A DNA stretch of 64,000 nucleotides from Pseudomonadota bacterium (GTDB lineage: Bacteria; Pseudomonadota; Gammaproteobacteria; Xanthomonadales; Rhodanobacteraceae), in the NCBI GenBank assembly GCA_021794575.1, contig JAJYQO010000093.1, forward strand, positions 1-64,000. Reading direction: 5' to 3'. This document shows, one piece after another, positions 1 to 64,000 of this stretch. Every line of letters starts with the position of its first letter. The stretch's first letter is position 1. A program made the translations under genes and the position numbers. The notes beneath the pieces are model-generated. The model made no database searches. It worked only from the letters and a program-made list of their open reading frames with translations, and had not been told where the DNA came from.

Positions 1-122
1 TCGATGACTTCATCAAGTACCGCGGCGAAGCCGGCGCGCGCGAGGCCGGGCGCCTGCGCCTGGAAGGCAAGGACTACGTCGTGCAGGAAGGCGACGTGCT
101 GCACTTCCGTTTCAACGTGTGA
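1..122 (+). CDS. ychF: YchF, C-terminal end (partial)
   Basis: This is the last 39 codons of a gene cut by the left edge of the window. The frame beginning at base 3 reads [16 protein letters not shown], then [12 protein letters not shown] and DGD-type residues, ending HFRFNV and TGA. This matches the highly conserved C-terminal TGS-domain tail of YchF, the Obg-related ribosome-associated ATPase of translation and stress control. The nucleotide-binding domain lies outside the window. The ORF-track entry starting at base 4 is a shadow in another frame. The identification rests on this short but very characteristic tail. Confidence 0.9.
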
Positions 123-169
123 GCGCGCTGCGTCACTGCGCCGCCGTGCTTGCAAACCGCGGCAGGAGG

Positions 170-189
170 CCCGGTTTTGCAAACTGATC
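170..189 (-). repeat. dispersed repeat core, copy A
   Basis: The 20-base block cccggttttgcaaactgatc lies between the convergent ends of ychF and murU. It is the exact reverse complement of 59552-59571 between cbbP and cbbT. Its inner 14 bases, cggttttgcaaact, recur a third time at 59691-59704. Exact reuse in separate non-coding gaps marks it as part of a dispersed intergenic repeat family. Confidence 0.7.
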
Positions 190-224
190 TTTAGTGCCGG
201 CCTGGGATACAAACGAGGCCGCGA

Positions 225-929
225 TCAGCGCTCGCGCAATTGCGCATCCAGCGCGGCCAGTTCCTGCGGTGTGCCCAGGTTGTGCCAACGGCCGGCGTAG
301 TGTTCGCCGCTGATCCGCCCGGCGCGCATTGCGGCCAGCAGTAGCGGTGCGAGTTTGAAGCGCGGCGGCGTTGCGGCAGCGCCGGGCTCGTCGCCAAGCA
401 CCTCGCGCCAGTGATCGAACAGGGCAGGGCGGTATACGCCGATGTTGCCGAAGGTCAGGCGCGGCGCGCCTTCGCCGCGCAGCAGGCCGTCGCGCAGGAC
501 GAAATCGCCTGCGGTGTGGTACGACGGGTTGTCCACCATCACCAGGTGCGCCAGGCCCGCAGGCCGCGCCGGCAGCGCGGCGTAGTCGAAGTCGGTGTAG
601 AGATCGGCGCTGATGGCGATGAACGGCTCGTCGCTGCCCAGCAGCGGCAGCGCGCGCAGCATGCCGCCACCGGTTTCCAGTGGCTCCTCGCCCTCGTGGC
701 TGTAGCGGATGCGCAGACCCCAGCGCGCGCCGTCGCCCAGCGCTTCGGGAAACTGCTCACCCAGGTGCGCGGTGTTGATCACCACGTAGCGCACACCCGC
801 CGCGGCGAGGCGTTCGAAGTGGTATTCGATCAGCGCCTTGCCGGCCAGTTGCAGCAGCGGCTTGGGTGTGGTGTCGGTGAGCGGGCGCATGCGCTCGCCG
901 CGACCGGCGGCCAGGAGCAGCGCCCTCAC
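225..929 (-). CDS. murU: N-acetylmuramate alpha-1-phosphate uridylyltransferase MurU
   Basis: MurU converts MurNAc-1-phosphate to UDP-MurNAc in the cytoplasm, a recycling route that bypasses MurA/MurB. The 234-residue protein opens with the nucleotidyltransferase signature LAAGRGERMRPLTD followed by KPLLQLAGKALIEYH, the usual NTP and metal-binding N-terminus of this family, and its size fits MurU. The chosen start is a GTG at 929 that overlaps the amgK stop (GTGA). The longer ORF in the track runs into amgK in another frame and is spurious. Its partner kinase lies directly upstream, so the two are probably co-transcribed and translationally coupled. A general sugar-1-phosphate nucleotidyltransferase is possible on sequence alone, but the AmgK neighbour makes MurU much more likely. 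Confidence 0.9.
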   Translation of the reverse strand: MRALLLAAGRGERMRPLTDTTPKPLLQLAGKALIEYHFERLAAAGVRYVVINTAHLGEQFPEALGDGARWGLRIRYSHEGEEPLETGGGMLRALPLLGSDEPFIAISADLYTDFDYAALPARPAGLAHLVMVDNPSYHTAGDFVLRDGLLRGEGAPRLTFGNIGVYRPALFDHWREVLGDEPGAAATPPRFKLAPLLLAAMRAGRISGEHYAGRWHNLGTPQELAALDAQLRER

Positions 930-1939
930 GCGCGTGGCACCGTCAGATCGCGTCCGGCGCTGGCGCGTTCCAGCAGCGCGGCAAGATCGGTGAACGCGGT
1001 ATCGGCGCGCGCGGCCTCGAGCGTGTAGGCCAGCACGCGCGGCAGGTCGGCCAGATAGCCGGCCTTGCCGTCGCGGTAGTACAGCCGGCAGAAGATGCCC
1101 AGAACCTTCATGTGCCGCTGCAGGCCCATGCGGTGGAAGGCGCGCAGGAAATCCGCGGCGTCGCGCGATTGCGGCCACAGGCCCGCGGCCACCGCGCGCG
1201 CGCGATGATCCAGCGCCCAGGCCTCGACGCGCCTGGGCGGCCATGCGACATAGCAATCCTTCAGCAGCGAGACCAGGTCGTAGGTGAGCGCGCCGCACAC
1301 GGCATCCTGGAAGTCGATGATGCCTACGCCGCCGTCCGGCAGCGCCAGCAGGTTGCGGCTGTGGTAGTCGCGGTGCACGAACACGCGCGGTTGCGCCAGT
1401 GCGCTGTCCACCAGCCGGCGCATGGCCAGCTCGAGCGTGTCCCAGTCGTCGCAGGACAGCTCGACGCCCAGATGTCGCTGCAGGAACCAGGTGGGCAGCA
1501 GTTCCATCTCGTCGATCAGGCGCGCCTCGTCGTAAGGCGGCAGACCGGTGCAGTCGGCATCGCGCTGCATGCGCAGCAGCGCGTCCAGTGCCGCGCCGTA
1601 CAGCGTCTCGACACTTGCCGCGTCGAGCAGCGGCAGGTAGGTCGCGTTGCCCAGATCCTGCATGGCGATGAAGCCCTGGTCGACATCGGCGGCCTCGACT
1701 TCAGGCGCGTCGAGGCCGGCTGCACGCAGGCGCCGCGCCACGTCCAGCCAGGGGCGGATGTCCTCGCGCGCGGGCGGCGCGTCCATCACGATCACGCTGC
1801 GGCCATCGGCGCGCAGGCCGCGCCAATAGCTGCGGAAACTGGCGTCGCTGGAGGCGGGCGTCAGGACGAGCGCGTCTTCGCGCAGCGTCCGGCGCGCCCA
1901 GCGCAGACGCGCGGTGGCGCGGTCGATGGCGTCGTTCAT
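926..1939 (-). CDS. amgK: N-acetylmuramate/N-acetylglucosamine kinase AmgK
   Basis: A 337-residue protein of the aminoglycoside phosphotransferase/choline kinase fold. The Brenner-type catalytic loop VHRDYHSRNLL and the metal-binding IIDFQDA motif are intact about 20 residues apart. AmgK phosphorylates the anomeric carbon of MurNAc (and GlcNAc) released in peptidoglycan turnover and passes MurNAc-1-P to MurU, whose gene overlaps its stop by four bases. The start chosen reads MNDAIDR; an ATG two codons upstream (MPMNDAI) is equally possible and neither has a clear Shine-Dalgarno. A TATGCT -10-like box lies about 17 nt before the start. AmpD at 37 kb belongs to the same recycling pathway. Confidence 0.9.
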   Translation of the reverse strand: MNDAIDRATARLRWARRTLREDALVLTPASSDASFRSYWRGLRADGRSVIVMDAPPAREDIRPWLDVARRLRAAGLDAPEVEAADVDQGFIAMQDLGNATYLPLLDAASVETLYGAALDALLRMQRDADCTGLPPYDEARLIDEMELLPTWFLQRHLGVELSCDDWDTLELAMRRLVDSALAQPRVFVHRDYHSRNLLALPDGGVGIIDFQDAVCGALTYDLVSLLKDCYVAWPPRRVEAWALDHRARAVAAGLWPQSRDAADFLRAFHRMGLQRHMKVLGIFCRLYYRDGKAGYLADLPRVLAYTLEAARADTAFTDLAALLERASAGRDLTVPRA

Positions 1940-2131
1940 GGGCATGCGGGATGGCAAAGCGCAAGCATAGCGGGCGCGTCGCGCGTCGCGCGGTGTGCCC
2001 GCGGGGGAATGGTGTCCGTCCGTCGTCATGCCACGCCGGCGCGTGCGCCATCCGTGGTCCATGGGGATGCCGCAGCGGTGGATTTCCGCGTGCGTCGGGG
2101 CGACGCTGCGGCAGGCGTTGCCGGCGCGTCC

Positions 2132-2140
2132 TGATAAACT
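2132..2140 (+). promoter_or_regulatory. probable extended -10 of the ribH operon
   Basis: TGATAAACT (TG-N-TAAACT) lies 24 bases before the ribH ATG in the divergent gap between amgK and ribH. A GAGG Shine-Dalgarno core sits between it and the ATG. The TAAACT hexamer recurs before slyD, pssA and uvrB in this window. No convincing -35 is visible. Confidence 0.5.
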
Positions 2141-2164
2141 GGCCCGCTTTCCGAGGACGCTGCC

Positions 2165-2632
2165 ATGCATGTGATCGAGGGCGGTTTCGCCACCCCGCGC
2201 GGGCGCATCGCGCTGGTCGCGGCGCGCTTCAACGGACATATCGTCGATGCGCTGATCGCCGGTGCGCGCGACACGCTGGTGCGCCACGGCGTCAGCGACG
2301 ACGCCATCGACCTGTTGCGCGTGCCCGGCGCCTTCGAACTGGGACCGGTGGCCGCGCGCCTGGCCGCGAGCGGCAAGTACGCGGCGGTGATCGCGCTGGG
2401 CTGCGTGATCCGCGGCGCCACCGCGCACTTCGAATACGTCGCCGGCGCAGCGGCCAACGGCATCGCGCAGGCGGCGCAGGCGGGCAGGGTGCCGGTGATC
2501 TTCGGCGTGCTCACCACCGAAAATATCGAGCAGGCCATCGAACGCGCCGGCACCAAGGCCGGCAACAGGGGCGCCGATGCCGCGCTGGCGGCGATCGAGA
2601 TGATCGATCTCTACGCCAAGCTGGGCGCATGA
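2165..2632 (+). CDS. ribH: 6,7-dimethyl-8-ribityllumazine synthase
   Basis: RibH condenses 5-amino-6-ribitylaminouracil with 3,4-dihydroxybutanone 4-phosphate, the penultimate step of riboflavin synthesis, in an icosahedral or pentameric cytoplasmic assembly. The 155-residue protein has the family motifs in order: [11 protein letters not shown] at the N-terminus, [22 protein letters not shown], and [21 protein letters not shown]. The full length is normal. It is the first gene of a tight ribH-nusB-thiL-pgpA run and overlaps nusB by ATGA. Other rib genes that often precede it are absent here, since amgK is divergent immediately upstream. Confidence 0.97.
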
Positions 2633-3102
2633 GCGGACCGCGCCGCCATCACGTCGCGCCGGTCGGGGTGGATCTGGTCGCGCGCGGTCGCGCGCGGCGG
2701 CGCGCGCTGCAGGCGTTGTATGCGTGGCAACTCTCAGGCACGCCGATCAGCGGCGTGATCGAGCAATTCCGCCACGAACAGGACATGGAAGTGGCCGACC
2801 TCGAATACTTCGAGGATCTGGTCAAGGGGGTGGCCGCGCATCTCGAGGAACTCGATGCCGGCCTGGCGCCGCTGCTCGATCGTCCGGTCGCGCAGGTCGA
2901 TCCGATCGAGCGCGGTGTGCTGCGCTTGGCCGCGTACGAACTGCGCCATCGCGCCGATGTGCCCTACCGCGTGGTGCTCAACGAGGCCATCGAAGTCACC
3001 AAGCGCTTCGGCGCCGACCACGGGCACAGCTACGTCAATGGCGTGCTCGATCGCCTGGCCGCGCAGTGGCGCGCGCCCGAGTACCGCGCCACGCGCGGCT
3101 GA
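2629..3102 (+). CDS. nusB: transcription antitermination factor NusB
   Basis: NusB binds boxA RNA with S10 (NusE) and supports rRNA antitermination. The 157-residue all-helical protein carries [15 protein letters not shown] near the N-terminus and [14 protein letters not shown] plus [11 protein letters not shown] near the C-terminus, typical of NusB. The ATG overlaps the ribH stop (ATGA). The N-terminal 20 residues are arginine-rich and somewhat longer than in E. coli NusB. The longer ORF in the track, starting at 1951, is an artefact of the open upstream frame. ribH-nusB-thiL-pgpA is a conserved gammaproteobacterial order. Confidence 0.96.
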
Positions 3103-3103
3103 C

Positions 3104-4069
3104 GTGCCCGAGTTCGATCTGATCGGAACGATCCGCGCGCGCGCCGGCGCGCAGCGGCCGGATGTCGCGCTCGGCATCGGCGATGACGCGGCGCTGCTCG
3201 AGCCCGCGCCAGGCATGCAACTGGTGGCCTGCACGGACACGCTCAATGCGGGCGTGCACTTTCCCCGCGGCACCGCGCCGGAGGCCATCGGCTGGAAGGC
3301 GCTCGCGGTGAACCTGTCGGATCTCGCCGCGATGGGCGCCACCCCGGCCTGGGCGCTGCTGGCGCTCAGCCTGCCGCGGGACGCCGCCGCGTTCGTCGCG
3401 GCCATGGCCGAAGGCTTCGCGCGCCTGGCCACGCAGCACGGCGTGACGCTGGTGGGTGGCGATACCACGCGCGGGCCGCTCGCCCTCACCGTCACCGCAC
3501 TGGGGCAGGTGCCGGCAGGCGCCGCGCTGTTGCGCGGCGGCGCGCGCGCCGGCGACGCCGTGCTGGTCACCGGCACGCTTGGCGACGCAGCGGCCGGGCT
3601 GGCCCTGGTGCAAGGGCGCCTGTCCGCTCTGGCGCCAGCGGTCGCACAGGTTCTGCGCCGGCGGCTGGACTACCCGCAGCCGCGCGTGGCCGCCGGTCTG
3701 GCGCTGCGCGGCATAGCCAGCGCATGCATCGATCTCTCCGACGGTCTGCTGGCGGATCTCGGCCACGTCTGCACCCGCAGCGGCGTGGGCGCCGAGATCG
3801 ATCTCGAGGCGCTGCCGCTGTCCGCGGCGCTGCAGGCTGCACTGGCGCCGGCGGACGCGCGGCAATTGGCGCTGGCCGGCGGCGACGATTACGAATTGTG
3901 CTGCAGCGTGCCACCGGTGCGGCTGGATGCGGCACTGGCCGCGCTGCGTGCCGCCGGTTGCGCCGGGCACGTGATCGGCCGCATCACCGCCGATGCCGGC
4001 GTGCGCGTCCTCGATGCGCGGGGCGAACCCGTTACGCCGGCGCGGCGCGGCTACGAGCACTTCGCATGA
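3104..4069 (+). CDS. thiL: thiamine-monophosphate kinase ThiL
   Basis: ThiL phosphorylates thiamine monophosphate to thiamine pyrophosphate in the cytoplasm. The 321-residue protein has the PurM/AIR-synthase fold signatures: GIGDDAALL (metal aspartates at residues 27-28), TDTLNAGVHF, GWKALAVNLSDLAAMGA, GGDTTRGPL, and GGDDYELC toward the C-terminus. A GTG start one base after the nusB stop gives the conserved PEFDLIG N-terminus. Its stop overlaps the pgpA start. No TPP riboswitch is visible ahead of the operon. Confidence 0.96.
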   Translation: MPEFDLIGTIRARAGAQRPDVALGIGDDAALLEPAPGMQLVACTDTLNAGVHFPRGTAPEAIGWKALAVNLSDLAAMGATPAWALLALSLPRDAAAFVAAMAEGFARLATQHGVTLVGGDTTRGPLALTVTALGQVPAGAALLRGGARAGDAVLVTGTLGDAAAGLALVQGRLSALAPAVAQVLRRRLDYPQPRVAAGLALRGIASACIDLSDGLLADLGHVCTRSGVGAEIDLEALPLSAALQAALAPADARQLALAGGDDYELCCSVPPVRLDAALAALRAAGCAGHVIGRITADAGVRVLDARGEPVTPARRGYEHFA

Positions 4070-4560
4070 ACGACGCGCTGAGCCGCGAACAGCGCCGCGC
4101 GTTGCTGGCGCACGCCGATGGCTGGATCGCGTTGGGCTTCGGCAGCGGCCTGTCGCCGTGGGCGCCGGGTACCGCCGGATCGCTGGCGGCGCTGCTGCCC
4201 TGGCTGGCGCTGCGTACGCTGCCGCTGCCGCTGTATCTACTGGCGCTGGCGCTGGCGTTCGCGTTGGGGGTGTGGGCCTGCGGCCGCGCCGCGCGGCGTG
4301 TGCGGCTGCACGATCCGGGTGCCTTCGTGTTCGACGAGTTCGTCGGTCAGTGGACGGCGCTGCTGTTCGTGGCGCGCGGTCCATGGTGGGCGGTGCTGTC
4401 GGCCTTCGCGCTGTTCCGACTGTTCGATGTGTGGAAACCCTTTCCCGTAGGCTGGGCCGACCGCCGCCTGCGCGGCGGCCTGGGCGTAATGGCCGACGAC
4501 GTGCTCGCGGGCCTGATGGCCGCGGCCGTGCTGGCGCTGGCGCTGCGTGTGCTGGCGTAA
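4066..4560 (+). CDS. pgpA: phosphatidylglycerophosphatase A
   Basis: PgpA dephosphorylates phosphatidylglycerol phosphate to phosphatidylglycerol in the inner membrane. The 164-residue protein has GFGSGLSPWAPGTAGSL, the conserved FVFDEFVGQW metal/active-site segment, LFRLFDVWKPFP and a C-terminal GLGVMADDVLAG, all diagnostic. Three hydrophobic stretches fit a small integral membrane enzyme. Its ATG overlaps the thiL stop (ATGA). It is the last gene of the operon; a repeat-rich spacer follows. Confidence 0.96.
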   Translation: MNDALSREQRRALLAHADGWIALGFGSGLSPWAPGTAGSLAALLPWLALRTLPLPLYLLALALAFALGVWACGRAARRVRLHDPGAFVFDEFVGQWTALLFVARGPWWAVLSAFALFRLFDVWKPFPVGWADRRLRGGLGVMADDVLAGLMAAAVLALALRVLA

Positions 4561-5065
4561 TGAATGCCCCGCTGCGCCGGACCGTCCATCCGGATTTTCC
4601 GATGCATGCCTCCCCCGCATGTCACGGACCTTGAAGCAACCTGATTCGCGCTGAAGTCCGGCGGGTTTCCCTTCGGCCGGCTCAGGACAGGCCCTTCTTC
4701 GGGGGGAGAAGGGCCGGATGCGGGTTCGCGGCGGCAGCATGAGGTTGTCGGATTCATGGTGGCGATTGCCCTGCGCCGAACCCCCACCCCAATCCATCTC
4801 CTCTCCCGGCGGGTGAGGGACTTGCGGTTGCTGAATTTCGACGCGGATCAAATGAAGTAATCGAACCGTATAAATGGTGAACGAATGCAACGGCATTTCT
4901 CATGCTTTGCTTCGATTCGGGCAGTGGTTGCGTGTCGTGGGGGCATCCGCATCCGCAGTGCGGAGCAGATCCTTGGCGCGTCGCGCGATTCGAGGATGCA
5001 CCGCCGTGGCCATGGAACCGGCCTTCAGCGCAGTTTCCTTCCGTCGCTCATGAGGTCATCTGGTC
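4561..5065. other. 505-nt non-coding spacer
   Basis: No credible gene lies between pgpA and the S53 peptidase. The left half contains the hairpin repeat described separately. The right half (about 4840-5065) is less GC-rich and should hold the peptidase promoter. A GAGG at about 5051-5055 may serve as its ribosome binding site, although the spacing is long. The small ORFs in the track here have no family character. Confidence 0.6.
4650..4840. repeat. intergenic repeat with hairpin (CTCAGGACAGG / CACCCCAA type)
   Basis: This segment contains cttcggccggctcaggacag, then the perfect inverted repeat ggcccttct...agaagggcc (4690-4715, 8-nt loop), then gccggatgcgggtt, and later cgaacccccaccccaatcc with ctcctctcccggcgggtgag. 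These blocks resemble short non-coding repeats widespread in xanthomonad and other proteobacterial genomes. I recognise the style, not a named family. It may also act as a transcription stop after pgpA. Confidence 0.55.
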
Positions 5066-6718
5066 ATGCACACGCACAGGCAGATAGGCAGGCTTCTTGG
5101 TTTGACTGGGATCACGGCTTTGACGATAGCCATGGCGTTGCCATGCGCAGCCCAACCGGCGCCATTGACCGTATTGGCGCACAACCGTCCACGCGGTATC
5201 GCAGCCGCGCATTACGTCGGCAGGCATGACCCGAATGCGGTCTTGGATGTGGTCATCGCACTGAATTTGCGCAACCAGGCGGAGCTGCAGCAGTTGCTGG
5301 CCAACGTGCAGAACCCGCGCAGTCCCAGCTACCACGCGTTTCTCACGCCCGCGCAATTCACCGCCGAGTTCGGACCCACCCAGAGCCAAGTGCAGGCCGT
5401 CACCCAGTACCTCGCCAGCGAGGGCGTACAGGTGACGGACGTCAGCTCGAACCGCCAGCTGCTGCATGTGCACGCCTCGGTTGCGACGCTGCAATCGGCT
5501 TTCCACGTGGCGATTGGCGACTACACGCTCAACGGCCGCAGTTTCTATGCCCCGGTCGGCTATCCCCAGTTGCCGAGTGCGCTGGCCGGCATGGTGACCG
5601 CAGTGATCGGGCTCAGTGACTTCAACCAGATGCGGCCATTGTCCATACCTGCGTCCGGCGCTGCCGTCGCCACTCCGAACAAGGGCAAGCCCGGCGGCGG
5701 CGGCACGACGCCCGCAGGCTACTCGCCGCAGCAGATCGCCACGGCCTACAACTGGCCAGCCGTCACCAACACCGGCAACGGCGCGGGCCAGACCATCGCC
5801 ATCGCCACGGCGTATTCGTTCAAGAGCAGTGATCTGACCGGGTTCTGGAACCAGTACGGGTTGCCCAATCACACCGTCACCATCGTGCCGGTGGGTGGCA
5901 GCACCACGCGCACCAACGTCGAGACCACGATCGACATCGAGCGCAGCGGTGCGATGGCGCCCGGAGCGACGATCCTCGTTTACGAGGGCGCCAACGCGCA
6001 GTTGACGACATTCACCGATGTCTACAACACGATCGTCACCGCCAACGCGGCCAGTGTCATGACCACGAGCTGGGGCACGGCGGAATCCAACATGTCCACC
6101 ACCACCCTCAACGCTGACGACAACATCTTCAAGCAGGCTGCCGCGCAGGGAATTTCGGTGTTTGCCGCCGCCGGCGACAATGGCTCATCGGACGGCACAT
6201 CCAATACCGACGAGGCTGATTACCCGTCGTCCGATCCCTATATCGCGGCTTGTGGCGGTACCACCTTGAACCTCAGCAGCAGCGGTGCGATCGCATCGGA
6301 AACGGCGTGGTCGGGCAGCGGCGGTGCCGAGAGCCATTACTTCGCGGAGCCGACGTGGCAGGTCGGGACCAACGTGCCCGAGGATGGCTATCGCCAGACC
6401 TCGGATTTTTCCCTGGATGCCGACCCCAACACCGGTTACTCCGTCCTTTATGGCGGCAAGTGGTCCGTCTATGGCGGCACCAGCTTCGTTGCGCCACAGA
6501 TGGCGGCCCTGTTCGCGGTACGTAATGCCAGTGCCGGCTCGCGTTTGGGCCAGTCCAATTCGGCGATCTACAACCTGGCCAATACCGCCAGCTACAGCGC
6601 CGATTTCCATGACATCACCAGCGGTTCCAATGGGGCATTCTCGGCGGGTCCGTACTGGGATCATCCGACCGGTTGGGGCTCGGTCGAAGCCAGCAATTTC
6701 ATCACCGATATCAAGTAA
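5066..6718 (+). CDS. secreted S53 (sedolisin/kumamolisin-type) serine-carboxyl peptidase precursor
   Basis: A 550-residue preproenzyme of an acid-active endopeptidase family. A signal peptide (about 1-30, ending PCAAQP) is followed by a pro-domain (about 55-200, with SPSYHAFLTPAQFTAEFG typical of pro-kumamolisin) and the catalytic domain from about residue 215. The Ser-Glu-Asp residues are visible: E286 and D290 in VETTIDIE, the oxyanion-hole D371 in AAGDNGSSDG, and the nucleophile S473 in GGTSFVAPQMA. A C-terminal FHDITSG and GWGS segment fits the calcium site. A Gly/Lys-rich linker (KGKPGGGGTTP) separates the pro-domain from the enzyme. It stands alone between a repeat spacer and a long hairpin. 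The target proteins are unknown; nutrition at low pH is a reasonable guess. Confidence 0.93.
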   Translation: MHTHRQIGRLLGLTGITALTIAMALPCAAQPAPLTVLAHNRPRGIAAAHYVGRHDPNAVLDVVIALNLRNQAELQQLLANVQNPRSPSYHAFLTPAQFTAEFGPTQSQVQAVTQYLASEGVQVTDVSSNRQLLHVHASVATLQSAFHVAIGDYTLNGRSFYAPVGYPQLPSALAGMVTAVIGLSDFNQMRPLSIPASGAAVATPNKGKPGGGGTTPAGYSPQQIATAYNWPAVTNTGNGAGQTIAIATAYSFKSSDLTGFWNQYGLPNHTVTIVPVGGSTTRTNVETTIDIERSGAMAPGATILVYEGANAQLTTFTDVYNTIVTANAASVMTTSWGTAESNMSTTTLNADDNIFKQAAAQGISVFAAAGDNGSSDGTSNTDEADYPSSDPYIAACGGTTLNLSSSGAIASETAWSGSGGAESHYFAEPTWQVGTNVPEDGYRQTSDFSLDADPNTGYSVLYGGKWSVYGGTSFVAPQMAALFAVRNASAGSRLGQSNSAIYNLANTASYSADFHDITSGSNGAFSAGPYWDHPTGWGSVEASNFITDIK

Positions 6719-6734
6719 GGGCCGGTGTGCAAAA

Positions 6735-6773
6735 CAGACAAACGGGCGCGGCTTTGCCGCGCCCGTTTGTCTG
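6735..6773 (+). terminator. long perfect hairpin after the S53 gene
   Basis: An 18-bp perfect stem, cagacaaacgggcgcggc with its exact complement, closes on a TTT loop 16 bases after the S53 stop. There is no T-run after it, so it is not a textbook intrinsic terminator, though a stem this stable would probably stop or protect the transcript. It overlaps copy B of the dispersed repeat. Confidence 0.5.
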
Positions 6774-6812
6774 CATGTAGTCGCTTCGAATCCGGCGGCA
6801 GGATGCCGGGTT
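6749..6812 (-). repeat. dispersed repeat, copy B
   Basis: The reverse complement of this 64-base stretch aligns without gaps to 59565-59628, with about six mismatches by eye. Shared blocks include ggcatcctgccgcc and caaacgggcgcggcaaagcc. Here the copy retains the complete hairpin; in the cbb gap the second hairpin arm has decayed. Confidence 0.75.
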
Positions 6813-6941
6813 CTGCGAGCCGATCCGTAGGCCGATATCGCGGGGTGCGGACCGTGCGGCAAGCCATGGATGGCTCGCCGCGCTGAGTGCGTGGTACCGA
6901 CTCGTGTATCCCCGGGCTCGGTCCATGCGCGTCCGAATCCT

Positions 6942-7499
6942 TCAGCGCAGCAGCACCCACAGTCCGAGCGCGGCGAACAGCAGCGCCGCCAACGTGCGCG
7001 TCAGCTTCAGCGGGATGCGCCGCGCATAGCGCGCACCCAGCCATACCGTGGGCGCGTTTACCGCCAGCATGCCCAGTGTGCTGCCGGCCACCACTTGCCA
7101 GTAGGGCGTGAAATCCGCGCCCAGGATCAGCGTGGCCACCTGCGTCTTGTCGCCCATCTCGGCAAGGAAAAACGCGATGGCGCTGGTCACGAACACGCCG
7201 TGACCGTCGCGCGCGCCGGCGTCGGATTCATCGACGCGGTCCGGCCGCAGCGTCCACGCCGCCACCAGCAGCAGAGAGACGCCCACCGCCCAGCGCTGCA
7301 CCGGCGGCGTCAGCAGTGCGCCCAGCCACTCGCCGGCCAGCGCGGCTAGCGCGTGGTTGAACAGCGTGGCGACGAAAATGCCGAGCACGATCGGTCGCGG
7401 TCTGCGAAAACGCGCGGCCAGCACCAGGGCAAGCAATTGCGTCTTGTCCCCTAATTCGGCCAACGCCACGCCGGCGAACGCGATCCAGAGGGTATGCAT
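6942..7499 (-). CDS. UPF0016/GDT1-family transporter, probable Mn2+ exporter
   Basis: A 185-residue membrane protein with about six transmembrane segments and the duplicated family motif E-x-G-D-K-T: ELGDKTQ near residue 15 and EMGDKTQ near residue 115. These acidic motifs bind the cation in GDT1/TMEM165 proteins. Bacterial members such as Vibrio MneA export manganese. The strongest evidence for Mn here is the yybP-ykoY riboswitch in its leader, which would switch the gene on in excess Mn2+. The two repeat halves are joined by a hydrophilic segment (about 90-105). It is a single-gene unit. Ca2+ exchange, as in eukaryotic homologues, is the alternative. Confidence 0.88.
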   Translation of the reverse strand: MHTLWIAFAGVALAELGDKTQLLALVLAARFRRPRPIVLGIFVATLFNHALAALAGEWLGALLTPPVQRWAVGVSLLLVAAWTLRPDRVDESDAGARDGHGVFVTSAIAFFLAEMGDKTQVATLILGADFTPYWQVVAGSTLGMLAVNAPTVWLGARYARRIPLKLTRTLAALLFAALGLWVLLR

Positions 7500-7567
7500 G
7501 GGCTACTGCTCCATCCGGGCAGACACGGCAAGGCGCGTGTGGTCGGCCCGGTTGGCGGCTACACGCG

Positions 7568-7676
7568 CCCGCGGTCTTGCCATGGTTGCTGCCGCAACCC
7601 GCGCGCGCCATGGCCATCGGCCAAGCATGTTGACGTGCGCTCCGCGTTGCCGCGGCCGGCTACTCCCCGAGGGATG
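7568..7676 (-). promoter_or_regulatory. yybP-ykoY manganese riboswitch
   Basis: Read on the minus strand, the leader of the UPF0016 gene contains tcggggagtagcc, then cacgtcaacatgc, then ggcaagaccgc, in the order and spacing of the yybP-ykoY aptamer (GGGGAGUA, the CGUCAACAU loop, and AAGAC). This family senses Mn2+ and commonly controls Mn exporters. About 70 nt separate the aptamer from the ATG at 7499 and could hold the expression platform. Boundaries are approximate. Confidence 0.88.
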
Positions 7677-7938
7677 GCGCGCAGTGTAGGGCCGCGCGCG
7701 CCTTCATGCAGCCGGCGACCACGGGTTGTGCGGCCACGCTCGTCGTGCAAGGCGATTCGACGATGCAGTTGCATGCCTGACCGCAGCTTGCAAGCAGGCC
7801 CGCGCGACCGTTTGTTGATGCGCTGACTCCAGCATGCAATCGCTGCGCGGACGTGCGCCGCGAGTTCCATGGCTTTCGGCCCATCCGCGTGCGTGCGGCT
7901 TGCGCTAGCGTGCGGATGTTTCCGATGGAGTCGCGATT

Positions 7939-10092
7939 ATGTGCAAACGTATGTCCATGGGGCTGCTGGGCGGCCTGCTGATGCTGGTTGGTGCGCCGCT
8001 GCAGGATGTCGCCGCCGGCGAAGCCGCGCTGCCCGCCGGCAATCCCTTCGCGGCACCCAGCGCGTTGCCGTATCAACTGCCGCCTTTCGACCGTATCGGC
8101 AACGATGATTACGCGCCGGCCTTCGCCGCCGGCATGGCGCAGCAGCGTGCGGAGATGGCCGCCATCGCCGGCAATCCGGCGCCGGCCACCTTCGACAACA
8201 CGCTGGTGGCGATGGAACGCTCGGGCCGGCTGCTGGATCGCGTCGGCCTGGTGTTCTTCAACCTCGCATCCAGCGACACCAATCCCGCGATCCAGAAGCT
8301 CGAGGAGCAGTTGGCGCCGCAACTGGCCGCGCATCGCGACGCCATCCTGCTCGATCCGAAGCTGTTCGCACGCGTCGATGCGCTGTATCGGCAGCGCGAC
8401 AAGCTCGGCCTCAACGCCGAACAGGTGCGCCTGATCGAGCGCCAGCACATCAGCTTCGTGCGCGCCGGCGCGCGCCTTTCGCCGGGACAGAAGAACCGGC
8501 TACGCAAGCTCAACGCGCGCATTGCCGGGCTGGAAACGCAGTACGAGCAGCGATTGTTGGCAGCCAGCAATGCCGGCGCGCTGGTGGTGGACGATCCTGC
8601 GCAACTGGCCGGCATGGACGCGGGCGCCATCGCCGCCGCGGCGGAAGCCGCGAAGGCGCGCGGGCTGTCCGGCAAGTACGTGATCGCGCTGCAGAACACC
8701 AGCGGCCAGCCTGCGCTGACCGACCTCACGCGCCGGGAGCTGCGCCAGCGCCTGTTGGCGGCATCTCTGCAGCGCGGTTGGCAGGCCGGCGCCACCGACG
8801 AGCGCGGGCTGATCACCGAGATCGCTCGGCTGCGCGCCGAGCGCGCGCATCTGCTGGGCTACTCCAGCCACGCCGCCTACGTGCTCGAGGATGCCACTGC
8901 CCGGACGCCGGCGGCGGTGAACGCCATGCTGGCGCAACTGGCGCCGCCCGCCGTGGCCAATGCGCGCCGCGAGGCCGCAGTCCTGCAGCGCGCCATCGAT
9001 GCCGAAGGTGGCGGCTTCAAGTTGACCGCCGCCGACTGGGCGCACTATGCCGAGAAGGTACGCACACAGCGTTACGCTTTCGACGAAAGCCAGATGCGGC
9101 CCTACTTCGAGATGCGGCACGTGCTCGAGGATGGTGTGTTCTACGCCGCCACGCGCCTGTACGGCATCACCTTCAAACGCCGCACCGACCTGCCCGTGTA
9201 CCACCCGGATGTGCAGGTCTACGAAGTATTCGATGCCGACGGCAGTCCGCTGGGCCTGTTCATGGCCGATTACTACGCCCGGCCCAGCAAGCGTGGCGGC
9301 GCGTGGATGAACAATTACGTCGACCAGTCGCACCTGCTGGGCACGCGGCCGGTGGTGGTCAACAACCTCAACGTTCCCAAGCCGCCGGCGGGGCAGCCCA
9401 CGCTGCTGAGCTTCGACGAGGTCAACACCGCGTTCCACGAGTTCGGCCACGCGCTGCACGGGCTGTTCTCCAACGTGACCTACCCGCTGTTGTCCGGTAC
9501 CAACGTGCCGCGCGATTTCGTCGAGTACCCATCGCAGGTCAACGAAATGTGGGCCACCTGGCCGGAGGTGCTGACGCATTACGCGCGCCACTACCAGACC
9601 GGTGCGCCGATGCCGCAGGCGCTGGTGGAGAAGGTGCTCGCCGCGCAGAAGTTCAACCAGGGCTACGCCACCACCGAGTACCTGGCCGCCGCGCTGCTGG
9701 ACCAGGCCTGGCACCAGATCGGCCCGGCGCAGGTACCGCAGGCCGCGCAGGCCGAGGCTTTCGAGCACGCCGCGCTGCAGCGGGCCGGGGTGGCGTTCGA
9801 TCCGGTGCCGCCGCGCTACCGCAGCACCTACTTCGCGCACATCTTCGGCGGCGGTTACGCAGCCGGCTACTACAGTTACATCTGGAGCGAGGTGCTGGAC
9901 GCCGACAGCGTGGACTGGTTCAGACGCCATGGTGGCCTGAGGCGCGAGAATGGCGATGCCTTCCGCAACAAGTTGCTCTCCAAGGGCGGCAGCGTCGACG
10001 CCATGACGCTGTTCCGCGATTTCTACGGCGCCGCGCCGGACATCAAGCCGCTGCTGGAGCGGCGCGGTCTGGTCGCAGCCAGCGATACCTGA
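7939..10092 (+). CDS. dcp: M3-family zinc metallopeptidase, Dcp-like peptidyl-dipeptidase
   Basis: A 717-residue M3 (thimet oligopeptidase) family enzyme that cleaves short peptides. The zinc site is complete: H500-E-F-G-H504 in TAFHEFGHALHG and the third ligand E529 in FVEYPSQVNEMW, 25 residues after the second His as in Dcp. A hydrophobic N-terminus (about 5-25) ending in AAG looks like a signal peptide, suggesting a periplasmic enzyme. Near-C-terminal residues IFGGGYAAGYYSYIW match the substrate-binding Tyr region. GGAG precedes the ATG. A strong intrinsic terminator follows. Oligopeptidase A (PrlC) is the cytoplasmic alternative, but the leader argues for Dcp. Confidence 0.9.
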   Translation: MCKRMSMGLLGGLLMLVGAPLQDVAAGEAALPAGNPFAAPSALPYQLPPFDRIGNDDYAPAFAAGMAQQRAEMAAIAGNPAPATFDNTLVAMERSGRLLDRVGLVFFNLASSDTNPAIQKLEEQLAPQLAAHRDAILLDPKLFARVDALYRQRDKLGLNAEQVRLIERQHISFVRAGARLSPGQKNRLRKLNARIAGLETQYEQRLLAASNAGALVVDDPAQLAGMDAGAIAAAAEAAKARGLSGKYVIALQNTSGQPALTDLTRRELRQRLLAASLQRGWQAGATDERGLITEIARLRAERAHLLGYSSHAAYVLEDATARTPAAVNAMLAQLAPPAVANARREAAVLQRAIDAEGGGFKLTAADWAHYAEKVRTQRYAFDESQMRPYFEMRHVLEDGVFYAATRLYGITFKRRTDLPVYHPDVQVYEVFDADGSPLGLFMADYYARPSKRGGAWMNNYVDQSHLLGTRPVVVNNLNVPKPPAGQPTLLSFDEVNTAFHEFGHALHGLFSNVTYPLLSGTNVPRDFVEYPSQVNEMWATWPEVLTHYARHYQTGAPMPQALVEKVLAAQKFNQGYATTEYLAAALLDQAWHQIGPAQVPQAAQAEAFEHAALQRAGVAFDPVPPRYRSTYFAHIFGGGYAAGYYSYIWSEVLDADSVDWFRRHGGLRRENGDAFRNKLLSKGGSVDAMTLFRDFYGAAPDIKPLLERRGLVAASDT

Positions 10093-10114
10093 TGCGGCGC
10101 TGACGATTGCGGGT

Positions 10115-10143
10115 AACGGGGGCCATGGATGCCCCCGTTTTTT
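10115..10143 (+). terminator. intrinsic terminator after dcp
   Basis: The 9-bp stem aacgggggc / gcccccgtt has a 7-base loop and runs directly into a T tract (tttttt in all). It lies 23 bases past the dcp stop and is the clearest rho-independent terminator in the window. Confidence 0.9.
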
Positions 10144-10173
10144 CGTGCGCTGCGCTGCGCCGCAACAGGGGGC

Positions 10174-10183
10174 TGATTACAAT
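10174..10183 (+). promoter_or_regulatory. probable -10 region for valS
   Basis: tgattacaat contains a TACAAT hexamer 35 bases before the chosen valS ATG and just after the dcp terminator. No clear -35 is seen. It is plausible because valS must be transcribed independently. Confidence 0.45.
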
Positions 10184-10218
10184 CGCGGATTCAGCCAGCG
10201 ATCACCCGGCGCGTGCCC

Positions 10219-13200
10219 ATGTCTTTGCCTACCAGTTTCGAGCCCGGTTCCATCGAGTCCAAGTGGTACGACTACTGGAAGGATCGTGGTTATTTCGCGC
10301 CCGATCCGGGGGCGCCGGGCGATACCTACTGCATCCTGCTGCCGCCGCCCAACGTCACCGGCACGCTGCACATGGGCCACGCCTTCCAGCAGACGATCAT
10401 GGACGCGCTGATCCGCCACGCGCGCATGTCCGGCCGGCGCACGCTGTGGCAGGGCGGCACCGACCACGCCGGCATCGCCACCCAGAAGATCGTCGAGAAC
10501 CAGCTGGCGGCGGAGGACAAGACGCGCCACGACCTCGGCCGTGAAGCCTTCGTCGAGCGCGTCTGGCAGTGGAAGAAACACTCCGGCTCGACCATCGGCA
10601 AGCAGATGCAGCGCCTCGGCGCCAGCGTCGACGGGTCGCGCGAGCGCTTCACCATGGACGCGGGCCTCTCGGCCGCGGTGCGCAAGGTGTTCGTCGAGTG
10701 GGCTCGCGCCGGCCTGATCTACCGCGGCAAGCGTCTGGTGCACTGGGATCCGGTGCTGCAGACGGCGGTGTCGGATCTGGAGGTCGACAATGAGGAGCGC
10801 GATGGCTTCCTGTGGTCGATCCTGTATCCGTTTTCGGATGAAACCCTGCGCGGGCCGAACGGCGAGCGCGGCCTGATCGTCGCCACCACGCGCCCGGAGA
10901 CCATGCTGGGCGACGTCGCCGTGGCGGTGCATCCCGAGGACGAGCGCTACAAGAAATTCATCGGCAAGACGCTGACGCTGCCGCTCACCGGTCGCGAGAT
11001 CCCGGTGATCGCAGACGACTACGTGGACCGCGAGTTCGGCACCGGCTGCGTGAAGATCACTCCCGCGCACGATTTCAACGACTACGCGATCGGGCAGCGC
11101 CACGGGCTACCGATGCCCAGCGTGCTGACGCTGGACGCGCGGATTGTTTCACCACAGGACGTCGCAGCCGACGATCCGGAAACGGAACCTGCGCAAGCAG
11201 GCACGTCACAGAGCGAACTGGAGCGCGTGACCAACCGGTTGTCCATGACAGTCGCAATCGGGCGGATCCCGCAGGTTTATCGGGGCCTCGACCGCTACGA
11301 AGCGCGCAAGCAGATCGTGGCCGATTTGGAAGCCCAAGGCGTGCTGCGCGAAACCAAGCCGCACAAGCTGCAGGTGCCGATCAGCCAGCGCTCGGGCGCG
11401 GTGATCGAGCCGATGCTGACCGACCAGTGGTTCGTCGATCTCACCCGCGACGTGCTGCCCGACGGCCGGCCGGGCGGGCGCAAGGCCATCACCGAACCCG
11501 CGCTCGAGGCCGTGCGCTCGGGTGCCATCAAGTTCGTGCCGGAGAACTGGAGCACCACCTACACGCAATGGCTGGAGAACATCCAGGACTGGTGCATCAG
11601 CCGCCAGCTCTGGTGGGGGCACCGCATTCCGGCGTGGTACACGCCGAGCGGCGACATCCTCGTTGGGGAGAGTCTCGAAGAAGCGATCGACTTCGAGATC
11701 GGACAACTGCAGCAGGAGATCGGACGACTCAAGGCCGGCTCGGCCATCGATAAGGCACGCGTTGCAGCGTACGAGGACAAGATCGGCAAGCTCGAATACT
11801 TCAAACAGCACCCGGACATGCTGGGGCAAGACCAGGACGTCCTCGACACCTGGTTCTCCTCCGCGCTGTGGCCGTTCTCCACACTGGGCTGGCCGAACCT
11901 GGATGGCCCGGTGAGCAACGAGCGCGGCGAAATCGTCGCCGACTGGCGCAGCGACCAGGCCTTCCTGCCCAGCGCGGTGCTGGTCACCGGCTTCGACATC
12001 ATCTTCTTCTGGGTAGCGCGCATGGTGATGGCGACCACCTATTTCGTCGGCCGCAATCCGGATGGCAGCTACACACCGGAGCGACAGGCGTTGAAAGACC
12101 GCGTGCCCTTCCGCGACGTGTACATCAACGCCATCGTGCGCGACGCCGAAGGCCAGAAGATGTCCAAGTCCAAGGGCAATACCATCGATCCACTGGACCT
12201 GATCGACGGCATCGGCCTCGAGGAACTGGTGCGGAAGTCCACCGCCAGCCTGCTGATCCCGCAGGTGCGTGCCAGGGTCGAAAAGCGCATTCGCAAGGAT
12301 TATCCCGAGGGCATCCAGGCGGTCGGCACCGACGCCCTGCGCTTCACCTTCGCCGCGCTGGCCACGCACGGACGCACCATCAACTTCGATCTCAAGCGAG
12401 CGGAAGGCTACAAGAACTTCTGCAACAAGCTGTGGAACGCCGCGCGTTTCGTGCTGATGAACACCGAGGGCTTCAGCGCCAGCGGCGAGCCGCCGCTGCG
12501 CACGGCGGCGGAGAAGTGGATCCATGTCCGCTTCTGGGAGACGATGAAGAGCGTCGCGGAAAACTTCGCCGCCTACCGCTTCGACCTGGTGGCGCAGGAT
12601 CTGTACCAGTTCGTCTGGAACGACTACTGCGACTGGTTCGTCGAGCTGGCCAAGCTGGCGCTGGGCGGCGAAGACCAGGCTGCTGCCGCTTCCACCCGGC
12701 ACACCCTGCTGGTCGTGCTGGAGGCCGCGCTGCGCGCCCTGCACCCGATCGTCCCCTTCATCACCGAGGAGATCTGGCAGGAAGTGGCACCGCGGCTGAG
12801 ACTGGATGCAGGCAGCATTCTGGCGCGGCCGTATCCGTGCGTCGACCCGCACCCCGAGCGGCTGTCGGGCGCTGCGTTGGACGACTTCCGGGCGCACACG
12901 CGCCGTTTCCCGCTTGAATCGACGCAGATCGACACGCTGATCATTGCCGTCAACGAAGTGCGCAGCCTGCGCAGCCAGTTGGGTGTGTCGCCGGCGCGGC
13001 AGCTGCCGTTGCTGATCGAAGGACAGTTCGACGACGCAGGGCTGTTCGACAGCATCGCGCCCATGCTGCGAGCGCTGTGCCGCGTCGAGCGCATCGAGTA
13101 CTTGCCCGCGGGGACGACACCGCCGGCTTCGGCAGCCAAGCCGCTGTTCGGCGCGGTGGTACACATTCCGCTGGCCGGCCTGATCGACCTCGACGCCGAG

Positions 13201-13386
13201 CGCGCGCGCGTCGCCAAGGAGTTGAAACGGGTGGAAACTGAAATCGCCAAATGCCAGGCCAAGCTGGGCAGCGCGACCTTTGTCGCCAACGCGCCGGCGG
13301 CGGTGGTCGAACAGGAGCGCCAACGCCTGGCCGACTGGGGCCTGCAACTGACGACCCTACGCGAGCACGCTGCGCGCCTCGGCTGA
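10219..13386 (+). CDS. valS: valyl-tRNA synthetase, with two internal insertions
   Basis: Class I synthetase charging tRNA-Val, with editing activity against threonine. The HIGH box is HMGH (from residue 51) and the KMSKS box is intact (KMSKS from residue 647). The anticodon-binding domain and C-terminal coiled-coil arm (AERARVAKELKRVETEIAK) are present. At about 1055 residues it is roughly 100 longer than E. coli ValRS. The excess lies mainly in two stretches: about 46 residues after VLTLDARI (11143-11280) and a charged, coiled-coil-like stretch of about 44 residues after EEAIDFEI (11695-11826). The start could be the GTG at 10213 or the ATG at 10219; the latter is preferred. It lies between a terminator and convergent rimI. 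Confidence 0.96.
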   Translation: MSLPTSFEPGSIESKWYDYWKDRGYFAPDPGAPGDTYCILLPPPNVTGTLHMGHAFQQTIMDALIRHARMSGRRTLWQGGTDHAGIATQKIVENQLAAEDKTRHDLGREAFVERVWQWKKHSGSTIGKQMQRLGASVDGSRERFTMDAGLSAAVRKVFVEWARAGLIYRGKRLVHWDPVLQTAVSDLEVDNEERDGFLWSILYPFSDETLRGPNGERGLIVATTRPETMLGDVAVAVHPEDERYKKFIGKTLTLPLTGREIPVIADDYVDREFGTGCVKITPAHDFNDYAIGQRHGLPMPSVLTLDARIVSPQDVAADDPETEPAQAGTSQSELERVTNRLSMTVAIGRIPQVYRGLDRYEARKQIVADLEAQGVLRETKPHKLQVPISQRSGAVIEPMLTDQWFVDLTRDVLPDGRPGGRKAITEPALEAVRSGAIKFVPENWSTTYTQWLENIQDWCISRQLWWGHRIPAWYTPSGDILVGESLEEAIDFEIGQLQQEIGRLKAGSAIDKARVAAYEDKIGKLEYFKQHPDMLGQDQDVLDTWFSSALWPFSTLGWPNLDGPVSNERGEIVADWRSDQAFLPSAVLVTGFDIIFFWVARMVMATTYFVGRNPDGSYTPERQALKDRVPFRDVYINAIVRDAEGQKMSKSKGNTIDPLDLIDGIGLEELVRKSTASLLIPQVRARVEKRIRKDYPEGIQAVGTDALRFTFAALATHGRTINFDLKRAEGYKNFCNKLWNAARFVLMNTEGFSASGEPPLRTAAEKWIHVRFWETMKSVAENFAAYRFDLVAQDLYQFVWNDYCDWFVELAKLALGGEDQAAAASTRHTLLVVLEAALRALHPIVPFITEEIWQEVAPRLRLDAGSILARPYPCVDPHPERLSGAALDDFRAHTRRFPLESTQIDTLIIAVNEVRSLRSQLGVSPARQLPLLIEGQFDDAGLFDSIAPMLRALCRVERIEYLPAGTTPPASAAKPLFGAVVHIPLAGLIDLDAERARVAKELKRVETEIAKCQAKLGSATFVANAPAAVVEQERQRLADWGLQLTTLREHAARLG

Positions 13387-13408
13387 TCCCGTCGCGCGAC
13401 GTCCGAGT

Positions 13409-13906
13409 TTACGCGACCGGTGGTGGCGAGTCCTCGGGCGGCAGCAATTCGAGCGCCATCACGATGGCGTCCTCGCGATTTTTGCGCGCGGGGTAATAGC
13501 CGCGGCGGCGGCCGATCTCGTTGAAGCCGGCGTGTTCGTACAGCGCGATGGCGTGCCGATTGCTGGGGCGCACCTCCAGGAACACGCGCTGCACTTCATG
13601 CCACCGGGCCAGGTCGAGCATGCGCTTGAGCAGACGCTGACCATAGCCCTGACCTTGTTCGGAAGGCGCCACGCACAAGTTCAGCAAATGCGCCTCCTGC
13701 GCGGCGACCGACAAGATGCCGTAGCCGATGATGCGTGCGCCGCTGGCCAGCACCCAGGCGTTGTAGCCCGCGCTGAGGCAGTCGCGCAGGATGCCCCGCG
13801 TCCACGGAAACTCGTACGAGGCCATCTCGATTTCGGCCACTTGCGCAAGGTCGTCGGCGCGCATCGGACGCAGGATGGCCGGAAGCGCCTGCGGCAACGC
13901 AGCCAT
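13409..13906 (-). CDS. rimI: ribosomal protein alanine N-acetyltransferase RimI
   Basis: A 165-residue GNAT acetyltransferase that modifies the N-terminal alanine of ribosomal protein S18. It has the RimI signature EIEMASYEFPWTRGILRDCLSAGY region, the acetyl-CoA loop EQGQGYGQRLL (Q/R-x-x-G-x-G/A), and VFLEVRPSN..A..LYEHAGF. The ATG overlaps the stop of the upstream HolD-like gene (ATGA), as in the E. coli holD-rimI pair. A short proline-rich tail (PPEDSPPPVA) follows the domain. It converges on valS with a 22-base gap. Confidence 0.93.
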   Translation of the reverse strand: MAALPQALPAILRPMRADDLAQVAEIEMASYEFPWTRGILRDCLSAGYNAWVLASGARIIGYGILSVAAQEAHLLNLCVAPSEQGQGYGQRLLKRMLDLARWHEVQRVFLEVRPSNRHAIALYEHAGFNEIGRRRGYYPARKNREDAIVMALELLPPEDSPPPVA

Positions 13907-14439
13907 CACACCGCCTCCGTGTGGTGCGCGCGCAGGGTTTTCAGAGCGTGCCACAGACCGCGCTTGCGCGCGGGCTGCGCCAACATTTCGGCGGGCGTGT
14001 CGCTGCAGGCGATACAGGCGCGCGATTGCACGTCCAGCGGCAGGCGCCTGCCCAGCGCATCCAGCGTGTCGGCGCCGAGAGCGAGGTAGGCCGCGGCCGC
14101 GGGCAGCGTTTCGACGTGCGCGTCGAGCTCCACGCAAGGCGCGCGCTGCAAGGCGGGCGACAGGCACATCAGCGCCGCACGCAGCAGCGCCTGCTGGCGC
14201 GCATCGGCCGCGGCGCCCGCGGGCAGCAGCACGATCAAGGGCAGCACGCACCGTGCGGGCGCGGCGCTCGCCGCTGAGGCGGCAGGTGCCGGTGCAGCGG
14301 GCGCGACAGCGATCGGTGCAGCCGGCGTGGCCGGCGTGTCGGAGGCGGCCGGCGGCGCGCGGCGCAGTGCCAACGGCTGCACGCCGAGCGCGCGCAACAG
14401 GCGCAGATGCTCGGCGGTGGGCAATACAGCGGCGTTCAT
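13906..14439 (-). CDS. hypothetical protein, possible DNA polymerase III psi subunit (HolD-like)
   Basis: A 177-residue protein that I could not assign with certainty. The N-terminus LRLLRALGVQPLALRR resembles the psi N-terminal LQQLGITQWSLRR pattern. An Ala/Pro-rich linker (about 30-60) follows, then a compact domain with CVLPLIVLLPAG, an alpha/beta pattern, and a C-terminal MLAQPARKRGLWHALKTL that recalls the psi P-x-x-K/R-x-x-L-W helix. Position supports the idea: in E. coli holD immediately precedes and overlaps rimI, and here the gene overlaps rimI by ATGA. Its own ATG overlaps the pssA stop. If it is psi, it would link the clamp loader to SSB. The assignment is inference. Confidence 0.5.
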   Translation of the reverse strand: MNAAVLPTAEHLRLLRALGVQPLALRRAPPAASDTPATPAAPIAVAPAAPAPAASAASAAPARCVLPLIVLLPAGAAADARQQALLRAALMCLSPALQRAPCVELDAHVETLPAAAAYLALGADTLDALGRRLPLDVQSRACIACSDTPAEMLAQPARKRGLWHALKTLRAHHTEAV

Positions 14440-15218
14440 GATCCGCCGCGTCCACGCCGGCGCTGGCGCTGCCGCGCGGCCAGGCCCAGCAGCGTCAGCA
14501 CCGGACCGGAGAGCACGTACAGCAGGATCACGCCGAAAGCCACGCGCGGCGGATCGATGGTCAGCGCCACCAACACCAGCACCACCACGAACAGCGCCAT
14601 GAATGGTACGCGGTCGCCTGCGGGCCATGCCTTGAAGCTGAAATAGCGGAAGCGGCTGACCATCAGCAGCGCGGCGGCGGCGGTCACGAACGGCGTGACG
14701 AATACCAGCGTGCGCCCGTTCCAGCCCAGGCTTTGTGCCGCCCACAGATAAACCATGGTGAAGCCGGCAGCGGCCGGACTGGCCAGGCCCTGGAAATAGC
14801 GCTTGTCGGCCATGCCGACCTGGGTATTGAAGCGCGCCAGGCGCAATGCCGCGCAGGCGGCGTAGAGGAACGCCGCCGTCCAGCCGATGCGGCCCCAGAT
14901 CGGCCCGTACGCGGACAACTTGGACAGCGACCACGCATACAGGATCAGGCTGGGCGCCAGGCCAAAGCTGACCAGATCGGACAGCGAGTCGTATTGCACG
15001 CCGAAGTCGCTCTGCGTGCCGGTCAGCCGCGCGACGCGTCCGTCCAGTCCGTCGAGCACGGCGGCCACGAACACCGCCAGTACCGCATCGCCGAAGCGTC
15101 CGCCCATGGCCGAGATGATCGCGAAAAACCCCGCGAACAGCGCGCCCGTGGTGAACAGATTGGGCAGCAGGTAAATGCCGCGGCGTGGTCGCCGCAAGTC
15201 AGGAGGCACTTCACTCAT
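14436..15218 (-). CDS. pssA: CDP-diacylglycerol--serine O-phosphatidyltransferase
   Basis: A 260-residue integral membrane CDP-alcohol phosphatidyltransferase making phosphatidylserine. The class motif runs from D56: DGLDGRVAR...GVQYDSLSD, with the spaced aspartates intact. The N-terminus (RRGIYLLPNLFT) is typical of the PssA family, and about eight hydrophobic segments follow. It heads the pssA / HolD-like / rimI run with ATGA overlaps. A TAAACT box ends only 6 nt before the ATG, so the transcript may be almost leaderless. Confidence 0.93.
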   Translation of the reverse strand: MSEVPPDLRRPRRGIYLLPNLFTTGALFAGFFAIISAMGGRFGDAVLAVFVAAVLDGLDGRVARLTGTQSDFGVQYDSLSDLVSFGLAPSLILYAWSLSKLSAYGPIWGRIGWTAAFLYAACAALRLARFNTQVGMADKRYFQGLASPAAAGFTMVYLWAAQSLGWNGRTLVFVTPFVTAAAALLMVSRFRYFSFKAWPAGDRVPFMALFVVVLVLVALTIDPPRVAFGVILLYVLSGPVLTLLGLAARQRQRRRGRGGS

Positions 15219-15224
15219 GCGGGC

Positions 15225-15230
15225 AGTTTA
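15225..15230 (-). promoter_or_regulatory. -10-like box very close to the pssA start
   Basis: On the minus strand TAAACT is followed by gcccgc and the pssA ATG. With a normal 6-7 nt from the -10 to the transcription start, the mRNA would begin at or next to the ATG. The same arrangement occurs at uvrB. Confidence 0.45.
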
Positions 15231-15344
15231 AACCAGGGTTGGCGGTACCTTGCGCTGCCGCCGGTGAGGGCGCCCGGCATGCTGCGCGAACGCCATCACG
15301 CTCCCGCCGGTGCTGGCGGCGCGCGCCGCGGGGGCTCTGCTAGA

Positions 15345-15358
15345 GTGACCGCGGTCAC
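15345..15358. promoter_or_regulatory. perfect 14-bp palindrome before the DUF4124 gene
   Basis: gtgaccgcggtcac is a perfect inverted repeat lying 18 bases before the ATG at 15377. It is preceded by tgctagagt, which can be read as an extended -10 (TG-N-TAGAGT). Position and symmetry fit an operator at or just after the transcription start. The regulator is unknown. Confidence 0.45.
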
Positions 15359-15376
15359 CTCAGGGGAGGCATCCCG

Positions 15377-15820
15377 ATGCGTCGCATACTCCTGTTCGCC
15401 ATGGCGTTGCTGCTGGCGCCGCTGGCCTCGGCCCAGGTTTACAGATGGGTGGACGGCAATGGCACGGTGCATTTTTCACAGACGCCGCCTCCCGCCGGCG
15501 TCAAGTACCAGATCATGCACCTGTCCAGCGACACCGGCACGACGGCAGGCGTCGCGCCCGCGCCGGCCGGCAGCGGCAGCAATGGCACCGGCGCGCCCGC
15601 GCAGCGGCCGCCCATGACCAATACGCCGGCCAACCGCACCGAGCTGTGCAAGCAGTTGCAGCAGAACCTGACGCTGTTGAACGGCTCCGAGGCTTTGAAC
15701 GTGGCCGGGCCGGACGGCAAGCCGAAGGCGCTGGACGGGAAGGCACGCGAAGTGCAAAAGGCCACCACGCAGGCACAGATCAAGCAGTACTGCTCGGCAT
15801 CCGCGACGCAGGCGCAGTAG
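15377..15820 (+). CDS. DUF4124-domain exported protein
   Basis: A 147-residue exported protein of unknown function. A signal peptide (1-19, ending PLASA) is followed by the DUF4124 motif QVYRWVDGNGTVHFSQTPPP, a small fold common in gammaproteobacterial envelope proteins. A Gly/Ala/Pro/Ser/Thr-rich linker (about 55-80) follows, then a helical C-terminus with two cysteines (LCKQLQQN and QYCS) that could form a disulphide in the periplasm. A GGGGAGG Shine-Dalgarno stands before the ATG. It is monocistronic and converges on the thioredoxin gene. Confidence 0.85.
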   Translation: MRRILLFAMALLLAPLASAQVYRWVDGNGTVHFSQTPPPAGVKYQIMHLSSDTGTTAGVAPAPAGSGSNGTGAPAQRPPMTNTPANRTELCKQLQQNLTLLNGSEALNVAGPDGKPKALDGKAREVQKATTQAQIKQYCSASATQAQ

Positions 15821-15832
15821 TAGGCCCGCCGC

Positions 15833-16279
15833 TCAGGCGGGCACGCCCTGCTGACGCAGCCAGGCGCTGAACTGTGCCAGCGACATCGCGCCGGACATCC
15901 GCGTCAGCTCGCGGCCGTTGCGGTAGACGATCGATGTGGGGATGCTGCGGATGCCAAGCATCGCCGCGGTGGCCGGATTGTGGTCGGTATCCAGCTTGGC
16001 GAAGCGCACGTGCGGCTCGAATTGAGCCGCCGCCTGCTCGAATACCGGCGCGAAGCTGCGGCACGGCGCGCACCACGCCGCCCAGCAATCGATCACCACG
16101 GGCACTTGGGTTCGTCCAGCCAGCGTGCTGAAGTTGGCGTCGGTCAGCGTCGCCGGATGGCCGTCAAACAGGGCCTTGCCGCAACGCCCGCAACGTGGAT
16201 GCTGGTCGAGGCGCGCGGCCGGCACGCGATTGACACCCAGGCAGTGCGGACAGGCGATTTCCAGGATGTCGTTGGACAT
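15833..16279 (-). CDS. trxC: thioredoxin 2 (TrxC-type, zinc-binding N-terminus)
   Basis: A 148-residue cytoplasmic disulphide reductase. The N-terminal zinc module has CPHC (10-13) and CGRC (30-33), characteristic of thioredoxin 2, followed by a thioredoxin domain with the redox site WCAPC (C70, C73) and the cis-proline segment SIPTSIVYRNG. Its length fits E. coli TrxC (139). TrxC is commonly induced by oxidative stress; no OxyR site was identified here. It is divergent from the YbaY-like lipoprotein gene. Confidence 0.92.
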   Translation of the reverse strand: MSNDILEIACPHCLGVNRVPAARLDQHPRCGRCGKALFDGHPATLTDANFSTLAGRTQVPVVIDCWAAWCAPCRSFAPVFEQAAAQFEPHVRFAKLDTDHNPATAAMLGIRSIPTSIVYRNGRELTRMSGAMSLAQFSAWLRQQGVPA

Positions 16280-16422
16280 GTCGGTTTCCTTGGGCGGCGC
16301 GTCGGCCGAGGCGGCGCGGGGTGCTCCCAACCAGATGGTGGCGGCGGCCGGCGAGTCAAGCGCCCGCTGGGCGCGGCAGCGTGGGCTTTGCAAGCGTTCG
16401 CCGTCGGTTTATCGTGCCCGGC

Positions 16423-17247
16423 ATGCACCACTTCGCGCATGCGGCACCTGCCCGGACAGTTTGCGGTCTGCTGGCCCTGGCGCTGGTGATCACGCTGGCA
16501 GCCTGTGCGCCGGTGGCCACGCGACCACCGCCGCGTAGTCCATCGGCACCGGTGGTGGTCCGCTTCCACGGTTCGGTGGTCTATCGCGAGCGCGTGGCGC
16601 CGCCGCCTGGCGCCGCGCTGAGCGTGAGCTTGGACGAGCGCACCGCCAGCGGTCTGCGTACGGTGGTCGAAGCCGGCGGTCTGCCCGTGCATATGCCGCC
16701 GATGCCGTTCACGCTGACCGTGCCGCGCGCGCAACTGCTCACTGGGCACATGTACCTGCTGCGCGCGCGCATCGACGATGCCGCCGGGCGACCGCTGTGG
16801 ATACAGGCCGCGCCAGCGCCGGTCAATGCGGCGGTGGCCGGTACGCCGGTGACCCTGTGGCTGGTGCGTGTCGCCGCGATGCCGGGACGGCGGCCGTCGA
16901 ACCAGCCCGCCACGACGTCCATGCCGACGACGACCATGGGGCCGCCGGTACTGATGGCCGATGGACACCAGCCGTCGTGGTCGGCGCGAGTCTATGGAAT
17001 CGGCAGGACGCGCCGCCTGCGCACGACGGTCGGCGAGCACGATCCGCTGCACCAGTCCTATCGCGGGGTCAGCCGTCAGCGTCTGGCTTCCGGGGTGGTG
17101 GTGTATGCGACCGCCGACGGGTTCGTCACCCTCACCCTCAGCCCCGGCACCTGCCGGCCGCACGCCGGCGCACCAGCGCTGGCGTGGCGCGCGATTCTGG
17201 AAACACCCGCAGCCACCTATCGCGGCTGCGCGCGTGGGATTCCCTAG
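16423..17247 (+). CDS. YbaY-family lipoprotein
   Basis: A 274-residue predicted lipoprotein with lipobox LAAC near residue 27. Residues about 48-130 match the YbaY/YscW-like fold: VVVRFHGSVVYRERVAPPPG, LSVSLDE and a PMPFTLTVP...YLLRARIDD strand pattern. A Thr/Met/Pro-rich linker (about 155-185) leads to a second domain with WSARVYGIG and a C-terminal YRGCARG, a pattern seen in some envelope lipoproteins but not assigned here. The ATG at 16423 is preferred because it gives a clean signal peptide; the track start is 34 codons too far upstream. The function is probably structural or protective in the envelope. Confidence 0.75.
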   Translation: MHHFAHAAPARTVCGLLALALVITLAACAPVATRPPPRSPSAPVVVRFHGSVVYRERVAPPPGAALSVSLDERTASGLRTVVEAGGLPVHMPPMPFTLTVPRAQLLTGHMYLLRARIDDAAGRPLWIQAAPAPVNAAVAGTPVTLWLVRVAAMPGRRPSNQPATTSMPTTTMGPPVLMADGHQPSWSARVYGIGRTRRLRTTVGEHDPLHQSYRGVSRQRLASGVVVYATADGFVTLTLSPGTCRPHAGAPALAWRAILETPAATYRGCARGIP

Positions 17248-17302
17248 AGCGGCAACCGCGGCACCCCGCTAAACTTCCGGTTTTTGCCCGAGTCCGATCG
17301 AC

Positions 17303-17791
17303 ATGCCCATTGCCGAAAATCAGGTCGTCAGCCTGCATTACCGCCTCACTGAAGGCGGTCAGCCCGTGGAAAGTTCGTTCGAGCGCAACCAACCGCTGCA
17401 CGTGCTGATCGGCCACGGCAACATCATCCGTGGCCTCGAACAGGCGCTGCTGGGCCGCGAAGTAGGTGAGCGCTTCAACGTCAGCGTGCCGCCCGAACTG
17501 GGCTACGGACCGCGCCAGGGCGACATGATCGTGCGCGTACCCAAGAAGTATTTCAGCCATGCCGGCCAACTGCGTCCGGGCATGCTGGTGCCGCTGGCGT
17601 TGAAGAACGGCGGGCAGGAATGGGTCACGGTGGTCAAGGTGGGCATGACTGCGGTGGATGTGGACCGCAATCCGCCGATGGCCGGCAAGACGCTGGATTT
17701 CGAGATCGAGATTCTGGCCATGCGCGCGGCCAGCAGCGAGGAAATCGCCCACGGCCACGCACACGGCCCGGACGGTGCGCACGCGCACTGA
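17303..17791 (+). CDS. slyD: FKBP-type peptidyl-prolyl isomerase SlyD
   Basis: A 162-residue cytoplasmic prolyl isomerase and chaperone with metal-binding capacity. The FKBP core (VVSLHYRLTEGG, PLHVLIGHGNIIRGLEQAL, PPELGYG) is interrupted by the insert-in-flap domain (about 70-125), the layout of SlyD. The His-rich tail HGHAHGPDGAHAH would bind Ni2+, Co2+ or Zn2+. A TAAACT -10-like box lies at 17270-17275. It converges with the NlpC gene with only five bases between stop codons. In E. coli SlyD delivers nickel to hydrogenase; no hydrogenase genes are in this window. Confidence 0.94.
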   Translation: MPIAENQVVSLHYRLTEGGQPVESSFERNQPLHVLIGHGNIIRGLEQALLGREVGERFNVSVPPELGYGPRQGDMIVRVPKKYFSHAGQLRPGMLVPLALKNGGQEWVTVVKVGMTAVDVDRNPPMAGKTLDFEIEILAMRAASSEEIAHGHAHGPDGAHAH

Positions 17792-17796
17792 CCGCG

Positions 17797-18279
17797 CTAG
17801 CGCAGCACGCGCTTGCCGTACAGGAAGTGCCTGCGCCAGTAGGGGTTGTCTAGCGCATCCAGACGCACGGTGCCGCCAGTGTCGGGCGCATGCACAAAGC
17901 GGCCCCTGCCTACATAGATGCCGACGTGGCTGACGCCGTGGCCCTCGGTCTGGAAAAACACCAGGTCACCGGGTAGCAGTTGCGCCTGGTCGACGCGTGG
18001 ATCGGGCAGGCGACTCATCTCGCGCGAGGTGCGCGGCAGGAGCAGTCCCGCTTCGGTGCGAAACACGTAGTCGACGAGGCCGCTGCAGTCGAAGCCGCCG
18101 CCAGGCGTGTTGCCGCCCCAGCGATATGGTGTGCCGACCAGGCTGATGGCGCGGAACAACACGTCGTTGGACAGCATGGCCTGCGTGCTTTGCGGCGCCA
18201 TGCGCGGTGGCGCGCTGGCGCATGCGGCCAGCAGCAACACAGCGCCGGCCAGCAGGCTCAGTCGCAACCCTCGGTGCAT
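17797..18279 (-). CDS. NlpC/P60-family lipoprotein, peptidoglycan endopeptidase
   Basis: A 160-residue predicted outer-membrane lipoprotein (lipobox LAAC, C20) with an NlpC/P60 cysteine peptidase domain. The catalytic residues are C65 in FDCSGLV, H118 in SHVGIYV and H130 in FVHAP. It should cleave D-Glu-meso-DAP bonds in peptidoglycan stems, like E. coli MepS (Spr). It is a single-gene unit facing slyD. Confidence 0.92.
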   Translation of the reverse strand: MHRGLRLSLLAGAVLLLAACASAPPRMAPQSTQAMLSNDVLFRAISLVGTPYRWGGNTPGGGFDCSGLVDYVFRTEAGLLLPRTSREMSRLPDPRVDQAQLLPGDLVFFQTEGHGVSHVGIYVGRGRFVHAPDTGGTVRLDALDNPYWRRHFLYGKRVLR

Positions 18280-18628
18280 CGGTCAGCCTCGCGTGCGTCG
18301 TGGCGAGGTTAGCGCAGCGGCGCGGCAACGCAAGCCGGGCCGTTCCGGTAACGCCTTGCTGCGTTGCGCCGAGATCCGCGCCAACCCACTACTCGCCCAT
18401 CAATCTCCCGCAACCGTATGGTTTTGACAGAGACCGGCAAAACATGGCTGGTGTGCTGCTTTGCGGTTCGGGCTGCGTGCAAGGAAACCCGGTGCGGCAG
18501 ATCAGGCGGAACAAGTGTGCGAGCCTGGCGGCGTTGAGCAGCGATGCTGGCGTCCATGTGCAACAGAGCTTGGTGTTGGGTGCTCAATTCGTTGTTGTTT
18601 AGCACTTTTTGCACAATATTAGGCTTGG
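18280..18628. other. 349-nt non-coding spacer
   Basis: This gap lies between the NlpC lipoprotein start and the 3' end of the TonB-C lipoprotein gene. The right-hand part (18580-18630) is noticeably AT-richer than its surroundings. A ttgaca appears at 18424 but lacks a matching -10. No gene, RNA or repeat could be supported; ORFs in the track are shadows. Confidence 0.5.
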
Positions 18629-19171
18629 TTACTCGTGGACGAGCACGGTGTGCGGTTTGCCCCGGCGTAGCTCGAAGCTGAAGGCATAGACCAGGCTGAA
18701 GGGTTTGGCTTCGGGATGGTTCACCCAGCGCCCATTTTCCGCGCGCGTGATGGTGATGATCAGCGGTGCGAATCGCCACTGACGCGTACAAATCTCGATC
18801 GCGGCGACGAACGCGTCGGCGTGGTCGATCTGCCGCAACTGCGCGGGCGGATCGGGCTGCACGCGCAGCACGCGGCCGTCGCCATCGATCACCAGCTTCA
18901 TCACCAGCGTCACCGGCGCCAGTTGCCGGGCAAGCAGGGCCGGCGGATAGACGGGATTCTCGAAGCGGACCAGCGTCGCGCCGGAAGCGCTTTGTCCGGC
19001 ACCGAGCTGATAGCGACGCGTCTGCGCGCCGGGTGCGGTCACCGGCGTGTAGCTGCCCGCGCCGATCAGCGGCGCGGATATGGGCCTTGGCGGCGGCGTG
19101 GCGCAGCCGCCAAGCAGTCCCACCAGCGTCACGCCCATCCATCTCGCGCGTCCGTGAGCGTGTGGCCTCAT
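18629..19171 (-). CDS. lipoprotein with TonB C-terminal-like domain
   Basis: A 180-residue predicted lipoprotein: a short basic N-terminus, hydrophobic core and lipobox LLGGC. The mature part contains a TonB-C-like fold: FENPVYPPALLARQ, VTLVMKLVIDGDGRVLRVQPDPP and ICTRQWRFAPL, which parallel the P-x-Y-P, strand and W-x-F elements of energy-transducer C-termini. It is lipid-anchored and lacks the TonB transmembrane helix and proline spacer, so it is unlikely to energise receptors itself. Its ATG overlaps the stop of the M56-TonB gene. It is the last gene of the blaI-like operon. Confidence 0.75.
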   Translation of the reverse strand: MRPHAHGRARWMGVTLVGLLGGCATPPPRPISAPLIGAGSYTPVTAPGAQTRRYQLGAGQSASGATLVRFENPVYPPALLARQLAPVTLVMKLVIDGDGRVLRVQPDPPAQLRQIDHADAFVAAIEICTRQWRFAPLIITITRAENGRWVNHPEAKPFSLVYAFSFELRRGKPHTVLVHE

Positions 19172-20469
19172 GCCGTGGGTGCGCTGGCCTTGGATTTCTC
19201 CTGACTCTTCCACATCTTGAACTGGATCGGCACTTTCACCCAGCCCGCAACCGATTTGCCATCGCGCATGCCGGGCTTGAAGTGCCACTGTGCGACGGCT
19301 TGCAGGGCGGCACTGACCAGACTTTGCGCAGGCTGCGGCCCGGGTTCGTGCAACTGCCGGATCGCCAGCGGCAAGCCCTGCGTGCCTACCAGTACGGCCA
19401 GATACACAGTGCCTTGCTCCTTGGCCTGCGCCGCGGTGGTCGGGTAGTGCGGCGGAAAATCTTGGTTGTAGCGGATGTCCTGGGAAGCCGGCCGCACATC
19501 GACTGAAGCTTTGACGGCAAGCGGACGGCCCCCTGGCGCGGCCAGTACCGCGCCGCTGAGCAGGATCAGCACCAAAATCGCGCCGGCAGCGCGGCGCGTG
19601 GCGGAACGACGGGTTTGCGCAAGCATGGCGATACGCTCCTGCAGTTGACGCGGGTGGGCCACGCCGCTGGTCAGCGGCAGGATGGTGCCGGTGGCGGCCA
19701 GCAGCAAAGTGTCGGCATAGGCGCGCGGCGCGGCATGGTGGCGTTGCAGCAGCAGCGCATCGCAGGCCAGTTCCTGATCCAGCAGAAAGCAGCGCCGTGC
19801 CCACGGCAGCAGCGGGTGGAACCAGAACAGCGCGCCCAGCAGCGCGGCCAGCAGGTTCCACCACGGATCGCCCTGCGCGTGGTGGCACAGTTCGTGGTGC
19901 AAGATGTGCGTCTGCTGCGTGCGGCTGTAGCGCCGGGTGAAATCGGCGGGCAGCAGCAACAGGGGTCGCGGCGCCCACAGCAGGGCCGGGCCGGCCGCAT
20001 GCGCGCGGATGCGCAACTTGCGCGCGATATCGTGATGCAGCATTTGCACCGTGCGCAGTTCATGCGGCGCCGGCCGCAACCCGCGCCGCAGGCTCGCGTA
20101 ACGCAGTATCAGAATCAGCAGCGACAGCGCGCAGCCGGCGATCCACACGCCCAGCAGCGCCGCGCCCATGCTGATCGGCGCGTGGGTGGCGGTGATGGAT
20201 GCGGCCCGCGCGACCACCAGCGTGCCGGCGTCGATGCCTTGCCAGCGCAGCGGCGATGCCGCCGGTGCCAGCGCGGCCCACGCGGCGACCAGCACCGCGC
20301 CTGGTGGCAGCAGCCACAGCGAATAAGCAGCGCGCGGCCCCGAGAAACGTCGCAGGGGATGACGCAGCAGCAGTACCGCCAGCAGCGTGATGCTGAAACC
20401 GGACAGGGCGTTCAAGGCGCAGATGGCCGGCGCGGCGAGGGCACCGAAATCGAGGGTCGGCATGATCAT
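19168..20469 (-). CDS. M56 (BlaR1/MecR1-type) membrane metallopeptidase with C-terminal TonB-like domain
   Basis: A 433-residue protein. The N-terminal part (about 1-310) has four or five transmembrane segments and the M56 zinc site H192-E-L-C-H196 in HHELCHHAQGD, with LDQELACDALLLQRHH downstream. Instead of the penicillin-binding sensor of true BlaR1, the C-terminus (about 330-430) is a TonB-C-like domain: FPPHYPTTAAQAKEQGTVYL and AVAQWHFKPGMRDGK. By analogy, an extracytoplasmic signal activates the peptidase, which inactivates the BlaI-type repressor encoded just upstream. It overlaps both neighbours by ATGA. The signal is unknown; a beta-lactam is not implied. Confidence 0.85.
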   Translation of the reverse strand: MIMPTLDFGALAAPAICALNALSGFSITLLAVLLLRHPLRRFSGPRAAYSLWLLPPGAVLVAAWAALAPAASPLRWQGIDAGTLVVARAASITATHAPISMGAALLGVWIAGCALSLLILILRYASLRRGLRPAPHELRTVQMLHHDIARKLRIRAHAAGPALLWAPRPLLLLPADFTRRYSRTQQTHILHHELCHHAQGDPWWNLLAALLGALFWFHPLLPWARRCFLLDQELACDALLLQRHHAAPRAYADTLLLAATGTILPLTSGVAHPRQLQERIAMLAQTRRSATRRAAGAILVLILLSGAVLAAPGGRPLAVKASVDVRPASQDIRYNQDFPPHYPTTAAQAKEQGTVYLAVLVGTQGLPLAIRQLHEPGPQPAQSLVSAALQAVAQWHFKPGMRDGKSVAGWVKVPIQFKMWKSQEKSKASAPTA

Positions 20470-20870
20470 TTCCTCTTGCCGGGGCGTTTGCGCGTGGTGC
20501 CGGCAGGTGCGGATTCGAGCTGGTCGAGCAGGGTGCGGATCTCGGCGATGTCGCGGCGGCTCAGCGCCTGGCTGCGGCTGAAATGCGCCAGCAGCGGCGG
20601 CAGGCGTCCATCGAATAGGCGCCGCAGCAGCCCGCCGGTTTCCTCGCTGATCCAGTCCTCGCGCTGCTTCAACGCGCTGTAGATGTAGCGCCGGCCGTCA
20701 CGATCGATGCGCAGCATGCCCTTCTCGCGCAGGCGCGCCAGCAGAGTCTTGATCGTGGTCGGGCTCCAGCTGCTGGTACTGGCGAGATGCGCCATGACCT
20801 GCTCGGCGCTGCTCGGACCCAGCGCCCACAATGCTTCCATGACGCGACTTTCGGCGGGGGTGATCGACAT
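20466..20870 (-). CDS. BlaI/MecI/CopY-family transcriptional repressor
   Basis: A 134-residue winged-helix repressor. ITPAESRVMEALWALGPSSAEQVM and SWSPTTIKTLLARLREKGML are the typical BlaI helix-turn-helix and recognition helix, followed by a wing (RDGRRYIYSAL) and a dimerisation helix bundle. The N-terminus is placed at MSITPAE to match family starts; an ATG three codons earlier is possible. Two operator-like repeats lie directly upstream, so it probably represses its own operon. Cleavage or inactivation by the neighbouring M56 protein is the expected induction route. Confidence 0.9.
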   Translation of the reverse strand: MSITPAESRVMEALWALGPSSAEQVMAHLASTSSWSPTTIKTLLARLREKGMLRIDRDGRRYIYSALKQREDWISEETGGLLRRLFDGRLPPLLAHFSRSQALSRRDIAEIRTLLDQLESAPAGTTRKRPGKRK

Positions 20871-20881
20871 GGCACGCATCA

Positions 20882-20916
20882 GCTACGGATGTAGTCGATA
20901 CAACTACGCCTGTAGT
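20882..20916 (-). promoter_or_regulatory. tandem BlaI-type operators
   Basis: On the minus strand actacaggcgtagt (20903-20916) and actacatccgtagc (20882-20895) share the form ACTACA-NN-CGTAG, close to the ACTACA-NN-TGTAGT operators of BlaI-family repressors. They start 21 bases apart, two helical turns, and end 11 bases before the preferred repressor start codon. Confidence 0.75.
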
Positions 20917-21017
20917 CTTTCATTGTCAAGCGGCACTGCGGGCACCAGTGCACGCCGCGACATCCGCATCCCGGGCGGTGCGCAGCGCCGGACCGGGATT
21001 CAGTGCCGCGCCTGCTT

Positions 21018-23180
21018 TTACAGGCTGAGCTTGAAGCCAGCGTACCAGGTCCGACCCAGGGCGGGCTCGATGCCGTAGGTCCACACGCGCGAGTAGTACC
21101 TGCGGTTGAAAACGTTGGACACGCCGCCCAGCAGCTCGACGCGCGCGGTGAGGTTCCAGTCGGCGGCGAAGTCCCACACCGAGTAGGCCGGGATCAGCGC
21201 CGGCAGCAGTATGGTGCCGCCCACGCCGGGCTGGTCCTGGGCGCTGTCCTGCCAGTACTGCGAGGAGGAGAACACGCCGGTGAACGCCACGCGGTAGTGA
21301 CCGTCGCGGCGCCAGGTGAGGCCGGCCTTGTACAGGTGCCGCGGCGAGTACGCCGGCGGTTTGCCGACCTGGTTGGGGATCGCGCTGGCCACGAAGCGCG
21401 CGTGCAGCAACTGCACGTTGGCGAAGGCCTCGAGGTGTTCGCCCCCGGCGGCGCCGTGCAGGAAATCGTAGGCCAGCTCGCCCTCGAAGCCTTCGTTGTG
21501 CGTGTCGCCGCTGTTCTGCTCGATGGACACGATCGGGCTCAGGTTGATGGTCTCGATGCGGTTGTGGAAGTCCATCCAGAACACGCTGGCGTCGTAGAAC
21601 AGGCCATCGGCCGGCGTGCCGTGCACGCCCAGCTCGTACGAGAGCACCTTCTGCACCGCCGGCGCGGTACCGGGCACGATGTTGGCGTGCGGCGAGCCGA
21701 TGTCGAAATAGCGCACCGGGCGCCAGCCGGTGGAGACGTTGAAGTAGGTCTCGTTGAGGTGGCCGTGGTCGAAGAAGTCGTTGCCGATGCCGAGGCCGAA
21801 CAGCGGCACGGTGCGCGAGACGGTGGTGTTCAGCAGCGGCCGCGAGAGGTTGGGCGGGCGCACGGTCTCGTACACGCTGACCTTCTCGTGATCGAGCCGC
21901 AGCGAGGGTACGATGTGCCAGCGGTGCCGCGGCCCGAAGCGGAACAGACCGCCAGCGAATACCGCGGCGTAGTCGGAATGGCGCCCCTGCACCAGCGTGG
22001 GCACGCCGCCGGTGGCATCGCGCGGCGCCAGCAGGTCGGTGTAGTTGGCGCCGCGCAGCGGCGCGTCGGAGTGATACAGCACGGTGCCGAAGGTGAAGGT
22101 ATCGCCGGGGCCGAAGTCATGGCGCAGGCGCAGGTCGGTGCCGACGTAGCGGAAGCGCGCATCCTGGATGTTGGTGACGGTGGGCTGCGGTTGCGGCGGC
22201 ACCGCCGGGTTGGCCACGCGCTGGGTCAGCTCGGAATCACCCACCCAGGCCTTGCCGTAGAAGCGCCAGTGATTGCCGAACCGCTGCTCGTGGGTCAGCA
22301 CGGCGACGTTGCGGTCGGCCCACTCGCGGTTGGCCGGCGTGGTGGTGAGGTCGGGATTGGCCGCCCATTGCGCGTAGGTGAGGCGTCCGGCGTCGTTGGA
22401 CGCGGCGTCGTACAGATGCAGGGCCAGGCCCCACCGCGAGGTCGCGCTGGGCGTCCACAGCAGGTCGGCATCCAGTCCCTTGACCTCGTAGCCGCTGTTG
22501 GCGCGCGGCCCGTCGCTGCGGTTGAGCCATCCGGCCACGCGCCAGGCGACGTCGCCGCTGCTGCCCTTGAGCACGTTGTAGGTCTGCCAGCCGCCGTGGC
22601 TGCCGATCATCTGCTCGGTGCTGGCGCCGAAGGGCTGGCCGGCCACCGCGCCCTTGGACACGAAATTGATCACCGGCGCCGGCTCCGGCCCGTACAGCAG
22701 GCTGTTGCCGCCGCGGATCACCTGGATCTCGCGCACGCCCTGCAGCGGCGGCTGGTAGTACAGCGTGGGAAAGCCGATCCAGTCCAGTTCGGTGGGGATG
22801 CCGTCCTGCAGCACCAGCACGTATTCGGATTCCTGCGGATTGCCCAGCCCGCGGTAGGTGAGGTTGACGCGCAGCGGATCCTGCTCCTGCGACACGATGA
22901 TGCCGGGCGTGCGCACGAACAGTTGCGTGAGGTTGTCCTGCGCCACGGTCGGGATCTGATCCATGTGCGTGACCGTGGCCTTGGTGGTCGCGGTGATCAG
23001 CGCGCCGTCGACCTCGGGCATCAGGTACTGCAGCTTGGGTTTCCAGAATGGCTCGATCCGTTGATCGACCTCGACCTTGGGCAAGGTCAGCAGCGGTTGG
23101 TCGTTGGCGGGCGGTGCGTTTTGACTCGCAGGCAAGTGTGTGCCGGCGAGCAGCAGTGGCAAGGTGGCGAGGATGGGCAT
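21018..23180 (-). CDS. TonB-dependent outer-membrane receptor (FecA-like)
   Basis: A 720-residue outer-membrane receptor. A short signal peptide precedes a possible TonB box (LPKVEVD, about residue 35). The plug domain carries QLFVRTPGIIVSQ, LTYRGLGN, VLQDGIP and GVREIQVIRGGNSLLYG, followed by a 22-strand-type barrel ending NVFNRRYYSRVW...WYAGFKLSL. The plug most resembles ferric-dicitrate/FecA-type receptors. It lacks the extended N-terminal signalling domain of FecA, so it probably does not regulate a sigma factor. It is divergent from the CxCGCG barrel gene and lies downstream of the BlaI/M56 operator region. The substrate is unknown; iron or copper chelates are candidates. Confidence 0.88.
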   Translation of the reverse strand: MPILATLPLLLAGTHLPASQNAPPANDQPLLTLPKVEVDQRIEPFWKPKLQYLMPEVDGALITATTKATVTHMDQIPTVAQDNLTQLFVRTPGIIVSQEQDPLRVNLTYRGLGNPQESEYVLVLQDGIPTELDWIGFPTLYYQPPLQGVREIQVIRGGNSLLYGPEPAPVINFVSKGAVAGQPFGASTEQMIGSHGGWQTYNVLKGSSGDVAWRVAGWLNRSDGPRANSGYEVKGLDADLLWTPSATSRWGLALHLYDAASNDAGRLTYAQWAANPDLTTTPANREWADRNVAVLTHEQRFGNHWRFYGKAWVGDSELTQRVANPAVPPQPQPTVTNIQDARFRYVGTDLRLRHDFGPGDTFTFGTVLYHSDAPLRGANYTDLLAPRDATGGVPTLVQGRHSDYAAVFAGGLFRFGPRHRWHIVPSLRLDHEKVSVYETVRPPNLSRPLLNTTVSRTVPLFGLGIGNDFFDHGHLNETYFNVSTGWRPVRYFDIGSPHANIVPGTAPAVQKVLSYELGVHGTPADGLFYDASVFWMDFHNRIETINLSPIVSIEQNSGDTHNEGFEGELAYDFLHGAAGGEHLEAFANVQLLHARFVASAIPNQVGKPPAYSPRHLYKAGLTWRRDGHYRVAFTGVFSSSQYWQDSAQDQPGVGGTILLPALIPAYSVWDFAADWNLTARVELLGGVSNVFNRRYYSRVWTYGIEPALGRTWYAGFKLSL

Positions 23181-23294
23181 GGTGGTCTCGGCAAACGCAT
23201 TGGTGGGTGATGCGGCAAGATGGCGCGGGTCTGGAGTCTGGATTTCATCCGAAGTTTTTATCTAATCTTCGACGCCAATGATGGAAATTCCCAG

Positions 23295-24224
23295 ATGTCG
23301 CACAAGTCTACCGGCGCGCTCGCGCTGAACCTGGCTTTGATCCTCGCTCTGCCGCAGGCAGCACATGCTTGTGCCTGCGGCTGCGGCATCTTCAGCGTGG
23401 GCGCCGGCAACATGCTGCCGTCCACTCTCGGCAACGGCACCGAGCTGTTCGCGAGCGTGGACTATCTCGACCAGACCAGGGACTGGTCCGGCAGCGCCAG
23501 CGCGCCGGCCTCGGCCAACGCCGACAAGAACATCCGCACCCTGTTCCAGACCGTCGGTGTGCAGACTTTCTTCAACCGCGACTGGGGCCTGCGCGTCGAA
23601 CTGCCGTACTGGCAGCGCCATTTCACGACGCTGGACGATGCCGGACAGCCGGTGAGCTTCGACCACGGCGCACTGGGCGACCTGCGCGTGCTGGGCCTGT
23701 ACACCGGCTTCTCGCGCGACCGTTCCAGCGGCCTGATGTTTGGCGCCAAGCTGGCCACCGGCGACTGGACCTATGCCAACTTCGACCGCGATACCGAAAT
23801 CGGCACCGGCACCACCGACCTGCTGCTGGGCGGCTACCACCAGTGGAAGTTCGGCGCGGATGGCACGTGGGGCGCGTTCGTGCAGACCATGGCCGACCTG
23901 CCGGCCGGCAGCCGCGTCGGTTACCGGCCCGGCAAGGAGCTGGACACTGCCTTCGGCGTCTATCCGCAGGGTTGGGACATTGGCGGCACGCACCTGACGC
24001 CGGTGCTGCAGGCGCTGCTGTCGTTGCGCGGCAAGGACAGCGGCGTGCAGGCCGATCCAGGCAATTCCGGCTACCAGCGCCTGGTCGTTGCGCCCGGGAT
24101 GGAACTGGCCTGGCAGCGCCTGCGTGTCGACCTCAGCGTCGGCGTGCCGGTGTACCAGCACGTCAACGGCAATCAGCTGGTCGCGCCCTGGCAGGGGTCG
24201 CTCAATCTGAGCTACGCCTTGTAG
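23295..24224 (+). CDS. CxCGCG-type outer-membrane beta-barrel protein of unknown function
   Basis: A 309-residue exported protein. A signal peptide (about 1-25, ending AAHA) is followed at once by CACGCGIF, a Cys cluster that would sit at the mature N-terminus. The remainder alternates in amphipathic strands (GLRVELPYWQRHF, GDLRVLGLYTGFS, LLLGGYHQWKF) and ends NLSYAL, fitting an outer-membrane barrel of about 12 strands. Recurrent NFDRDTEIGTGTTD and NQLVAPWQ segments look conserved. The start at MSHKSTG is preferred over the track's GTG/ATG 25 codons earlier. Divergent pairing with a TonB receptor suggests metal uptake or sensing; the Cys cluster would suit copper. This is inference. Confidence 0.65.
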   Translation: MSHKSTGALALNLALILALPQAAHACACGCGIFSVGAGNMLPSTLGNGTELFASVDYLDQTRDWSGSASAPASANADKNIRTLFQTVGVQTFFNRDWGLRVELPYWQRHFTTLDDAGQPVSFDHGALGDLRVLGLYTGFSRDRSSGLMFGAKLATGDWTYANFDRDTEIGTGTTDLLLGGYHQWKFGADGTWGAFVQTMADLPAGSRVGYRPGKELDTAFGVYPQGWDIGGTHLTPVLQALLSLRGKDSGVQADPGNSGYQRLVVAPGMELAWQRLRVDLSVGVPVYQHVNGNQLVAPWQGSLNLSYAL

Positions 24225-24369
24225 TTGCAGTTGCGTGGTTGCAGTTGCCGTCGGCATGGCGACGTTCGGCGTTGATTGTCGCGGGGGAGGGCCTGCTGGT
24301 GGGGAGTCGCCGCAGCCGCAGGTTGCCGGGACCGCACGCAGGTGTGCTCGGGCAGTGCGGTCGCATTCG

Positions 24370-26622
24370 CTACGGCGTGGCGGGTGCCTCCAGAGTGACG
24401 TCCACGTGGTCCGTCGCGGTTGAGCTGTCGCCGATGTAGATGCGGTAGTTCCCCGGGTTGGCCTGCCATCGCAGGTCGCTCTGCACGATGGCCAGGTCGC
24501 GGCGGGTCAGGCGGAAGTGCAGCGTATGCTGCTCGCCCGGCGCCAGCGTCACGCGGCGGAAGCCGCGCAGCAGCCGCAGCGGCGGGCTGACGCTGGCCAC
24601 CTCGTCGTGCACGTACAACTGCACCACATCGGTCCCCCTGCGCGTGCCGGTGTTGCGGATGCTCGCGGTGACCGTCAGCGTGCCGTTCCAGGGCATGCGG
24701 ACCCGGTCGGCGTGCACGTCGCCGATCGCGAACGTGGTGTAGCTGAGGCCGTAGCCGAACGGAAACAGCGGCGTGTTGGCCACGTCCACGTAGCGCGTGG
24801 TGTAGGGATCGTCGGGGTTGTACGGCCGCCCGGTGCGCAGCTGGCTGTAGAACAGCGGCACCTGGCCGAGGTCGCGCGGGAAGGTCACCGGTAACTTGCC
24901 CGAGGGATCGACGCGGCCGAACAGCACGTCGGCAACCGCCGGTCCGCCCTCGGTGCCCGGCATCCAGGCATCCAGAATCGCCGGTACATGGCTGGCCAGC
25001 CAGGGCAACGCCAGTGCGCGGCCGTTGATCAGCACCACCACCACGGGGATGCCGGTGGCGACCACCGCCTTGACCAGGGCCAGCTGATTGCCCGGCAGGC
25101 CCAGGTGCGAGCGGCTGTTGCCTTCGCCGACGATTGCGACATCTTCGCCCACCACCAGCACTGCTGCGTCCGCGCTGCGCGCCAGCGCCACCGCCTGCGC
25201 GAAGCCCGCCTCGCTGTGGCCGCGTACGCGGGTGCCCGGCGCGTACAGCACCTGCGTGTGCGGCGAGACGGCCTGGCGGATGCCGGCGAGCACGCTCACG
25301 GCTTCATCGGCCTGACCTTCGGCATGCACCGGACCGAGCAGGTCCAGGCGGTCGTCGGCCAGCGGACCGATCACGGCGAGGCGCTGCAGATCGCTGCGCA
25401 GCGGCAGGGTGTGGTTCTGGTTGCACAGCAGCACCATCGATCGTGCCGCCACCTCGCGTGCCAGTGCGCGGTGTGCCGCGGAGGGTGGTGCCATCGGCGA
25501 GTCGCCGCTGCGCCCGCCGTGGCGGTAGGGATCGGCGAACAGGCCCAGCCTGTACTTAGCCTCCAGCACGCGGCGCACGGCGGCATCCACGGTCGCCATC
25601 GGCACTTTGCCTTCGCGCACCAGCATGGGCAGTTCCTTCAGGTAGGTGCCGCTGTGCAGGTCGATGTCGATGCCGGCGTCGATGGCCTCCTGCGCCGCTT
25701 GGGCCGGCGTGGCGGCGATGCCATGCTGCTGCAGTTGCGGCACGGCGTCGTAGTCGGACACCACCAACCCGTCGAAGCCCCACTGCCGGCGCAATACTCC
25801 GTGGATCAACGCGCCGTCGGCCGTGGTCGGTACGGCATTCAATGCGATAAAGGCGGCCATCACCGCGCCCACGCCCTGGTCCACCGCGGCCTTGAACGGT
25901 GGCAGGTAGACCGAGTCCAACAGGTAGCGCGGCAGCCACACCGAGTTGTAGTCGCGGCCCGCCTGCACGGCGCCGTAGCCGGCGAAGTGCTTGGCCGTGG
26001 CCAGCATAGCGTCGGGCGCAGCCAGGTTTTTGCCCTGGAAGCCGCGGATGGCGGCGCCGGTCATCACTGCGTCGAGGTAGGGGTCTTCGCCGGCGCCCTC
26101 GGATACCCGGCCCCAGCGCGGATCGCGCCCGATATCCACCATCGGCGCAAAGGTCCAGTCCACACCTGCGCGTGTGGCTTCCTGTGCGGCGGCATGCATG
26201 GCCTGCTGCACCAGCGCCGGATCCCAGGTGGCGGCCAGGCCGATGGGCATGGGGAAGATCGTGCGGAAGCCGTGCACCACATCGCCCATGAACAGCAGCG
26301 GGATATGCAGTCGCGACTGCAGCGCCAGATGCTGCATGCGCCGTGTGTAGGCAGCCACGTCCACGCCTGGCAGTACGCCGTTGGTGCCGCCGACCTCGCC
26401 TTTGCGGATCAGCGCCGCAAGATCCTTGTGGTCCGCGCCGAGGATGGTGAGCTGGCCGACCTTCTCCATCAGCGTCATGCGCGCCAGCAGGCCATCGACG
26501 GTGGCGCGCATGGCTGCCGGATTGGTGCCGCTGGCGCGAGCGGCTGTTGCCGCGAGGGTGGGTAGCGACACGAGGCTCGCCAGAGCGGTGGCCAGCACGA
26601 GGAGGACAGGACGCAGCGGCAT
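24370..26622 (-). CDS. bglX: GH3-family beta-glucosidase (BglX-like), exported
   Basis: A 750-residue glycoside hydrolase of family 3 with a signal peptide (1-25). The three-domain BglX layout is visible: an N-terminal TIM barrel with DVVHGFRTIFPMPIGLAATWD, DPRWGRVSEGAGEDPYL and TAKHFAGYGA; the nucleophile D290 in GLVVSDYDAV; a middle alpha/beta sandwich with GEGNSRSHLGLPGNQ; and a C-terminal fibronectin-type III-like domain. It probably acts in the periplasm on beta-glucosides or oligosaccharides. It is monocistronic, with a TATGCT -10-like box in the leader. The exact substrate cannot be read from the sequence. Confidence 0.92.
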   Translation of the reverse strand: MPLRPVLLVLATALASLVSLPTLAATAARASGTNPAAMRATVDGLLARMTLMEKVGQLTILGADHKDLAALIRKGEVGGTNGVLPGVDVAAYTRRMQHLALQSRLHIPLLFMGDVVHGFRTIFPMPIGLAATWDPALVQQAMHAAAQEATRAGVDWTFAPMVDIGRDPRWGRVSEGAGEDPYLDAVMTGAAIRGFQGKNLAAPDAMLATAKHFAGYGAVQAGRDYNSVWLPRYLLDSVYLPPFKAAVDQGVGAVMAAFIALNAVPTTADGALIHGVLRRQWGFDGLVVSDYDAVPQLQQHGIAATPAQAAQEAIDAGIDIDLHSGTYLKELPMLVREGKVPMATVDAAVRRVLEAKYRLGLFADPYRHGGRSGDSPMAPPSAAHRALAREVAARSMVLLCNQNHTLPLRSDLQRLAVIGPLADDRLDLLGPVHAEGQADEAVSVLAGIRQAVSPHTQVLYAPGTRVRGHSEAGFAQAVALARSADAAVLVVGEDVAIVGEGNSRSHLGLPGNQLALVKAVVATGIPVVVVLINGRALALPWLASHVPAILDAWMPGTEGGPAVADVLFGRVDPSGKLPVTFPRDLGQVPLFYSQLRTGRPYNPDDPYTTRYVDVANTPLFPFGYGLSYTTFAIGDVHADRVRMPWNGTLTVTASIRNTGTRRGTDVVQLYVHDEVASVSPPLRLLRGFRRVTLAPGEQHTLHFRLTRRDLAIVQSDLRWQANPGNYRIYIGDSSTATDHVDVTLEAPATP

Positions 26623-26772
26623 GGACGGATTCCCGGCAAGGCGATCGGCAGCCGTCGAGCATAGCGGCGGGCCGGTGCACCGGTGCCGTCCACGTGCTTG
26701 TGCTGCATGGCATCACAGGCGGTGCCACCCCGTTACACTGCGGAGCTCGAGCAACACGGCAGAGCCCCGCAC

Positions 26773-28188
26773 ATGAATGCACGCACGCGCGTCCTCACCG
26801 GCATCACCACCACCGGCACGCCGCACCTCGGCAATTACGTGGGTGCCATCCGGCCGGCGCTGCGGCTCGCGGCGCAGCCGGATACCGATGCGTTTTTCTT
26901 CCTGGCCGACTACCACGCGCTGATCAAGTGCGACGACCCCGAACGCATCGCGCGTTCGCGTCTGGAGATCGCCGCCACCTGGCTGGCCTGCGGGCTGGAC
27001 CCGGCGCGTGTCACCTTCTACCGCCAGTCCGACATCCCCGAGATTCCCGAGCTCGCCTGGCTGCTGACCTGCGTCACCGCCAAGGGCCTGATGAATCGCG
27101 CCCATGCCTACAAGGCCGCGGTGGACGCCAACACCGCGCAGGGCGAGGACGCCGATGCCGGCATCGGCATGGGCCTGTACAGCTACCCGGTGCTGATGGC
27201 CGCGGACATCTTGCTGTTCGGCGCGCAACAGGTGCCGGTGGGCCGCGATCAGGTGCAGCACATCGAGATGGCGCGCGACATCGCGCAGCGCTTCAATCAC
27301 CTCTACGGCGGCGGCAAAGCGCTGCTGGCATTGCCCGATGCGGTCGTCGACGAAGATGTGGCCACCCTGCCGGGGCTGGACGGCCGCAAGATGTCCAAGA
27401 GCTACGACAACACCATCCCGCTATTCGCCGGCGGCTCGCGCGCGCTCGAGGACGCCATCGCGCGCATCGTCACCGACTCGCGCAAGCCCGGCGAGCCCAA
27501 GGATCCGGACAGCAATGCGCTGTGCGCGATTTACCGTGCCTTCGCCACGCGCGCGGAAGGCGATGCCTTTGCCGCCGACCTGCGGTCCGGGCTGGCCTGG
27601 GGCGAGGCCAAGCAGCGCCTGACTGCGTGCATCGAACAGGAGATTGCGCCGCTGCGCGCGCGCTACGACGCGCTGCTGGCCGATCCGGAGCAAATCGAAG
27701 CGTCGCTGCGGGACGGCGCGCGCAAGGCGCGGCGGTTGGCCGGTCCGCTGCTGGACCGGCTGCGCGAGGCGGTCGGGCTGCGTACACCGCTTGCCGCGTC
27801 CGCGACGCGCGCGCAGCCAGCAGCCGGCGGCGCGCGCCATGGCCGTTTCGTCACCTTCCGCGGCCGGGACGGGCGCTTCCACTTCCGCTTCCTGGGTGCC
27901 GATGGCAGTGATCTGCTGCTATCGGTGCCGTTCGATGCGCCCAAGGCGGCCGCCGACTGGGTGACCGTGCTCGACAAGGCCGGCGGCGGAGTCAGTTTCG
28001 TGTGGGGCCATGAAGGGCTGCACCTGCAGGCGGAAGACACCGTGGCCGGACCTATCGCTGTGCTGTGGTACGGCGACGAGCGCCTGGCCAACACCGAGCC
28101 GCAGCCGGACGCCGCCGCGCGCGACGCGTTGGCGGCGCGCCTGGTCGAGGAACTGGAGGCGCGCTGGCGCGCCCTGCGCGACGGCTGA
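26773..28188 (+). CDS. trpS: tryptophanyl-tRNA synthetase with C-terminal extension
   Basis: Class I synthetase charging tRNA-Trp. The catalytic core has [11 protein letters not shown] (HIGH-like, residues 15-25), [15 protein letters not shown], and KMSKS from residue 206. At 471 residues it is about 130 longer than E. coli TrpRS. After an Ala/Arg-rich linker, residues from about 357 form an added domain, [18 protein letters not shown]...[14 protein letters not shown], whose pattern resembles the YegP/DUF1508 repeat. The track's earlier start is wrong; the ATG at 26773 gives the correct N-terminus. A TTACACT -10-like box lies about 35 nt upstream. It is followed by an unrelated hydrolase. Confidence 0.95.
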
Positions 28189-28233
28189 GGCGGTCGCGTC
28201 CGTCCGGCGCAGCCAAATCCCACACAATAGGGC

Positions 28234-30066
28234 GTGGACACGCGAATGCGACTGCTGCGCGGAATCAAGGCCCTTCTGGCCAGGCTGTTCCGCGCGCGTG
28301 CCAAGCCGGTGTCGGCCGGCGCGGATTTTCTCGCCGCGGCTGTGCTGGAGACGCGGCATGCCGATGGCGACGACTTGCTGACGGCGGGCCTGGGTCGCAC
28401 GGGATTGCTGGGACCGCCGGTGGCGTTCGCGGACGCGCGGCGACCGACGCCGGCCGAACTGCGCCGGCGCGCCATCCAGATGAGTTGGAAGGGCATCGCC
28501 TGGCTGCAACCGTTGGCTGCCGCCGATACGTATGGCGCGCTGACGCCGGTGCCGGGGCGCGAATACAACGCGTTCGCGCGCGTGCCGGGCGCCAGCGCGA
28601 CGCACCGCGTACTGGCGCAGATTCCCGATGCCTTCGACCGCGCGGCGCGCTGCCTGCTGGTGGCGCCGGCGTCCGGCTCGCGCGGCATCCACGGCGCCAT
28701 TGCCGTGGCGGGCGCCTGGGCTCTGCCGCGCGGCTATGCAGTGGTGTACACCGACAAGGCCGCCGGCAGCGGCTACTGGGATAGTGCCGGGCGCAGCGGC
28801 GTAGCGCTGGACGGCGCGCGCGCGGCAGCCGGCGGCGTGCCGCTGGAGTTCGAGCCCGCGGCGCCGCTGGCCGGGCACGACGCCATCGGCGTCAAGCACG
28901 CGCATTCGGGCGACAACCCGGAGGCCGACTGGGGCCAGCACACACTGCAGGCGGCGCGCTTCGGGCTGGCCATGCTGGATCGCGCGTTTCCAGAGCAGGC
29001 GCCGTTCACGCCGCAGAACACGTGCATCATCGCCGTCGGCATTTCCAACGGTGGCGGCGCGGTACTGCAGGCGGCAGCGCTGGATCAGCAGCGTGTGCTC
29101 TCCGGCGTGGTGGCCGGCGAGCCCAACATCTGCGTCGAGGGCGGCCGGCCGTTGTACGACTACGCCACCGAGGCCGCGCTGTGGATGCCGTGCGCACTGC
29201 TCGATCCATTCTTCGACACTGCGCCGGGCGCGCGCGGCAATCCGCTGCTGGCCAGCGCGGCTGCGGCGCGCGGCGCCACGCTGCGGGCGCAGGGCTGGTT
29301 GCCCGCAGAGACCTTGCCGGCGCAGGCGCGCGCGGCGCTGACGCATCTGCGCGCGCAAGGCTGGCAGGACGGCGCCTTGAAGAGCGCCGCCGCGGTCACC
29401 GCGTTCGACCTCTGGCGCAGTCTGGCGGTGTTGTATGCCGCCGCCTATACGCGCAGCGGCAGCGAGCCGATGCCCTGCGGCTACCAGTACGCGTTCACCG
29501 ATGGCCTGGGGCATCCCGTGCCGGCGCCCGCGGCGCTGGCCGCGCTGTGGGGTCCGGATGCGGCCGGCGTGCCGCCGGGCAACGGCGTGGCCATTGTCGA
29601 TACGCGTCAGACGCCGCCTGATCTGCACGCGCCCGGTCTGCTGTGCCTACGCGGTCTGTGGACCGGCAGCGCCGCCGCCGCGCGGCGCTTGCGCGCCGGC
29701 GTGGCCGCCACCCGCAGCGCCCCGCCGCGCGCCGGCCTGCCGGTGCTGCTGGTGCATGGCGAGGAGGATGGTCTGATCCCCGCCGTTTTCAGCAGCGCGC
29801 CCTATCTGGCCGCTTCGCGCAAGGTCGGGCTGCTGGTGCGCGAGTGGCGCGTCAGCCCGGCGCAGCATTTCGATGCCTTCCTCGCCATTCCCGGCTTCGC
29901 CCGGCACTACGTGCCGCTGGTGCCCTATGTGCACGCCGCGTTGGATGCGCTGTGGGCGCACCTGCGCAGTGGCGCCGCGCTGCCGGGCGACATGCAGATC
30001 AGGGCCGTACCCGGCCTGCCACCGACAGCGGCCAATCTGCGCCTGCCCGCAGTCGGAGCGCGCTAG
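28234..30066 (+). CDS. D-(-)-3-hydroxybutyrate oligomer hydrolase
   Basis: A 610-residue protein matching the hydroxybutyrate-oligomer hydrolase family, which splits soluble (R)-3-hydroxybutyrate oligomers during polyhydroxybutyrate breakdown. Characteristic segments are GDDLLTAGLGRTGL near the N-terminus, the nucleophile motif GISNGGG (S271), AGEPNICV, LPVLLVHGEEDGLIP (likely acid) and SPAQHFDAFL (likely His). Known members of about 650-700 residues are often exported; here no signal peptide is evident and the N-terminus is basic, so the enzyme may be cytoplasmic. A GTG start at 28234 is used; an ATG four codons later is possible. No PHA synthase is in the window. Confidence 0.85.
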   Translation: MDTRMRLLRGIKALLARLFRARAKPVSAGADFLAAAVLETRHADGDDLLTAGLGRTGLLGPPVAFADARRPTPAELRRRAIQMSWKGIAWLQPLAAADTYGALTPVPGREYNAFARVPGASATHRVLAQIPDAFDRAARCLLVAPASGSRGIHGAIAVAGAWALPRGYAVVYTDKAAGSGYWDSAGRSGVALDGARAAAGGVPLEFEPAAPLAGHDAIGVKHAHSGDNPEADWGQHTLQAARFGLAMLDRAFPEQAPFTPQNTCIIAVGISNGGGAVLQAAALDQQRVLSGVVAGEPNICVEGGRPLYDYATEAALWMPCALLDPFFDTAPGARGNPLLASAAAARGATLRAQGWLPAETLPAQARAALTHLRAQGWQDGALKSAAAVTAFDLWRSLAVLYAAAYTRSGSEPMPCGYQYAFTDGLGHPVPAPAALAALWGPDAAGVPPGNGVAIVDTRQTPPDLHAPGLLCLRGLWTGSAAAARRLRAGVAATRSAPPRAGLPVLLVHGEEDGLIPAVFSSAPYLAASRKVGLLVREWRVSPAQHFDAFLAIPGFARHYVPLVPYVHAALDALWAHLRSGAALPGDMQIRAVPGLPPTAANLRLPAVGAR

Positions 30067-30135
30067 CGAGCAAGTCGGCGTCGTGACCGCTGTCGCGTCC
30101 GCGCACCGAGTGGGATGCGCGGCGGTTTGACGTGC

Positions 30136-32577
30136 TTAGTGCTGGCGCGCGGCCGGCAGCAGCCGCAGTGTGTGCTGCGCCGGTCCGGGCAGCAGTGGCG
30201 TGGGCTTGCCCTCGGCCCAGGCCCGCCAGCCGGCGAGGTAGTAGGGCGAAAGCGGGTTGTCGCTCTGGCCTCCGGGCATGTGCAGGTAACTCTCGCGCAG
30301 GTGGCCGGGCATGATGCCGAAGCGTTCGGAGGCACCGAAGGCCGGTGCCTGCACGCGCGGCATGTTGCTGTCGCCGGGCAGTTCACGACGCGGCTGGTCG
30401 AGCAGCGCGCGCAACGGCGCGGGCAGCGCGGCGGCCAGCGGCTGATCGATGCGGGTGGCGTTGCGTCGCCCCCAGCTCTGCGCGGCGATACCGCCGGGCG
30501 CTGCGGCGAATTCATCCGCGACCTTGCGCGCGGCATCCAGCAGCAGGGCGTTCCAGTCCGGATAGCGCGGATCGAGCAGCCAGGCCGGGCGCTGCGTCAG
30601 CAGCGTCCACACCGCGTATTCGCGGGTATCGCCGCTGGGCCATGCGAAGCTGGGATAGCGCGCCTGCACCCGCGCCACGAAGGGCGCCAGCGCGGCTTCG
30701 ATGACCGCCGCGCGGAACACGCGCGCGGCACAGTAGGACACGCTGTCGATGCCGGCGCGGCCGCTCCAATGGTCGCTGGCGCGCGTCAGTTCGGCCAGGT
30801 TGCCGCCGCGTGCGCCGGCGGCGGTCAGGGTATCGCGCAGCAGCAGGTACCAGTGCCGCATGAACAGCGCGCGGTCATCGAGTTGGATGGTCAGCAGATC
30901 GCGCGGCGCGAAACGCTGGCGCGATCGCAGATCGTCGCGGATCTGCTGCGCGCGCGCGCCCAGGTCGTAGCCGCCGTTGCCCAGCAGCGTCAGCCAGGCA
31001 CCGCCGACCACGCGGTTGTTGGCGGTCCACAGGCGCCCGCCGGGCGGATCGAGGATGCGCGGATAATCCTGCGGCGCCAGCCAGCCCGTCCAGCCCACGC
31101 CGGGTCGGGAGAAATCGGCCGGCAGCATGGGGTCGAAGCCCCGGCGCAGCGGGATGGCGTTGCCGGCGATGGTCCAGCCGATGCGTCCCCGCGCATCGCC
31201 GACGATGAAGTTCTGCGGCGGCATGCCCAGGGTGGGTGCGAGGGCCAGCGCCTGCGGCGCGCCGCGCGCGGTTTCCAGCCGCGTCAGGTCCAGATTAACC
31301 GCGCGCCGGTGCAGCGCGATCCAGTCCATGGCCAGCGGCGTACCGTCGGCATCGTGGGCCATGATCGGACCCCAGATCGTGTCGCGCACGTCGATCGCCA
31401 CGGGCTTGCCGCCGGCCACGTCGATGATTTCCCTATGTGTCCGCAGACGCGCCCAGCCGCCGGGCACCCGGTACAGATGCGGATCGGCCGGATCGCGCAG
31501 CACGCGTACCCAGTCGCGCCACTTGCCGTAGCTGTCGGTGAAGCCCCAGGCGATGGCGCCATTGGTACCGGCCACCAGCACCGGCGCGCCGGGCAGGGTG
31601 ACGCCATCGAGCGTGATCCAGCGCGCGCGGTCGGCCGGATCGGGGTAGCGCAGTTGGGCGCGGAACCAGATGTTGGGCACGCGCAGCGGCAGGTGCATGT
31701 CGTTGGCCACGATCGCCGCGCCGGATTCCGTGAGTGTTCCGGCCACCGCGAAGCTGTTGCTGCCGAGCACTGCGTCCTGGCGCAGCGCGGTGCGCAGTGC
31801 GGCGGTGGTCACCGCGGGCGCGGGCGGCGCGCGGCGCAGGTCGAACACGCTGGCGGCAGGCGCCGGCGCCGGCGTCGCGGACAAGCCCTGCAGCGGCGCC
31901 TCCCAGCGCGGATCGGGCGCCAGCAGAAAATCCACCAGTGGCTTCGGCAGCGTGGCATACAGCCGCGCGCGCTGAGGGGCGTTGAAGTGCGGGGGGGCCA
32001 GGTCGAGATACATGGCATCGACCGCCAGAATGGTGTCGGCCGGTGTCCACGGCCGCGGCGTCTGGCGCAGCAGCAAGTATTCCCAGGGCCGCACTTCCAG
32101 AGCATTCAGACCCGCGTTGACGCCGCGCGCGTAGGCCTCCAGCAGATCGCGCTGGTCGGGCGGCAGCCCCGCCACGATGCGCCCGGCCAGCGCGCGGAAA
32201 CGGTACGGCCGGTGCGCTTCGTCCGCCGGCAGCGCGGCGGGGCCAAGCAGCGCGGACAGTTCGCCGGCCGCATCGCGGCGCAGCAAGTCCATCTGGAAAA
32301 AGCGCTCCTGCGCGTGCACGAAGCCCAGCGCGTAGGCCAGGTCGATGCGGTTGCGCGCGGTGATGCCGGCCACGCCCAGCGCATCGCGAGTCACCGTCAC
32401 CGGCGCCGCCAAGCCGGACAGCGCCTGCTGGCCGTCCAGGCGCGGGCGGCTGCCGGCCAGCAGCAGCCAGGCGGCGGCGCAGGCCGCTGCCAGCAACGTC
32501 AACAGCGCCGCGCCGCTCCAGCCCAGCCAGCGCCGCCATGCGGCGCGTGGCGTGGCATGCGCCGGGTTTGCGGTCAT
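30136..32577 (-). CDS. penicillin acylase-family Ntn hydrolase
   Basis: An 813-residue single-chain precursor of the penicillin acylase/AHL acylase family. A membrane-spanning or signal segment (about 18-42) precedes the alpha region with LAYALGFVHAQERFFQMDLLRR. The autoprocessing site and N-terminal nucleophile are S273 in LGSNSFAVAG, followed by HLPLRVPNIWF and WGFTDSY. C-terminal LPGDSNMPRVQAPAFGASER and MPGGQSDNPLSP are typical. After cleavage it would work as an alpha-beta heterodimer in the periplasm. The substrate is unknown: beta-lactams, acyl-homoserine lactones or other amides. The ATG chosen is MTANPAH; one six codons upstream is possible. Confidence 0.9.
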   Translation of the reverse strand: MTANPAHATPRAAWRRWLGWSGAALLTLLAAACAAAWLLLAGSRPRLDGQQALSGLAAPVTVTRDALGVAGITARNRIDLAYALGFVHAQERFFQMDLLRRDAAGELSALLGPAALPADEAHRPYRFRALAGRIVAGLPPDQRDLLEAYARGVNAGLNALEVRPWEYLLLRQTPRPWTPADTILAVDAMYLDLAPPHFNAPQRARLYATLPKPLVDFLLAPDPRWEAPLQGLSATPAPAPAASVFDLRRAPPAPAVTTAALRTALRQDAVLGSNSFAVAGTLTESGAAIVANDMHLPLRVPNIWFRAQLRYPDPADRARWITLDGVTLPGAPVLVAGTNGAIAWGFTDSYGKWRDWVRVLRDPADPHLYRVPGGWARLRTHREIIDVAGGKPVAIDVRDTIWGPIMAHDADGTPLAMDWIALHRRAVNLDLTRLETARGAPQALALAPTLGMPPQNFIVGDARGRIGWTIAGNAIPLRRGFDPMLPADFSRPGVGWTGWLAPQDYPRILDPPGGRLWTANNRVVGGAWLTLLGNGGYDLGARAQQIRDDLRSRQRFAPRDLLTIQLDDRALFMRHWYLLLRDTLTAAGARGGNLAELTRASDHWSGRAGIDSVSYCAARVFRAAVIEAALAPFVARVQARYPSFAWPSGDTREYAVWTLLTQRPAWLLDPRYPDWNALLLDAARKVADEFAAAPGGIAAQSWGRRNATRIDQPLAAALPAPLRALLDQPRRELPGDSNMPRVQAPAFGASERFGIMPGHLRESYLHMPGGQSDNPLSPYYLAGWRAWAEGKPTPLLPGPAQHTLRLLPAARQH

Positions 32578-32739
32578 GCGCGTTCCCCTTGCCATGGCCG
32601 CCAGTGTGGCATGCCCGCGCGCGTCGGCGCTGCGGCTCAGCGCGCCGGCTGGCTCATGCTGGCATGCGCCGCAATACCGGCGGGATGCGCCAACCGGACG
32701 CGGGAACCGCACTGCGCGGGGCGCGATCCTCGGCGGTGC

Positions 32740-34980
<2,241 letters not shown>

Positions 34981-35012
34981 GCGTTTCGGCGGCGGGCCGT
35001 GAAGTGACCGGC

Positions 35013-35059
35013 ATTATAGGCAGCCGCTGCACCGCCCCGGCGCGGTGCGCGCGTAAACT
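35013..35059. promoter_or_regulatory. divergent parC / uvrB promoter region
   Basis: On the minus strand a perfect TATAAT (35013-35018) precedes parC by 32 bases. On the plus strand TAAACT (35054-35059) ends 7 bases before the uvrB ATG. No LexA-type CTG-N10-CAG box was seen in this short gap, although uvrB is SOS-controlled in E. coli. Confidence 0.55.
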
Positions 35060-35066
35060 GCGGCGC

Positions 35067-37094
35067 ATGAGCGATCGCTTCGAACTCGTCGCCCCCTACG
35101 CGCCCGCCGGCGACCAGCCCGAGGCCATCGCCCGCCTGACCGCCGGGTTCGATGCGGGCCTGGCGCACCAGACGCTGCTGGGCGTCACCGGCTCGGGCAA
35201 GACCTACACCATCGCCAACGTGGTGGCGCGGGTGCAGAAGCCGACCCTGGTGCTGGCGCACAACAAGACGCTGGCGGCGCAGCTGTACGGCGAGTTCAAG
35301 GCGTTTTTCCCGCGCAACGCCGTGGAGTACTTCGTCAGTTACTACGACTACTATCAGCCCGAGGCGTACGTGCCGGCCTCGGACACCTACATCGAGAAGG
35401 ACGCCAGCCGCAACGAACACATCGAGCAGATGCGCCTGTCCGCCACCAAGGCGCTGCTGGAGCGCCGCGATGCGCTGATCGTGGCCACGGTGTCCTCGAT
35501 CTACGGCCTGGGCGATCCCGGCGAGTACTTCCGCATGGTGCTGCACCTGGTGCGCGGCGACCGCATCGACCGGCGCGAGCTGATCCGCCGTCTCACCGAG
35601 ATGCAGTACGCGCGCAACGAGCTGGCGCTGGAGCGCGGCGGCTACCGCGTGCGCGGCGAGGTGGTGGACGTGTTTCCCGCCGAGAACGACAGCGAGGCGC
35701 TGCGTATCGAGCTGTTCGAGGGCGAGATCGAGAACCTGGCCCTGTTCGATCCGCTCACCGGCGCCGTCAGCCGCCGTCTGCCGCGCTACACGGTGTATCC
35801 GGGCTCGCACTACGTCAGCACGCGGCGCACCGTGCTGCAGGCCATCGACACCATCAAGGAGGAACTGCGGGAACGGCTGGCCCAGCTGCACGCCGAGGGT
35901 CGTCTGGTGGAAGCGCAGCGCCTGCAGCAGCGCACGCAGTTCGACCTGGAGATGCTGGCCGAGGTGGGCTACTGCAACGGCGTCGAGAACTACTCGCGGC
36001 ACCTCACCGGCCACATGCCGGGCGAGCCGCCGCCCTGCCTGTACGACTACCTGCCGGCGGACGCGCTGCTGGTAGTCGACGAATCGCACGTCACCATTCC
36101 GCAGTTGGGCGCCATGTACAAGGGCGACCGCTCGCGCAAGGAAACCCTGGTGGAGTTCGGCTTCCGCCTGCCCTCGGCACTGGACAACCGCCCGCTGAAG
36201 TTCGAGGAGTGGGAACGTCGCGCACCGCGTACCATTTTCGTCTCCGCCACGCCGGGTCCGTACGAGCTGCAGCACTCGCGCGGGGAAGTGGTCGAACTGG
36301 TGGTGCGGCCCACCGGCCTGGTCGATCCGCAGATCGAGGTGCGCCCGGCGCGCACCCAGGTGGACGACCTGCTGGGCGAGATCCGCAAACGCGTGGCCAT
36401 GGGCGACCGCGTGCTGGTCACCACGCTGACCAAGCGCATGGCCGAAAACCTCACCGAGTTCCTCGACGAGTACGGCGTGCGCGTGCGTTACCTGCACTCC
36501 GACGTGGAGACGGTGGAGCGCGTGGAGATCATCCGCGACCTGCGTCTGGGCGCGTTCGACGTGCTGGTGGGCATCAACCTGCTACGCGAGGGCCTGGACA
36601 TGCCCGAGGTCTCGCTGGTGGCGGTGCTGGACGCCGACAAGGAGGGTTTCCTGCGCTCCACCACCGCGCTGATCCAGACCGTCGGTCGCGCCGCGCGCAA
36701 CCTGCGCGGAACTGCCATCCTCTACGGCGATGTCGTCACCCCATCGATGCAGGCCACCATCGACGAAACCGGGCGCCGCCGCCGCAAGCAGGCCGAGTAC
36801 AACGCCGCGCATGGCATCACGCCGCGCAGCGTGCAGACGGCGGTGCGCGACATCATGGAAGGCGCGCGCGAGGCGTCGACGTCCGCCAGGGCGCGTGGGC
36901 GCGGTCGCGCCGCCGCCATGGCGCAGGCCGCGCTGCCGCGCGTGGCCGAGGCCTTGCCGCCCGCGCAACTGGTCGCCGAGATCAAGCGTCTGGAATCCGC
37001 CATGCTGCTGCACGCCGAGAACCTCGAGTTCGAGGAGGCGGCGCGTCTGCGCGACGCGATCGCGCGGCTGCGCCAGGCGCAACCGGCGGTATGA
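35067..37094 (+). CDS. uvrB: excinuclease ABC subunit B
   Basis: A 675-residue DNA helicase-like subunit of nucleotide excision repair. It has Walker A GVTGSGKT (K45), the beta-hairpin region [30 protein letters not shown] (motif II), EGLDMPEV and QTVGRAARN (motifs V and VI), and a C-terminal UVR motif ([22 protein letters not shown]) for UvrC contact. The length is normal. The ATG at 35067 yields the conserved [17 protein letters not shown] start; the longer track start has no support. A -10-like TAAACT lies so near the ATG that translation may be close to leaderless. Confidence 0.97.
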
Positions 37095-37123
37095 CCGCCT
37101 GAAAGAATCCTTCGCCTGCCGCG

Positions 37124-37693
37124 TCAGCGCGGCACGTCGGCCGTGCCGATGCGCCGCCAGGGTCGATCCGCCAGTACCGCGTTCCATGGGAACAGGGGGC
37201 CGGGGTCGCGCTTGCGCCAGACCTGCTGTGCGGGATCGTCGCTGGCCGGCACGCGTGTGCGATCCAGATCTTCGTGGCCGGCGATGCCGCGCAGATTCGG
37301 CAGGCGCGCCTGCAGATCGCGCAGCAGCACCAGCAGGGTCTCGATCTGGGCTGCGGTGTACGGCTCGCTCATCGCCTGATGGCGCGAGTCCAGCCAGTGC
37401 GGCCAGCGACCGCGGTTGACCAGCTCGATGCCGATGGAGCGCTCGTTGTAGCCGCGCGTGTGATGCGCCACGCGCGCTTCCGGCACGAAGCGGTAGCAGT
37501 GTCCGTCGCGGTCGATGTAGTAATGGCCGCTGTCGCCGGTGCCGCTGGCGTAGTGCGCGCGCTCGCCGAACTCTCGCGCGCTGGCCAGGTCCGGCAGTTC
37601 GGTGCAGTGGATCACCACCAGATCGATGGCATCGGGCGGGCGCGTCGCCAGGCGCTCCACGTAAGGCAGGAACCAATCGAGAACGGACGGCAT
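37124..37693 (-). CDS. ampD: 1,6-anhydro-N-acetylmuramoyl-L-alanine amidase AmpD-like
   Basis: A 189-residue amidase_2 (T7-lysozyme-like) enzyme. The zinc ligands are placed by VVIHCTE, RVAHHTRGYNERSIGIELVN, IAGHEDLD and a late DPG, as in AmpD. No signal peptide is visible, so it probably acts in the cytoplasm on anhydro-muropeptides, feeding L-alanyl peptides and anhMurNAc to recycling. That fits with AmgK/MurU at the left end of the window. The chosen start is MPSVLDW; the track extends 21 codons into the divergent promoter region. GAAACT ends six bases before this ATG. A cell-division amidase role is less likely without export signals. Confidence 0.85.
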   Translation of the reverse strand: MPSVLDWFLPYVERLATRPPDAIDLVVIHCTELPDLASAREFGERAHYASGTGDSGHYYIDRDGHCYRFVPEARVAHHTRGYNERSIGIELVNRGRWPHWLDSRHQAMSEPYTAAQIETLLVLLRDLQARLPNLRGIAGHEDLDRTRVPASDDPAQQVWRKRDPGPLFPWNAVLADRPWRRIGTADVPR

Positions 37694-37762
37694 CGCCGCA
37701 GTTTCGCACGCGGCAGCGCGGCCGTGCGCGGTGCGGCTTGCGCCCGCTGCTACCATCGCGGC

Positions 37763-37822
37763 ATGCGCAAACCGATCCTCGCCGGCCTTGCCGCGCGCCG
37801 TCCGTGGCCGCTGCGGTCTTGA
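37763..37822 (+). CDS. possible 19-codon leader ORF before the hydrolase
   Basis: A short ORF, MRKPILAGLAARRPWPLRS, starts at an ATG six bases after a TACCAT -10-like box. Its TGA overlaps the TTG that best fits as the start of the following alpha/beta hydrolase (TTGA). It could be a translated leader that couples to the hydrolase, the original N-terminus separated by a frameshift, or chance. There is no protein-family evidence. Confidence 0.3.
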   Translation: MRKPILAGLAARRPWPLRS

Positions 37823-38346
37823 ACGCCGCGCGCGGTTGCGTGGTGCTTTCGCATGGCCTGGAAAGTGGTCCGCAGGCGACCAAGATCAGTGCCCTGGCCG
37901 AGGTGGCCGAGCGTCTGGGCTGGCGGACGCTGAAACCCGACTACCGCGATCTGGACGCGCGCGGACTGGCCGCTGCCGCCGCGCCGCGCCTGGCGCGCCT
38001 GCTGGCGCTGATCCCGGACGGCATGCCCTGCATTCTGGCCGGCTCCAGCTTCGGTGCGTTCGTCTCCGGTCTGGCCTCGCTGCAGTGCGTACCGCGCGGC
38101 CTGTTCCTGCTGGCCACGCCGCCGCTGATTCCCGGTTTCGCGCAACCGTTCGCCATGCATGCGGACGTGCCGGCCTGCCTGGTGCATGGCTGGCGCGACG
38201 CGCTGTGTCCGGTCGAGGCCGTGTTCGACCTGGCGCGCGGCCACCGCGCCGAACTGCTGTTGCTGGACGACGACCATCGCCTCGCCGCGCAGGTGCGGCC
38301 CATCGCCGCGCACTTCGAGCGATTCCTCGTGCGCAGCGCGGCATGA
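37819..38346 (+). CDS. alpha/beta hydrolase, YqiA/YcfP-like esterase
   Basis: A small alpha/beta hydrolase of about 175 residues. The N-terminus CVVLSHGLESGPQATKI holds the oxyanion-hole His-Gly. The nucleophile elbow is GSSFGAF; the acid is in HGWRDALCPVE and the catalytic His in LDDDHRLA. The substrate is unknown. The start is uncertain: TTG at 37819 gives a family-like N-terminus, GTG at 37804 adds five residues, and the track's TTG at 37738 lies in the ampD promoter. Its stop overlaps the rlmKL ATG (ATGA), so the two are translationally coupled. Confidence 0.8.
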   Translation: MNAARGCVVLSHGLESGPQATKISALAEVAERLGWRTLKPDYRDLDARGLAAAAAPRLARLLALIPDGMPCILAGSSFGAFVSGLASLQCVPRGLFLLATPPLIPGFAQPFAMHADVPACLVHGWRDALCPVEAVFDLARGHRAELLLLDDDHRLAAQVRPIAAHFERFLVRSAA

Positions 38347-40520
38347 GTGCGCTGTTTGTCACCTGCGCCAAGGGGCTGGAAGAGCTGCTGCGCGATGAGA
38401 TCACCGCGCTCGGCGTCGCGCAGGCGCGCGCCGGCGTCGCCGGCGTGCACGCCGAGGGCGATCTCGAGGCGGCCTATCGCACCTGTCTGCAATCGCGCCT
38501 GGCCAGCCGCGTGCTGTGGCCGCTGGCGCGTTTCGCCGCTGCCGATGCGCGCGCGCTGTACGCTGGCGTGCAGGCGATCGACTGGTCGGCGCATCTGGCG
38601 GCGACCGGTTCGCTGGCGGTGGATGCCAACGTGGCGCAGAGCGCTCTGGCGCACAGCCAGTTCGTGGCGCAGACGGTCAAGGATGCCGTCGTCGACCAGT
38701 TGCGCGCGGCACACGGGCAGCGGCCCGACGTGGACCGCGCCGATCCCGACCTGCGCATCAACCTGCATCTGCACCGGGACCAGGCGGTGCTCTCACTGGA
38801 CCTCTCCGGCGCGCCGCTGCACCAGCGCGGCTGGCGCCTGCAGCAGGGCGCCGCGCCGCTGAAGGAGAACGTGGCCGCGGCGCTGCTGCTGCGCGCGCGC
38901 TGGCCGCAGGTCTACGCCGGGGGCGGGCTGCTGTTCGACCCGCTGTGCGGATCCGGCACGCTGCTGATCGAGGGCGCGCTGATGGCGGCTGGCGCCGCGC
39001 CGGGCCTGACGCGCGCGCGTTTCGGCTTCGAACGCTGGCGCGGCCACGACGCGGCTCTGTGGCAGCGCCTGCGCGGCCAGGCCGAGGCGCAGGCGCACAC
39101 CGCGCTGGCTGCGTTGCGCCCGGTGTTTCATGGCCGCGACCGCGATCCTGCCGCGCTGGCCGCCGCGCGCGGCAACGCGCAGCGGGCGGGCGTGGCCGGT
39201 TTCATCCAACTGGAACGCGGCGACGTCGCGCATATGCTGCCGCCGGCCGCGGAGGCGGGCGGCCTGCTGGTGGGCAATCCGCCCTACGGCGAACGCCTCG
39301 GCGGGATGCCGGAAGCGCTTGCTCTCTACCGCGCGCTGGGCGAGCGCCTGCGCGCCCACTTCGCCGGCTGGCGTGTGGCGCTGCTGTTCGGCGAGCAAGG
39401 GGACGGCCACATGCTGGGGCTGAAGCCCGAGCGCAGCCAGCGCCTGTACAACGGCGCGCTGGCCTGCACGCTGTTGCAGTTCAGCGTGCATGCCGAACGC
39501 GCCGCGCCGGTCGCGGCACCGCTGCCGGAGACGGTCGGCATGCTGGTCAACCGCCTGCACAAGCGCGCGCAGCACCTGCGCAAGCGGCTGGCGCGCGAGG
39601 GGATCGATTGCTACCGCCTTTACGATGCGGATCTGCCGGAATACGCGGTCGCCATCGACGTCTACCACGGGCGCGAACTCGGCGCCGCTGCCGCCAGCGC
39701 CGACCCGGCGGCGCCGCTGCAGCGCTGGCTGCACGTGCAGGAGTACCAGGCGCCGGCCACCATCGACAGAGCGGTCGCCGCGCGCCGCTTGCAGGATGTG
39801 CTGCGCGCCGCAAGCCATGCGCTGGAGGTGCCGCGCACACGCATTGCGCTGAAGACCCGCGCCCGCGGCCACGGTGGCGCGCGCTACGGCCGCATGGCCG
39901 AACGCGATCAGTGGCTGGAAGTCGGTGAGGGCGGCCTGCATTTCCGCGTCAACCTGTTCGATTACCTCGACACCGGGCTGTTCCTCGATCATCGCAACGT
40001 GCGCGCGCGACTGCGCGACTGCGCGCGCGGCGTCGAGGTGCTCAATCTGTTCGCCTACACCGGTACCGGCAGCGTATGCGCGGCGGCGGGCGGCGCGCGC
40101 GCCACCACCAGCGTGGATCTGTCCGCAACTTATCTCGAGTGGGCCGGCTGGAACCTGCTGCGCAACGGCTTCCGCGGCTCCGCGCACCGCCTGGTACAGG
40201 CCGACGCGCGCGCGTTTCTGGCCGCCGATACGCGTCGCTATGGCCTGATCTACGTCGATCCGCCGACGTTCTCCAATTCCAAGCGCGCCGAGGATTTCGA
40301 TGTGCAGCGCGAGCACGCACAACTGCTGTGCGCCTGCGCGGCTCGACTCGATGCCGGCGGTCTGATCGTGTTTTCCAACAATTTCCGCCGCTTCCGGTTG
40401 GATGCCGAAACCCTGGCCGCCGCGGGCCTGGCGGTGGAGGACTGGTCCGTACCCAGCGTGCCGTTCGATTTCGAGCGCCGCGGCAACATCCACGGCTGCT
40501 GGCTGCTGCGCGCGCGCTGA
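38343..40520 (+). CDS. rlmL: bifunctional 23S rRNA (guanine) methyltransferase RlmKL
   Basis: A 725-residue fusion enzyme that makes m2G2445 and m7G2069 in 23S rRNA. A THUMP domain (about 50-160) precedes the RlmL methyltransferase with FDPLCGSGTLLIEGAL and the NPPYGER catalytic motif near residue 311. The C-terminal RlmK domain (about 460-725) has NLFAYTGTGSVCAAAGGA and DPPTFSNSK near residue 639. The size and order are normal for the gammaproteobacterial fusion. The start overlaps the hydrolase stop by ATGA. Confidence 0.95.
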   Translation: MSALFVTCAKGLEELLRDEITALGVAQARAGVAGVHAEGDLEAAYRTCLQSRLASRVLWPLARFAAADARALYAGVQAIDWSAHLAATGSLAVDANVAQSALAHSQFVAQTVKDAVVDQLRAAHGQRPDVDRADPDLRINLHLHRDQAVLSLDLSGAPLHQRGWRLQQGAAPLKENVAAALLLRARWPQVYAGGGLLFDPLCGSGTLLIEGALMAAGAAPGLTRARFGFERWRGHDAALWQRLRGQAEAQAHTALAALRPVFHGRDRDPAALAAARGNAQRAGVAGFIQLERGDVAHMLPPAAEAGGLLVGNPPYGERLGGMPEALALYRALGERLRAHFAGWRVALLFGEQGDGHMLGLKPERSQRLYNGALACTLLQFSVHAERAAPVAAPLPETVGMLVNRLHKRAQHLRKRLAREGIDCYRLYDADLPEYAVAIDVYHGRELGAAAASADPAAPLQRWLHVQEYQAPATIDRAVAARRLQDVLRAASHALEVPRTRIALKTRARGHGGARYGRMAERDQWLEVGEGGLHFRVNLFDYLDTGLFLDHRNVRARLRDCARGVEVLNLFAYTGTGSVCAAAGGARATTSVDLSATYLEWAGWNLLRNGFRGSAHRLVQADARAFLAADTRRYGLIYVDPPTFSNSKRAEDFDVQREHAQLLCACAARLDAGGLIVFSNNFRRFRLDAETLAAAGLAVEDWSVPSVPFDFERRGNIHGCWLLRAR

Positions 40521-40601
40521 ATGTCTTGCGGCGCAGCAGCAGCGGTTCAAAGCGGGTTCATGGCCGACGATGAAGCATGTGCCTGCAACCGGAGAACCAT
40601 C

Positions 40602-41156
40602 ATGAACACATCTTCGCGAGGCAAACGTCGCTGGACGCTGGGGCTGGTGGCGGCCCTGGCCGTCTTGGCCGCGCCACTGGCGATGGCCGATCCGCTGGGC
40701 TTCAGCCTGGGCCTGTTCGGACCGGGTTACGGGGTCAGCTATTCGGGCTGCGGCGGACGCTGGTGCGACGGCCGCGGCTTCGTCAGCGCCTATGTCAACT
40801 CCGGCTGGGGCGACGATGACGAGTCGGCATATTACGCGCCCGCCTACTACGCCCCCGCCTATTACGCGCCAGCACCGGTGTACTACTCGCGTGTGATTTA
40901 CCGCCGGCCGGTCGAGCGGGTGTATTACTCGGAAGGTGACTGGCGCGGCCGCTACTGGGGCGACCGTGAGGGCGACGACCGCGGCTGGCGCGAAGAAGAC
41001 GGCTGGCGCGCGCGCGAGGGTTGGCACCGTGATGGCGAAGGCGGCTGGCGTCGCGAGGGCGATGGTGGCTGGCGCGGTGGCGACCGGCACGGCGGTTGGC
41101 GCGGCGGTGACCGTGGCCACCGCGACTGGCGCGGCCACCACGACGGCGGCCACTGA
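40602..41156 (+). CDS. exported low-complexity Tyr/Trp/Arg/Gly-rich repeat protein
   Basis: A 184-residue protein with a signal peptide (about 1-33, ending PLAMA), preceded by a good GGAG Shine-Dalgarno. The mature N-terminus has GFSLGLFGPGYGVSYSGCGG with a nearby WC pair. Then come three tandem YYAPA units and a C-terminal half made almost wholly of G-W-R, D-R-G and G-D-R/H blocks (GGWRREGDGGWRGGDRHGG). No catalytic family is recognised. The composition suggests an extended, positively and negatively charged surface or matrix protein. It is convergent with rnhB, 26 bases away. Similar exported low-complexity proteins are known in xanthomonads but have no assigned role. Confidence 0.6.
   Translation: MNTSSRGKRRWTLGLVAALAVLAAPLAMADPLGFSLGLFGPGYGVSYSGCGGRWCDGRGFVSAYVNSGWGDDDESAYYAPAYYAPAYYAPAPVYYSRVIYRRPVERVYYSEGDWRGRYWGDREGDDRGWREEDGWRAREGWHRDGEGGWRREGDGGWRGGDRHGGWRGGDRGHRDWRGHHDGGH
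40830..40874 (+). repeat. three tandem 15-bp units encoding YYAPA
   Basis: tattacgcgcccgcc, tactacgcccccgcc and tattacgcgccagca stand in tandem, in frame. The units differ mostly at third positions, so selection on the peptide or old duplication is likely. Confidence 0.85.
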
Positions 41157-41182
41157 CCGTCGCCTTGCATCGCGCGTCGGTG

Positions 41183-41821
41183 TCAGTCGCGCGCGATGTC
41201 CATCTGCATGACCGCGCGCACCGGCGCGAAGCTGCGCCGGTGCTCCGCGCAGGGGCCGAGCAGCCGCAACGCCTGCAGGTGCGCCGGAACCGGATAGCCC
41301 TTGTGCGCGGCGAAGCCATAGCCGGGATGCCGCGCCTCCAGCGCCAGCATGTGGCGGTCGCGCGCCACCTTGGCCAGGATCGAGGCCGCGCTGATCGCCG
41401 GTTCCAGCACGTCACCGCGCACGATGGCGCGCGCGGCGCAGGGCAGCGCGCGGGGCAGCCGATTGCCGTCGATCAACGCCAGTTCGGGCGGTGGCGACAG
41501 TGCGCGCAGCGCGCGCGCCATGCCGGCCAGCGTGGCTTGCAGGATGTTGAGACGATCGATCTCGGCGGCGGACACGAACTCGATGTGCCATGCCAGCGCC
41601 CGCGCGCGGATGGTCTCGAACAGGGTTTCGCGGCGCGCGGCCGTCAGTGCCTTGGAGTCCGCCAGGCCGGCGATGGACCGCGACGGGTCGAGAATGACCG
41701 CGCCCACCACCACCGGACCGGCCAGCGGGCCGCGGCCGGCCTCGTCGATCCCGGCGATGATCCGCGTGGCCGCCCGGTCGCCCGCCATCGCATTCGCCGT
41801 GCCGTCGGCGTGGCGCGTCAT
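41183..41821 (-). CDS. rnhB: ribonuclease HII
   Basis: A 212-residue RNase H type 2 enzyme that removes ribonucleotides from DNA-RNA hybrids. The signature [22 protein letters not shown] gives the first catalytic Asp-Glu, followed by ALIDGN, and [16 protein letters not shown] with the other acidic residues. Its ATG overlaps the lpxB stop (ATGA), the conserved lpxB-rnhB arrangement. In many relatives dnaE follows; here a convergent repeat-protein gene does. The N-terminus is about ten residues longer than usual, with inner Met options. Confidence 0.95.
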
Positions 41822-43017
41822 GGCGCGAGCGTGATCAGTTCGATCAGCGCAAGGGCCGCCGCGTCCGCGGCGCTGCGGCCATCGGCTGCGCGCAGCGCCG
41901 CGTGCAGCGCAGGAAATGCCGCGCGCTGCGCCTGTGCGGAGGCCGCATCATCCAGCAGTGGCGCCAGCGTCGCAGCAAGCTGCGGGCCGGTGCACTCGTG
42001 CTGCATCAACTCCGGGACCAGATCGCGGCCAGCCAGGATGTTGGGCAGGCTGTAGCGCGTGCTGCGCAGCAGACCGAGACGCTTGACGAGAAGGTGGGTC
42101 AGCGGCGCGATGCGGTAGCCCACCACCATCGGACACCGCGCCAGCGCCGCCTCCAGAGCGGCGGTGCCCGAAGCCAGCACTGTCGCGTCGGCGGCCATCA
42201 GCACGGTATCGGCCTGGCCGTCCAGCACGCGTATGCGCGCGGCCGGCAGGTCGTGCTGGCGCAGCGCGGCCTCGATGGGCGCCCGCAGTCCGGCATGCGC
42301 GGCGGGAATCAAGGCCAGCAGCCGCTGCCGTTCGCTTAGCAGTATGCGTGTCGCCGCCAGGAAGGGCGGCAGCAGCCGCGCCAGTTCGCCGCGGCGACTG
42401 CCGGGCAGCACGGCCAGCAGCGGTGCGTCCTGCGGCAGGCCCAACGCCGCGCGCGCGCCGCTGCGATCGGGGCGATCGGCAAAGCGGTCGGCCAGCGGAT
42501 GACCGACGAAGCGCGCGTCCACGCCATGCCGAGCATAGATGGCGGGTTCCATCGGAAACAGACACAGCACGCGATCGGCACTTGTTCGGATGCGCTCCGC
42601 ACGGCCTTCTCGCCATGCCCAGACCGAGGGGCTGACGTAATGCGCCGTATGCAAGCGAGCCTGTTTGAGCTGGCGCTCCAGGCCCAGATTGAAATCGGGT
42701 GCATCGATGCCGATGGTCAGCACCGGCCGCGCCGCCAGCAGCCGCGCGACCAGCCGGTGCCGCAGCCGCAGCAGGCGCGGCAGATGCCGCAGCACCTCGG
42801 CCATGCCCATCACCGACAGTTCGCCAATGTCATGCCAGCAGTCCATGCCCTGCGCGCGCATGCGCGCGCCGCCGATGCCGACGAAGCGTGCCCGCGGCAG
42901 ACGCGCACGCAGTGCCGCCAGCAGCGCGCCGCCCAGCAGATCGCCCGATGCTTCGCCCGCGATCAGGGCGATCAGAGGCCCGTCGCCGGGATCGGCGCGT
43001 GCGGCGTCCACGCGCAT
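41818..43017 (-). CDS. lpxB: lipid-A-disaccharide synthase
   Basis: LpxB joins UDP-2,3-diacylglucosamine and lipid X into the lipid A disaccharide at the inner membrane. The 399-residue GT-B enzyme has [69 protein letters not shown] and [13 protein letters not shown], all diagnostic. It starts five bases after the lpxA stop. The N-terminus has about ten extra residues ([10 protein letters not shown]), so an internal start is possible. Confidence 0.96.
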
Positions 43018-43022
43018 GGCGC

Positions 43023-43796
43023 TCAGCGCACCAGTGGGCGCTGGCTGGCTAAGATGAAGCCCAGCATCAGCGCCACATCCGCGCTCTCACGCGCCATATC
43101 GGTCAGGTGTGCGCGGGCGTCGGCCAGGCTGTGTCCCGACATGTACAGCGTACGGTAGGCGCGTTTGATGGCGGTGATGCGCTCGCTGTCGAAACCGCGC
43201 CGTTTGAGTCCCTCGATATTGACCCCACGCGGTTCGGCGAATTGCCCGGCCACGTAGCAGAACGGCGGCACGTCGCGATTGATGGCGGCGTACATGGCGG
43301 CGAAGGCGTGCGCGCCGATGCGGCAGAACTGGTGCAGCCCGGCGAAGCCGCCCATGATGACGTGGTCGCCCACCTCGACATGCCCGGCCAGGGTGACATT
43401 GTTGGCTAGCACGATGTGATTGCCCACCGTGCAGTCGTGCGCGATGTGCACGTAGGCCATGATCCAATTGTCGTCGCCGACGCGGGTGATGCCGCCGCCA
43501 TCGCCGGTGCCGCGGTTGATGGTGACGTACTCGCGGATGGTGTTGCGGTCGCCGATCACCAGTTCGCTGCGCTCGCCGTGGTACTTCTTGTCCTGCGGAT
43601 CGCCGCCGATGGCGCTGAACGCCCAGATGCGGTTGTCGCGGCCGATGCGCGTCGGACCGGAAATGACTACGTGCGGGCCAATGTGCGTGCCGGCCGCGAT
43701 CTCGACCTCGGCGCCGACGATGCTGTATGCGCCGACTTCGACATCCGCCGCGAGGCGCGCGCCCGCATCGACCAGCGCGGTCGGGTGGATGTTCAC
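43023..43796 (-). CDS. lpxA: UDP-N-acetylglucosamine acyltransferase
   Basis: LpxA performs the first step of lipid A synthesis, 3-O-acylation of UDP-GlcNAc from acyl-ACP. The 257-residue left-handed beta-helix has hexapeptide repeats, [31 protein letters not shown] (catalytic His), [13 protein letters not shown] and a C-terminal helical region, with normal length. A GTG at 43796 overlapping the fabZ stop (GTGA) gives [10 protein letters not shown], the family N-terminus. The track's ATG ten codons upstream is less likely. Confidence 0.95.
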
Positions 43797-44260
43797 GCCG
43801 CGCGGCCCGCGCACATCAGTTCGCAACTGGCGACAACGATGCCGTCGACCAGCGCGCGGGCCTCGAACAGGCCCATGCCGCGCAGCATGCGCCTCATCGT
43901 CACGTGCAGATCGAGCCGGTCGCCGGGTCCGACGATGCGGTTGAAACGCGCCTTATCCACCTTGACCAGGTAGTAGAGGTCGTCGCCGCGCCCGCCGTCG
44001 GCGTCGCCGCGCGACAGCCCCACCAGCAGGCCCGACGCCTGCGCCAGCGCCTCGATGATCAGCACGCCCGGCATCACCGGGTGGCCGGGAAAGTGGCCCT
44101 GGAAGAACGGCTCGTTGGCGGTGACGTTCTTGTACGCGTGAATGCTGACGTCCGGATGCAGCGTCAGTACGCGATCGACCAGCAGGAACGGGTAGCGGTG
44201 CGGCAGCAGTTTCTGGATGGTTTCGATGTCGATCGGCAGGGCGAGGGCAGGATGGTTCAT
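43793..44260 (-). CDS. fabZ: 3-hydroxyacyl-[ACP] dehydratase FabZ
   Basis: A 155-residue hot-dog-fold dehydratase of fatty-acid synthesis that competes with LpxA and LpxD for hydroxyacyl-ACP. [14 protein letters not shown] and the active-site helix [21 protein letters not shown] carry the catalytic His and Glu. [14 protein letters not shown] is also typical. It overlaps lpxD and lpxA by four bases each, which would couple lipid A and phospholipid supply. Confidence 0.96.
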
Positions 44261-45291
44261 CTCGGAGTTCCTTTTTCGAGTGCGGCCAGGCGGCGCGCCA
44301 TCTCGTCGAGTTGCTTGCTGCGCACAGCGTTACGCCGCCACAGGCGGTTGTCCTGCAGCGGTACGCCGGAGGAGTACTCACCGGGCTCGCGGATGGAGTG
44401 CGTCACCAGGCTCATGGCGGTGATCGTAACGCGATCGCAAACTTGCAGGTGGCCGAGCACGCCGGCGCCGCCACCGATCAGGCAATGGCGGCCGATGCGC
44501 GCGCTGCCGGCAACCGCGGCGCAGCCCGCCATGGCGGTATGGGCGCCGATGTGCACGTTGTGGGCGATCTGGATCTGGTTGTCCAGGCGCACGTCCTCCT
44601 CGAGCACGGTGTCCTCCAGCGCGCCGCGGTCGATGGTGGTGTTGGCGCCGATCTCGCAATCGTCATCCACGCGGACACCGCCCAGTTGCGGCACTTTTTC
44701 CCAGCGCTCGCCGGCCCAGGCCAGACCGAAACCGTCGCTGCCCAGCACGGCGCCCGGGTGCACCAGCACGCGCGCGCCCAGCCGCACGCGCAGCAGCAGC
44801 GTGACGCGCGCCACCAGGCGCGACTGCACGCCGACCACGCAGTCCGGTCCGATCACGCATTGCGGCCCGACCACGGCGCCGGCATCCACCCGCGCGCCGG
44901 CGGCCACGAAGCACTGCGCGCCGATGCTGGCGCCCGGGTCGATCGTCGCACCAGGTTCGATCACCGAGCTGGCATGAACGCCTGGCGCCGCCGCCGGCGC
45001 ACGCTCGAACAGCGTGGCGATGCGCGCGAAGGCAAGGTAGGGATCGCGCGCGATCAGTGCCGGTACCGAGCAATTCGCCGCACTGGCTGCATCGAGCACC
45101 ACCGCTGCCGCGCCGGTGGCGGCCAGTTGCGCCGCATAGCGGGGATTGGCCAGGAACGCGATCTGCCCGCGGCCGGCTTGCGCCAGCGTGGCCACGCCAT
45201 GTACGCGCCGCGCCGGGTCGCCCTGCAGCGTCAGGCCGAAGCGTTCGGCCAGTTCATCCAGCCGATAGCCGGTGTCCGCATCCCCTGGCAT
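44257..45291 (-). CDS. lpxD: UDP-3-O-(3-hydroxyacyl)glucosamine N-acyltransferase
   Basis: LpxD N-acylates UDP-3-O-acylglucosamine, the third lipid A step. The 344-residue protein has an N-terminal uridine-binding domain ([13 protein letters not shown]), a left-handed beta-helix of hexapeptide repeats, [18 protein letters not shown] with the catalytic His, and a C-terminal helix ([21 protein letters not shown]). It is separated from bamA by 12 bases, with no skp gene between them. Its stop overlaps the fabZ ATG. Confidence 0.95.
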
Positions 45292-45303
45292 GCGCGTCCG
45301 GCC

Positions 45304-47613
45304 TCAGAACGCGGTTCCGAAGGTGAACTGCAGATGCGAGATGTACTGCGCATCCGCGGCGCTGTAGCGGATCGGGAAGGCATAGCTGATGTTGATCGGG
45401 CCGATCGGCGCGCGCCACTGCAGGCCGATGCCCGCGGAGGTCGCCAGTCTGCCCCAGTTGAATTGGTGGTAGGTGGCGAACACGTTGCCCATGTCGTAGA
45501 ACAGCGCCACGCGCGCGGTGTTGCTGTCCTTGAGGAAGGGCAACGGCAGGAACAGGTTGGCGCTGCCCAGCACCTTGAAGGCGCCGCCGATGGGCTGCGC
45601 GTTGTAGTAGCCGGGCACGATCTCCTTGGGACCGAGTGTGTTGTATTGGAAACCGCGCACGTCGGTCACGCCGCCGGCGTAGTAGTTCTGCCAGAACGGA
45701 AACGCGAGGTTGGAACTCTTGCCGTAGGTGTTGCCGTAACCCAGGCTGCCGCTCAAACCCAGTACGAAACCCTTGGGCAACGGAAAGTAGTTGCTGCTTT
45801 GCGCCGAGAGCTTGTAGTAGTCGACGGTGGAGCCGGGCATGGCGATTTCGGCGCCGATGTACTGCAGGCCGCCGCTGCTGGGCGTGAAGTACTCGTTGCG
45901 GGTGTCGTGCGCGTAGGAGATCGTGGCCGTCCAGGAGTGGATGGTTTTGTGGCCGACCTGGTTCTGGTAGTTGATCAGCGACTGCGGCGTGATGCTGGGA
46001 AAAACGTTGATGTAGTTGCTGCTCAGCCCCAGGCCGACGTTGATGGTGTCGGTTTCGCTGATCGGGATGCCGATGTAGGCGCTGAACGCCTTGGTGTTGT
46101 ACAGGTACGAGGCGAGGTTGGCCTGGCCCTGGTTGAGCAGGGTGTAGCTGAGGTTGTAACCCAGGCTGATGCCGTTCTCGGTGAAGTAAGGGTCGAGGTA
46201 GCTGAAGACGTAGGATTTCAGGTAGCTGCTCTGCTGGACCTGTGCCGAGATCTGCTTGCCGGTGCCCATGAAGTTGCGCTCGGACACCGAAACGCTGCCG
46301 ATCACGCCGGTGATCTGTGCGTAGCCCAGGCCGAACTGCAGCGCGCCGGAGGGTTCTTCCTTGACCTTGACCTTGAGGTCGACCTGGTCGTTGCTGCCTG
46401 GCACCCGCTCGCTCTTGATGTCGACCTTGGAGAAAAAGCCCAGGCGCTCCAGGCGGATCTTGGAGCGGTCGATGGCGGCCTGCGAGTACCAGCCGCCTTC
46501 GAACTGGCGCATCTCGCGGCGCAGCACCAGGTCCTCGGTGGTGGTGTTGCCCACGAACACGATGCGGCGCACGTACACGCGCTGGCCGGGCTCGATAAAG
46601 AAGGTCAGTGCGACGGTGTGGTTCTCCTTGTCCAGCTTGGGCACCGGCGTGACCTTGGCGAAGGCGTAGCCGACGTTGGCCAGCATCGCGGTGATCGCCT
46701 TGCTGGTGAACTCGGCGCTGGCGCGCGAGAAGGTGTCGCCGGGTTTCAGCAGCACCAGCCGCATCAGCGCGTCCTCGGGCAGCACCAGCTTGCCGAGCAG
46801 CTTGACCTTGGAAATCTTGTACAGGTGGCCCTCGGTCATGTTGGCCGTCAGGTACACGTTTTCCTTGTTGGGGCTGATGGTGACCTGCGCCGAGTTGATC
46901 TGGAAGTTGGCGTAGCCGCGATCCAGGTAGAAATTCTGCAGGCGGTCGAGATCGCCGGAGAGTTTTTCGCGCGAGTACTGGTCGTCGTTGGAATACCACG
47001 AGGTCCAGTTGGGCGTGTTGAGCTCCCAGTTCGAGCGGATCTGCTTGTCGGTATAGGCGCGGTCGCCGACCAGATTGATCTGCTGGATGCGCGCGGCCTT
47101 GCCTTCGCGGATGGCGATATCGATGGCGACGCGGTTGCGGTCGAGCCGGGTGACGTGCGGCTCGATGCTGACGTTGTACTTGCCGCGGTTGTAGTACTGG
47201 TGGGTCAGTTCCTGCTGCACGCGCTCCAGCGCCAGGCGGTCGAAGGTATCGCCCTGGGCGAGGCCGATCTGCTTGAGGCCCCTCAGCAGATCTTCGGTCT
47301 TGATGTCCTTGTTGCCGCGGATATCCAGCTTGGCGATGGTCGGGCGCTCGATCACCTGCACCACCAGCACGTTGCCTTGGCGGTCCAGCGCGACGTCGCT
47401 GAAAAAGCCGGTGGCGAACAGCGCCTTGATGGTTTCCTTGGCGCGCGCCGGCGTGAGCGTCTCGCCCTTCTCGACGGGCAGGTAACTGAACACCGTGCCG
47501 GGCGCGATGCGCTGCAGTCCGTCGACGCGGATGCCCGAGACCACGAAGGGCTCGAAGGCGCGGGCCTTGGCCGCGAAGCAGGCAAGCAGGATCAGGGCGG
47601 CGATACGCTTCAT
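45304..47613 (-). CDS. bamA: outer-membrane protein assembly factor BamA
   Basis: BamA is the central Omp85 subunit inserting barrel proteins into the outer membrane. The 769-residue protein has a signal peptide (1-19), five POTRA domains (about 22-420, beginning FVVSGIRVDGLQRIA) and a 16-strand barrel with the conserved lid motif VRGFQ and a C-terminal signature FTFGTAF ending in Phe. The length is slightly below E. coli BamA (810). It lies between rseP and lpxD as in other gammaproteobacteria. Confidence 0.97.
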   Translation of the reverse strand: MKRIAALILLACFAAKARAFEPFVVSGIRVDGLQRIAPGTVFSYLPVEKGETLTPARAKETIKALFATGFFSDVALDRQGNVLVVQVIERPTIAKLDIRGNKDIKTEDLLRGLKQIGLAQGDTFDRLALERVQQELTHQYYNRGKYNVSIEPHVTRLDRNRVAIDIAIREGKAARIQQINLVGDRAYTDKQIRSNWELNTPNWTSWYSNDDQYSREKLSGDLDRLQNFYLDRGYANFQINSAQVTISPNKENVYLTANMTEGHLYKISKVKLLGKLVLPEDALMRLVLLKPGDTFSRASAEFTSKAITAMLANVGYAFAKVTPVPKLDKENHTVALTFFIEPGQRVYVRRIVFVGNTTTEDLVLRREMRQFEGGWYSQAAIDRSKIRLERLGFFSKVDIKSERVPGSNDQVDLKVKVKEEPSGALQFGLGYAQITGVIGSVSVSERNFMGTGKQISAQVQQSSYLKSYVFSYLDPYFTENGISLGYNLSYTLLNQGQANLASYLYNTKAFSAYIGIPISETDTINVGLGLSSNYINVFPSITPQSLINYQNQVGHKTIHSWTATISYAHDTRNEYFTPSSGGLQYIGAEIAMPGSTVDYYKLSAQSSNYFPLPKGFVLGLSGSLGYGNTYGKSSNLAFPFWQNYYAGGVTDVRGFQYNTLGPKEIVPGYYNAQPIGGAFKVLGSANLFLPLPFLKDSNTARVALFYDMGNVFATYHQFNWGRLATSAGIGLQWRAPIGPINISYAFPIRYSAADAQYISHLQFTFGTAF

Positions 47614-47683
47614 AGAGATTCCGGTGGTGGATCGTGCGCTGCGAGCAATCGCCGCACGGATGCGGGGCGGCTCAGCGGATGGT

Positions 47684-49039
47684 TCAGGAAAACAGGCGCA
47701 ACAGGTCGTTGTAGAAGGCCAATCCCATCAGTGCGACCAGCAGTGCCATGCCCAAGTACTGTCCCGCCGCCATGACCCGCGCGCTGACTGGGCTGCCCTT
47801 GATCAATTCGATAAGGTAATACACGAGGTGGCCGCCGTCCAAGATCGGAATCGGCAGCAGATTCATTACCGCCAGGCTCAGCGAGATGATGCCGAGGAAG
47901 TACAGGAACCAGGCCGGGCCCAGATCGGCCGAGGTGTTGGCGTACTGGGCGATCGAGATCGGGCCGGAAATGTTCTTCAGCGAGGACTGTCCGGTCAGCA
48001 TGCGGCCCAACATGGACACCGTCTGCGCGGTCAGACGCCAGGTTTCGGCGAACGCCTCGGGAACCGCCCGCAGCGGATTGGCGCGTTGCACGGTGTCGTA
48101 ATGCACCTCGTAGGGCGCCGGGCTGACGCCCAGCATCCAGGCGGGCTTGCCGTCCGCGCCGGTTTCGAGGCGCGGTTGCGCGGCGAAGCTCAGGCGTTTG
48201 CCGTCGCGCAGCACCTGCACCGTCAACGTGCGGCCGGGACCGGCATCGGCATGCACCAGGGTAACGACGTCATTCCAGTCCGCAACCGGCTTGCCGTCGA
48301 GGGCGGTGATACGGTCGCCCGGACGCAGCCCGACCGCGGACGCGGCGCTGTCCGGCAGGATCGCGCCCAGCACCGGCGGCACCAGCATCTGCCGCGGCAC
48401 CAGGCCGATCCGTTGCACGGCCTGCTGTGCACCCATCGCGGCGGGTATGCGCTGCAGCGGCAGCGTCAGCGTGCGCCGTGCGCCGTCGGCGTCGCGCACC
48501 AGGATGCGCGTGGGCGCGCGCGCCGCCACCGCATCGGCCAGCGCCAGCGCGGCGCTGCTCCAGGACTGCACCGGCGTGCCGCCGACCTGCAGCAGGGTGT
48601 CGCCGGCGCGCAGTCCTGCCTGCGCGGCAAGTCCCTGGGCGGTGCCGACGATCGGCAGGTAGTCGGGCTTGCCGACCACCAGCATGGCCCAGAACGCGGC
48701 CACCGCGAAGATGAAGTTGAACACCGGTCCCGCGGCGACGATGGCCATGCGCGCCAGCACCGGTTTGCCGGTGAACTCGCGATCGCGATCGCCGGCCGGC
48801 ACATCGTCCTCGCGCGCGTCGAGCATCTTGACGTAGCCCCCCAGCGGGATGGCGGCGATGACGTACTCGGTGCCGTCGCGGCCGACCCGCTTCCACAGCG
48901 GCTTGCCGAAGCCGATCGAGAAGCGCAACACCTTGACGCCCATCCGCCGCGCCACCCAGTAGTGGCCGAACTCATGGAAGGTGATCAACAGACCGAGGGT
49001 GACGGCCAGCCACCAGATGGAGCCGAGGAGTTCGTTCAT
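47684..49039 (-). CDS. rseP: RIP metalloprotease RseP
   Basis: RseP is a site-2 zinc protease in the inner membrane that cleaves anti-sigma factors of the RpoE type. The 451-residue protein has HEFGHYWVARRMGV (HExxH) in the first membrane segment, two tandem PDZ domains (about 130-300), and the third-ligand motif NLLPIPILDGGHLVYY in the late transmembrane part. The family length is normal. It is spaced 70 bases from bamA and 10 bases from dxr. Confidence 0.96.
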   Translation of the reverse strand: MNELLGSIWWLAVTLGLLITFHEFGHYWVARRMGVKVLRFSIGFGKPLWKRVGRDGTEYVIAAIPLGGYVKMLDAREDDVPAGDRDREFTGKPVLARMAIVAAGPVFNFIFAVAAFWAMLVVGKPDYLPIVGTAQGLAAQAGLRAGDTLLQVGGTPVQSWSSAALALADAVAARAPTRILVRDADGARRTLTLPLQRIPAAMGAQQAVQRIGLVPRQMLVPPVLGAILPDSAASAVGLRPGDRITALDGKPVADWNDVVTLVHADAGPGRTLTVQVLRDGKRLSFAAQPRLETGADGKPAWMLGVSPAPYEVHYDTVQRANPLRAVPEAFAETWRLTAQTVSMLGRMLTGQSSLKNISGPISIAQYANTSADLGPAWFLYFLGIISLSLAVMNLLPIPILDGGHLVYYLIELIKGSPVSARVMAAGQYLGMALLVALMGLAFYNDLLRLFS

Positions 49040-49049
49040 GCGGGGCGGT

Positions 49050-50243
49050 TCAACAGCACATTCGTGCCAGCATAGCGCGCGCCTTGGCGCGGGCGGTTAA
49101 GTCGCGGTGAATCAAGGTCTCCACGTCGCACACCGGCTGCGGCGGCAGCGCGGCCAGCAGGGTCTCGATCAGGTCGGCGATGGCGAGGAACGGCAGGCTG
49201 CCGGCCAGGAACGCCTCCACCGCCACCTCGTTGGCCGCGTTCAGCAGCGCTGGCGCGTCGCCGCCGGCGCGCAGCGCCTGGTAGGCCAGATCCAGACAGC
49301 GGAAGGTGTGTCTGTCCGGCACCTCGAACTCCAGCCGGCCGCGCGCGGCCAGGTCCAGGAACGGCACCCCGGAGCCGGTGCGCTCGGGCCAGGCCAGCGC
49401 GTAGGCCAGCGCGGTGCGCATGTCCGGATGACCCAGTTCGGCCAATACCGCGCCGTCGACGTATTCGACCAGCGCATGCACCAGGCTCTGCGGATGCACC
49501 AGCACTTCAATCTGCGCGGGCGTGGCGCCGAACAGCACGCAGGCCTCGATCACCTCGAGACCTTTGTTCATCAGCGTGGCCGAGTCCACCGAGATCTTGC
49601 GGCCCATCACCCAGTTGGGATGTGCGCAGGCCTGCGCGGGCGTGACCGCAGCCAGATCGCGGCGGCTGCGGCCGCGGAACGGCCCACCGGACGCAGTCAG
49701 CAGCAGCCGCCGCACGCCGGCGGCGGCGAGGGCCGGCGGCCGGCCGCCGGGCAGGCACTGGAACAGCGCGTTGTGCTCGGAATCCACCGGCAGCAGGTCG
49801 CCGCCGCCCGCGTCCAGCGCGGCTTGCAGCAGCGGCCCGGCGCACACGGCGGATTCCTTGTTGGCCAGCAGCAGGCGCTTGCCGGCACGCGCCGCAGCCA
49901 GCGTGGAACGCAGCCCGGCGGCGCCGACCACGGCGGCCAGCACGGTGTCGCACAGCGTGCCGCCGGCGGCCTGTTCCAGCGCTTCGGGGCCGGCCGCGAT
50001 TTCGCAGCGCGCGCCCAGTTCGGCGAGCCGGCGCGCCAGCGCGGTTTGCAGTGCCGGGTCGGCGATGATGGCCAGATCCGGGCGGAAGCGCGCACACAGC
50101 CCGGCCAGCGCATCCGCATTGCGGTGCGCGGCCAGCACACTGGCGCGGTAGCGGTCGGGGTGACGCGCGATCACGTCCAGCGCGCTGCCGCCGATCGAGC
50201 CGGTGGCGCCGAGCACGGCGATGCGCTGTGGCGCCACGCTCAC
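49050..50243 (-). CDS. dxr: 1-deoxy-D-xylulose 5-phosphate reductoisomerase
   Basis: Dxr (IspC) makes 2-C-methyl-D-erythritol 4-phosphate, the committed step of the non-mevalonate isoprenoid pathway. The 397-residue protein has the NADPH loop [35 protein letters not shown] (metal Asp/Glu), [10 protein letters not shown] and [27 protein letters not shown] at 50243 overlapping the cdsA stop (GTGA) fits; the much longer ORF in the track is a read-through shadow over cdsA. The next gene upstream, uppS, uses the product of the same pathway. Confidence 0.96.
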
Positions 50244-51073
50244 AGGCCCAGGAGCACTTTGAGCAGCACGAACACGGGCGCGGCGGCCAGCACGCTGTCG
50301 ATGCGGTCGAGCAGACCGCCGTGTCCGGGGAACATGCGCCCGGAATCTTTCACCGCGGCCTGGCGCTTGAGCAGGCTCTCGATCAGATCGCCGATGATCG
50401 AGAACGCCACCACCAGCACCGCCACGCCCAACAGCAGCAGCAACTGCGCGCCGCGCAATCGCAGCCCCCATCCGAACGCGGCGGCCAGCAGCGCGGCCAG
50501 GATCGTGCCGCCGGCGACCCCCTCCCAGGTCTTGCCCGGGCTGATCAGCGGCGCCAGCTTGTTGCGTCCGAAACGCGTGCCGGCGAAGTAGGCACCGGTG
50601 TCTGCGGACCACACCAGCATCAGCGCCAGCAGCGTCCACACGTGCGCGCGCATGCCGCCGGCGTGCAGCGTCGTCAGCGCCAGCCAGGCCGGCAGCAGAG
50701 CGGGCAGCGCGAGGCCAAGCTTGATCCAGGCATGCGCACGCGTAGGCGAGGCCCATCGCGTGGGCCGGCGCAGCCACAGCACGGCCAGCAGCCAGCCCAG
50801 TACGCCGAGGGCGATCACCGCCATGCCCGCCGGCGTGCCGCGCCAGAACCACAGCGCCAGGCAGGCCCCGGCCATCGCGGCCAGCAGCAGGCCGCGCAGC
50901 GGGCGCAGACGCCAGCCCGCCAATCGCGACCATTCCCACAGCGCGGCCAGCACCAGCACGCCAATGGCCAGTGCGAACAGCCAGGTCGGCGCCAGCAGGA
51001 TCAGCAGGATCGCCGCGGGCGCCAGCAGCACTGCGGTCAGCGTACGCTGGCCCAGCAGTTCAGGCGCGCGCAC
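50240..51073 (-). CDS. cdsA: phosphatidate cytidylyltransferase
   Basis: CdsA makes CDP-diacylglycerol from phosphatidic acid and CTP in the inner membrane, the precursor used by pssA. About 277 residues with seven or eight transmembrane segments. Signature segments are [31 protein letters not shown] and [21 protein letters not shown]...[11 protein letters not shown], the CDS family motif. The start is uncertain: GTG at 51073 ([12 protein letters not shown]) overlaps uppS by 14 bases and fits family N-termini; ATGs at 51118 and 51136 lie deeper inside uppS. Confidence 0.93.
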
Positions 51074-51794
51074 GCGACTGCGCCCCGGTGAGTCCGTAGC
51101 GGCGCTCACGGCCCGCATAGGCGGCCAGCGCGTCATCCAGCGCGGCCGTGTCGAAATCCGGCCACAGCGTGTCGGTGAAATACAGCTCGGCGTAGGCCAA
51201 CTGCCAGAGCAGGAAGTTGCTGATGCGGTGCTCGCCGCCGGTGCGGATCAGCAGGTCCGGTGGCGGCAGGTCGGCCAGGCATAGTTGTCCGGCGACCATC
51301 TGCTCGTCGATGGCGGCTGCGTCCAGGGCGCCGCGTGCTGCCCGTTCGGCCAGCGCGCGCACGGCCTGAACGATGTCCCAGCGGCCGCCGTAGTTGACCG
51401 CCACGTTGAGCAGCAGCGCATCGTTGCCGGCAGTGCGTTCCATCGCGGCGCGCATGCGCTCACGCAACGCCGGCGCGAATGCCTCGAGCGCGCCGATGAA
51501 ACGCAGCCGCACGCCGTTGTCGTGCAATTCGTCCACTTCGCTGTCCAGCGCGCGCAGGAACAGCTCCATCAGCGCGCCCACTTCGTCTTGCGGCCGCCGC
51601 CAATTCTCGCTGGAGAATGCGAATAGCGTGAGCACGACGATGCCGCGCTCGCGGCAGGCGCGCACCGTGGCGCGCACGGCTTTCTGGCCGGCGCGGTGGC
51701 CCATGGCGCGCGGGCGGTGTCGGTGTTCGGCCCAGCGGCCGTTGCCATCCATGATGATGGCCACGTGGCGCGGCAGCATAGCGGGGGCGGTCAT
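51060..51794 (-). CDS. uppS: (2E,6E)-farnesyl-diphosphate-specific undecaprenyl-diphosphate synthase
   Basis: UppS makes the C55 lipid carrier for peptidoglycan and O-antigen synthesis. The 244-residue cis-prenyltransferase has HVAIIMDGNGRWA with the catalytic Asp, FAFSSENWRRP, NVAVNYGGRWDIV and PDLLIRTGGEHRISNFLLWQLAYAE, all diagnostic. It is preceded by frr with a 10-base gap and overlaps cdsA. Confidence 0.96.
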   Translation of the reverse strand: MTAPAMLPRHVAIIMDGNGRWAEHRHRPRAMGHRAGQKAVRATVRACRERGIVVLTLFAFSSENWRRPQDEVGALMELFLRALDSEVDELHDNGVRLRFIGALEAFAPALRERMRAAMERTAGNDALLLNVAVNYGGRWDIVQAVRALAERAARGALDAAAIDEQMVAGQLCLADLPPPDLLIRTGGEHRISNFLLWQLAYAELYFTDTLWPDFDTAALDDALAAYAGRERRYGLTGAQSRARA

Positions 51795-51804
51795 CGCCTG
51801 CGCC

Positions 51805-52368
51805 TCACAGCGCCATCAGCTCGTCTTCCTTGGTCTTGACCACGGTGTCGATGTCCTTGACGAAACGGTCGGTGAGCTTCTGCACATCATCCTCGCTGCG
51901 CCGCTCCTCGTCCTCGGTGATCTTCTTGGACTTCAGAAGATCCTTGACGTGCTGCATGGCGTCACGGCGCACGTTGCGCACCGCCACCTTGGCGCTTTCG
52001 CCCTCGTGTGCGACGTGTTTGGCCAGTTCCTTGCGGCGCTCCTCGGTCAGCGGCGGAAGATTGATACGGATCACCGTGCCTGCGGTGGTCGGAGTAATCC
52101 CCAATTCGGAAGCCAGGATGGCCTTTTCGATGGGACCGACCATGCTCTTCTCCCAGGGCGTAATGGTCAGTGAGCGCGCATCGGCCACGGCCACGGTAGC
52201 CACTTGCGACAGCGGCGTGTCGTTGCCGTAGTAGTTGACCCGCACCGACTCGACCAGCGCCGTGCTGGCGCGGCCGGTACGCAGGCGCTGCAACTCGTGG
52301 CGCAGCGATTCGACGCACTTGGTCATACGCGCTTGCGCCTCGTTCTTGATGCCGTTCAAGTCGCTCAT
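51805..52368 (-). CDS. frr: ribosome recycling factor
   Basis: Frr splits post-termination ribosomes with EF-G. The 187-residue protein has the two-domain RRF pattern: LRTGRASTALVESVRVNYYG, TPLSQVATVAVAD, ITPWEKSMVGPIEKAIL and LPPLTEERRKELAKHV. The family length is normal. It lies 39 bases downstream of pyrH in the usual order. Confidence 0.97.
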   Translation of the reverse strand: MSDLNGIKNEAQARMTKCVESLRHELQRLRTGRASTALVESVRVNYYGNDTPLSQVATVAVADARSLTITPWEKSMVGPIEKAILASELGITPTTAGTVIRINLPPLTEERRKELAKHVAHEGESAKVAVRNVRRDAMQHVKDLLKSKKITEDEERRSEDDVQKLTDRFVKDIDTVVKTKEDELMAL

Positions 52369-52407
52369 GGGTGATCTCGCCGGAGGGTCGGAAAGTATAG
52401 TTGTCGC

Positions 52408-53133
52408 TCAGCCGGCGGCCCGCACCAACGTGCCCACCGGCTCGCCGCGCACGATGCGCATCAGGTTGCCCGGCCGGCCCATGTCGTAGATGCGGATCGG
52501 CAGGTCGTGGTCGCGGCACAGGGCGAAAGCGGCGGTATCCATCACTGCCAGTTTGCGCTCGATCACCTCGTCGTAGCTGAGCGTCTCGAAGCGTTGTGCG
52601 TCGACGTGGCGCGCCGGATCGGCGCTGTAGATGCCGTCGACCTTGGTGGCCTTGAGCAGCAACTGCGCGCCGATCTCCACCGCGCGCAGCGCGGCGGCCG
52701 AATCGGTGGTGAAGAACGGATTGCCGAGGCCGGCGGCGAAGATCGCGATGCGGCCTTTCTCGATGTGGCGAATGGCACGGCGGCGGATGTAGTCCTCGCA
52801 CACGTCGTTGATGCGGATGGCGCTCATCACGCGCACCCGGGCGCCGAGTTTTTCCAGCGCATCCTGCAGCGCCAGCGCGTTCATCACCGTGGCCAGCATG
52901 CCCATGTGGTCGCCGGTGACGCGATCCATGCCGGCCGCGGCCAGCCCGGCGCCGCGAAAGATGTTGCCGCCGCCGATCACCACGCCGATCTGCACGCCGG
53001 CGGCATGCGCCTCGGCGATCTCGCCGGCGATGCGGCGCAGCACCTCGGGATCGATGCCGTAGTCGGCCTTGCCCAGCAGCGCCTCGCCGGAGAGCTTGAG
53101 CAGGATGCGTTGGTATTTGAGCGCGTCGGGCAT
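52408..53133 (-). CDS. pyrH: uridylate kinase
   Basis: PyrH phosphorylates UMP to UDP in the cytoplasm. The 241-residue amino-acid-kinase-fold protein has [75 protein letters not shown] and a DMGRPGNL tail. The ATG at 53133 gives the normal start; the upstream part of the track ORF is not supported. In most proteobacteria tsf precedes pyrH; here cbbR does, so the gene may depend on a promoter in the 68-base gap or on read-through from cbbR. Confidence 0.97.
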
Positions 53134-53201
53134 GCGGTTCTCGCGGCGGCGGGCAAACTGATGCATTGTAGACGAGCCGCCGAGGCGGCGGCCGCGACCG
53201 G

Positions 53202-54144
53202 CTATGCCTGCGCGGACCCGGGATGCTGCAGCAGGGCTGCATCGTGCGCCGCCAGCCAGACCTCGCCGTGTTCGAGGACGAAATAACGGAACGCCTCGGC
53301 TGCCGGGGCCAGTTGCCGTGCTGAAAGCTGCGCAACGAACCAACTACGCATCAGCGGTGTGCCGGCGATGTCCAGCACGTGTAGCAGGCCGCCGCGCAGT
53401 TCCAGGCCGATGGTGTGCAGCGACAACAGGCCGAGGCCCATGCCGGCGATCACCGCCTGCTTCAGTGTTTCGTTGCTGGCGATTTCCATGGCCGGGCGCG
53501 GCACCACGTGTTGTGCGGCCAGGAAATCCTCCAGCGCCGCGCGTGTGCCGGAGCCGGATTCGCGTACCAGTAGCGGATAGCCCAGCAGCGCGGTGGCCGG
53601 CAGGTGCGGCTGATGCGTCAGCGGGTGTCCGGCCGGCGCCACGAACACCAGCGGATGCGCGGCGAAGGCCTCGGCGCGGGTGTCGATCTCGCGCGGCGGC
53701 CGGCCCATCACCGCGAGGTCGATCTCGCCGCCATGCAACAGGCTGACCAGATGCTCGCGGTTGTGCGCCACGCGCAGGCGCAGTTCGATGCCCGGGTGCT
53801 CGTCGTGGAAGCGCGCCAGCAATCGCAGCAGGAAGTATTGGGCAGTGCTGACGAAACCCAGCGTCAGTAGGCCGCGGTCCAGGCGCTGAAAACGCGCCAT
53901 GCCGTCCTCGGCGGCTTTGTGCGCGGCCAGCAACTGGCGCGCGTGCACCAGAAAGTATTCGCCGGCAGTGGACAGGCTCAGCCGCCGTTTCTCGCGATCG
54001 AACAGGCGCAGGCCGACCTGAGATTCCAACTCCTTGATCTGCATCGACACCGCCGGCGAGGTGATATGCAGTGCTTCGGCCGCGCGCAGCACGCTGCCAT
54101 GCCGGGCGACCTCGGTGAATACACGCAATTGCCGGAAGCTCAAA

Positions 54145-54149
<5 letters not shown>
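53202..54149 (-). CDS. cbbR: LysR-type regulator CbbR
   Basis: A 315-residue LysR-family regulator. The N-terminal winged helix-turn-helix (about 1-60) reads [38 protein letters not shown], closely like CbbR proteins. A co-inducer domain follows ([29 protein letters not shown]). It is divergent from cbbL with a 103-base AT-rich gap, the classic CbbR arrangement, so it should activate the cbb operon in response to Calvin-cycle metabolites. A GTG start codon is used and an inverted repeat overlaps it, which suggests autoregulation. It is followed by pyrH on the same strand. Confidence 0.92.
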
Positions 54150-55731
<1,582 letters not shown>

Positions 55732-55745
55732 GAGGAGCGCCCGCC

Positions 55746-56180
55746 ATGATGACCAATCCCACCGGCCGCCTGACGCAAGGCCAGTTCAGCTTCCTGCCCG
55801 ACCTGACCGATGCCGAGATCAATCTGCAGATCGAGTACGGCCTGCGCCGCGGCTATGCCTGGAGCGTCGAGTACACCGACGATCCGCATCCGCGCAACAC
55901 GTTCTGGGAGATGTTCGGTATGCCCATGTTCGATCTGCGCGATGCCGCCGGCGTGATGCTGGAACTGCGCAACTGCCGCCAGACGTTTCCGCATCACTAC
56001 ATCCGCCTGGTGGCTTTCGATTCCACGCGTGGCATCGAGTCGATCACCATGAGCTTCATCGTCAACCGTCCGCCCAGCGAGCCGGGCTTCGGCCTGCAGC
56101 GCCAGGAAGGTCCGGGGCGCACGCTGCGCTACACGTTGACGCCTTACGCCACCGCCAGGCCCGAGGGCGAGCGCTACTAG
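55746..56180 (+). CDS. cbbS: RuBisCO small subunit, red-type
   Basis: The 144-residue small subunit of the L8S8 holoenzyme. QFSFLPDLTDAEINLQIEYGLRRGYAWSVEYTDDPHPRNTFWEMFG is characteristic. The C-terminal extension after FIVNRP is the hairpin that fills the central channel in red-type enzymes and replaces the green-type beta-A/B loop. It starts 14 bases after the cbbL stop behind GAGGAG. Two adjacent ATGs are possible starts. Confidence 0.97.
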   Translation: MMTNPTGRLTQGQFSFLPDLTDAEINLQIEYGLRRGYAWSVEYTDDPHPRNTFWEMFGMPMFDLRDAAGVMLELRNCRQTFPHHYIRLVAFDSTRGIESITMSFIVNRPPSEPGFGLQRQEGPGRTLRYTLTPYATARPEGERY

Positions 56181-56271
56181 TCCACTCGGCCCTTGTCATC
56201 GCATCACGCGCACGCCGGCCGCGCGGGCCGGCGTGGGAAACCGCACGCCGCGCTTGCTGGAGGTACGCATC

Positions 56272-56553
56272 GTGGAGCAGTCCAACGTGATCACGCCATC
56301 GATTCTTTCCGCCGACTTCGCGCGGCTGGGCGATGCGATGCGCAGCGTGCCGGCTGCAGGCGCCGACCGGGTGCGTTTCGATGTCATGGGCGAGGCGGAG
56401 GAGGCTGTTGCGGGATGTGTTGGGACCGACAACATCCGCCGCGCCACGGAGGCGGGTGTCGATACGTTCGCGGCTGACGGCACAATCTTCGGCCGCCGCG
56501 ACTACGCACAGGTCGGCACCGCGCTGCACGCTGATCTCATCGGAGACGCCTGA
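56272..56553 (+). pseudogene. cbbE: internally deleted ribulose-phosphate 3-epimerase (rpe/cbbE remnant)
   Basis: A 93-codon ORF. The first part, [18 protein letters not shown]...[12 protein letters not shown], is the N-terminus of Rpe. It then jumps at once to the Rpe C-terminus: [29 protein letters not shown]. Normal Rpe has about 225 residues, so roughly 130 from the barrel middle are missing, still in frame. Of the metal ligands, the IHxD His is replaced (VRFD), and the second His and the VDGG Asp are lost, so it cannot be an ordinary epimerase. A good GGAGG site precedes the GTG, and the stop lies one base before the cbbX ATG, so it may still be translated and couple to cbbX. Confidence 0.85.
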
Positions 56554-56554
56554 G

Positions 56555-57520
56555 ATGGGCGCACCCGATTACTCCATTCCCGGCAGCGTCGCGCCGCGAC
56601 CCGTATCCGAAGCGGTATCCGACGCTGCGCCGCAGCCCGCGGCCGGCGCGGCGCGTACCGTCGCCGCGGTGCTGGCCGAGAGCCAGGTCGAGGCGGTGCT
56701 CGATGAACTCGAACGCGACCTGGTCGGCCTGGCCCCGGTCAAGCAGCGCATCCGCGACATCGCCGCGCTGCTGGTCATCGACAAGTTGCGCATGAACCTC
56801 GGCCTGCAGGCGGAAACGCCCAGCCTGCACATGAGCTTCACCGGCAACCCCGGCACCGGCAAGACCACGGTGGCGCTGCGCATGGCCGAAATCCTGCATC
56901 GCCTGGGCTACGTGCGCAAAGGCCACTTGGTGGCGGTGACGCGCGACGATCTGGTCGGCCAGTACATCGGCCACACCGCGCCCAAGACCAGGGAAGTGCT
57001 GAAGAAAGCCATGGGCGGCGTGCTGTTCATCGACGAGGCGTATTACCTGTACCGGCCCGAGAACGAGCGCGACTACGGCCAGGAAGCCATCGAGATCCTG
57101 TTGCAGGTGATGGAGAACCAGCGCGACGACCTGGTGGTGATCCTGGCCGGCTACAAGGACCGCATGGACACGTTTTTCAAGTCCAACCCCGGCATGAGCA
57201 GCCGCATCGCGCATCACCTGGACTTTCCCGACTACTCGGTGGACGAGCTGCAGCAGATCGCGCAATGCATGTTGCAGCAGCGCCATTACCACTTCGGTGC
57301 CGATGCCGCCGCGGTGTTTCATCAGTATCTCGAACGCCGCATCCGGCAGCCGCATTTCGCCAACGCGCGCAGCGTGCGCAACGCGCTGGATCGCGCGCGC
57401 CTGCGTCAGGCCAGCCGGCTGTTCGCCGAGCGCGAGCGCGAGCTCGGCCAGGACGACCTGACCACGCTGCTGCCGGTGGACCTGCTGGCCAGTCGCGTGT
57501 TCGCCGACACGCAACTCTGA
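56555..57520 (+). CDS. cbbX: red-type RuBisCO activase CbbX
   Basis: A 321-residue AAA+ ATPase that remodels inhibited red-type RuBisCO by pulling the CbbL C-terminus. Walker A is GNPGTGKTT (K103), the pore-loop segment is [18 protein letters not shown], Walker B is [20 protein letters not shown], and sensor residues lie in [14 protein letters not shown] and [12 protein letters not shown]. The N-terminus has about 30 extra Ala/Pro-rich residues. It starts one base after the rpe remnant, with GGAG inside that ORF. Confidence 0.96.
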
Positions 57521-57529
57521 GAGGACGCC

Positions 57530-58612
57530 ATGCCCCTGTCCAAGCGCCCGACCCTGACCCAGTACCTGATCGACCAGCGTCGCCGTTTCCCCGGCGCCAG
57601 CGGCGATCTGAATGCGTTGATCCTCGATGTCTCCATCGCCTGCAAGGCGATTGCGCGCGCGGTAGCCTTCGGCGAGTTGGGTGCCGACAGCGCGTCCAGC
57701 GGCGGCGCGGTCAACGTCCAGGGCGAAGTGCAAAAGCGCCTCGATGTGGTCAGCAACGAAATGTTCGTGCGCCAGGCCGAGTGGTCGGGCCATCTGGCCG
57801 GCATGGCTTCGGAGGAAATGGAGCTGCCCTACCAGATTCCGGGCGAATACCCGCGCGGCAAATACCTGCTGGTGTTCGATCCGCTGGATGGTTCCGGCAA
57901 TCTCGATGTGGACGTGACCGTCGGCAGCATCTTTTCGATCCTGCGCGCGCCCGATGAAGTCGTGACCAGCGGCCGCGATGTGGTCGAGGCTGATTTCCTG
58001 CAGCCCGGCGCGCGGCAGGTGGCCGCCGGCTACGCGCTGTACGGTCCTTCGACCATGCTCGTGCTCAGCGTCGGCAACGGCGTAGTCGGCTTCACCCTCG
58101 ATCCGAATCTGGGCGAGTTCAAGCTCACCCATCCCGACTTGCGCGTGCCCGAGGATGCGCAGGAGTTCGCCATCAACAGCTCCAACAGCCGCTTCTGGGA
58201 GCCGCCGGTGAAGCGCTACGTGGACGAATGTCTGGCCGGACGCACCGGTGCGCGCGGCAAGGATTTCAACATGCGCTGGATTGCCAGCATGGTGGCCGAG
58301 GCACACCGCATCCTGATGCGCGGCGGCGTGTTCCTGTATCCGCGTGACAGCAGGGATCCGGGCAGGGACGGCCGCCTGTGCCTGCTGTACGAGGCCAATC
58401 CGATCGGCTTCGTGATGGAGCAGGCCGGCGCGCGCGCCAGCACTGGACGCCAGCCGATGCTTGGGGTGCGGCCGGAGCGCCTGCATCAGCGCATCGGCCT
58501 GGTGTTCGGCTCGAAGAACGAGGTGGAACGCATCGAGCGCTACCACCGCGAAGGCAGCACCCGCGACCTGCCCAACCCGCTGTTTGTCGAGCGCGGCCTG
58601 TTTCGCGACTGA
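57530..58612 (+). CDS. cbbF: fructose-1,6-bisphosphatase class I
   Basis: FBPase of the Calvin cycle, possibly also acting on sedoheptulose 1,7-bisphosphate as cbb-encoded forms often do. The 360-residue protein has the metal-binding [22 protein letters not shown] (D117 onward), [24 protein letters not shown], and [10 protein letters not shown] near the sugar site. It is nine bases after cbbX with GAGAGGA as ribosome binding site. No second FBPase gene is in the window. Confidence 0.95.
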
Positions 58613-58653
58613 TCCGCGCACCCGCACGTTCCCGCCGCCAGGAAACGCCCGCC

Positions 58654-59538
58654 ATGTCCGAACGCCATCCGATCATCGCCATCACCGGCTCCTCCGGCGC
58701 CGGCACCACCTCGGTGACGCGCACGTTCCAGAACATCTTTCGCCGCGAGAAAATCAACGCCGCCATCATCGAGGGCGATAGCTTCCACCGCTACGACCGC
58801 AAGGAAATGCGTCTGAGCCAGGCCGAGGCCGAAGCCGCGGGCAACAAACACTTCAGCCACTTCGGCCCGGAGAACAACCTATTTGCCGAACTCGAGACAC
58901 TGTTCAGCAGCTACGCGCAGAACGGCACCGGCAAGACCCGCAAATACCTGCACGATGCCGGCGAGGCCGCGCCCTATGGTCAGGAACCCGGCACCTTCAC
59001 GCCTTGGGAGGATGTCCCGCAGGGCACCGACCTGCTGTACTACGAGGGCCTGCACGGCGCGGTCAGCACGCCGGCGGCCGATGTGGCGCGGCATCCGGAC
59101 CTGTTGATCGGCGTGGTGCCGGTGATCAACCTGGAATGGATCCAGAAGCTCTACCGCGACAAGCACGTGCGCGGATACACCGCGGAGGCGGTGACCGATA
59201 CAATCCTGCGCCGGATGCCGGACTACGTGAATTACATCTGTCCGCAGTTCTCGCGCACCGACATCAACTTCCAGCGCGTGCCGGTGGTCGACACCTCCAA
59301 TCCCTTCATCGCGCGCGAAATCCCCATGGCGGACGAGAGCATCTGCGTGATCCGTTTCCGCAATCCCAAGGGCATCGACTTCCCTTACCTGCTGAGCATG
59401 ATCCATGACTCGTGGATGTCGCGCGCCAACACCATCGTGGTGCCCGGCGGCAAGATGGAACTGGCCATGCAAATGATCCTCACGCCGTTCATCTGGCGTC
59501 TGATGGAACGCCGCAAACGAGCCTTGGAAGGGTGTTGA
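58654..59538 (+). CDS. cbbP: phosphoribulokinase
   Basis: PRK forms ribulose 1,5-bisphosphate from ribulose 5-phosphate and ATP, one of the two reactions unique to the Calvin cycle. The 294-residue protein is the proteobacterial PRK type, with P-loop GSSGAGTTS (12-20), IIEGDSFHRYDR, LLYYEGLHGA, and VIRFRNPKGIDFPYLLSMI. No thioredoxin-type regulatory disulphide is apparent. The track start 92 codons upstream is a shadow inside cbbF. It is the last gene before a 316-base repeat-bearing gap. Confidence 0.97.
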   Translation: MSERHPIIAITGSSGAGTTSVTRTFQNIFRREKINAAIIEGDSFHRYDRKEMRLSQAEAEAAGNKHFSHFGPENNLFAELETLFSSYAQNGTGKTRKYLHDAGEAAPYGQEPGTFTPWEDVPQGTDLLYYEGLHGAVSTPAADVARHPDLLIGVVPVINLEWIQKLYRDKHVRGYTAEAVTDTILRRMPDYVNYICPQFSRTDINFQRVPVVDTSNPFIAREIPMADESICVIRFRNPKGIDFPYLLSMIHDSWMSRANTIVVPGGKMELAMQMILTPFIWRLMERRKRALEGC

Positions 59539-59551
59539 GAAGCTTTCTGAC

Positions 59552-59628
59552 GATCAGTTTGCAAAACCGGGCATCCTGCCGCCTGATTCAAAGCGGCTGC
59601 ATGCAGGCAAACGGGCGCGGCAAAGCCG
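59552..59628 (+). repeat. dispersed repeat, copy C
   Basis: The first 20 bases (59552-59571) are the exact reverse complement of 170-189. Bases 59565-59628 match the reverse complement of 6749-6812 at about nine in ten positions. This copy therefore joins the two partial copies seen elsewhere and shows they belong to one element. Confidence 0.75.
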
Positions 59629-59683
59629 TGCCGCCTTGGTCGCGACCGGTACTTGCGTGCTCGTCGCGGCGGCACATCCAGGT

Positions 59684-59712
59684 GCCGGAGCGGTTTTGCA
59701 AACTGCTCCGGC
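59684..59712. repeat. hairpin carrying the inverted repeat core
   Basis: gccggagc and gctccggc form an 8-bp stem around a 13-base loop ggttttgcaaact. The loop is an inverted copy of the core at 59552-59571, so the cbbP-cbbT gap holds the core in both orientations about 120 bases apart. No T-run follows; a role in RNA stability is possible. Confidence 0.6.
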
Positions 59713-59854
59713 AGCGCGGGACAGGAAGGTCTCGCGCGCGCATCGGGCGCGTCGGCGTTCGCTGCGGCAGAAGCGGGTACGGACCTGTGCCGGACTCGCG
59801 ATTTGAGAAAATGCCGGGACGGCACTTTCTCGACAATGAATCAGGAGCCTTGTG

Positions 59855-61852
59855 ATGGCCAGCAGTTCCAACGATCGCGTTCTCAATGGCGCACCCTCCC
59901 ATGACCCGCGCGCGAACGCCCTGCGCGCATTAGCCATGGACGCCGTGCAGAAGGCCAACTCCGGGCATCCGGGAGCACCCATGGGCATGGCCGAGATGGC
60001 GGTGGCGCTGTGGGGCACGCACTTGCGCTACAACCCCGCCGACCCGCACTGGCCCGACCGCGACCGTTTCGTGCTCAGCAACGGCCACGCCTCGATGCTG
60101 CTGTACGCGCTGCTGCACCTGACCGGCTACGACCTATCACTGGAGGAGATCAAGAACTTCCGCCAGCTGCACAGCAAGACGCCCGGCCATCCCGAACGTG
60201 GCCTCACCCCGGGCGTGGAAACCACTACCGGGCCGCTGGGGCAGGGCATCACCAACGCGGTGGGCATGGCGCTGGCCGAAAAGCTGCTGGCCGACGAATT
60301 CAACCGCCCCGGCCACGGCATCGTCGATCACCGCACCTACGTGTTTCTGGGCGATGGCTGCCTGATGGAAGGCATCAGCCACGAGGCGCTGTCGCTGGCC
60401 GGCGTGCTGGGGCTGGACAAGCTGATCGCGCTGTACGACGACAACGGCATCAGTATCGACGGCGCGGTCGCCGGCTGGTTCCGCGACGATACGCCGGGAC
60501 GCTTGCGCGCCTACGGCTGGAACGTGATCGGCCCGATCGACGGGCACGATCCGGACGCGCTGGACGCGGCGCTGGCGGCCGCGCAGCGCGGCAACGGCAA
60601 GCCCACCTTCATCCTCTGCCGTACCACCATCGGCGCCGGCGCACCGCATCGCGGCGGCACCGCCAAGGCGCACGGCGAGCCGCTGGGCGCCGACGAGGTG
60701 GCCGCCGCGCGCCAGGCGCTGGGCTGGAATCATCCGCCGTTCGAGATCCCCGCCGAAATCCGCGCGCAGTGGGACGCGCGCGCGCGCGGCGCCGAACTGC
60801 AGGCCGACTGGCAGCGCCGCTTCGAGGCCTACCGCAAGGCGTTTCCGGAGCTGGCCGGGGCCTTCATGCGGCGCATGGCCGGTGCATTGCCGGCCGACTG
60901 GGCGGCGTTGCGTGCCGCCGTGCTGACGCCGTTCGTACAGGCCAAGGACGGCGTGGCCACGCGCAAGGCCTCGCAGCAGGTACTGGCGCAATTGGCGCTG
61001 CGCCTACCGGAACTGGCGGGCGGCAGCGCCGATCTCACCGGCTCCAACCTCACCGATTTCCCCGATGCCGGCCCGCGCTATCAGCACTTCGGCGTGCGCG
61101 AGTTCGGCATGGCCGCGCTGATGAACGGCATGGCCGCGCACGGTGGCTGGATTCCCTACGGCGGCACCTTCCTCACCTTCAGCGACTACAGTCGCAACGC
61201 CATCCGCATGGCGGCGTTGATGAGACTGCGCGTGATCCACGTATTCACCCACGACTCCATCGGCGTCGGCGAGGACGGCCCCACGCACCAGCCGGTCGAG
61301 CACGCCGCCAGCCTGCGCCTGATTCCCAACCTCGAGGTATGGCGTCCCTGCGATCCGCTGGAAACCGCCATCGCCTGGACCGAAGCGGTGGCCGACGCGC
61401 AACGCCCCAGCGCGCTGCTGCTGTCGCGCCAGAACCTGCCGGTGCAGCCGCATGCCGCCGACCAGCAGGCGCTGATCGCGCGCGGCGGTTATGTGCTCAG
61501 CGATCCACCCGGCGCGCGCGCCACGCTGCTGGCCAGCGGCTCCGAGGTGAGTCTGGCAAGCGCCGCGCAGGCCTTGCTGGTCGAGGCGGGCATCGCCGTG
61601 CGCGTGGTTTCCCTACCCAGTTCGACGCGCTTCGACCGCCAGGACGCCGCCTACCGCGCGCAGGTGCTGGGTACGCTGCCGCGTATCGGCATCGAAGCCG
61701 GCGTCACCCGCTTCTGGGCGCAGTACGGCTGCGTCGCGGCGCTGGGCGTGGACACCTTCGGTGAATCGGCGCCCGGCCCCAAGGTGTTCGACTATTTCGG
61801 CCTGACCACCGCCAACGTCGCGGCCAAGGTGCGCGAGGTGCTGGGCGCATGA
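59855..61852 (+). CDS. cbbT: transketolase
   Basis: Thiamine-diphosphate enzyme exchanging two-carbon units between sugar phosphates for RuBP regeneration. The 665-residue protein has [19 protein letters not shown], the TPP motif GDG (166-168) with [24 protein letters not shown] and the transketolase signature [24 protein letters not shown] stands seven bases before the ATG at 59855; the track uses a GTG one codon upstream. It is followed by cbbZ with an ATGA overlap. The gap before it may contain a second promoter. Confidence 0.97.
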
Positions 61853-62544
61853 TCGAGGTACTGAGCTTCGATCTCGACGGAACGCTGGTGGACACCGGCG
61901 GCGAGATCGCCGCCGCAGTCAACGATACGTTGCGCGATTTCGGCCTCGCGCCGCGCGCGCAGGCCGAGATCGAAACCCTGGTCGGCGCCGGTGCGCACGC
62001 GCTGATGCGCCGCCTGCTGACGCGGGTGCAGGCGCCGCAGTTGCCGGATACCGCCGCCGTGCTGCACCGCTTCGAGCAGCACTACGCCGCGCATGCCGGA
62101 ACGGCGGCGCGACCCTATCCCGGCTGCGCCGATGCGCTGGCGCGGCTGCATGCCGCCGGCGTGCGCATGGCCTGCGTCACCAACAAGGAGCAGCGCCACG
62201 CGCGGCGCGTGCTGGAGGCCTGCGCGCTGGCGCCGTACTTCATGCTGCTCGTCGGCGGCGACACGCTGCCGTTCAAGAAACCCGATGCGCGTGTGCTGCG
62301 GCACGTGGTGGCTGCGCTGGGCAGCGTGCCCGCGCGCGCCGCGCACGTGGGCGACTCGGAAACCGACCTCGCCGCCGCGCGCAACGCCGGCGTGGCCGAC
62401 TGGGCGGTACCGTGGGGCTACAACGCCGGCGTGTCGGTCGTCCAAGCGCGGCCCTCGCGCCTGTTCGGCAGCTTTGCCGACATCGCCGAGGCCGTGCTGG
62501 CACCGTCCGCGGTGTCCGCGCGTCGCGCTGCCGGCCTTCACTGA
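61849..62544 (+). CDS. cbbZ: phosphoglycolate phosphatase
   Basis: A 231-residue HAD-family phosphatase that removes 2-phosphoglycolate made by RuBisCO oxygenation. The catalytic aspartates are D8 and D10 in [25 protein letters not shown] supplies motif II, and KKPDARVL with [16 protein letters not shown] gives motifs III and IV. Overlap with cbbT by ATGA and its place in a cbb operon support CbbZ over generic Gph. The C-terminus is slightly extended. Confidence 0.93.
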
Positions 62545-62744
62545 GAGCATGTTTCCCATGCTGGCCCGCCCCCGACAACATCACCCCGGACGGCGCATGG
62601 CGTCGATCCGGAATCCGGGCAACCGCGTCGCAAGGCCCGCCAGATGATCGCCGACGCGGCGATACCGAACAGAACAAGGGCGCATCGTCGAGCCCGGCAG
62701 CGATCGATTCCGGATACACCCTCCGAGACCGTCTGAGGAAAAAC

Positions 62745-63782
62745 ATGGCCCTTGTTTCGCTACGTCAGGTACTAGACCACGCCGCCGAGCACGGCTATGG
62801 CGTGCCCGCATTCAACATCAACGATATGGAACAGATCCAGGCGATCATGGAAGCCGCGCAGGAAGTGCAGGCGCCGGTGATCCTGCAAGCTTCGGCCGGC
62901 GCGCGCGGCTACGCCGGCGAGGCCTATCTGCGCCACATGGTGCTGGCCGCGGTGGAAACGCACCCCGACATCCCGGTGGTGTTGCACCAGGACCACGGCG
63001 CCACGCCCGCGGTTTGCCAGGCCTCGATACGCTCCGGTTTCAGCAGCGTGATGATGGATGGCTCGCTGCGTGAGGACGCCAAGACGCCCTCGTCGTACGC
63101 GTACAACATCGAGGTCACGCGCACGGTGTGCGATCTGGCGCACTGGGTGGGTGTATCGGTGGAGGGCGAGCTGGGTTGTCTGGGCTCGCTGGAAACCGGC
63201 GAGGCCGGCGAGGAAGACGGCGTCGGCGCCGCCGGCAAGCTCGGCCGCGACATGCTGCTGACCGACCCGGCGCAGGCCAAGGACTTCATCGCCAAAACCG
63301 GCGTCGATGCGTTGGCCATCGCCATCGGCACCAGCCATGGTGCCTACAAATTCACGCGCCAACCCACCGGCGACATCCTCGCCATCGAACGCATCGCCGC
63401 CATCCACGCCGCAGTGCCCGACACACATCTGGTGATGCACGGCAGCTCCAGCGTGCCGCAGGAGTGGCTGGCCATCATTCGCCAGCATGGCGGCGACATC
63501 AAGGAAACCTACGGCGTGCCGGTCGAGGAGATCGTGCGCGGCATCCGTAGCGGTGTGCGCAAGGTCAATATCGACACCGACATCCGCCTGGCCATGACCG
63601 GCGCCATGCGCCAGTTGTTCGCCACGCAGCCCTCTGAGTTCGATCCGCGCAAGGCCATGCTCGCCGCGAAAAAGGCCGCGCGCGGCATCTGCAAGCAGCG
63701 CTTCGAGGCCTTTGGCTGTGCCGGTCAGGCGGGCAAGATCAAGCCGCTGCCGCTGGAGGCCATGGCCAAGCGCTACCGCTGA
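62745..63782 (+). CDS. cbbA: class II fructose-bisphosphate aldolase (Calvin-cycle type)
   Basis: Zinc aldolase joining triose phosphates to fructose 1,6-bisphosphate, or sedoheptulose bisphosphate in the Calvin cycle. The 345-residue protein has [21 protein letters not shown], the zinc motif HQDHGA (H81, H84), [31 protein letters not shown] and [10 protein letters not shown]. The CbbA-type FBA subfamily of about 345 residues fits. GAGGA before the ATG is the ribosome binding site. A 200-base gap with no gene or clear terminator separates it from cbbZ. Confidence 0.96.
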
Positions 63783-63791
63783 GCGCGCGCC

Positions 63792-64000
63792 GTGGCCGTC
63801 GAAAGCCCCGCCGCTGCCCTGGGCGCAGCCGCGCCGGAGTTCACCCTGCGCGGCACCGATGGCTGCATGCACAGCCTGCACGAGTTGCGCGGCAGGCGCG
63901 GCACGCTGGTGGCTTTCATCTGCAACCATTGCCCCTACGTGCAGGCAGTGCTGCCGCGCCTGCTGCGCGACGCGCGCGAGCTGGCGCCGCTGGGCGGCAA
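63792..64000 (+). CDS. thioredoxin-like (AhpC/TSA) family protein, N-terminal part
   Basis: Cut by the right edge after about 69 codons. From a GTG nine bases past the aldolase stop it reads AAAPEFTLRGTDG, then LVAFICNHCPYVQAVLPRL. The CNHCPYV motif marks a thioredoxin-fold family of peroxiredoxin-like proteins found in many bacteria. A function in disulphide or peroxide handling is likely but cannot be refined from the fragment. It may be co-transcribed with the aldolase. Confidence 0.8.
   Translation, partial: MAVESPAAALGAAAPEFTLRGTDGCMHSLHELRGRRGTLVAFICNHCPYVQAVLPRLLRDARELAPLGG

Follow-up and report, generated by a model that had tools for sequence, protein, structure and literature searches.

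The barrel gene of a divergent gene pair in the 64,000-nucleotide stretch of DNA analysed here (the window) encodes a putative copper channel of the outer membrane, which represents an outer-membrane channel family that has not been described before, spans many phyla and carries an N-terminal CxCGC or CxxCGC peptide. We favour, at a probability of roughly 0.55, the reading that this family consists of COG4313-like channels with a Cu(I)-thiolate plug, which would be expressed behind a copper-sensing leader in many lineages and hand copper over in the periplasm, most likely for uptake. The CACGCG barrel is probably linked to a soft metal, copper, on the basis of its gene neighbours across phyla and not of the TonB-dependent receptor encoded next to it, the adjacency of the two genes being a chance neighbour arrangement. 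The original prediction had suggested copper for both proteins; this part is supported for the barrel alone, by neighbour association across phyla. What is new is the conserved cysteine peptide and its copper context, both undescribed, the COG4313-like kind of channel being already known.

Table 1 Coordinates of the features at the receptor-barrel locus of the window.
Feature	Coordinates	Strand	Basis or remark
TonB-dependent receptor, 720 aa, no Cys	21018..23180	-	PF07715 Plug, residues 64-165
Divergent intergenic gap, 114 bp between start codons	23181..23294		Between receptor and barrel
COG4313-like 12-stranded outer-membrane barrel (predicted), CACGC family, 309-aa precursor	23295..24224	+	Structure prediction, Foldseek
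Predicted Sec signal peptide of the barrel, MSHKSTGALALNLALILALPQAAHA	23295..23369	+	AHA/C cut and same position in relatives
CACGCG, predicted mature N-terminus of the barrel	23370..23387	+	Cys1, Cys3, Gly4 and Cys5 invariant in 72 relatives
Remainder of the conserved N-terminal segment, IFSVGAGNMLPSTL, ahead of the first predicted strand	23388..23429	+	
BlaI/CopY-type repressor, neighbouring operon	20466..20879	-	Rejected as part of the system
M56 (BlaR1-type) peptidase with TonB C-terminal domain	19168..20469	-	Rejected as part of the system

Both genes of the divergent pair at 21018-24224 are real and lie where the original prediction had placed them (Table 1). The likeliest start of the barrel gene is the ATG at 23295, an alternative in-frame ATG at 23220 adding 25 residues ahead of the signal peptide. 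As judged from the sequence, the signal peptide is cut directly ahead of Cys1, after AHA, and the mature protein would start CACGCGIFSVG, the three cysteines of which are its only ones. A consensus scan of the 114-bp gap detected no sigma-70 promoter-like and no terminator-like site, and the gap is too small for a DUF2946 leader; aligned across the genus, it shares little except a short CTAxxCTTC stretch. A GH3 gene lies between the barrel gene and trpS in the window.

Relatives of the barrel were gathered from two sources, 234 genomes of the bacterial family to which the window belongs and a scan of 84,980 species genomes, the best 80 of 298 confirmed relatives being kept from the scan. The relatives came from Alpha-, Gamma- and Deltaproteobacteria, Verrucomicrobia, Bacteroidetes, Ignavibacteria, Binatota and, going by MAG labels that may be imprecise, other groups. 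C1, C3, G4 and C5 (C-x-C-G-C) were invariant in 72/72 aligned sequences, the alignment rows having been cut at the Cys motif, so that the motif helped choose the row starts and motif-less rows were truncated sequences only. Further invariant polar residues in this alignment are Q35, D52, R83, D104, K127, D141, D150, D223 and Q269. In nearly all full-length relatives the signal peptide, typically with an A-x-A cut, ends right before CACGC[GSN], one relative having CGCGCS, and in most members the N-terminal cysteines are the sole ones; a second subfamily, from the same bacterial family, carries CSTCGC or CATCGC at the matching position. Given that these four residues are invariant in relatives from many phyla and that the predicted cut falls directly before Cys1, CACGCG is not a chance peptide, and the earlier claim that it forms the mature N-terminus is borne out. 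A bacterial lipoprotein was also considered and rejected, as the residues before Cys1, inspected by eye (AHA in the window and AWA, SWA, ASA and others in relatives), do not make a lipobox. The window barrel had no match in Pfam or NCBIfam, and searches found neither plasmid-borne relatives nor, by sequence, relatives of solved structure. In the open-access literature we found no publication naming the family and nothing relevant on the barrel as Phenol_MetA_deg or on CACGCG with copper.

Structure prediction and Foldseek supported the predicted identity of the protein as an outer-membrane barrel. AlphaFold2 models reached a pLDDT of 82.3 with 34 sequences and of 89.5 (pTM 0.86) with 72 sequences, and the 12-stranded fold of the model together with its TM-score to 4rl8 fits the barrel fold of COG4313. 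The highest Foldseek TM-score was that to the COG4313 structure 4rl8 (0.69/0.73), FapF ranking first by E-value. The window barrel gave no PF13557 match above the cut-off, and 5/34 and 6/72 of the relatives matched this family with E up to 0.01. The N-terminal ~14 residues of 4rl8 lie inside the lumen, on the periplasmic side (PMC4493636), and by analogy the segment following CACGCG (Table 1) is expected to act as a lumen plug. As residues 1-20 of the model are of low confidence (pLDDT 56-60), the position of this plug is taken from the analogy.

The copper link comes from the gene neighbourhood. Outside the bacterial family of the window, a leader-like ORF, in which C-x(2,3)-C is combined with PP at the C-terminus, lay directly upstream of the barrel at 25/61 loci versus 2/555 background genes (p = 1e-25, although related loci and simple patterns make the p-values overstate independence, so that the enrichment and not the exact p matters). 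A thioredoxin-like gene followed the barrel at 18/64 loci versus 1/555 background genes, and a Sco-like gene lay near it at 11/61 versus 4/555, the background being the other genes of the same loci; 25/65 loci (~40%) had none of the three markers. Pfam searches found DUF2946 in 11 and PCuAC in 2 of the 44 upstream genes, and AhpC-TSA/Redoxin in 21-22, SCO1 in 10, CusF in 3, PCuAC in 2 and a multicopper oxidase in 1 of the 57 downstream genes, with TlpA/ResA-like proteins being the commonest downstream partner.

Within the bacterial family of the window, barrel loci yielded 15 genes of the DUF2946 type, and DUF2946 was confirmed by Pfam in both leaders tested. At the 13 loci with both genes called, leader and barrel were always on the same strand, the leader being directly upstream in 12 and separated from the barrel by a TIGR01778 copper receptor in 1. 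This operon (L127) has the order leader, TIGR01778 copper receptor (793.7 bits, cut-off 472), barrel, and receptors of this type occur at two barrel loci of the family. The spacing from CxxC to R[AG]PP is 44-46 residues in 15/15 leaders; in CruR, a spacing of 45 is conserved (PMC9426467). DUF2946 leaders sense copper via CxxC, and the arrest through which they act occurs at R[AG]PP (PMC9426467, PMC9973294, PMC12992588); they work in both directions, CruR turning genes off in copper (PMC9426467) and CutF turning them on (PMC9973294). In the window genome, a search found no DUF2946 gene in the window or anywhere else and no TIGR01778 receptor locus above the cut-off; SCO1-family genes are carried away from the barrel, which in this lineage has neither the leader nor the downstream partners.

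Two further observations concern these operons. The leader-like ORFs of other phyla (L202:7395-7748, L203, L205, L161, L170, L171 and L178) have PPPR, PPVPxP or TPPPK at their ends in place of R[AG]PP and are possibly unrecognised variants of copper-sensing arrest peptides. In L117:6232-7424 and L119:8669-10038, DUF2946-barrel operons are followed by a gene for a TIGR01244 sulfur-transferase-like protein (BLH phosphatase) and by a TauE/SafE exporter gene, a context that suggests a sulfide or thiol link.

The original prediction had joined receptor and barrel into one two-component outer-membrane uptake or sensing unit, and all barrels found in the genus do adjoin the receptor over ~24% protein divergence, with ~1.6 kb in between in G308. 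However, random co-occurrence across genomes, which the prediction itself had named as its refutation, is what we observed: among the 234 genomes of the bacterial family, the barrel occurs in 58 and the receptor in 75, and both occur in 18 against 18.6 expected (p = 0.63), or in 13 against 15.2 outside the genus. For the CACGC subfamily alone, 9 genomes with both genes were observed against 6.1 expected (p = 0.11), and 4 against 4.0 without this genus. The two genes adjoin each other only in G000, G307 (two copies), G308, G315 and G349; in G349 they lie on a 3.5-kb contig with 97-99% identity to the window. This window-like contig (L039, G349:C313) sits in a genome binned to another genus and is probably a bin contamination.

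Seven genomes of the same genus keep the receptor without the barrel, some of them ~99% complete; several genomes without the barrel are incomplete and may hide the gene, G305, G313 and G314 being 94-99% complete. Where a genome of the genus has no barrel, trpS is the direct neighbour of the receptor (L096, L126, L110), and in L097 and L098 the order is receptor, barrel, trpS. Mapped on the receptor tree, the with-barrel state requires at least 3 changes. The tree of the barrels requires two for those next to the receptor, a group within which a DUF2946-led barrel (L113) falls; the barrel either arrived at the receptor spot a single time, with repeated later losses, or arrived there on more than one occasion. 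In both cases the receptor, which keeps its locus on the trpS side without the barrel, has no need of it. The G308 barrel, 96% identical to that of the window in its mature part, has a completely different signal peptide and upstream DNA, which also speaks against a joint unit. In view of the random co-occurrence and of the repeated gain or loss, we rejected the functional pair and give the two-component unit only a minute probability. Between barrel and receptor in G308 lies an ORF resembling Rieske-type ring-hydroxylating oxygenases by eye (L099:8702-10292).

The receptor itself, identified by its plug domain (E 7.9e-11), is FecA-like only in a loose sense: it scored 65.7 bits against NF041676 (cut-off 1100) and 111.8 bits against TIGR01783 (cut-off 223.5), and no match to NCBIfam TIGR01778 was found. 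With the NF041676 score below the cut-off and no FecIR-type genes beside the receptor, a FecA ferric-citrate receptor was rejected. The sensing role once proposed was likewise abandoned: only ~60 residues precede the plug domain, a FecA-type signalling domain was not among the domains found, and the receptor has no FecI/FecR (sigma or anti-sigma) genes beside it in the window. The neighbouring M56-TonB operon, also assigned to the system by the original prediction, was excluded together with BlaI, as its best same-genus orthologues (60-71% identity) are unlinked to the receptor, lying on other contigs or, in G305, ~1.8 Mb away, and are absent from the other receptor loci of the genus. At several same-genus loci without a barrel (L096:5160-7240, L093-L095, L126), ECF sigma factor and DUF4097 genes converge on the receptor where the window has BlaI and M56-TonB. 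A gene for a sulfate ABC transporter substrate-binding protein follows the receptor homologue in L108:9987-10991 and L111:9821-10843, a hint of a sulfur-related ligand for this receptor branch, and the homologues in L101, L102, L103, L105, L106 and L107 are flanked by at least one ~1000-aa BNR/Sortilin-Vps10-type protein (LIGPFRGGRV).

Taking the barrel evidence together, we propose that the processed N-terminus, with CxCGC or CxxCGC, reaches into the mouth of the barrel from the periplasmic side and plugs it, as the COG4313 analogy suggests, and that its thiolates may hold Cu(I) there before passing it on. In many lineages the barrel gene would be expressed downstream of a leader of the copper-sensing DUF2946 (CruR/CutF/CopL) kind, and copper passing through the channel would reach periplasmic carriers encoded in the same operon, namely PCuAC, SCO1 and CusF-like proteins, while a TlpA-like thioredoxin might keep the thiols reduced. 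The flow would most likely be inward, supplying copper for cuproenzyme assembly. In the window lineage, the barrel would operate without leader and downstream partners, beside an unrelated TonB-dependent receptor.

The direction of transport could be the opposite, with the barrel exporting or sequestering copper in a resistance operon in the manner of PcoB/CopB and being switched on by its leader in excess copper, as CutF and CopL do for their genes. Leaders of the CutF/CopL kind do activate resistance genes (PMC9973294), and three CusF-like genes and one multicopper oxidase gene lie downstream of barrels. The common partners, however, are the delivery proteins SCO1, PCuAC and TlpA-like proteins, not Cus, CopA or CopB, and a TIGR01778-type copper receptor accompanies the barrel at two loci of the window's bacterial family; we consider export unlikely. 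SCO1 and PCuAC supply oxidases with copper, and carriers of this sort are reduced by thioredoxins of the TlpA type. As delivery partners are preferred over efflux partners, the gene neighbourhood favours uptake over export.

The frequency of TlpA/ResA-like genes among the downstream partners would also fit a redox element, in which a disulfide of the plug is broken and re-formed by a TlpA-like protein, gating a channel for another substrate, and a CxCxC motif can form disulfides. Such a gate is improbable, as it leaves SCO1, PCuAC, CusF and the copper-sensing leaders unexplained and the invariant cysteines number three, not two. Still smaller is the chance that the protein is a COG4313 channel of the usual sort, passing hydrophobic or aromatic compounds, with a structural Cys peptide: the fold matches 4rl8 and a few members match PF13557 Phenol_MetA_deg, but the window protein does not, and it is copper genes, not catabolic genes, that recur as neighbours.

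Little is known about the passage of copper over the outer membrane for the assembly of cytochrome oxidases; according to a 2025 study, aa3-type oxidases were without any identified copper import system dedicated to them until the TonB-dependent receptor TccA (PMC12617631). A widespread barrel with an invariant free N-terminal Cys peptide, copper leaders and SCO1, PCuAC and TlpA-like partners is a concrete candidate. We tentatively raise the idea, which we hold to be somewhat doubtful, of a third outer-membrane copper entry route beside general porins and TonB-dependent receptors, in which a dedicated COG4313-like channel, independent of TonB, plugged by a Cu(I)-thiolate site and controlled by copper-sensing arrest peptides, would feed SCO1/PCuAC for oxidase assembly in many phyla. 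If true, more genes would come under DUF2946 arrest peptides, and part of the large COG4313-like channel group would gain a function.

Among known systems, Pput2725 (PDB 4rl8; PF13557 Phenol_MetA_deg, SphA, TcpY) resembles the barrel in its 12 strands, predicted for the latter, in its similar size and in a short segment before strand 1. By contrast, the two share only ~12% identity, the window barrel has the N-terminal Cys peptide where the Pput2725 paper makes no mention of cysteine (PMC4493636), and the context is aromatic catabolism for COG4313/Pput2725 and copper-gene neighbours for the barrel family. The amyloid secretion channel FapF (PDB 5o65/5o67/5o68) is a similar barrel with the best Foldseek E-value, but its TM-score (~0.6) is below that of 4rl8, the conserved Cys peptide sets the barrel family apart, and no amyloid-secretion genes were noticed at barrel loci. 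OprC/NosA (TIGR01778), which serves outer-membrane copper uptake and shares an operon with the barrel in L127, is a TonB-dependent receptor with a CxxxM-HxM site (PMC7558416), and the window receptor, unlike it, is not of the TIGR01778 type. The operons bp2923-bfrG-bp2921 of Bordetella pertussis, with CruR (PMC9426467), and cutFOG of Rhodobacter (PMC9973294) differ in the regulated gene, which is a COG4313-like barrel here, no barrel being mentioned in either paper, and their kind of leader is absent from the window genome. The exported leader upstream of barrel relatives is nevertheless of the same type, and these operons share with those of the barrel family the DUF2946 leader with CxxC, ~45 residues and R[AG]PP, followed downstream by AhpC_TSA, SCO, PCuAC and TBDT genes.

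Follow-up and report, generated by a model that had tools for sequence, protein, structure and literature searches.

A truncated epimerase gene between cbbS and cbbX: a probable pseudogene scar with a repeat-element stub at its junction

Introduction

What does a short open reading frame (ORF) mean when it carries a ribosome-binding site and ends just before the gene of the RuBisCO activase, cbbX? The question is raised by an interval of the stretch of DNA analysed here, whose 64,000 nucleotides we call the window (G000:C9:1-64000) and which belongs to a genome of 2.49 Mb in 100 contigs (G000). A first-pass annotation had recognised in this interval the two ends of a ribulose-phosphate 3-epimerase (Rpe) fused in one frame, and had left two options: a deletion scar that persists thanks to the translational coupling it gives to cbbX, or a small protein that has taken on a new role where RuBisCO and CbbX meet. 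The comparisons described below indicate that this mini-ORF is, in all probability, a tolerated and neutrally evolving pseudogene scar of a redundant, operon-borne epimerase gene, cbbE, which would have arisen by way of a dispersed element (hereafter E) and a deletion.

The locus and the anatomy of the remnant

The features of the locus are collected in Table 1. Downstream of cbbX, Pfam searches identify fbp and prk, followed by ORFs whose translations we take to be those of transketolase-, phosphatase- and aldolase-like proteins, so that the locus can be regarded as a Calvin-cycle operon. The cbbX gene, which begins with an ATG at 56555, is 96% identical in a second species, G008. When the segment 52600-60400 is compared with the corresponding G008 locus (L033), the divergence is strongly mosaic, with about 75-100% identity per 200-bp step and 100% at 56800-57200, which suggests homologous recombination inside the cbb operon.

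Table 1. Features of the cbbS-cbbX interval and its surroundings, and copies of element E at an accB-like gene (positions are those of the window unless another contig is named).
Feature	Position	Strand	Evidence or remark
cbbL, form I RuBisCO large subunit	54253..55731	+	Pfam RuBisCO_large, 426 bits
cbbS, RuBisCO small subunit	55746..56180	+	Pfam RuBisCO_small, 125 bits
GGAGG ribosome-binding site, inherited from intact cbbE	56259..56263	+	context CTGGAGGTACGCATCGTG identical in the G011 full-length cbbE and the G008 mini-ORF
cbbE remnant ORF (mini-Rpe), 93 codons	56272..56553	+	GTG start; apparently neutrally evolving
5' segment, first 39 codons of cbbE from a truncated copy, with the metal-ligand His replaced by Arg	56272..56388	+	alignment with cbbE of G011, G012, G175, G195 and G216
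Left-end stub (~12 residues, ~40-51) of E, a dispersed element of ~100 bp with two hairpins	56389..56422	+	matches E in the G008 copy; G011 junction
3' segment (residues ~52-93), the final ~43 codons of the complete cbbE	56423..56550	+	tblastn to cbbE residues 182-228; alignment
GGAG, likely cbbX ribosome-binding site within the 3' end of the remnant	56542..56545	+	sequence; G011 and G012 have GGGAGAG in this position ahead of cbbX
cbbX, RuBisCO activase (AAA)	56555..57520	+	Pfam AAA and AAA_lid_6 matches
E at accB-like gene	G000:C49:41195-41293 (L104); G008 L099, G004 L090, G005 L103, G011 L105

The frame announced by the first-pass annotation is indeed there, with its GGAGG and with a stop one base ahead of the cbbX ATG. 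Its start is most plausibly the GTG that stands behind this GGAGG, as no Shine-Dalgarno (SD) sequence is visible before the upstream in-frame GTG at 56233, which had been chosen initially. In G012, the context CTGGAGGTACGCATCGTG of the cbbE ribosome-binding site differs by one base.

Descent from Rpe is established by sequence: residues 7-40 of the mini-ORF match the Pfam family Ribul_P_3_epim (PF00834) with 34.4 bits, for a curated cut-off of 21.1, in a match that covers profile positions 2-35 only, and the C-terminus aligns with the last ~43-47 residues of full-length cbbE. Both ends are therefore Rpe, as had been proposed, but the fusion is not a direct one, since about 12 residues at the junction correspond to the stub of E. 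In the G008 mini-ORF, the same junction matches E positions 1-31 with 90% identity over 31 bp (E=2.7e-5 genome-wide). The loss is also larger than the ~130 residues first estimated, with ~145 of the 229 Rpe residues absent from the product.

The metal ligands and catalytic residues of Rpe are two His and two Asp, in the order His, Asp, His, Asp. With respect to five full-length cbbE proteins, the first ligand His, that of the stretch WVHFDVMD, is replaced by Arg in the mini-ORF; the second His and the second Asp fall in the deleted part, and the Asp of FDVM is the sole ligand left. The 93-aa product also falls short of the complete TIM barrel of ~220 aa, and it cannot be an epimerase.

An active enzyme was expected to be encoded elsewhere, and an intact rpe is found on contig C52 of the same genome, with a 231-aa frame, a score of 287.7 bits and all ligand motifs present. 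Apart from this gene and the remnant, G000 has no PF00834 match, and a profile search of the genome found no second cbbE. The presence of this housekeeping rpe on another contig would explain why the remnant is tolerated. As a separate observation, in a genome of another family (G059, L037:2524-2849) part of the rpe start is duplicated (103 bp, 87% identical) 223 bp upstream of the intact rpe.

Gain and loss of cbbE among relatives

In several relatives, the same interval holds the complete gene or recognisable pieces of it. Full-length cbbE lies between cbbS and cbbX in G011, G012, G175, G195 and G216. In G011, which belongs to the same genus, cbbS is followed by two 5' cbbE fragments in succession, then by the intact cbbE (229 aa) and by cbbX; the first fragment is interrupted by E after ~20 codons, and in the second E begins after codon 39, so that its switch from Rpe to E coincides, to the base, with that of the remnant in the window. 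The truncated frames of this G011 array (L034:2964-3400) stay open through E, and their TGA overlaps the GTG of the next copy (GTGA), a geometry which could serve translational coupling. G012, also of the same genus, presents two short 5' cbbE fragments with an N gap between them and one visible E, and then the intact cbbE, while in G175 and in G195/G216, which represent two other genera of the family, intact cbbE is present with no E fragments.

The mini-ORF itself has an ortholog of 92 codons and the same three-part structure in the second species, G008, at a locus that corresponds to the public MAG contig JAKAWV010000024.1. A search for further mini-ORFs in the genome and viral collections, with strict degenerate patterns that distant cases may escape, returned G008 only, and none in viral contigs. 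Furthermore, G197, sister to G195/G216, carries at L050 an in-frame cbbE remnant of 41 codons (12 N-terminal and 29 C-terminal residues), which comes from a different deletion and ends one base before cbbX; judging by its relatives, this deletion would have had GCCGA microhomology at both ends.

Nothing is found between cbbS and cbbX in G002 and G003, and cbbE was not detected between them in any of the 30 order- and class-level loci with both genes visible, a sample in which cbbX stands behind cbbS, usually within some 200 bp. In a tree of CbbS, CbbX and Fbp, the cbbE carriers belong to one clade (99% support), which also holds G002 and G003. On the simplest reading of this history, cbbE would have been gained once, then internally deleted on two separate occasions and lost entirely on one, so that the gene would have been lost at least twice and probably three times. 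Alternatively, G002 and G003 could have acquired a cbbE-less operon.

Selection and openness of the frame

The mini-ORFs of G000 and G008 diverge by ~7%, with a 3-bp indel as the sole length difference and the frame intact in both. Fifteen of their 20 changes are nonsynonymous and five synonymous, giving a dN/dS of 1.10, whereas between the same two genomes the neighbouring genes are strongly constrained (cbbL 0.09, cbbS 0.24, cbbX 0.22, fbp 0.17, prk 0.11). Such a proportion of nonsynonymous changes has P=0.0008 under the omega of cbbX (0.22) and P=0.55 under an omega of 1; an omega of 0.5 is weakly disfavoured (P=0.09), in a comparison that rests on two sequences and 20 differences. Moreover, the replacements fall on residues that are conserved among full-length enzymes. 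The mini-ORF appears to be under no detectable purifying selection and to be drifting neutrally, a weak constraint being compatible with these figures. Two marks of a pseudogene, a functional copy elsewhere and a dN/dS near 1, are found together at this locus.

That the frame was "still open" had been considered worthy of attention. A random substitution creates a stop in the mini-ORF with a probability of 0.013, which leaves P ~0.77 of no stop after 20 changes, and of all single-frame stretches of 282 bp in the window, 41% contain no stop. In such GC-rich DNA the open frame carries little information, as it is not beyond what chance provides.

Proposed origin of the remnant

Taken together, these layers of evidence allow a succession of events to be proposed. 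As comparison shows, an ancestor of the clade had a full-length cbbE between cbbS and cbbX. The ~100-bp E would then have come to follow the first 39 codons of a 5'-terminal cbbE fragment, ahead of a complete copy of the gene, an arrangement that is displayed by G011 and that we infer for the ancestor of G000 and G008. Subsequently, as the junction suggests, a deletion would have extended from within E to the 3' portion of the complete copy, so that 31-34 bp of E came to link the 5' fragment to the final ~43 codons, in frame by chance. The product, deprived of the TIM barrel and of all but one metal ligand, would since have drifted neutrally. The 3' end of cbbE was probably spared by the deletions because the ribosome-binding site of cbbX sits there. 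Given the mosaic divergence of the operon, the scar shared by G000 and G008 could also have moved by recombination.

A plain internal deletion affecting one cbbE copy was considered as well and set aside, as the junction includes part of E and corresponds to the way in which fragment and E are arranged in G011.

The option of a deletion scar, one of the two initially advanced, is in this way strengthened by the full-length gene and the intermediates of relatives and by a dN/dS of about 1. Its supposed reason, the coupling to cbbX, has to be weighed separately. The peptide could be dispensable and its translation nevertheless kept, if ribosomes that load at the strong ribosome-binding site of cbbE traverse the remnant and so couple translation to cbbX, in which case in-frame deletions would be favoured over frameshifting ones. 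The SD, the start and the one-base spacing are kept in both G000 and G008, whose sole indel is of 3 bp, and the independent deletion of G197 also leaves an in-frame ORF one base before cbbX; two independent in-frame remnants are suggestive of translational coupling. However, this identical geometry is simply inherited: it matches, or nearly so, that of the intact cbbE of G011 and G012, so that no new function is needed to account for it. The frame would survive 20 random changes with the high probability given above, and two in-frame deletions are expected by chance in 1/9 of cases. Besides, cbbX has its own GGAG, and coupling through the frame is not required in G002, in G003 or in the 30 scorable order- and class-level loci without detected cbbE. 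We consider this explanation, in which the scar would be tolerated by reason of coupling, to be unlikely but possible; the geometry is inherited, and many relatives have no cbbE.

It is far less probable still that the 93-aa product works as a small protein in some new capacity, for instance by binding RuBisCO or CbbX. An open frame with a ribosome-binding site inside a RuBisCO operon, common to two species, would invite such a reading, but its dN/dS of about 1 contrasts with the constraint on the neighbours, only two of the genomes examined carry it, 12 of its residues stem from a repeat element, and its replacements affect positions conserved in the full-length enzymes. Finally, an assembly artefact, in which a full-length cbbE would have been collapsed across the repeat element, as the fragmentation of the genomes (100 contigs in G000 and about 40 in G008) and the repeat arrays present here in relatives might lead one to fear, has a negligible probability, since the independently assembled G008 excludes it with the same junction at ~7% divergence and with a 3-bp indel, and G000 has no second cbbE.

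The dispersed element at the junction

The element whose stub marks the pseudogene scar is about 100 bp long and folds into two strong hairpins (z = -5.3). It is present in 11 of the 13 genomes of the genus, with 1-13 matches per genome, and weaker matches exist in a few other genera. In 29 of 38 distinct copies, counted by hand, the left end of E is preceded at 0-1 bp by a directly duplicated stretch of at least 26 bp, whose second copy stands behind the element, as against 0 of 300 random window sites; the length of these duplications is variable (26-141 bp). A direct duplication ending at the element boundary, as expected of a mobile element with long target duplications, is in this way found for E.

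According to the translations, many copies of E interrupt a gene within its first ~10-40 codons, and an intact gene start follows. From their N-terminal sequences, these genes are presumably accB, hisF, pgk, ubiG, a 3-hydroxyisobutyrate-dehydrogenase-like gene and cbbE. In the accB-like gene, E stands at codon ~28, at a near-identical site in five species, and a duplication of 72-90 bp restores the gene start; the identity of the two duplicates is 98.6-100% inside a genome and only 83-96% across genomes, which indicates concerted evolution. In the hisF-like gene (G000:C65:47413-47512, L116), E lies ~13 codons after the start, and this gene start recurs beyond it in a repeat of 36 bp with 86% identity. 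Arrays of 2-4 tandem units that combine E with a copy of the neighbouring gene end are seen at L083 (G006:C24), L082 (G004:C30), L084 (G001:C173) and L034 (the cbbE of G011); the four-copy array of G006 is located at the apparent 3' end of a tRNA.

No terminal inverted repeats were seen by eye in the consensus of E, no large ORF lies between the element ends in the partial copies viewed, those split or truncated by alignment, which showed no autonomous partner either, and no partner transposase was found. One match to Y1_Tnp, the REP-type transposase family, is present on another contig (G000:C68:1582-1908). An Rfam search on four E-carrying loci gave no match, and searches of the open-licence literature on cbbE pseudogenes and on elements with gene-restoring duplications yielded no account of the present case.

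Tentatively, and with more doubt than confidence, E could be seen as an undescribed mobile element that inserts near gene ends, with duplications of 26-141 bp which keep the downstream gene whole and leave a truncated copy ahead of it; the two copies would evolve in concert, the unit of E plus a gene start would be amplified into arrays, these would seed deletions, of which the remnant would be one scar, and the accB leader of five species would perhaps have been kept as a regulator. If true, E would constitute an unusual route to leader sequences and to the seeding of gene deletions, a proposal that can be tested in public sequence data.

Comparison with known systems

The remnant is ordinary in itself, and E is more curious than the ORF. 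The case is a caution that open small ORFs bearing a ribosome-binding site in GC-rich operons need not be new proteins, and it lets a RuBisCO operon be seen gaining, and then repeatedly losing, a redundant epimerase. With respect to Rpe/CbbE (PF00834), the first 39 and the last ~43 codons of the remnant derive from that family, whereas two metal ligands and their barrel strands are absent and a third ligand, a His, has become Arg. The in-frame deletion pseudogenes of operon genes that have a paralogue are alike in redundancy, internal deletion, relaxed selection and a kept frame; the junction of the remnant differs from a plain deletion in holding a stub of a repeat element.

Rickettsia palindromic elements are short dispersed palindromic repeats, some of which lie inside genes, and REP/BIME are likewise short, dispersed and palindromic (PMC3733652 for REPs). 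Long target duplications of variable length, 8-514 bp, have been described for IS1634/IS1549 (PMC2266710). E shares with these insertion sequences the long and variable flanking direct duplications (26-141 bp); unlike them, it is a noncoding sequence of ~100 bp that lacks obvious terminal inverted repeats, and no transposase was found as its partner. In turn, E resembles REP/BIME and the Rickettsia elements in being short, dispersed and palindromic, with some copies inside genes, and it is set apart from both by its long gene-restoring duplications and its low copy number of 1-13 per genome.
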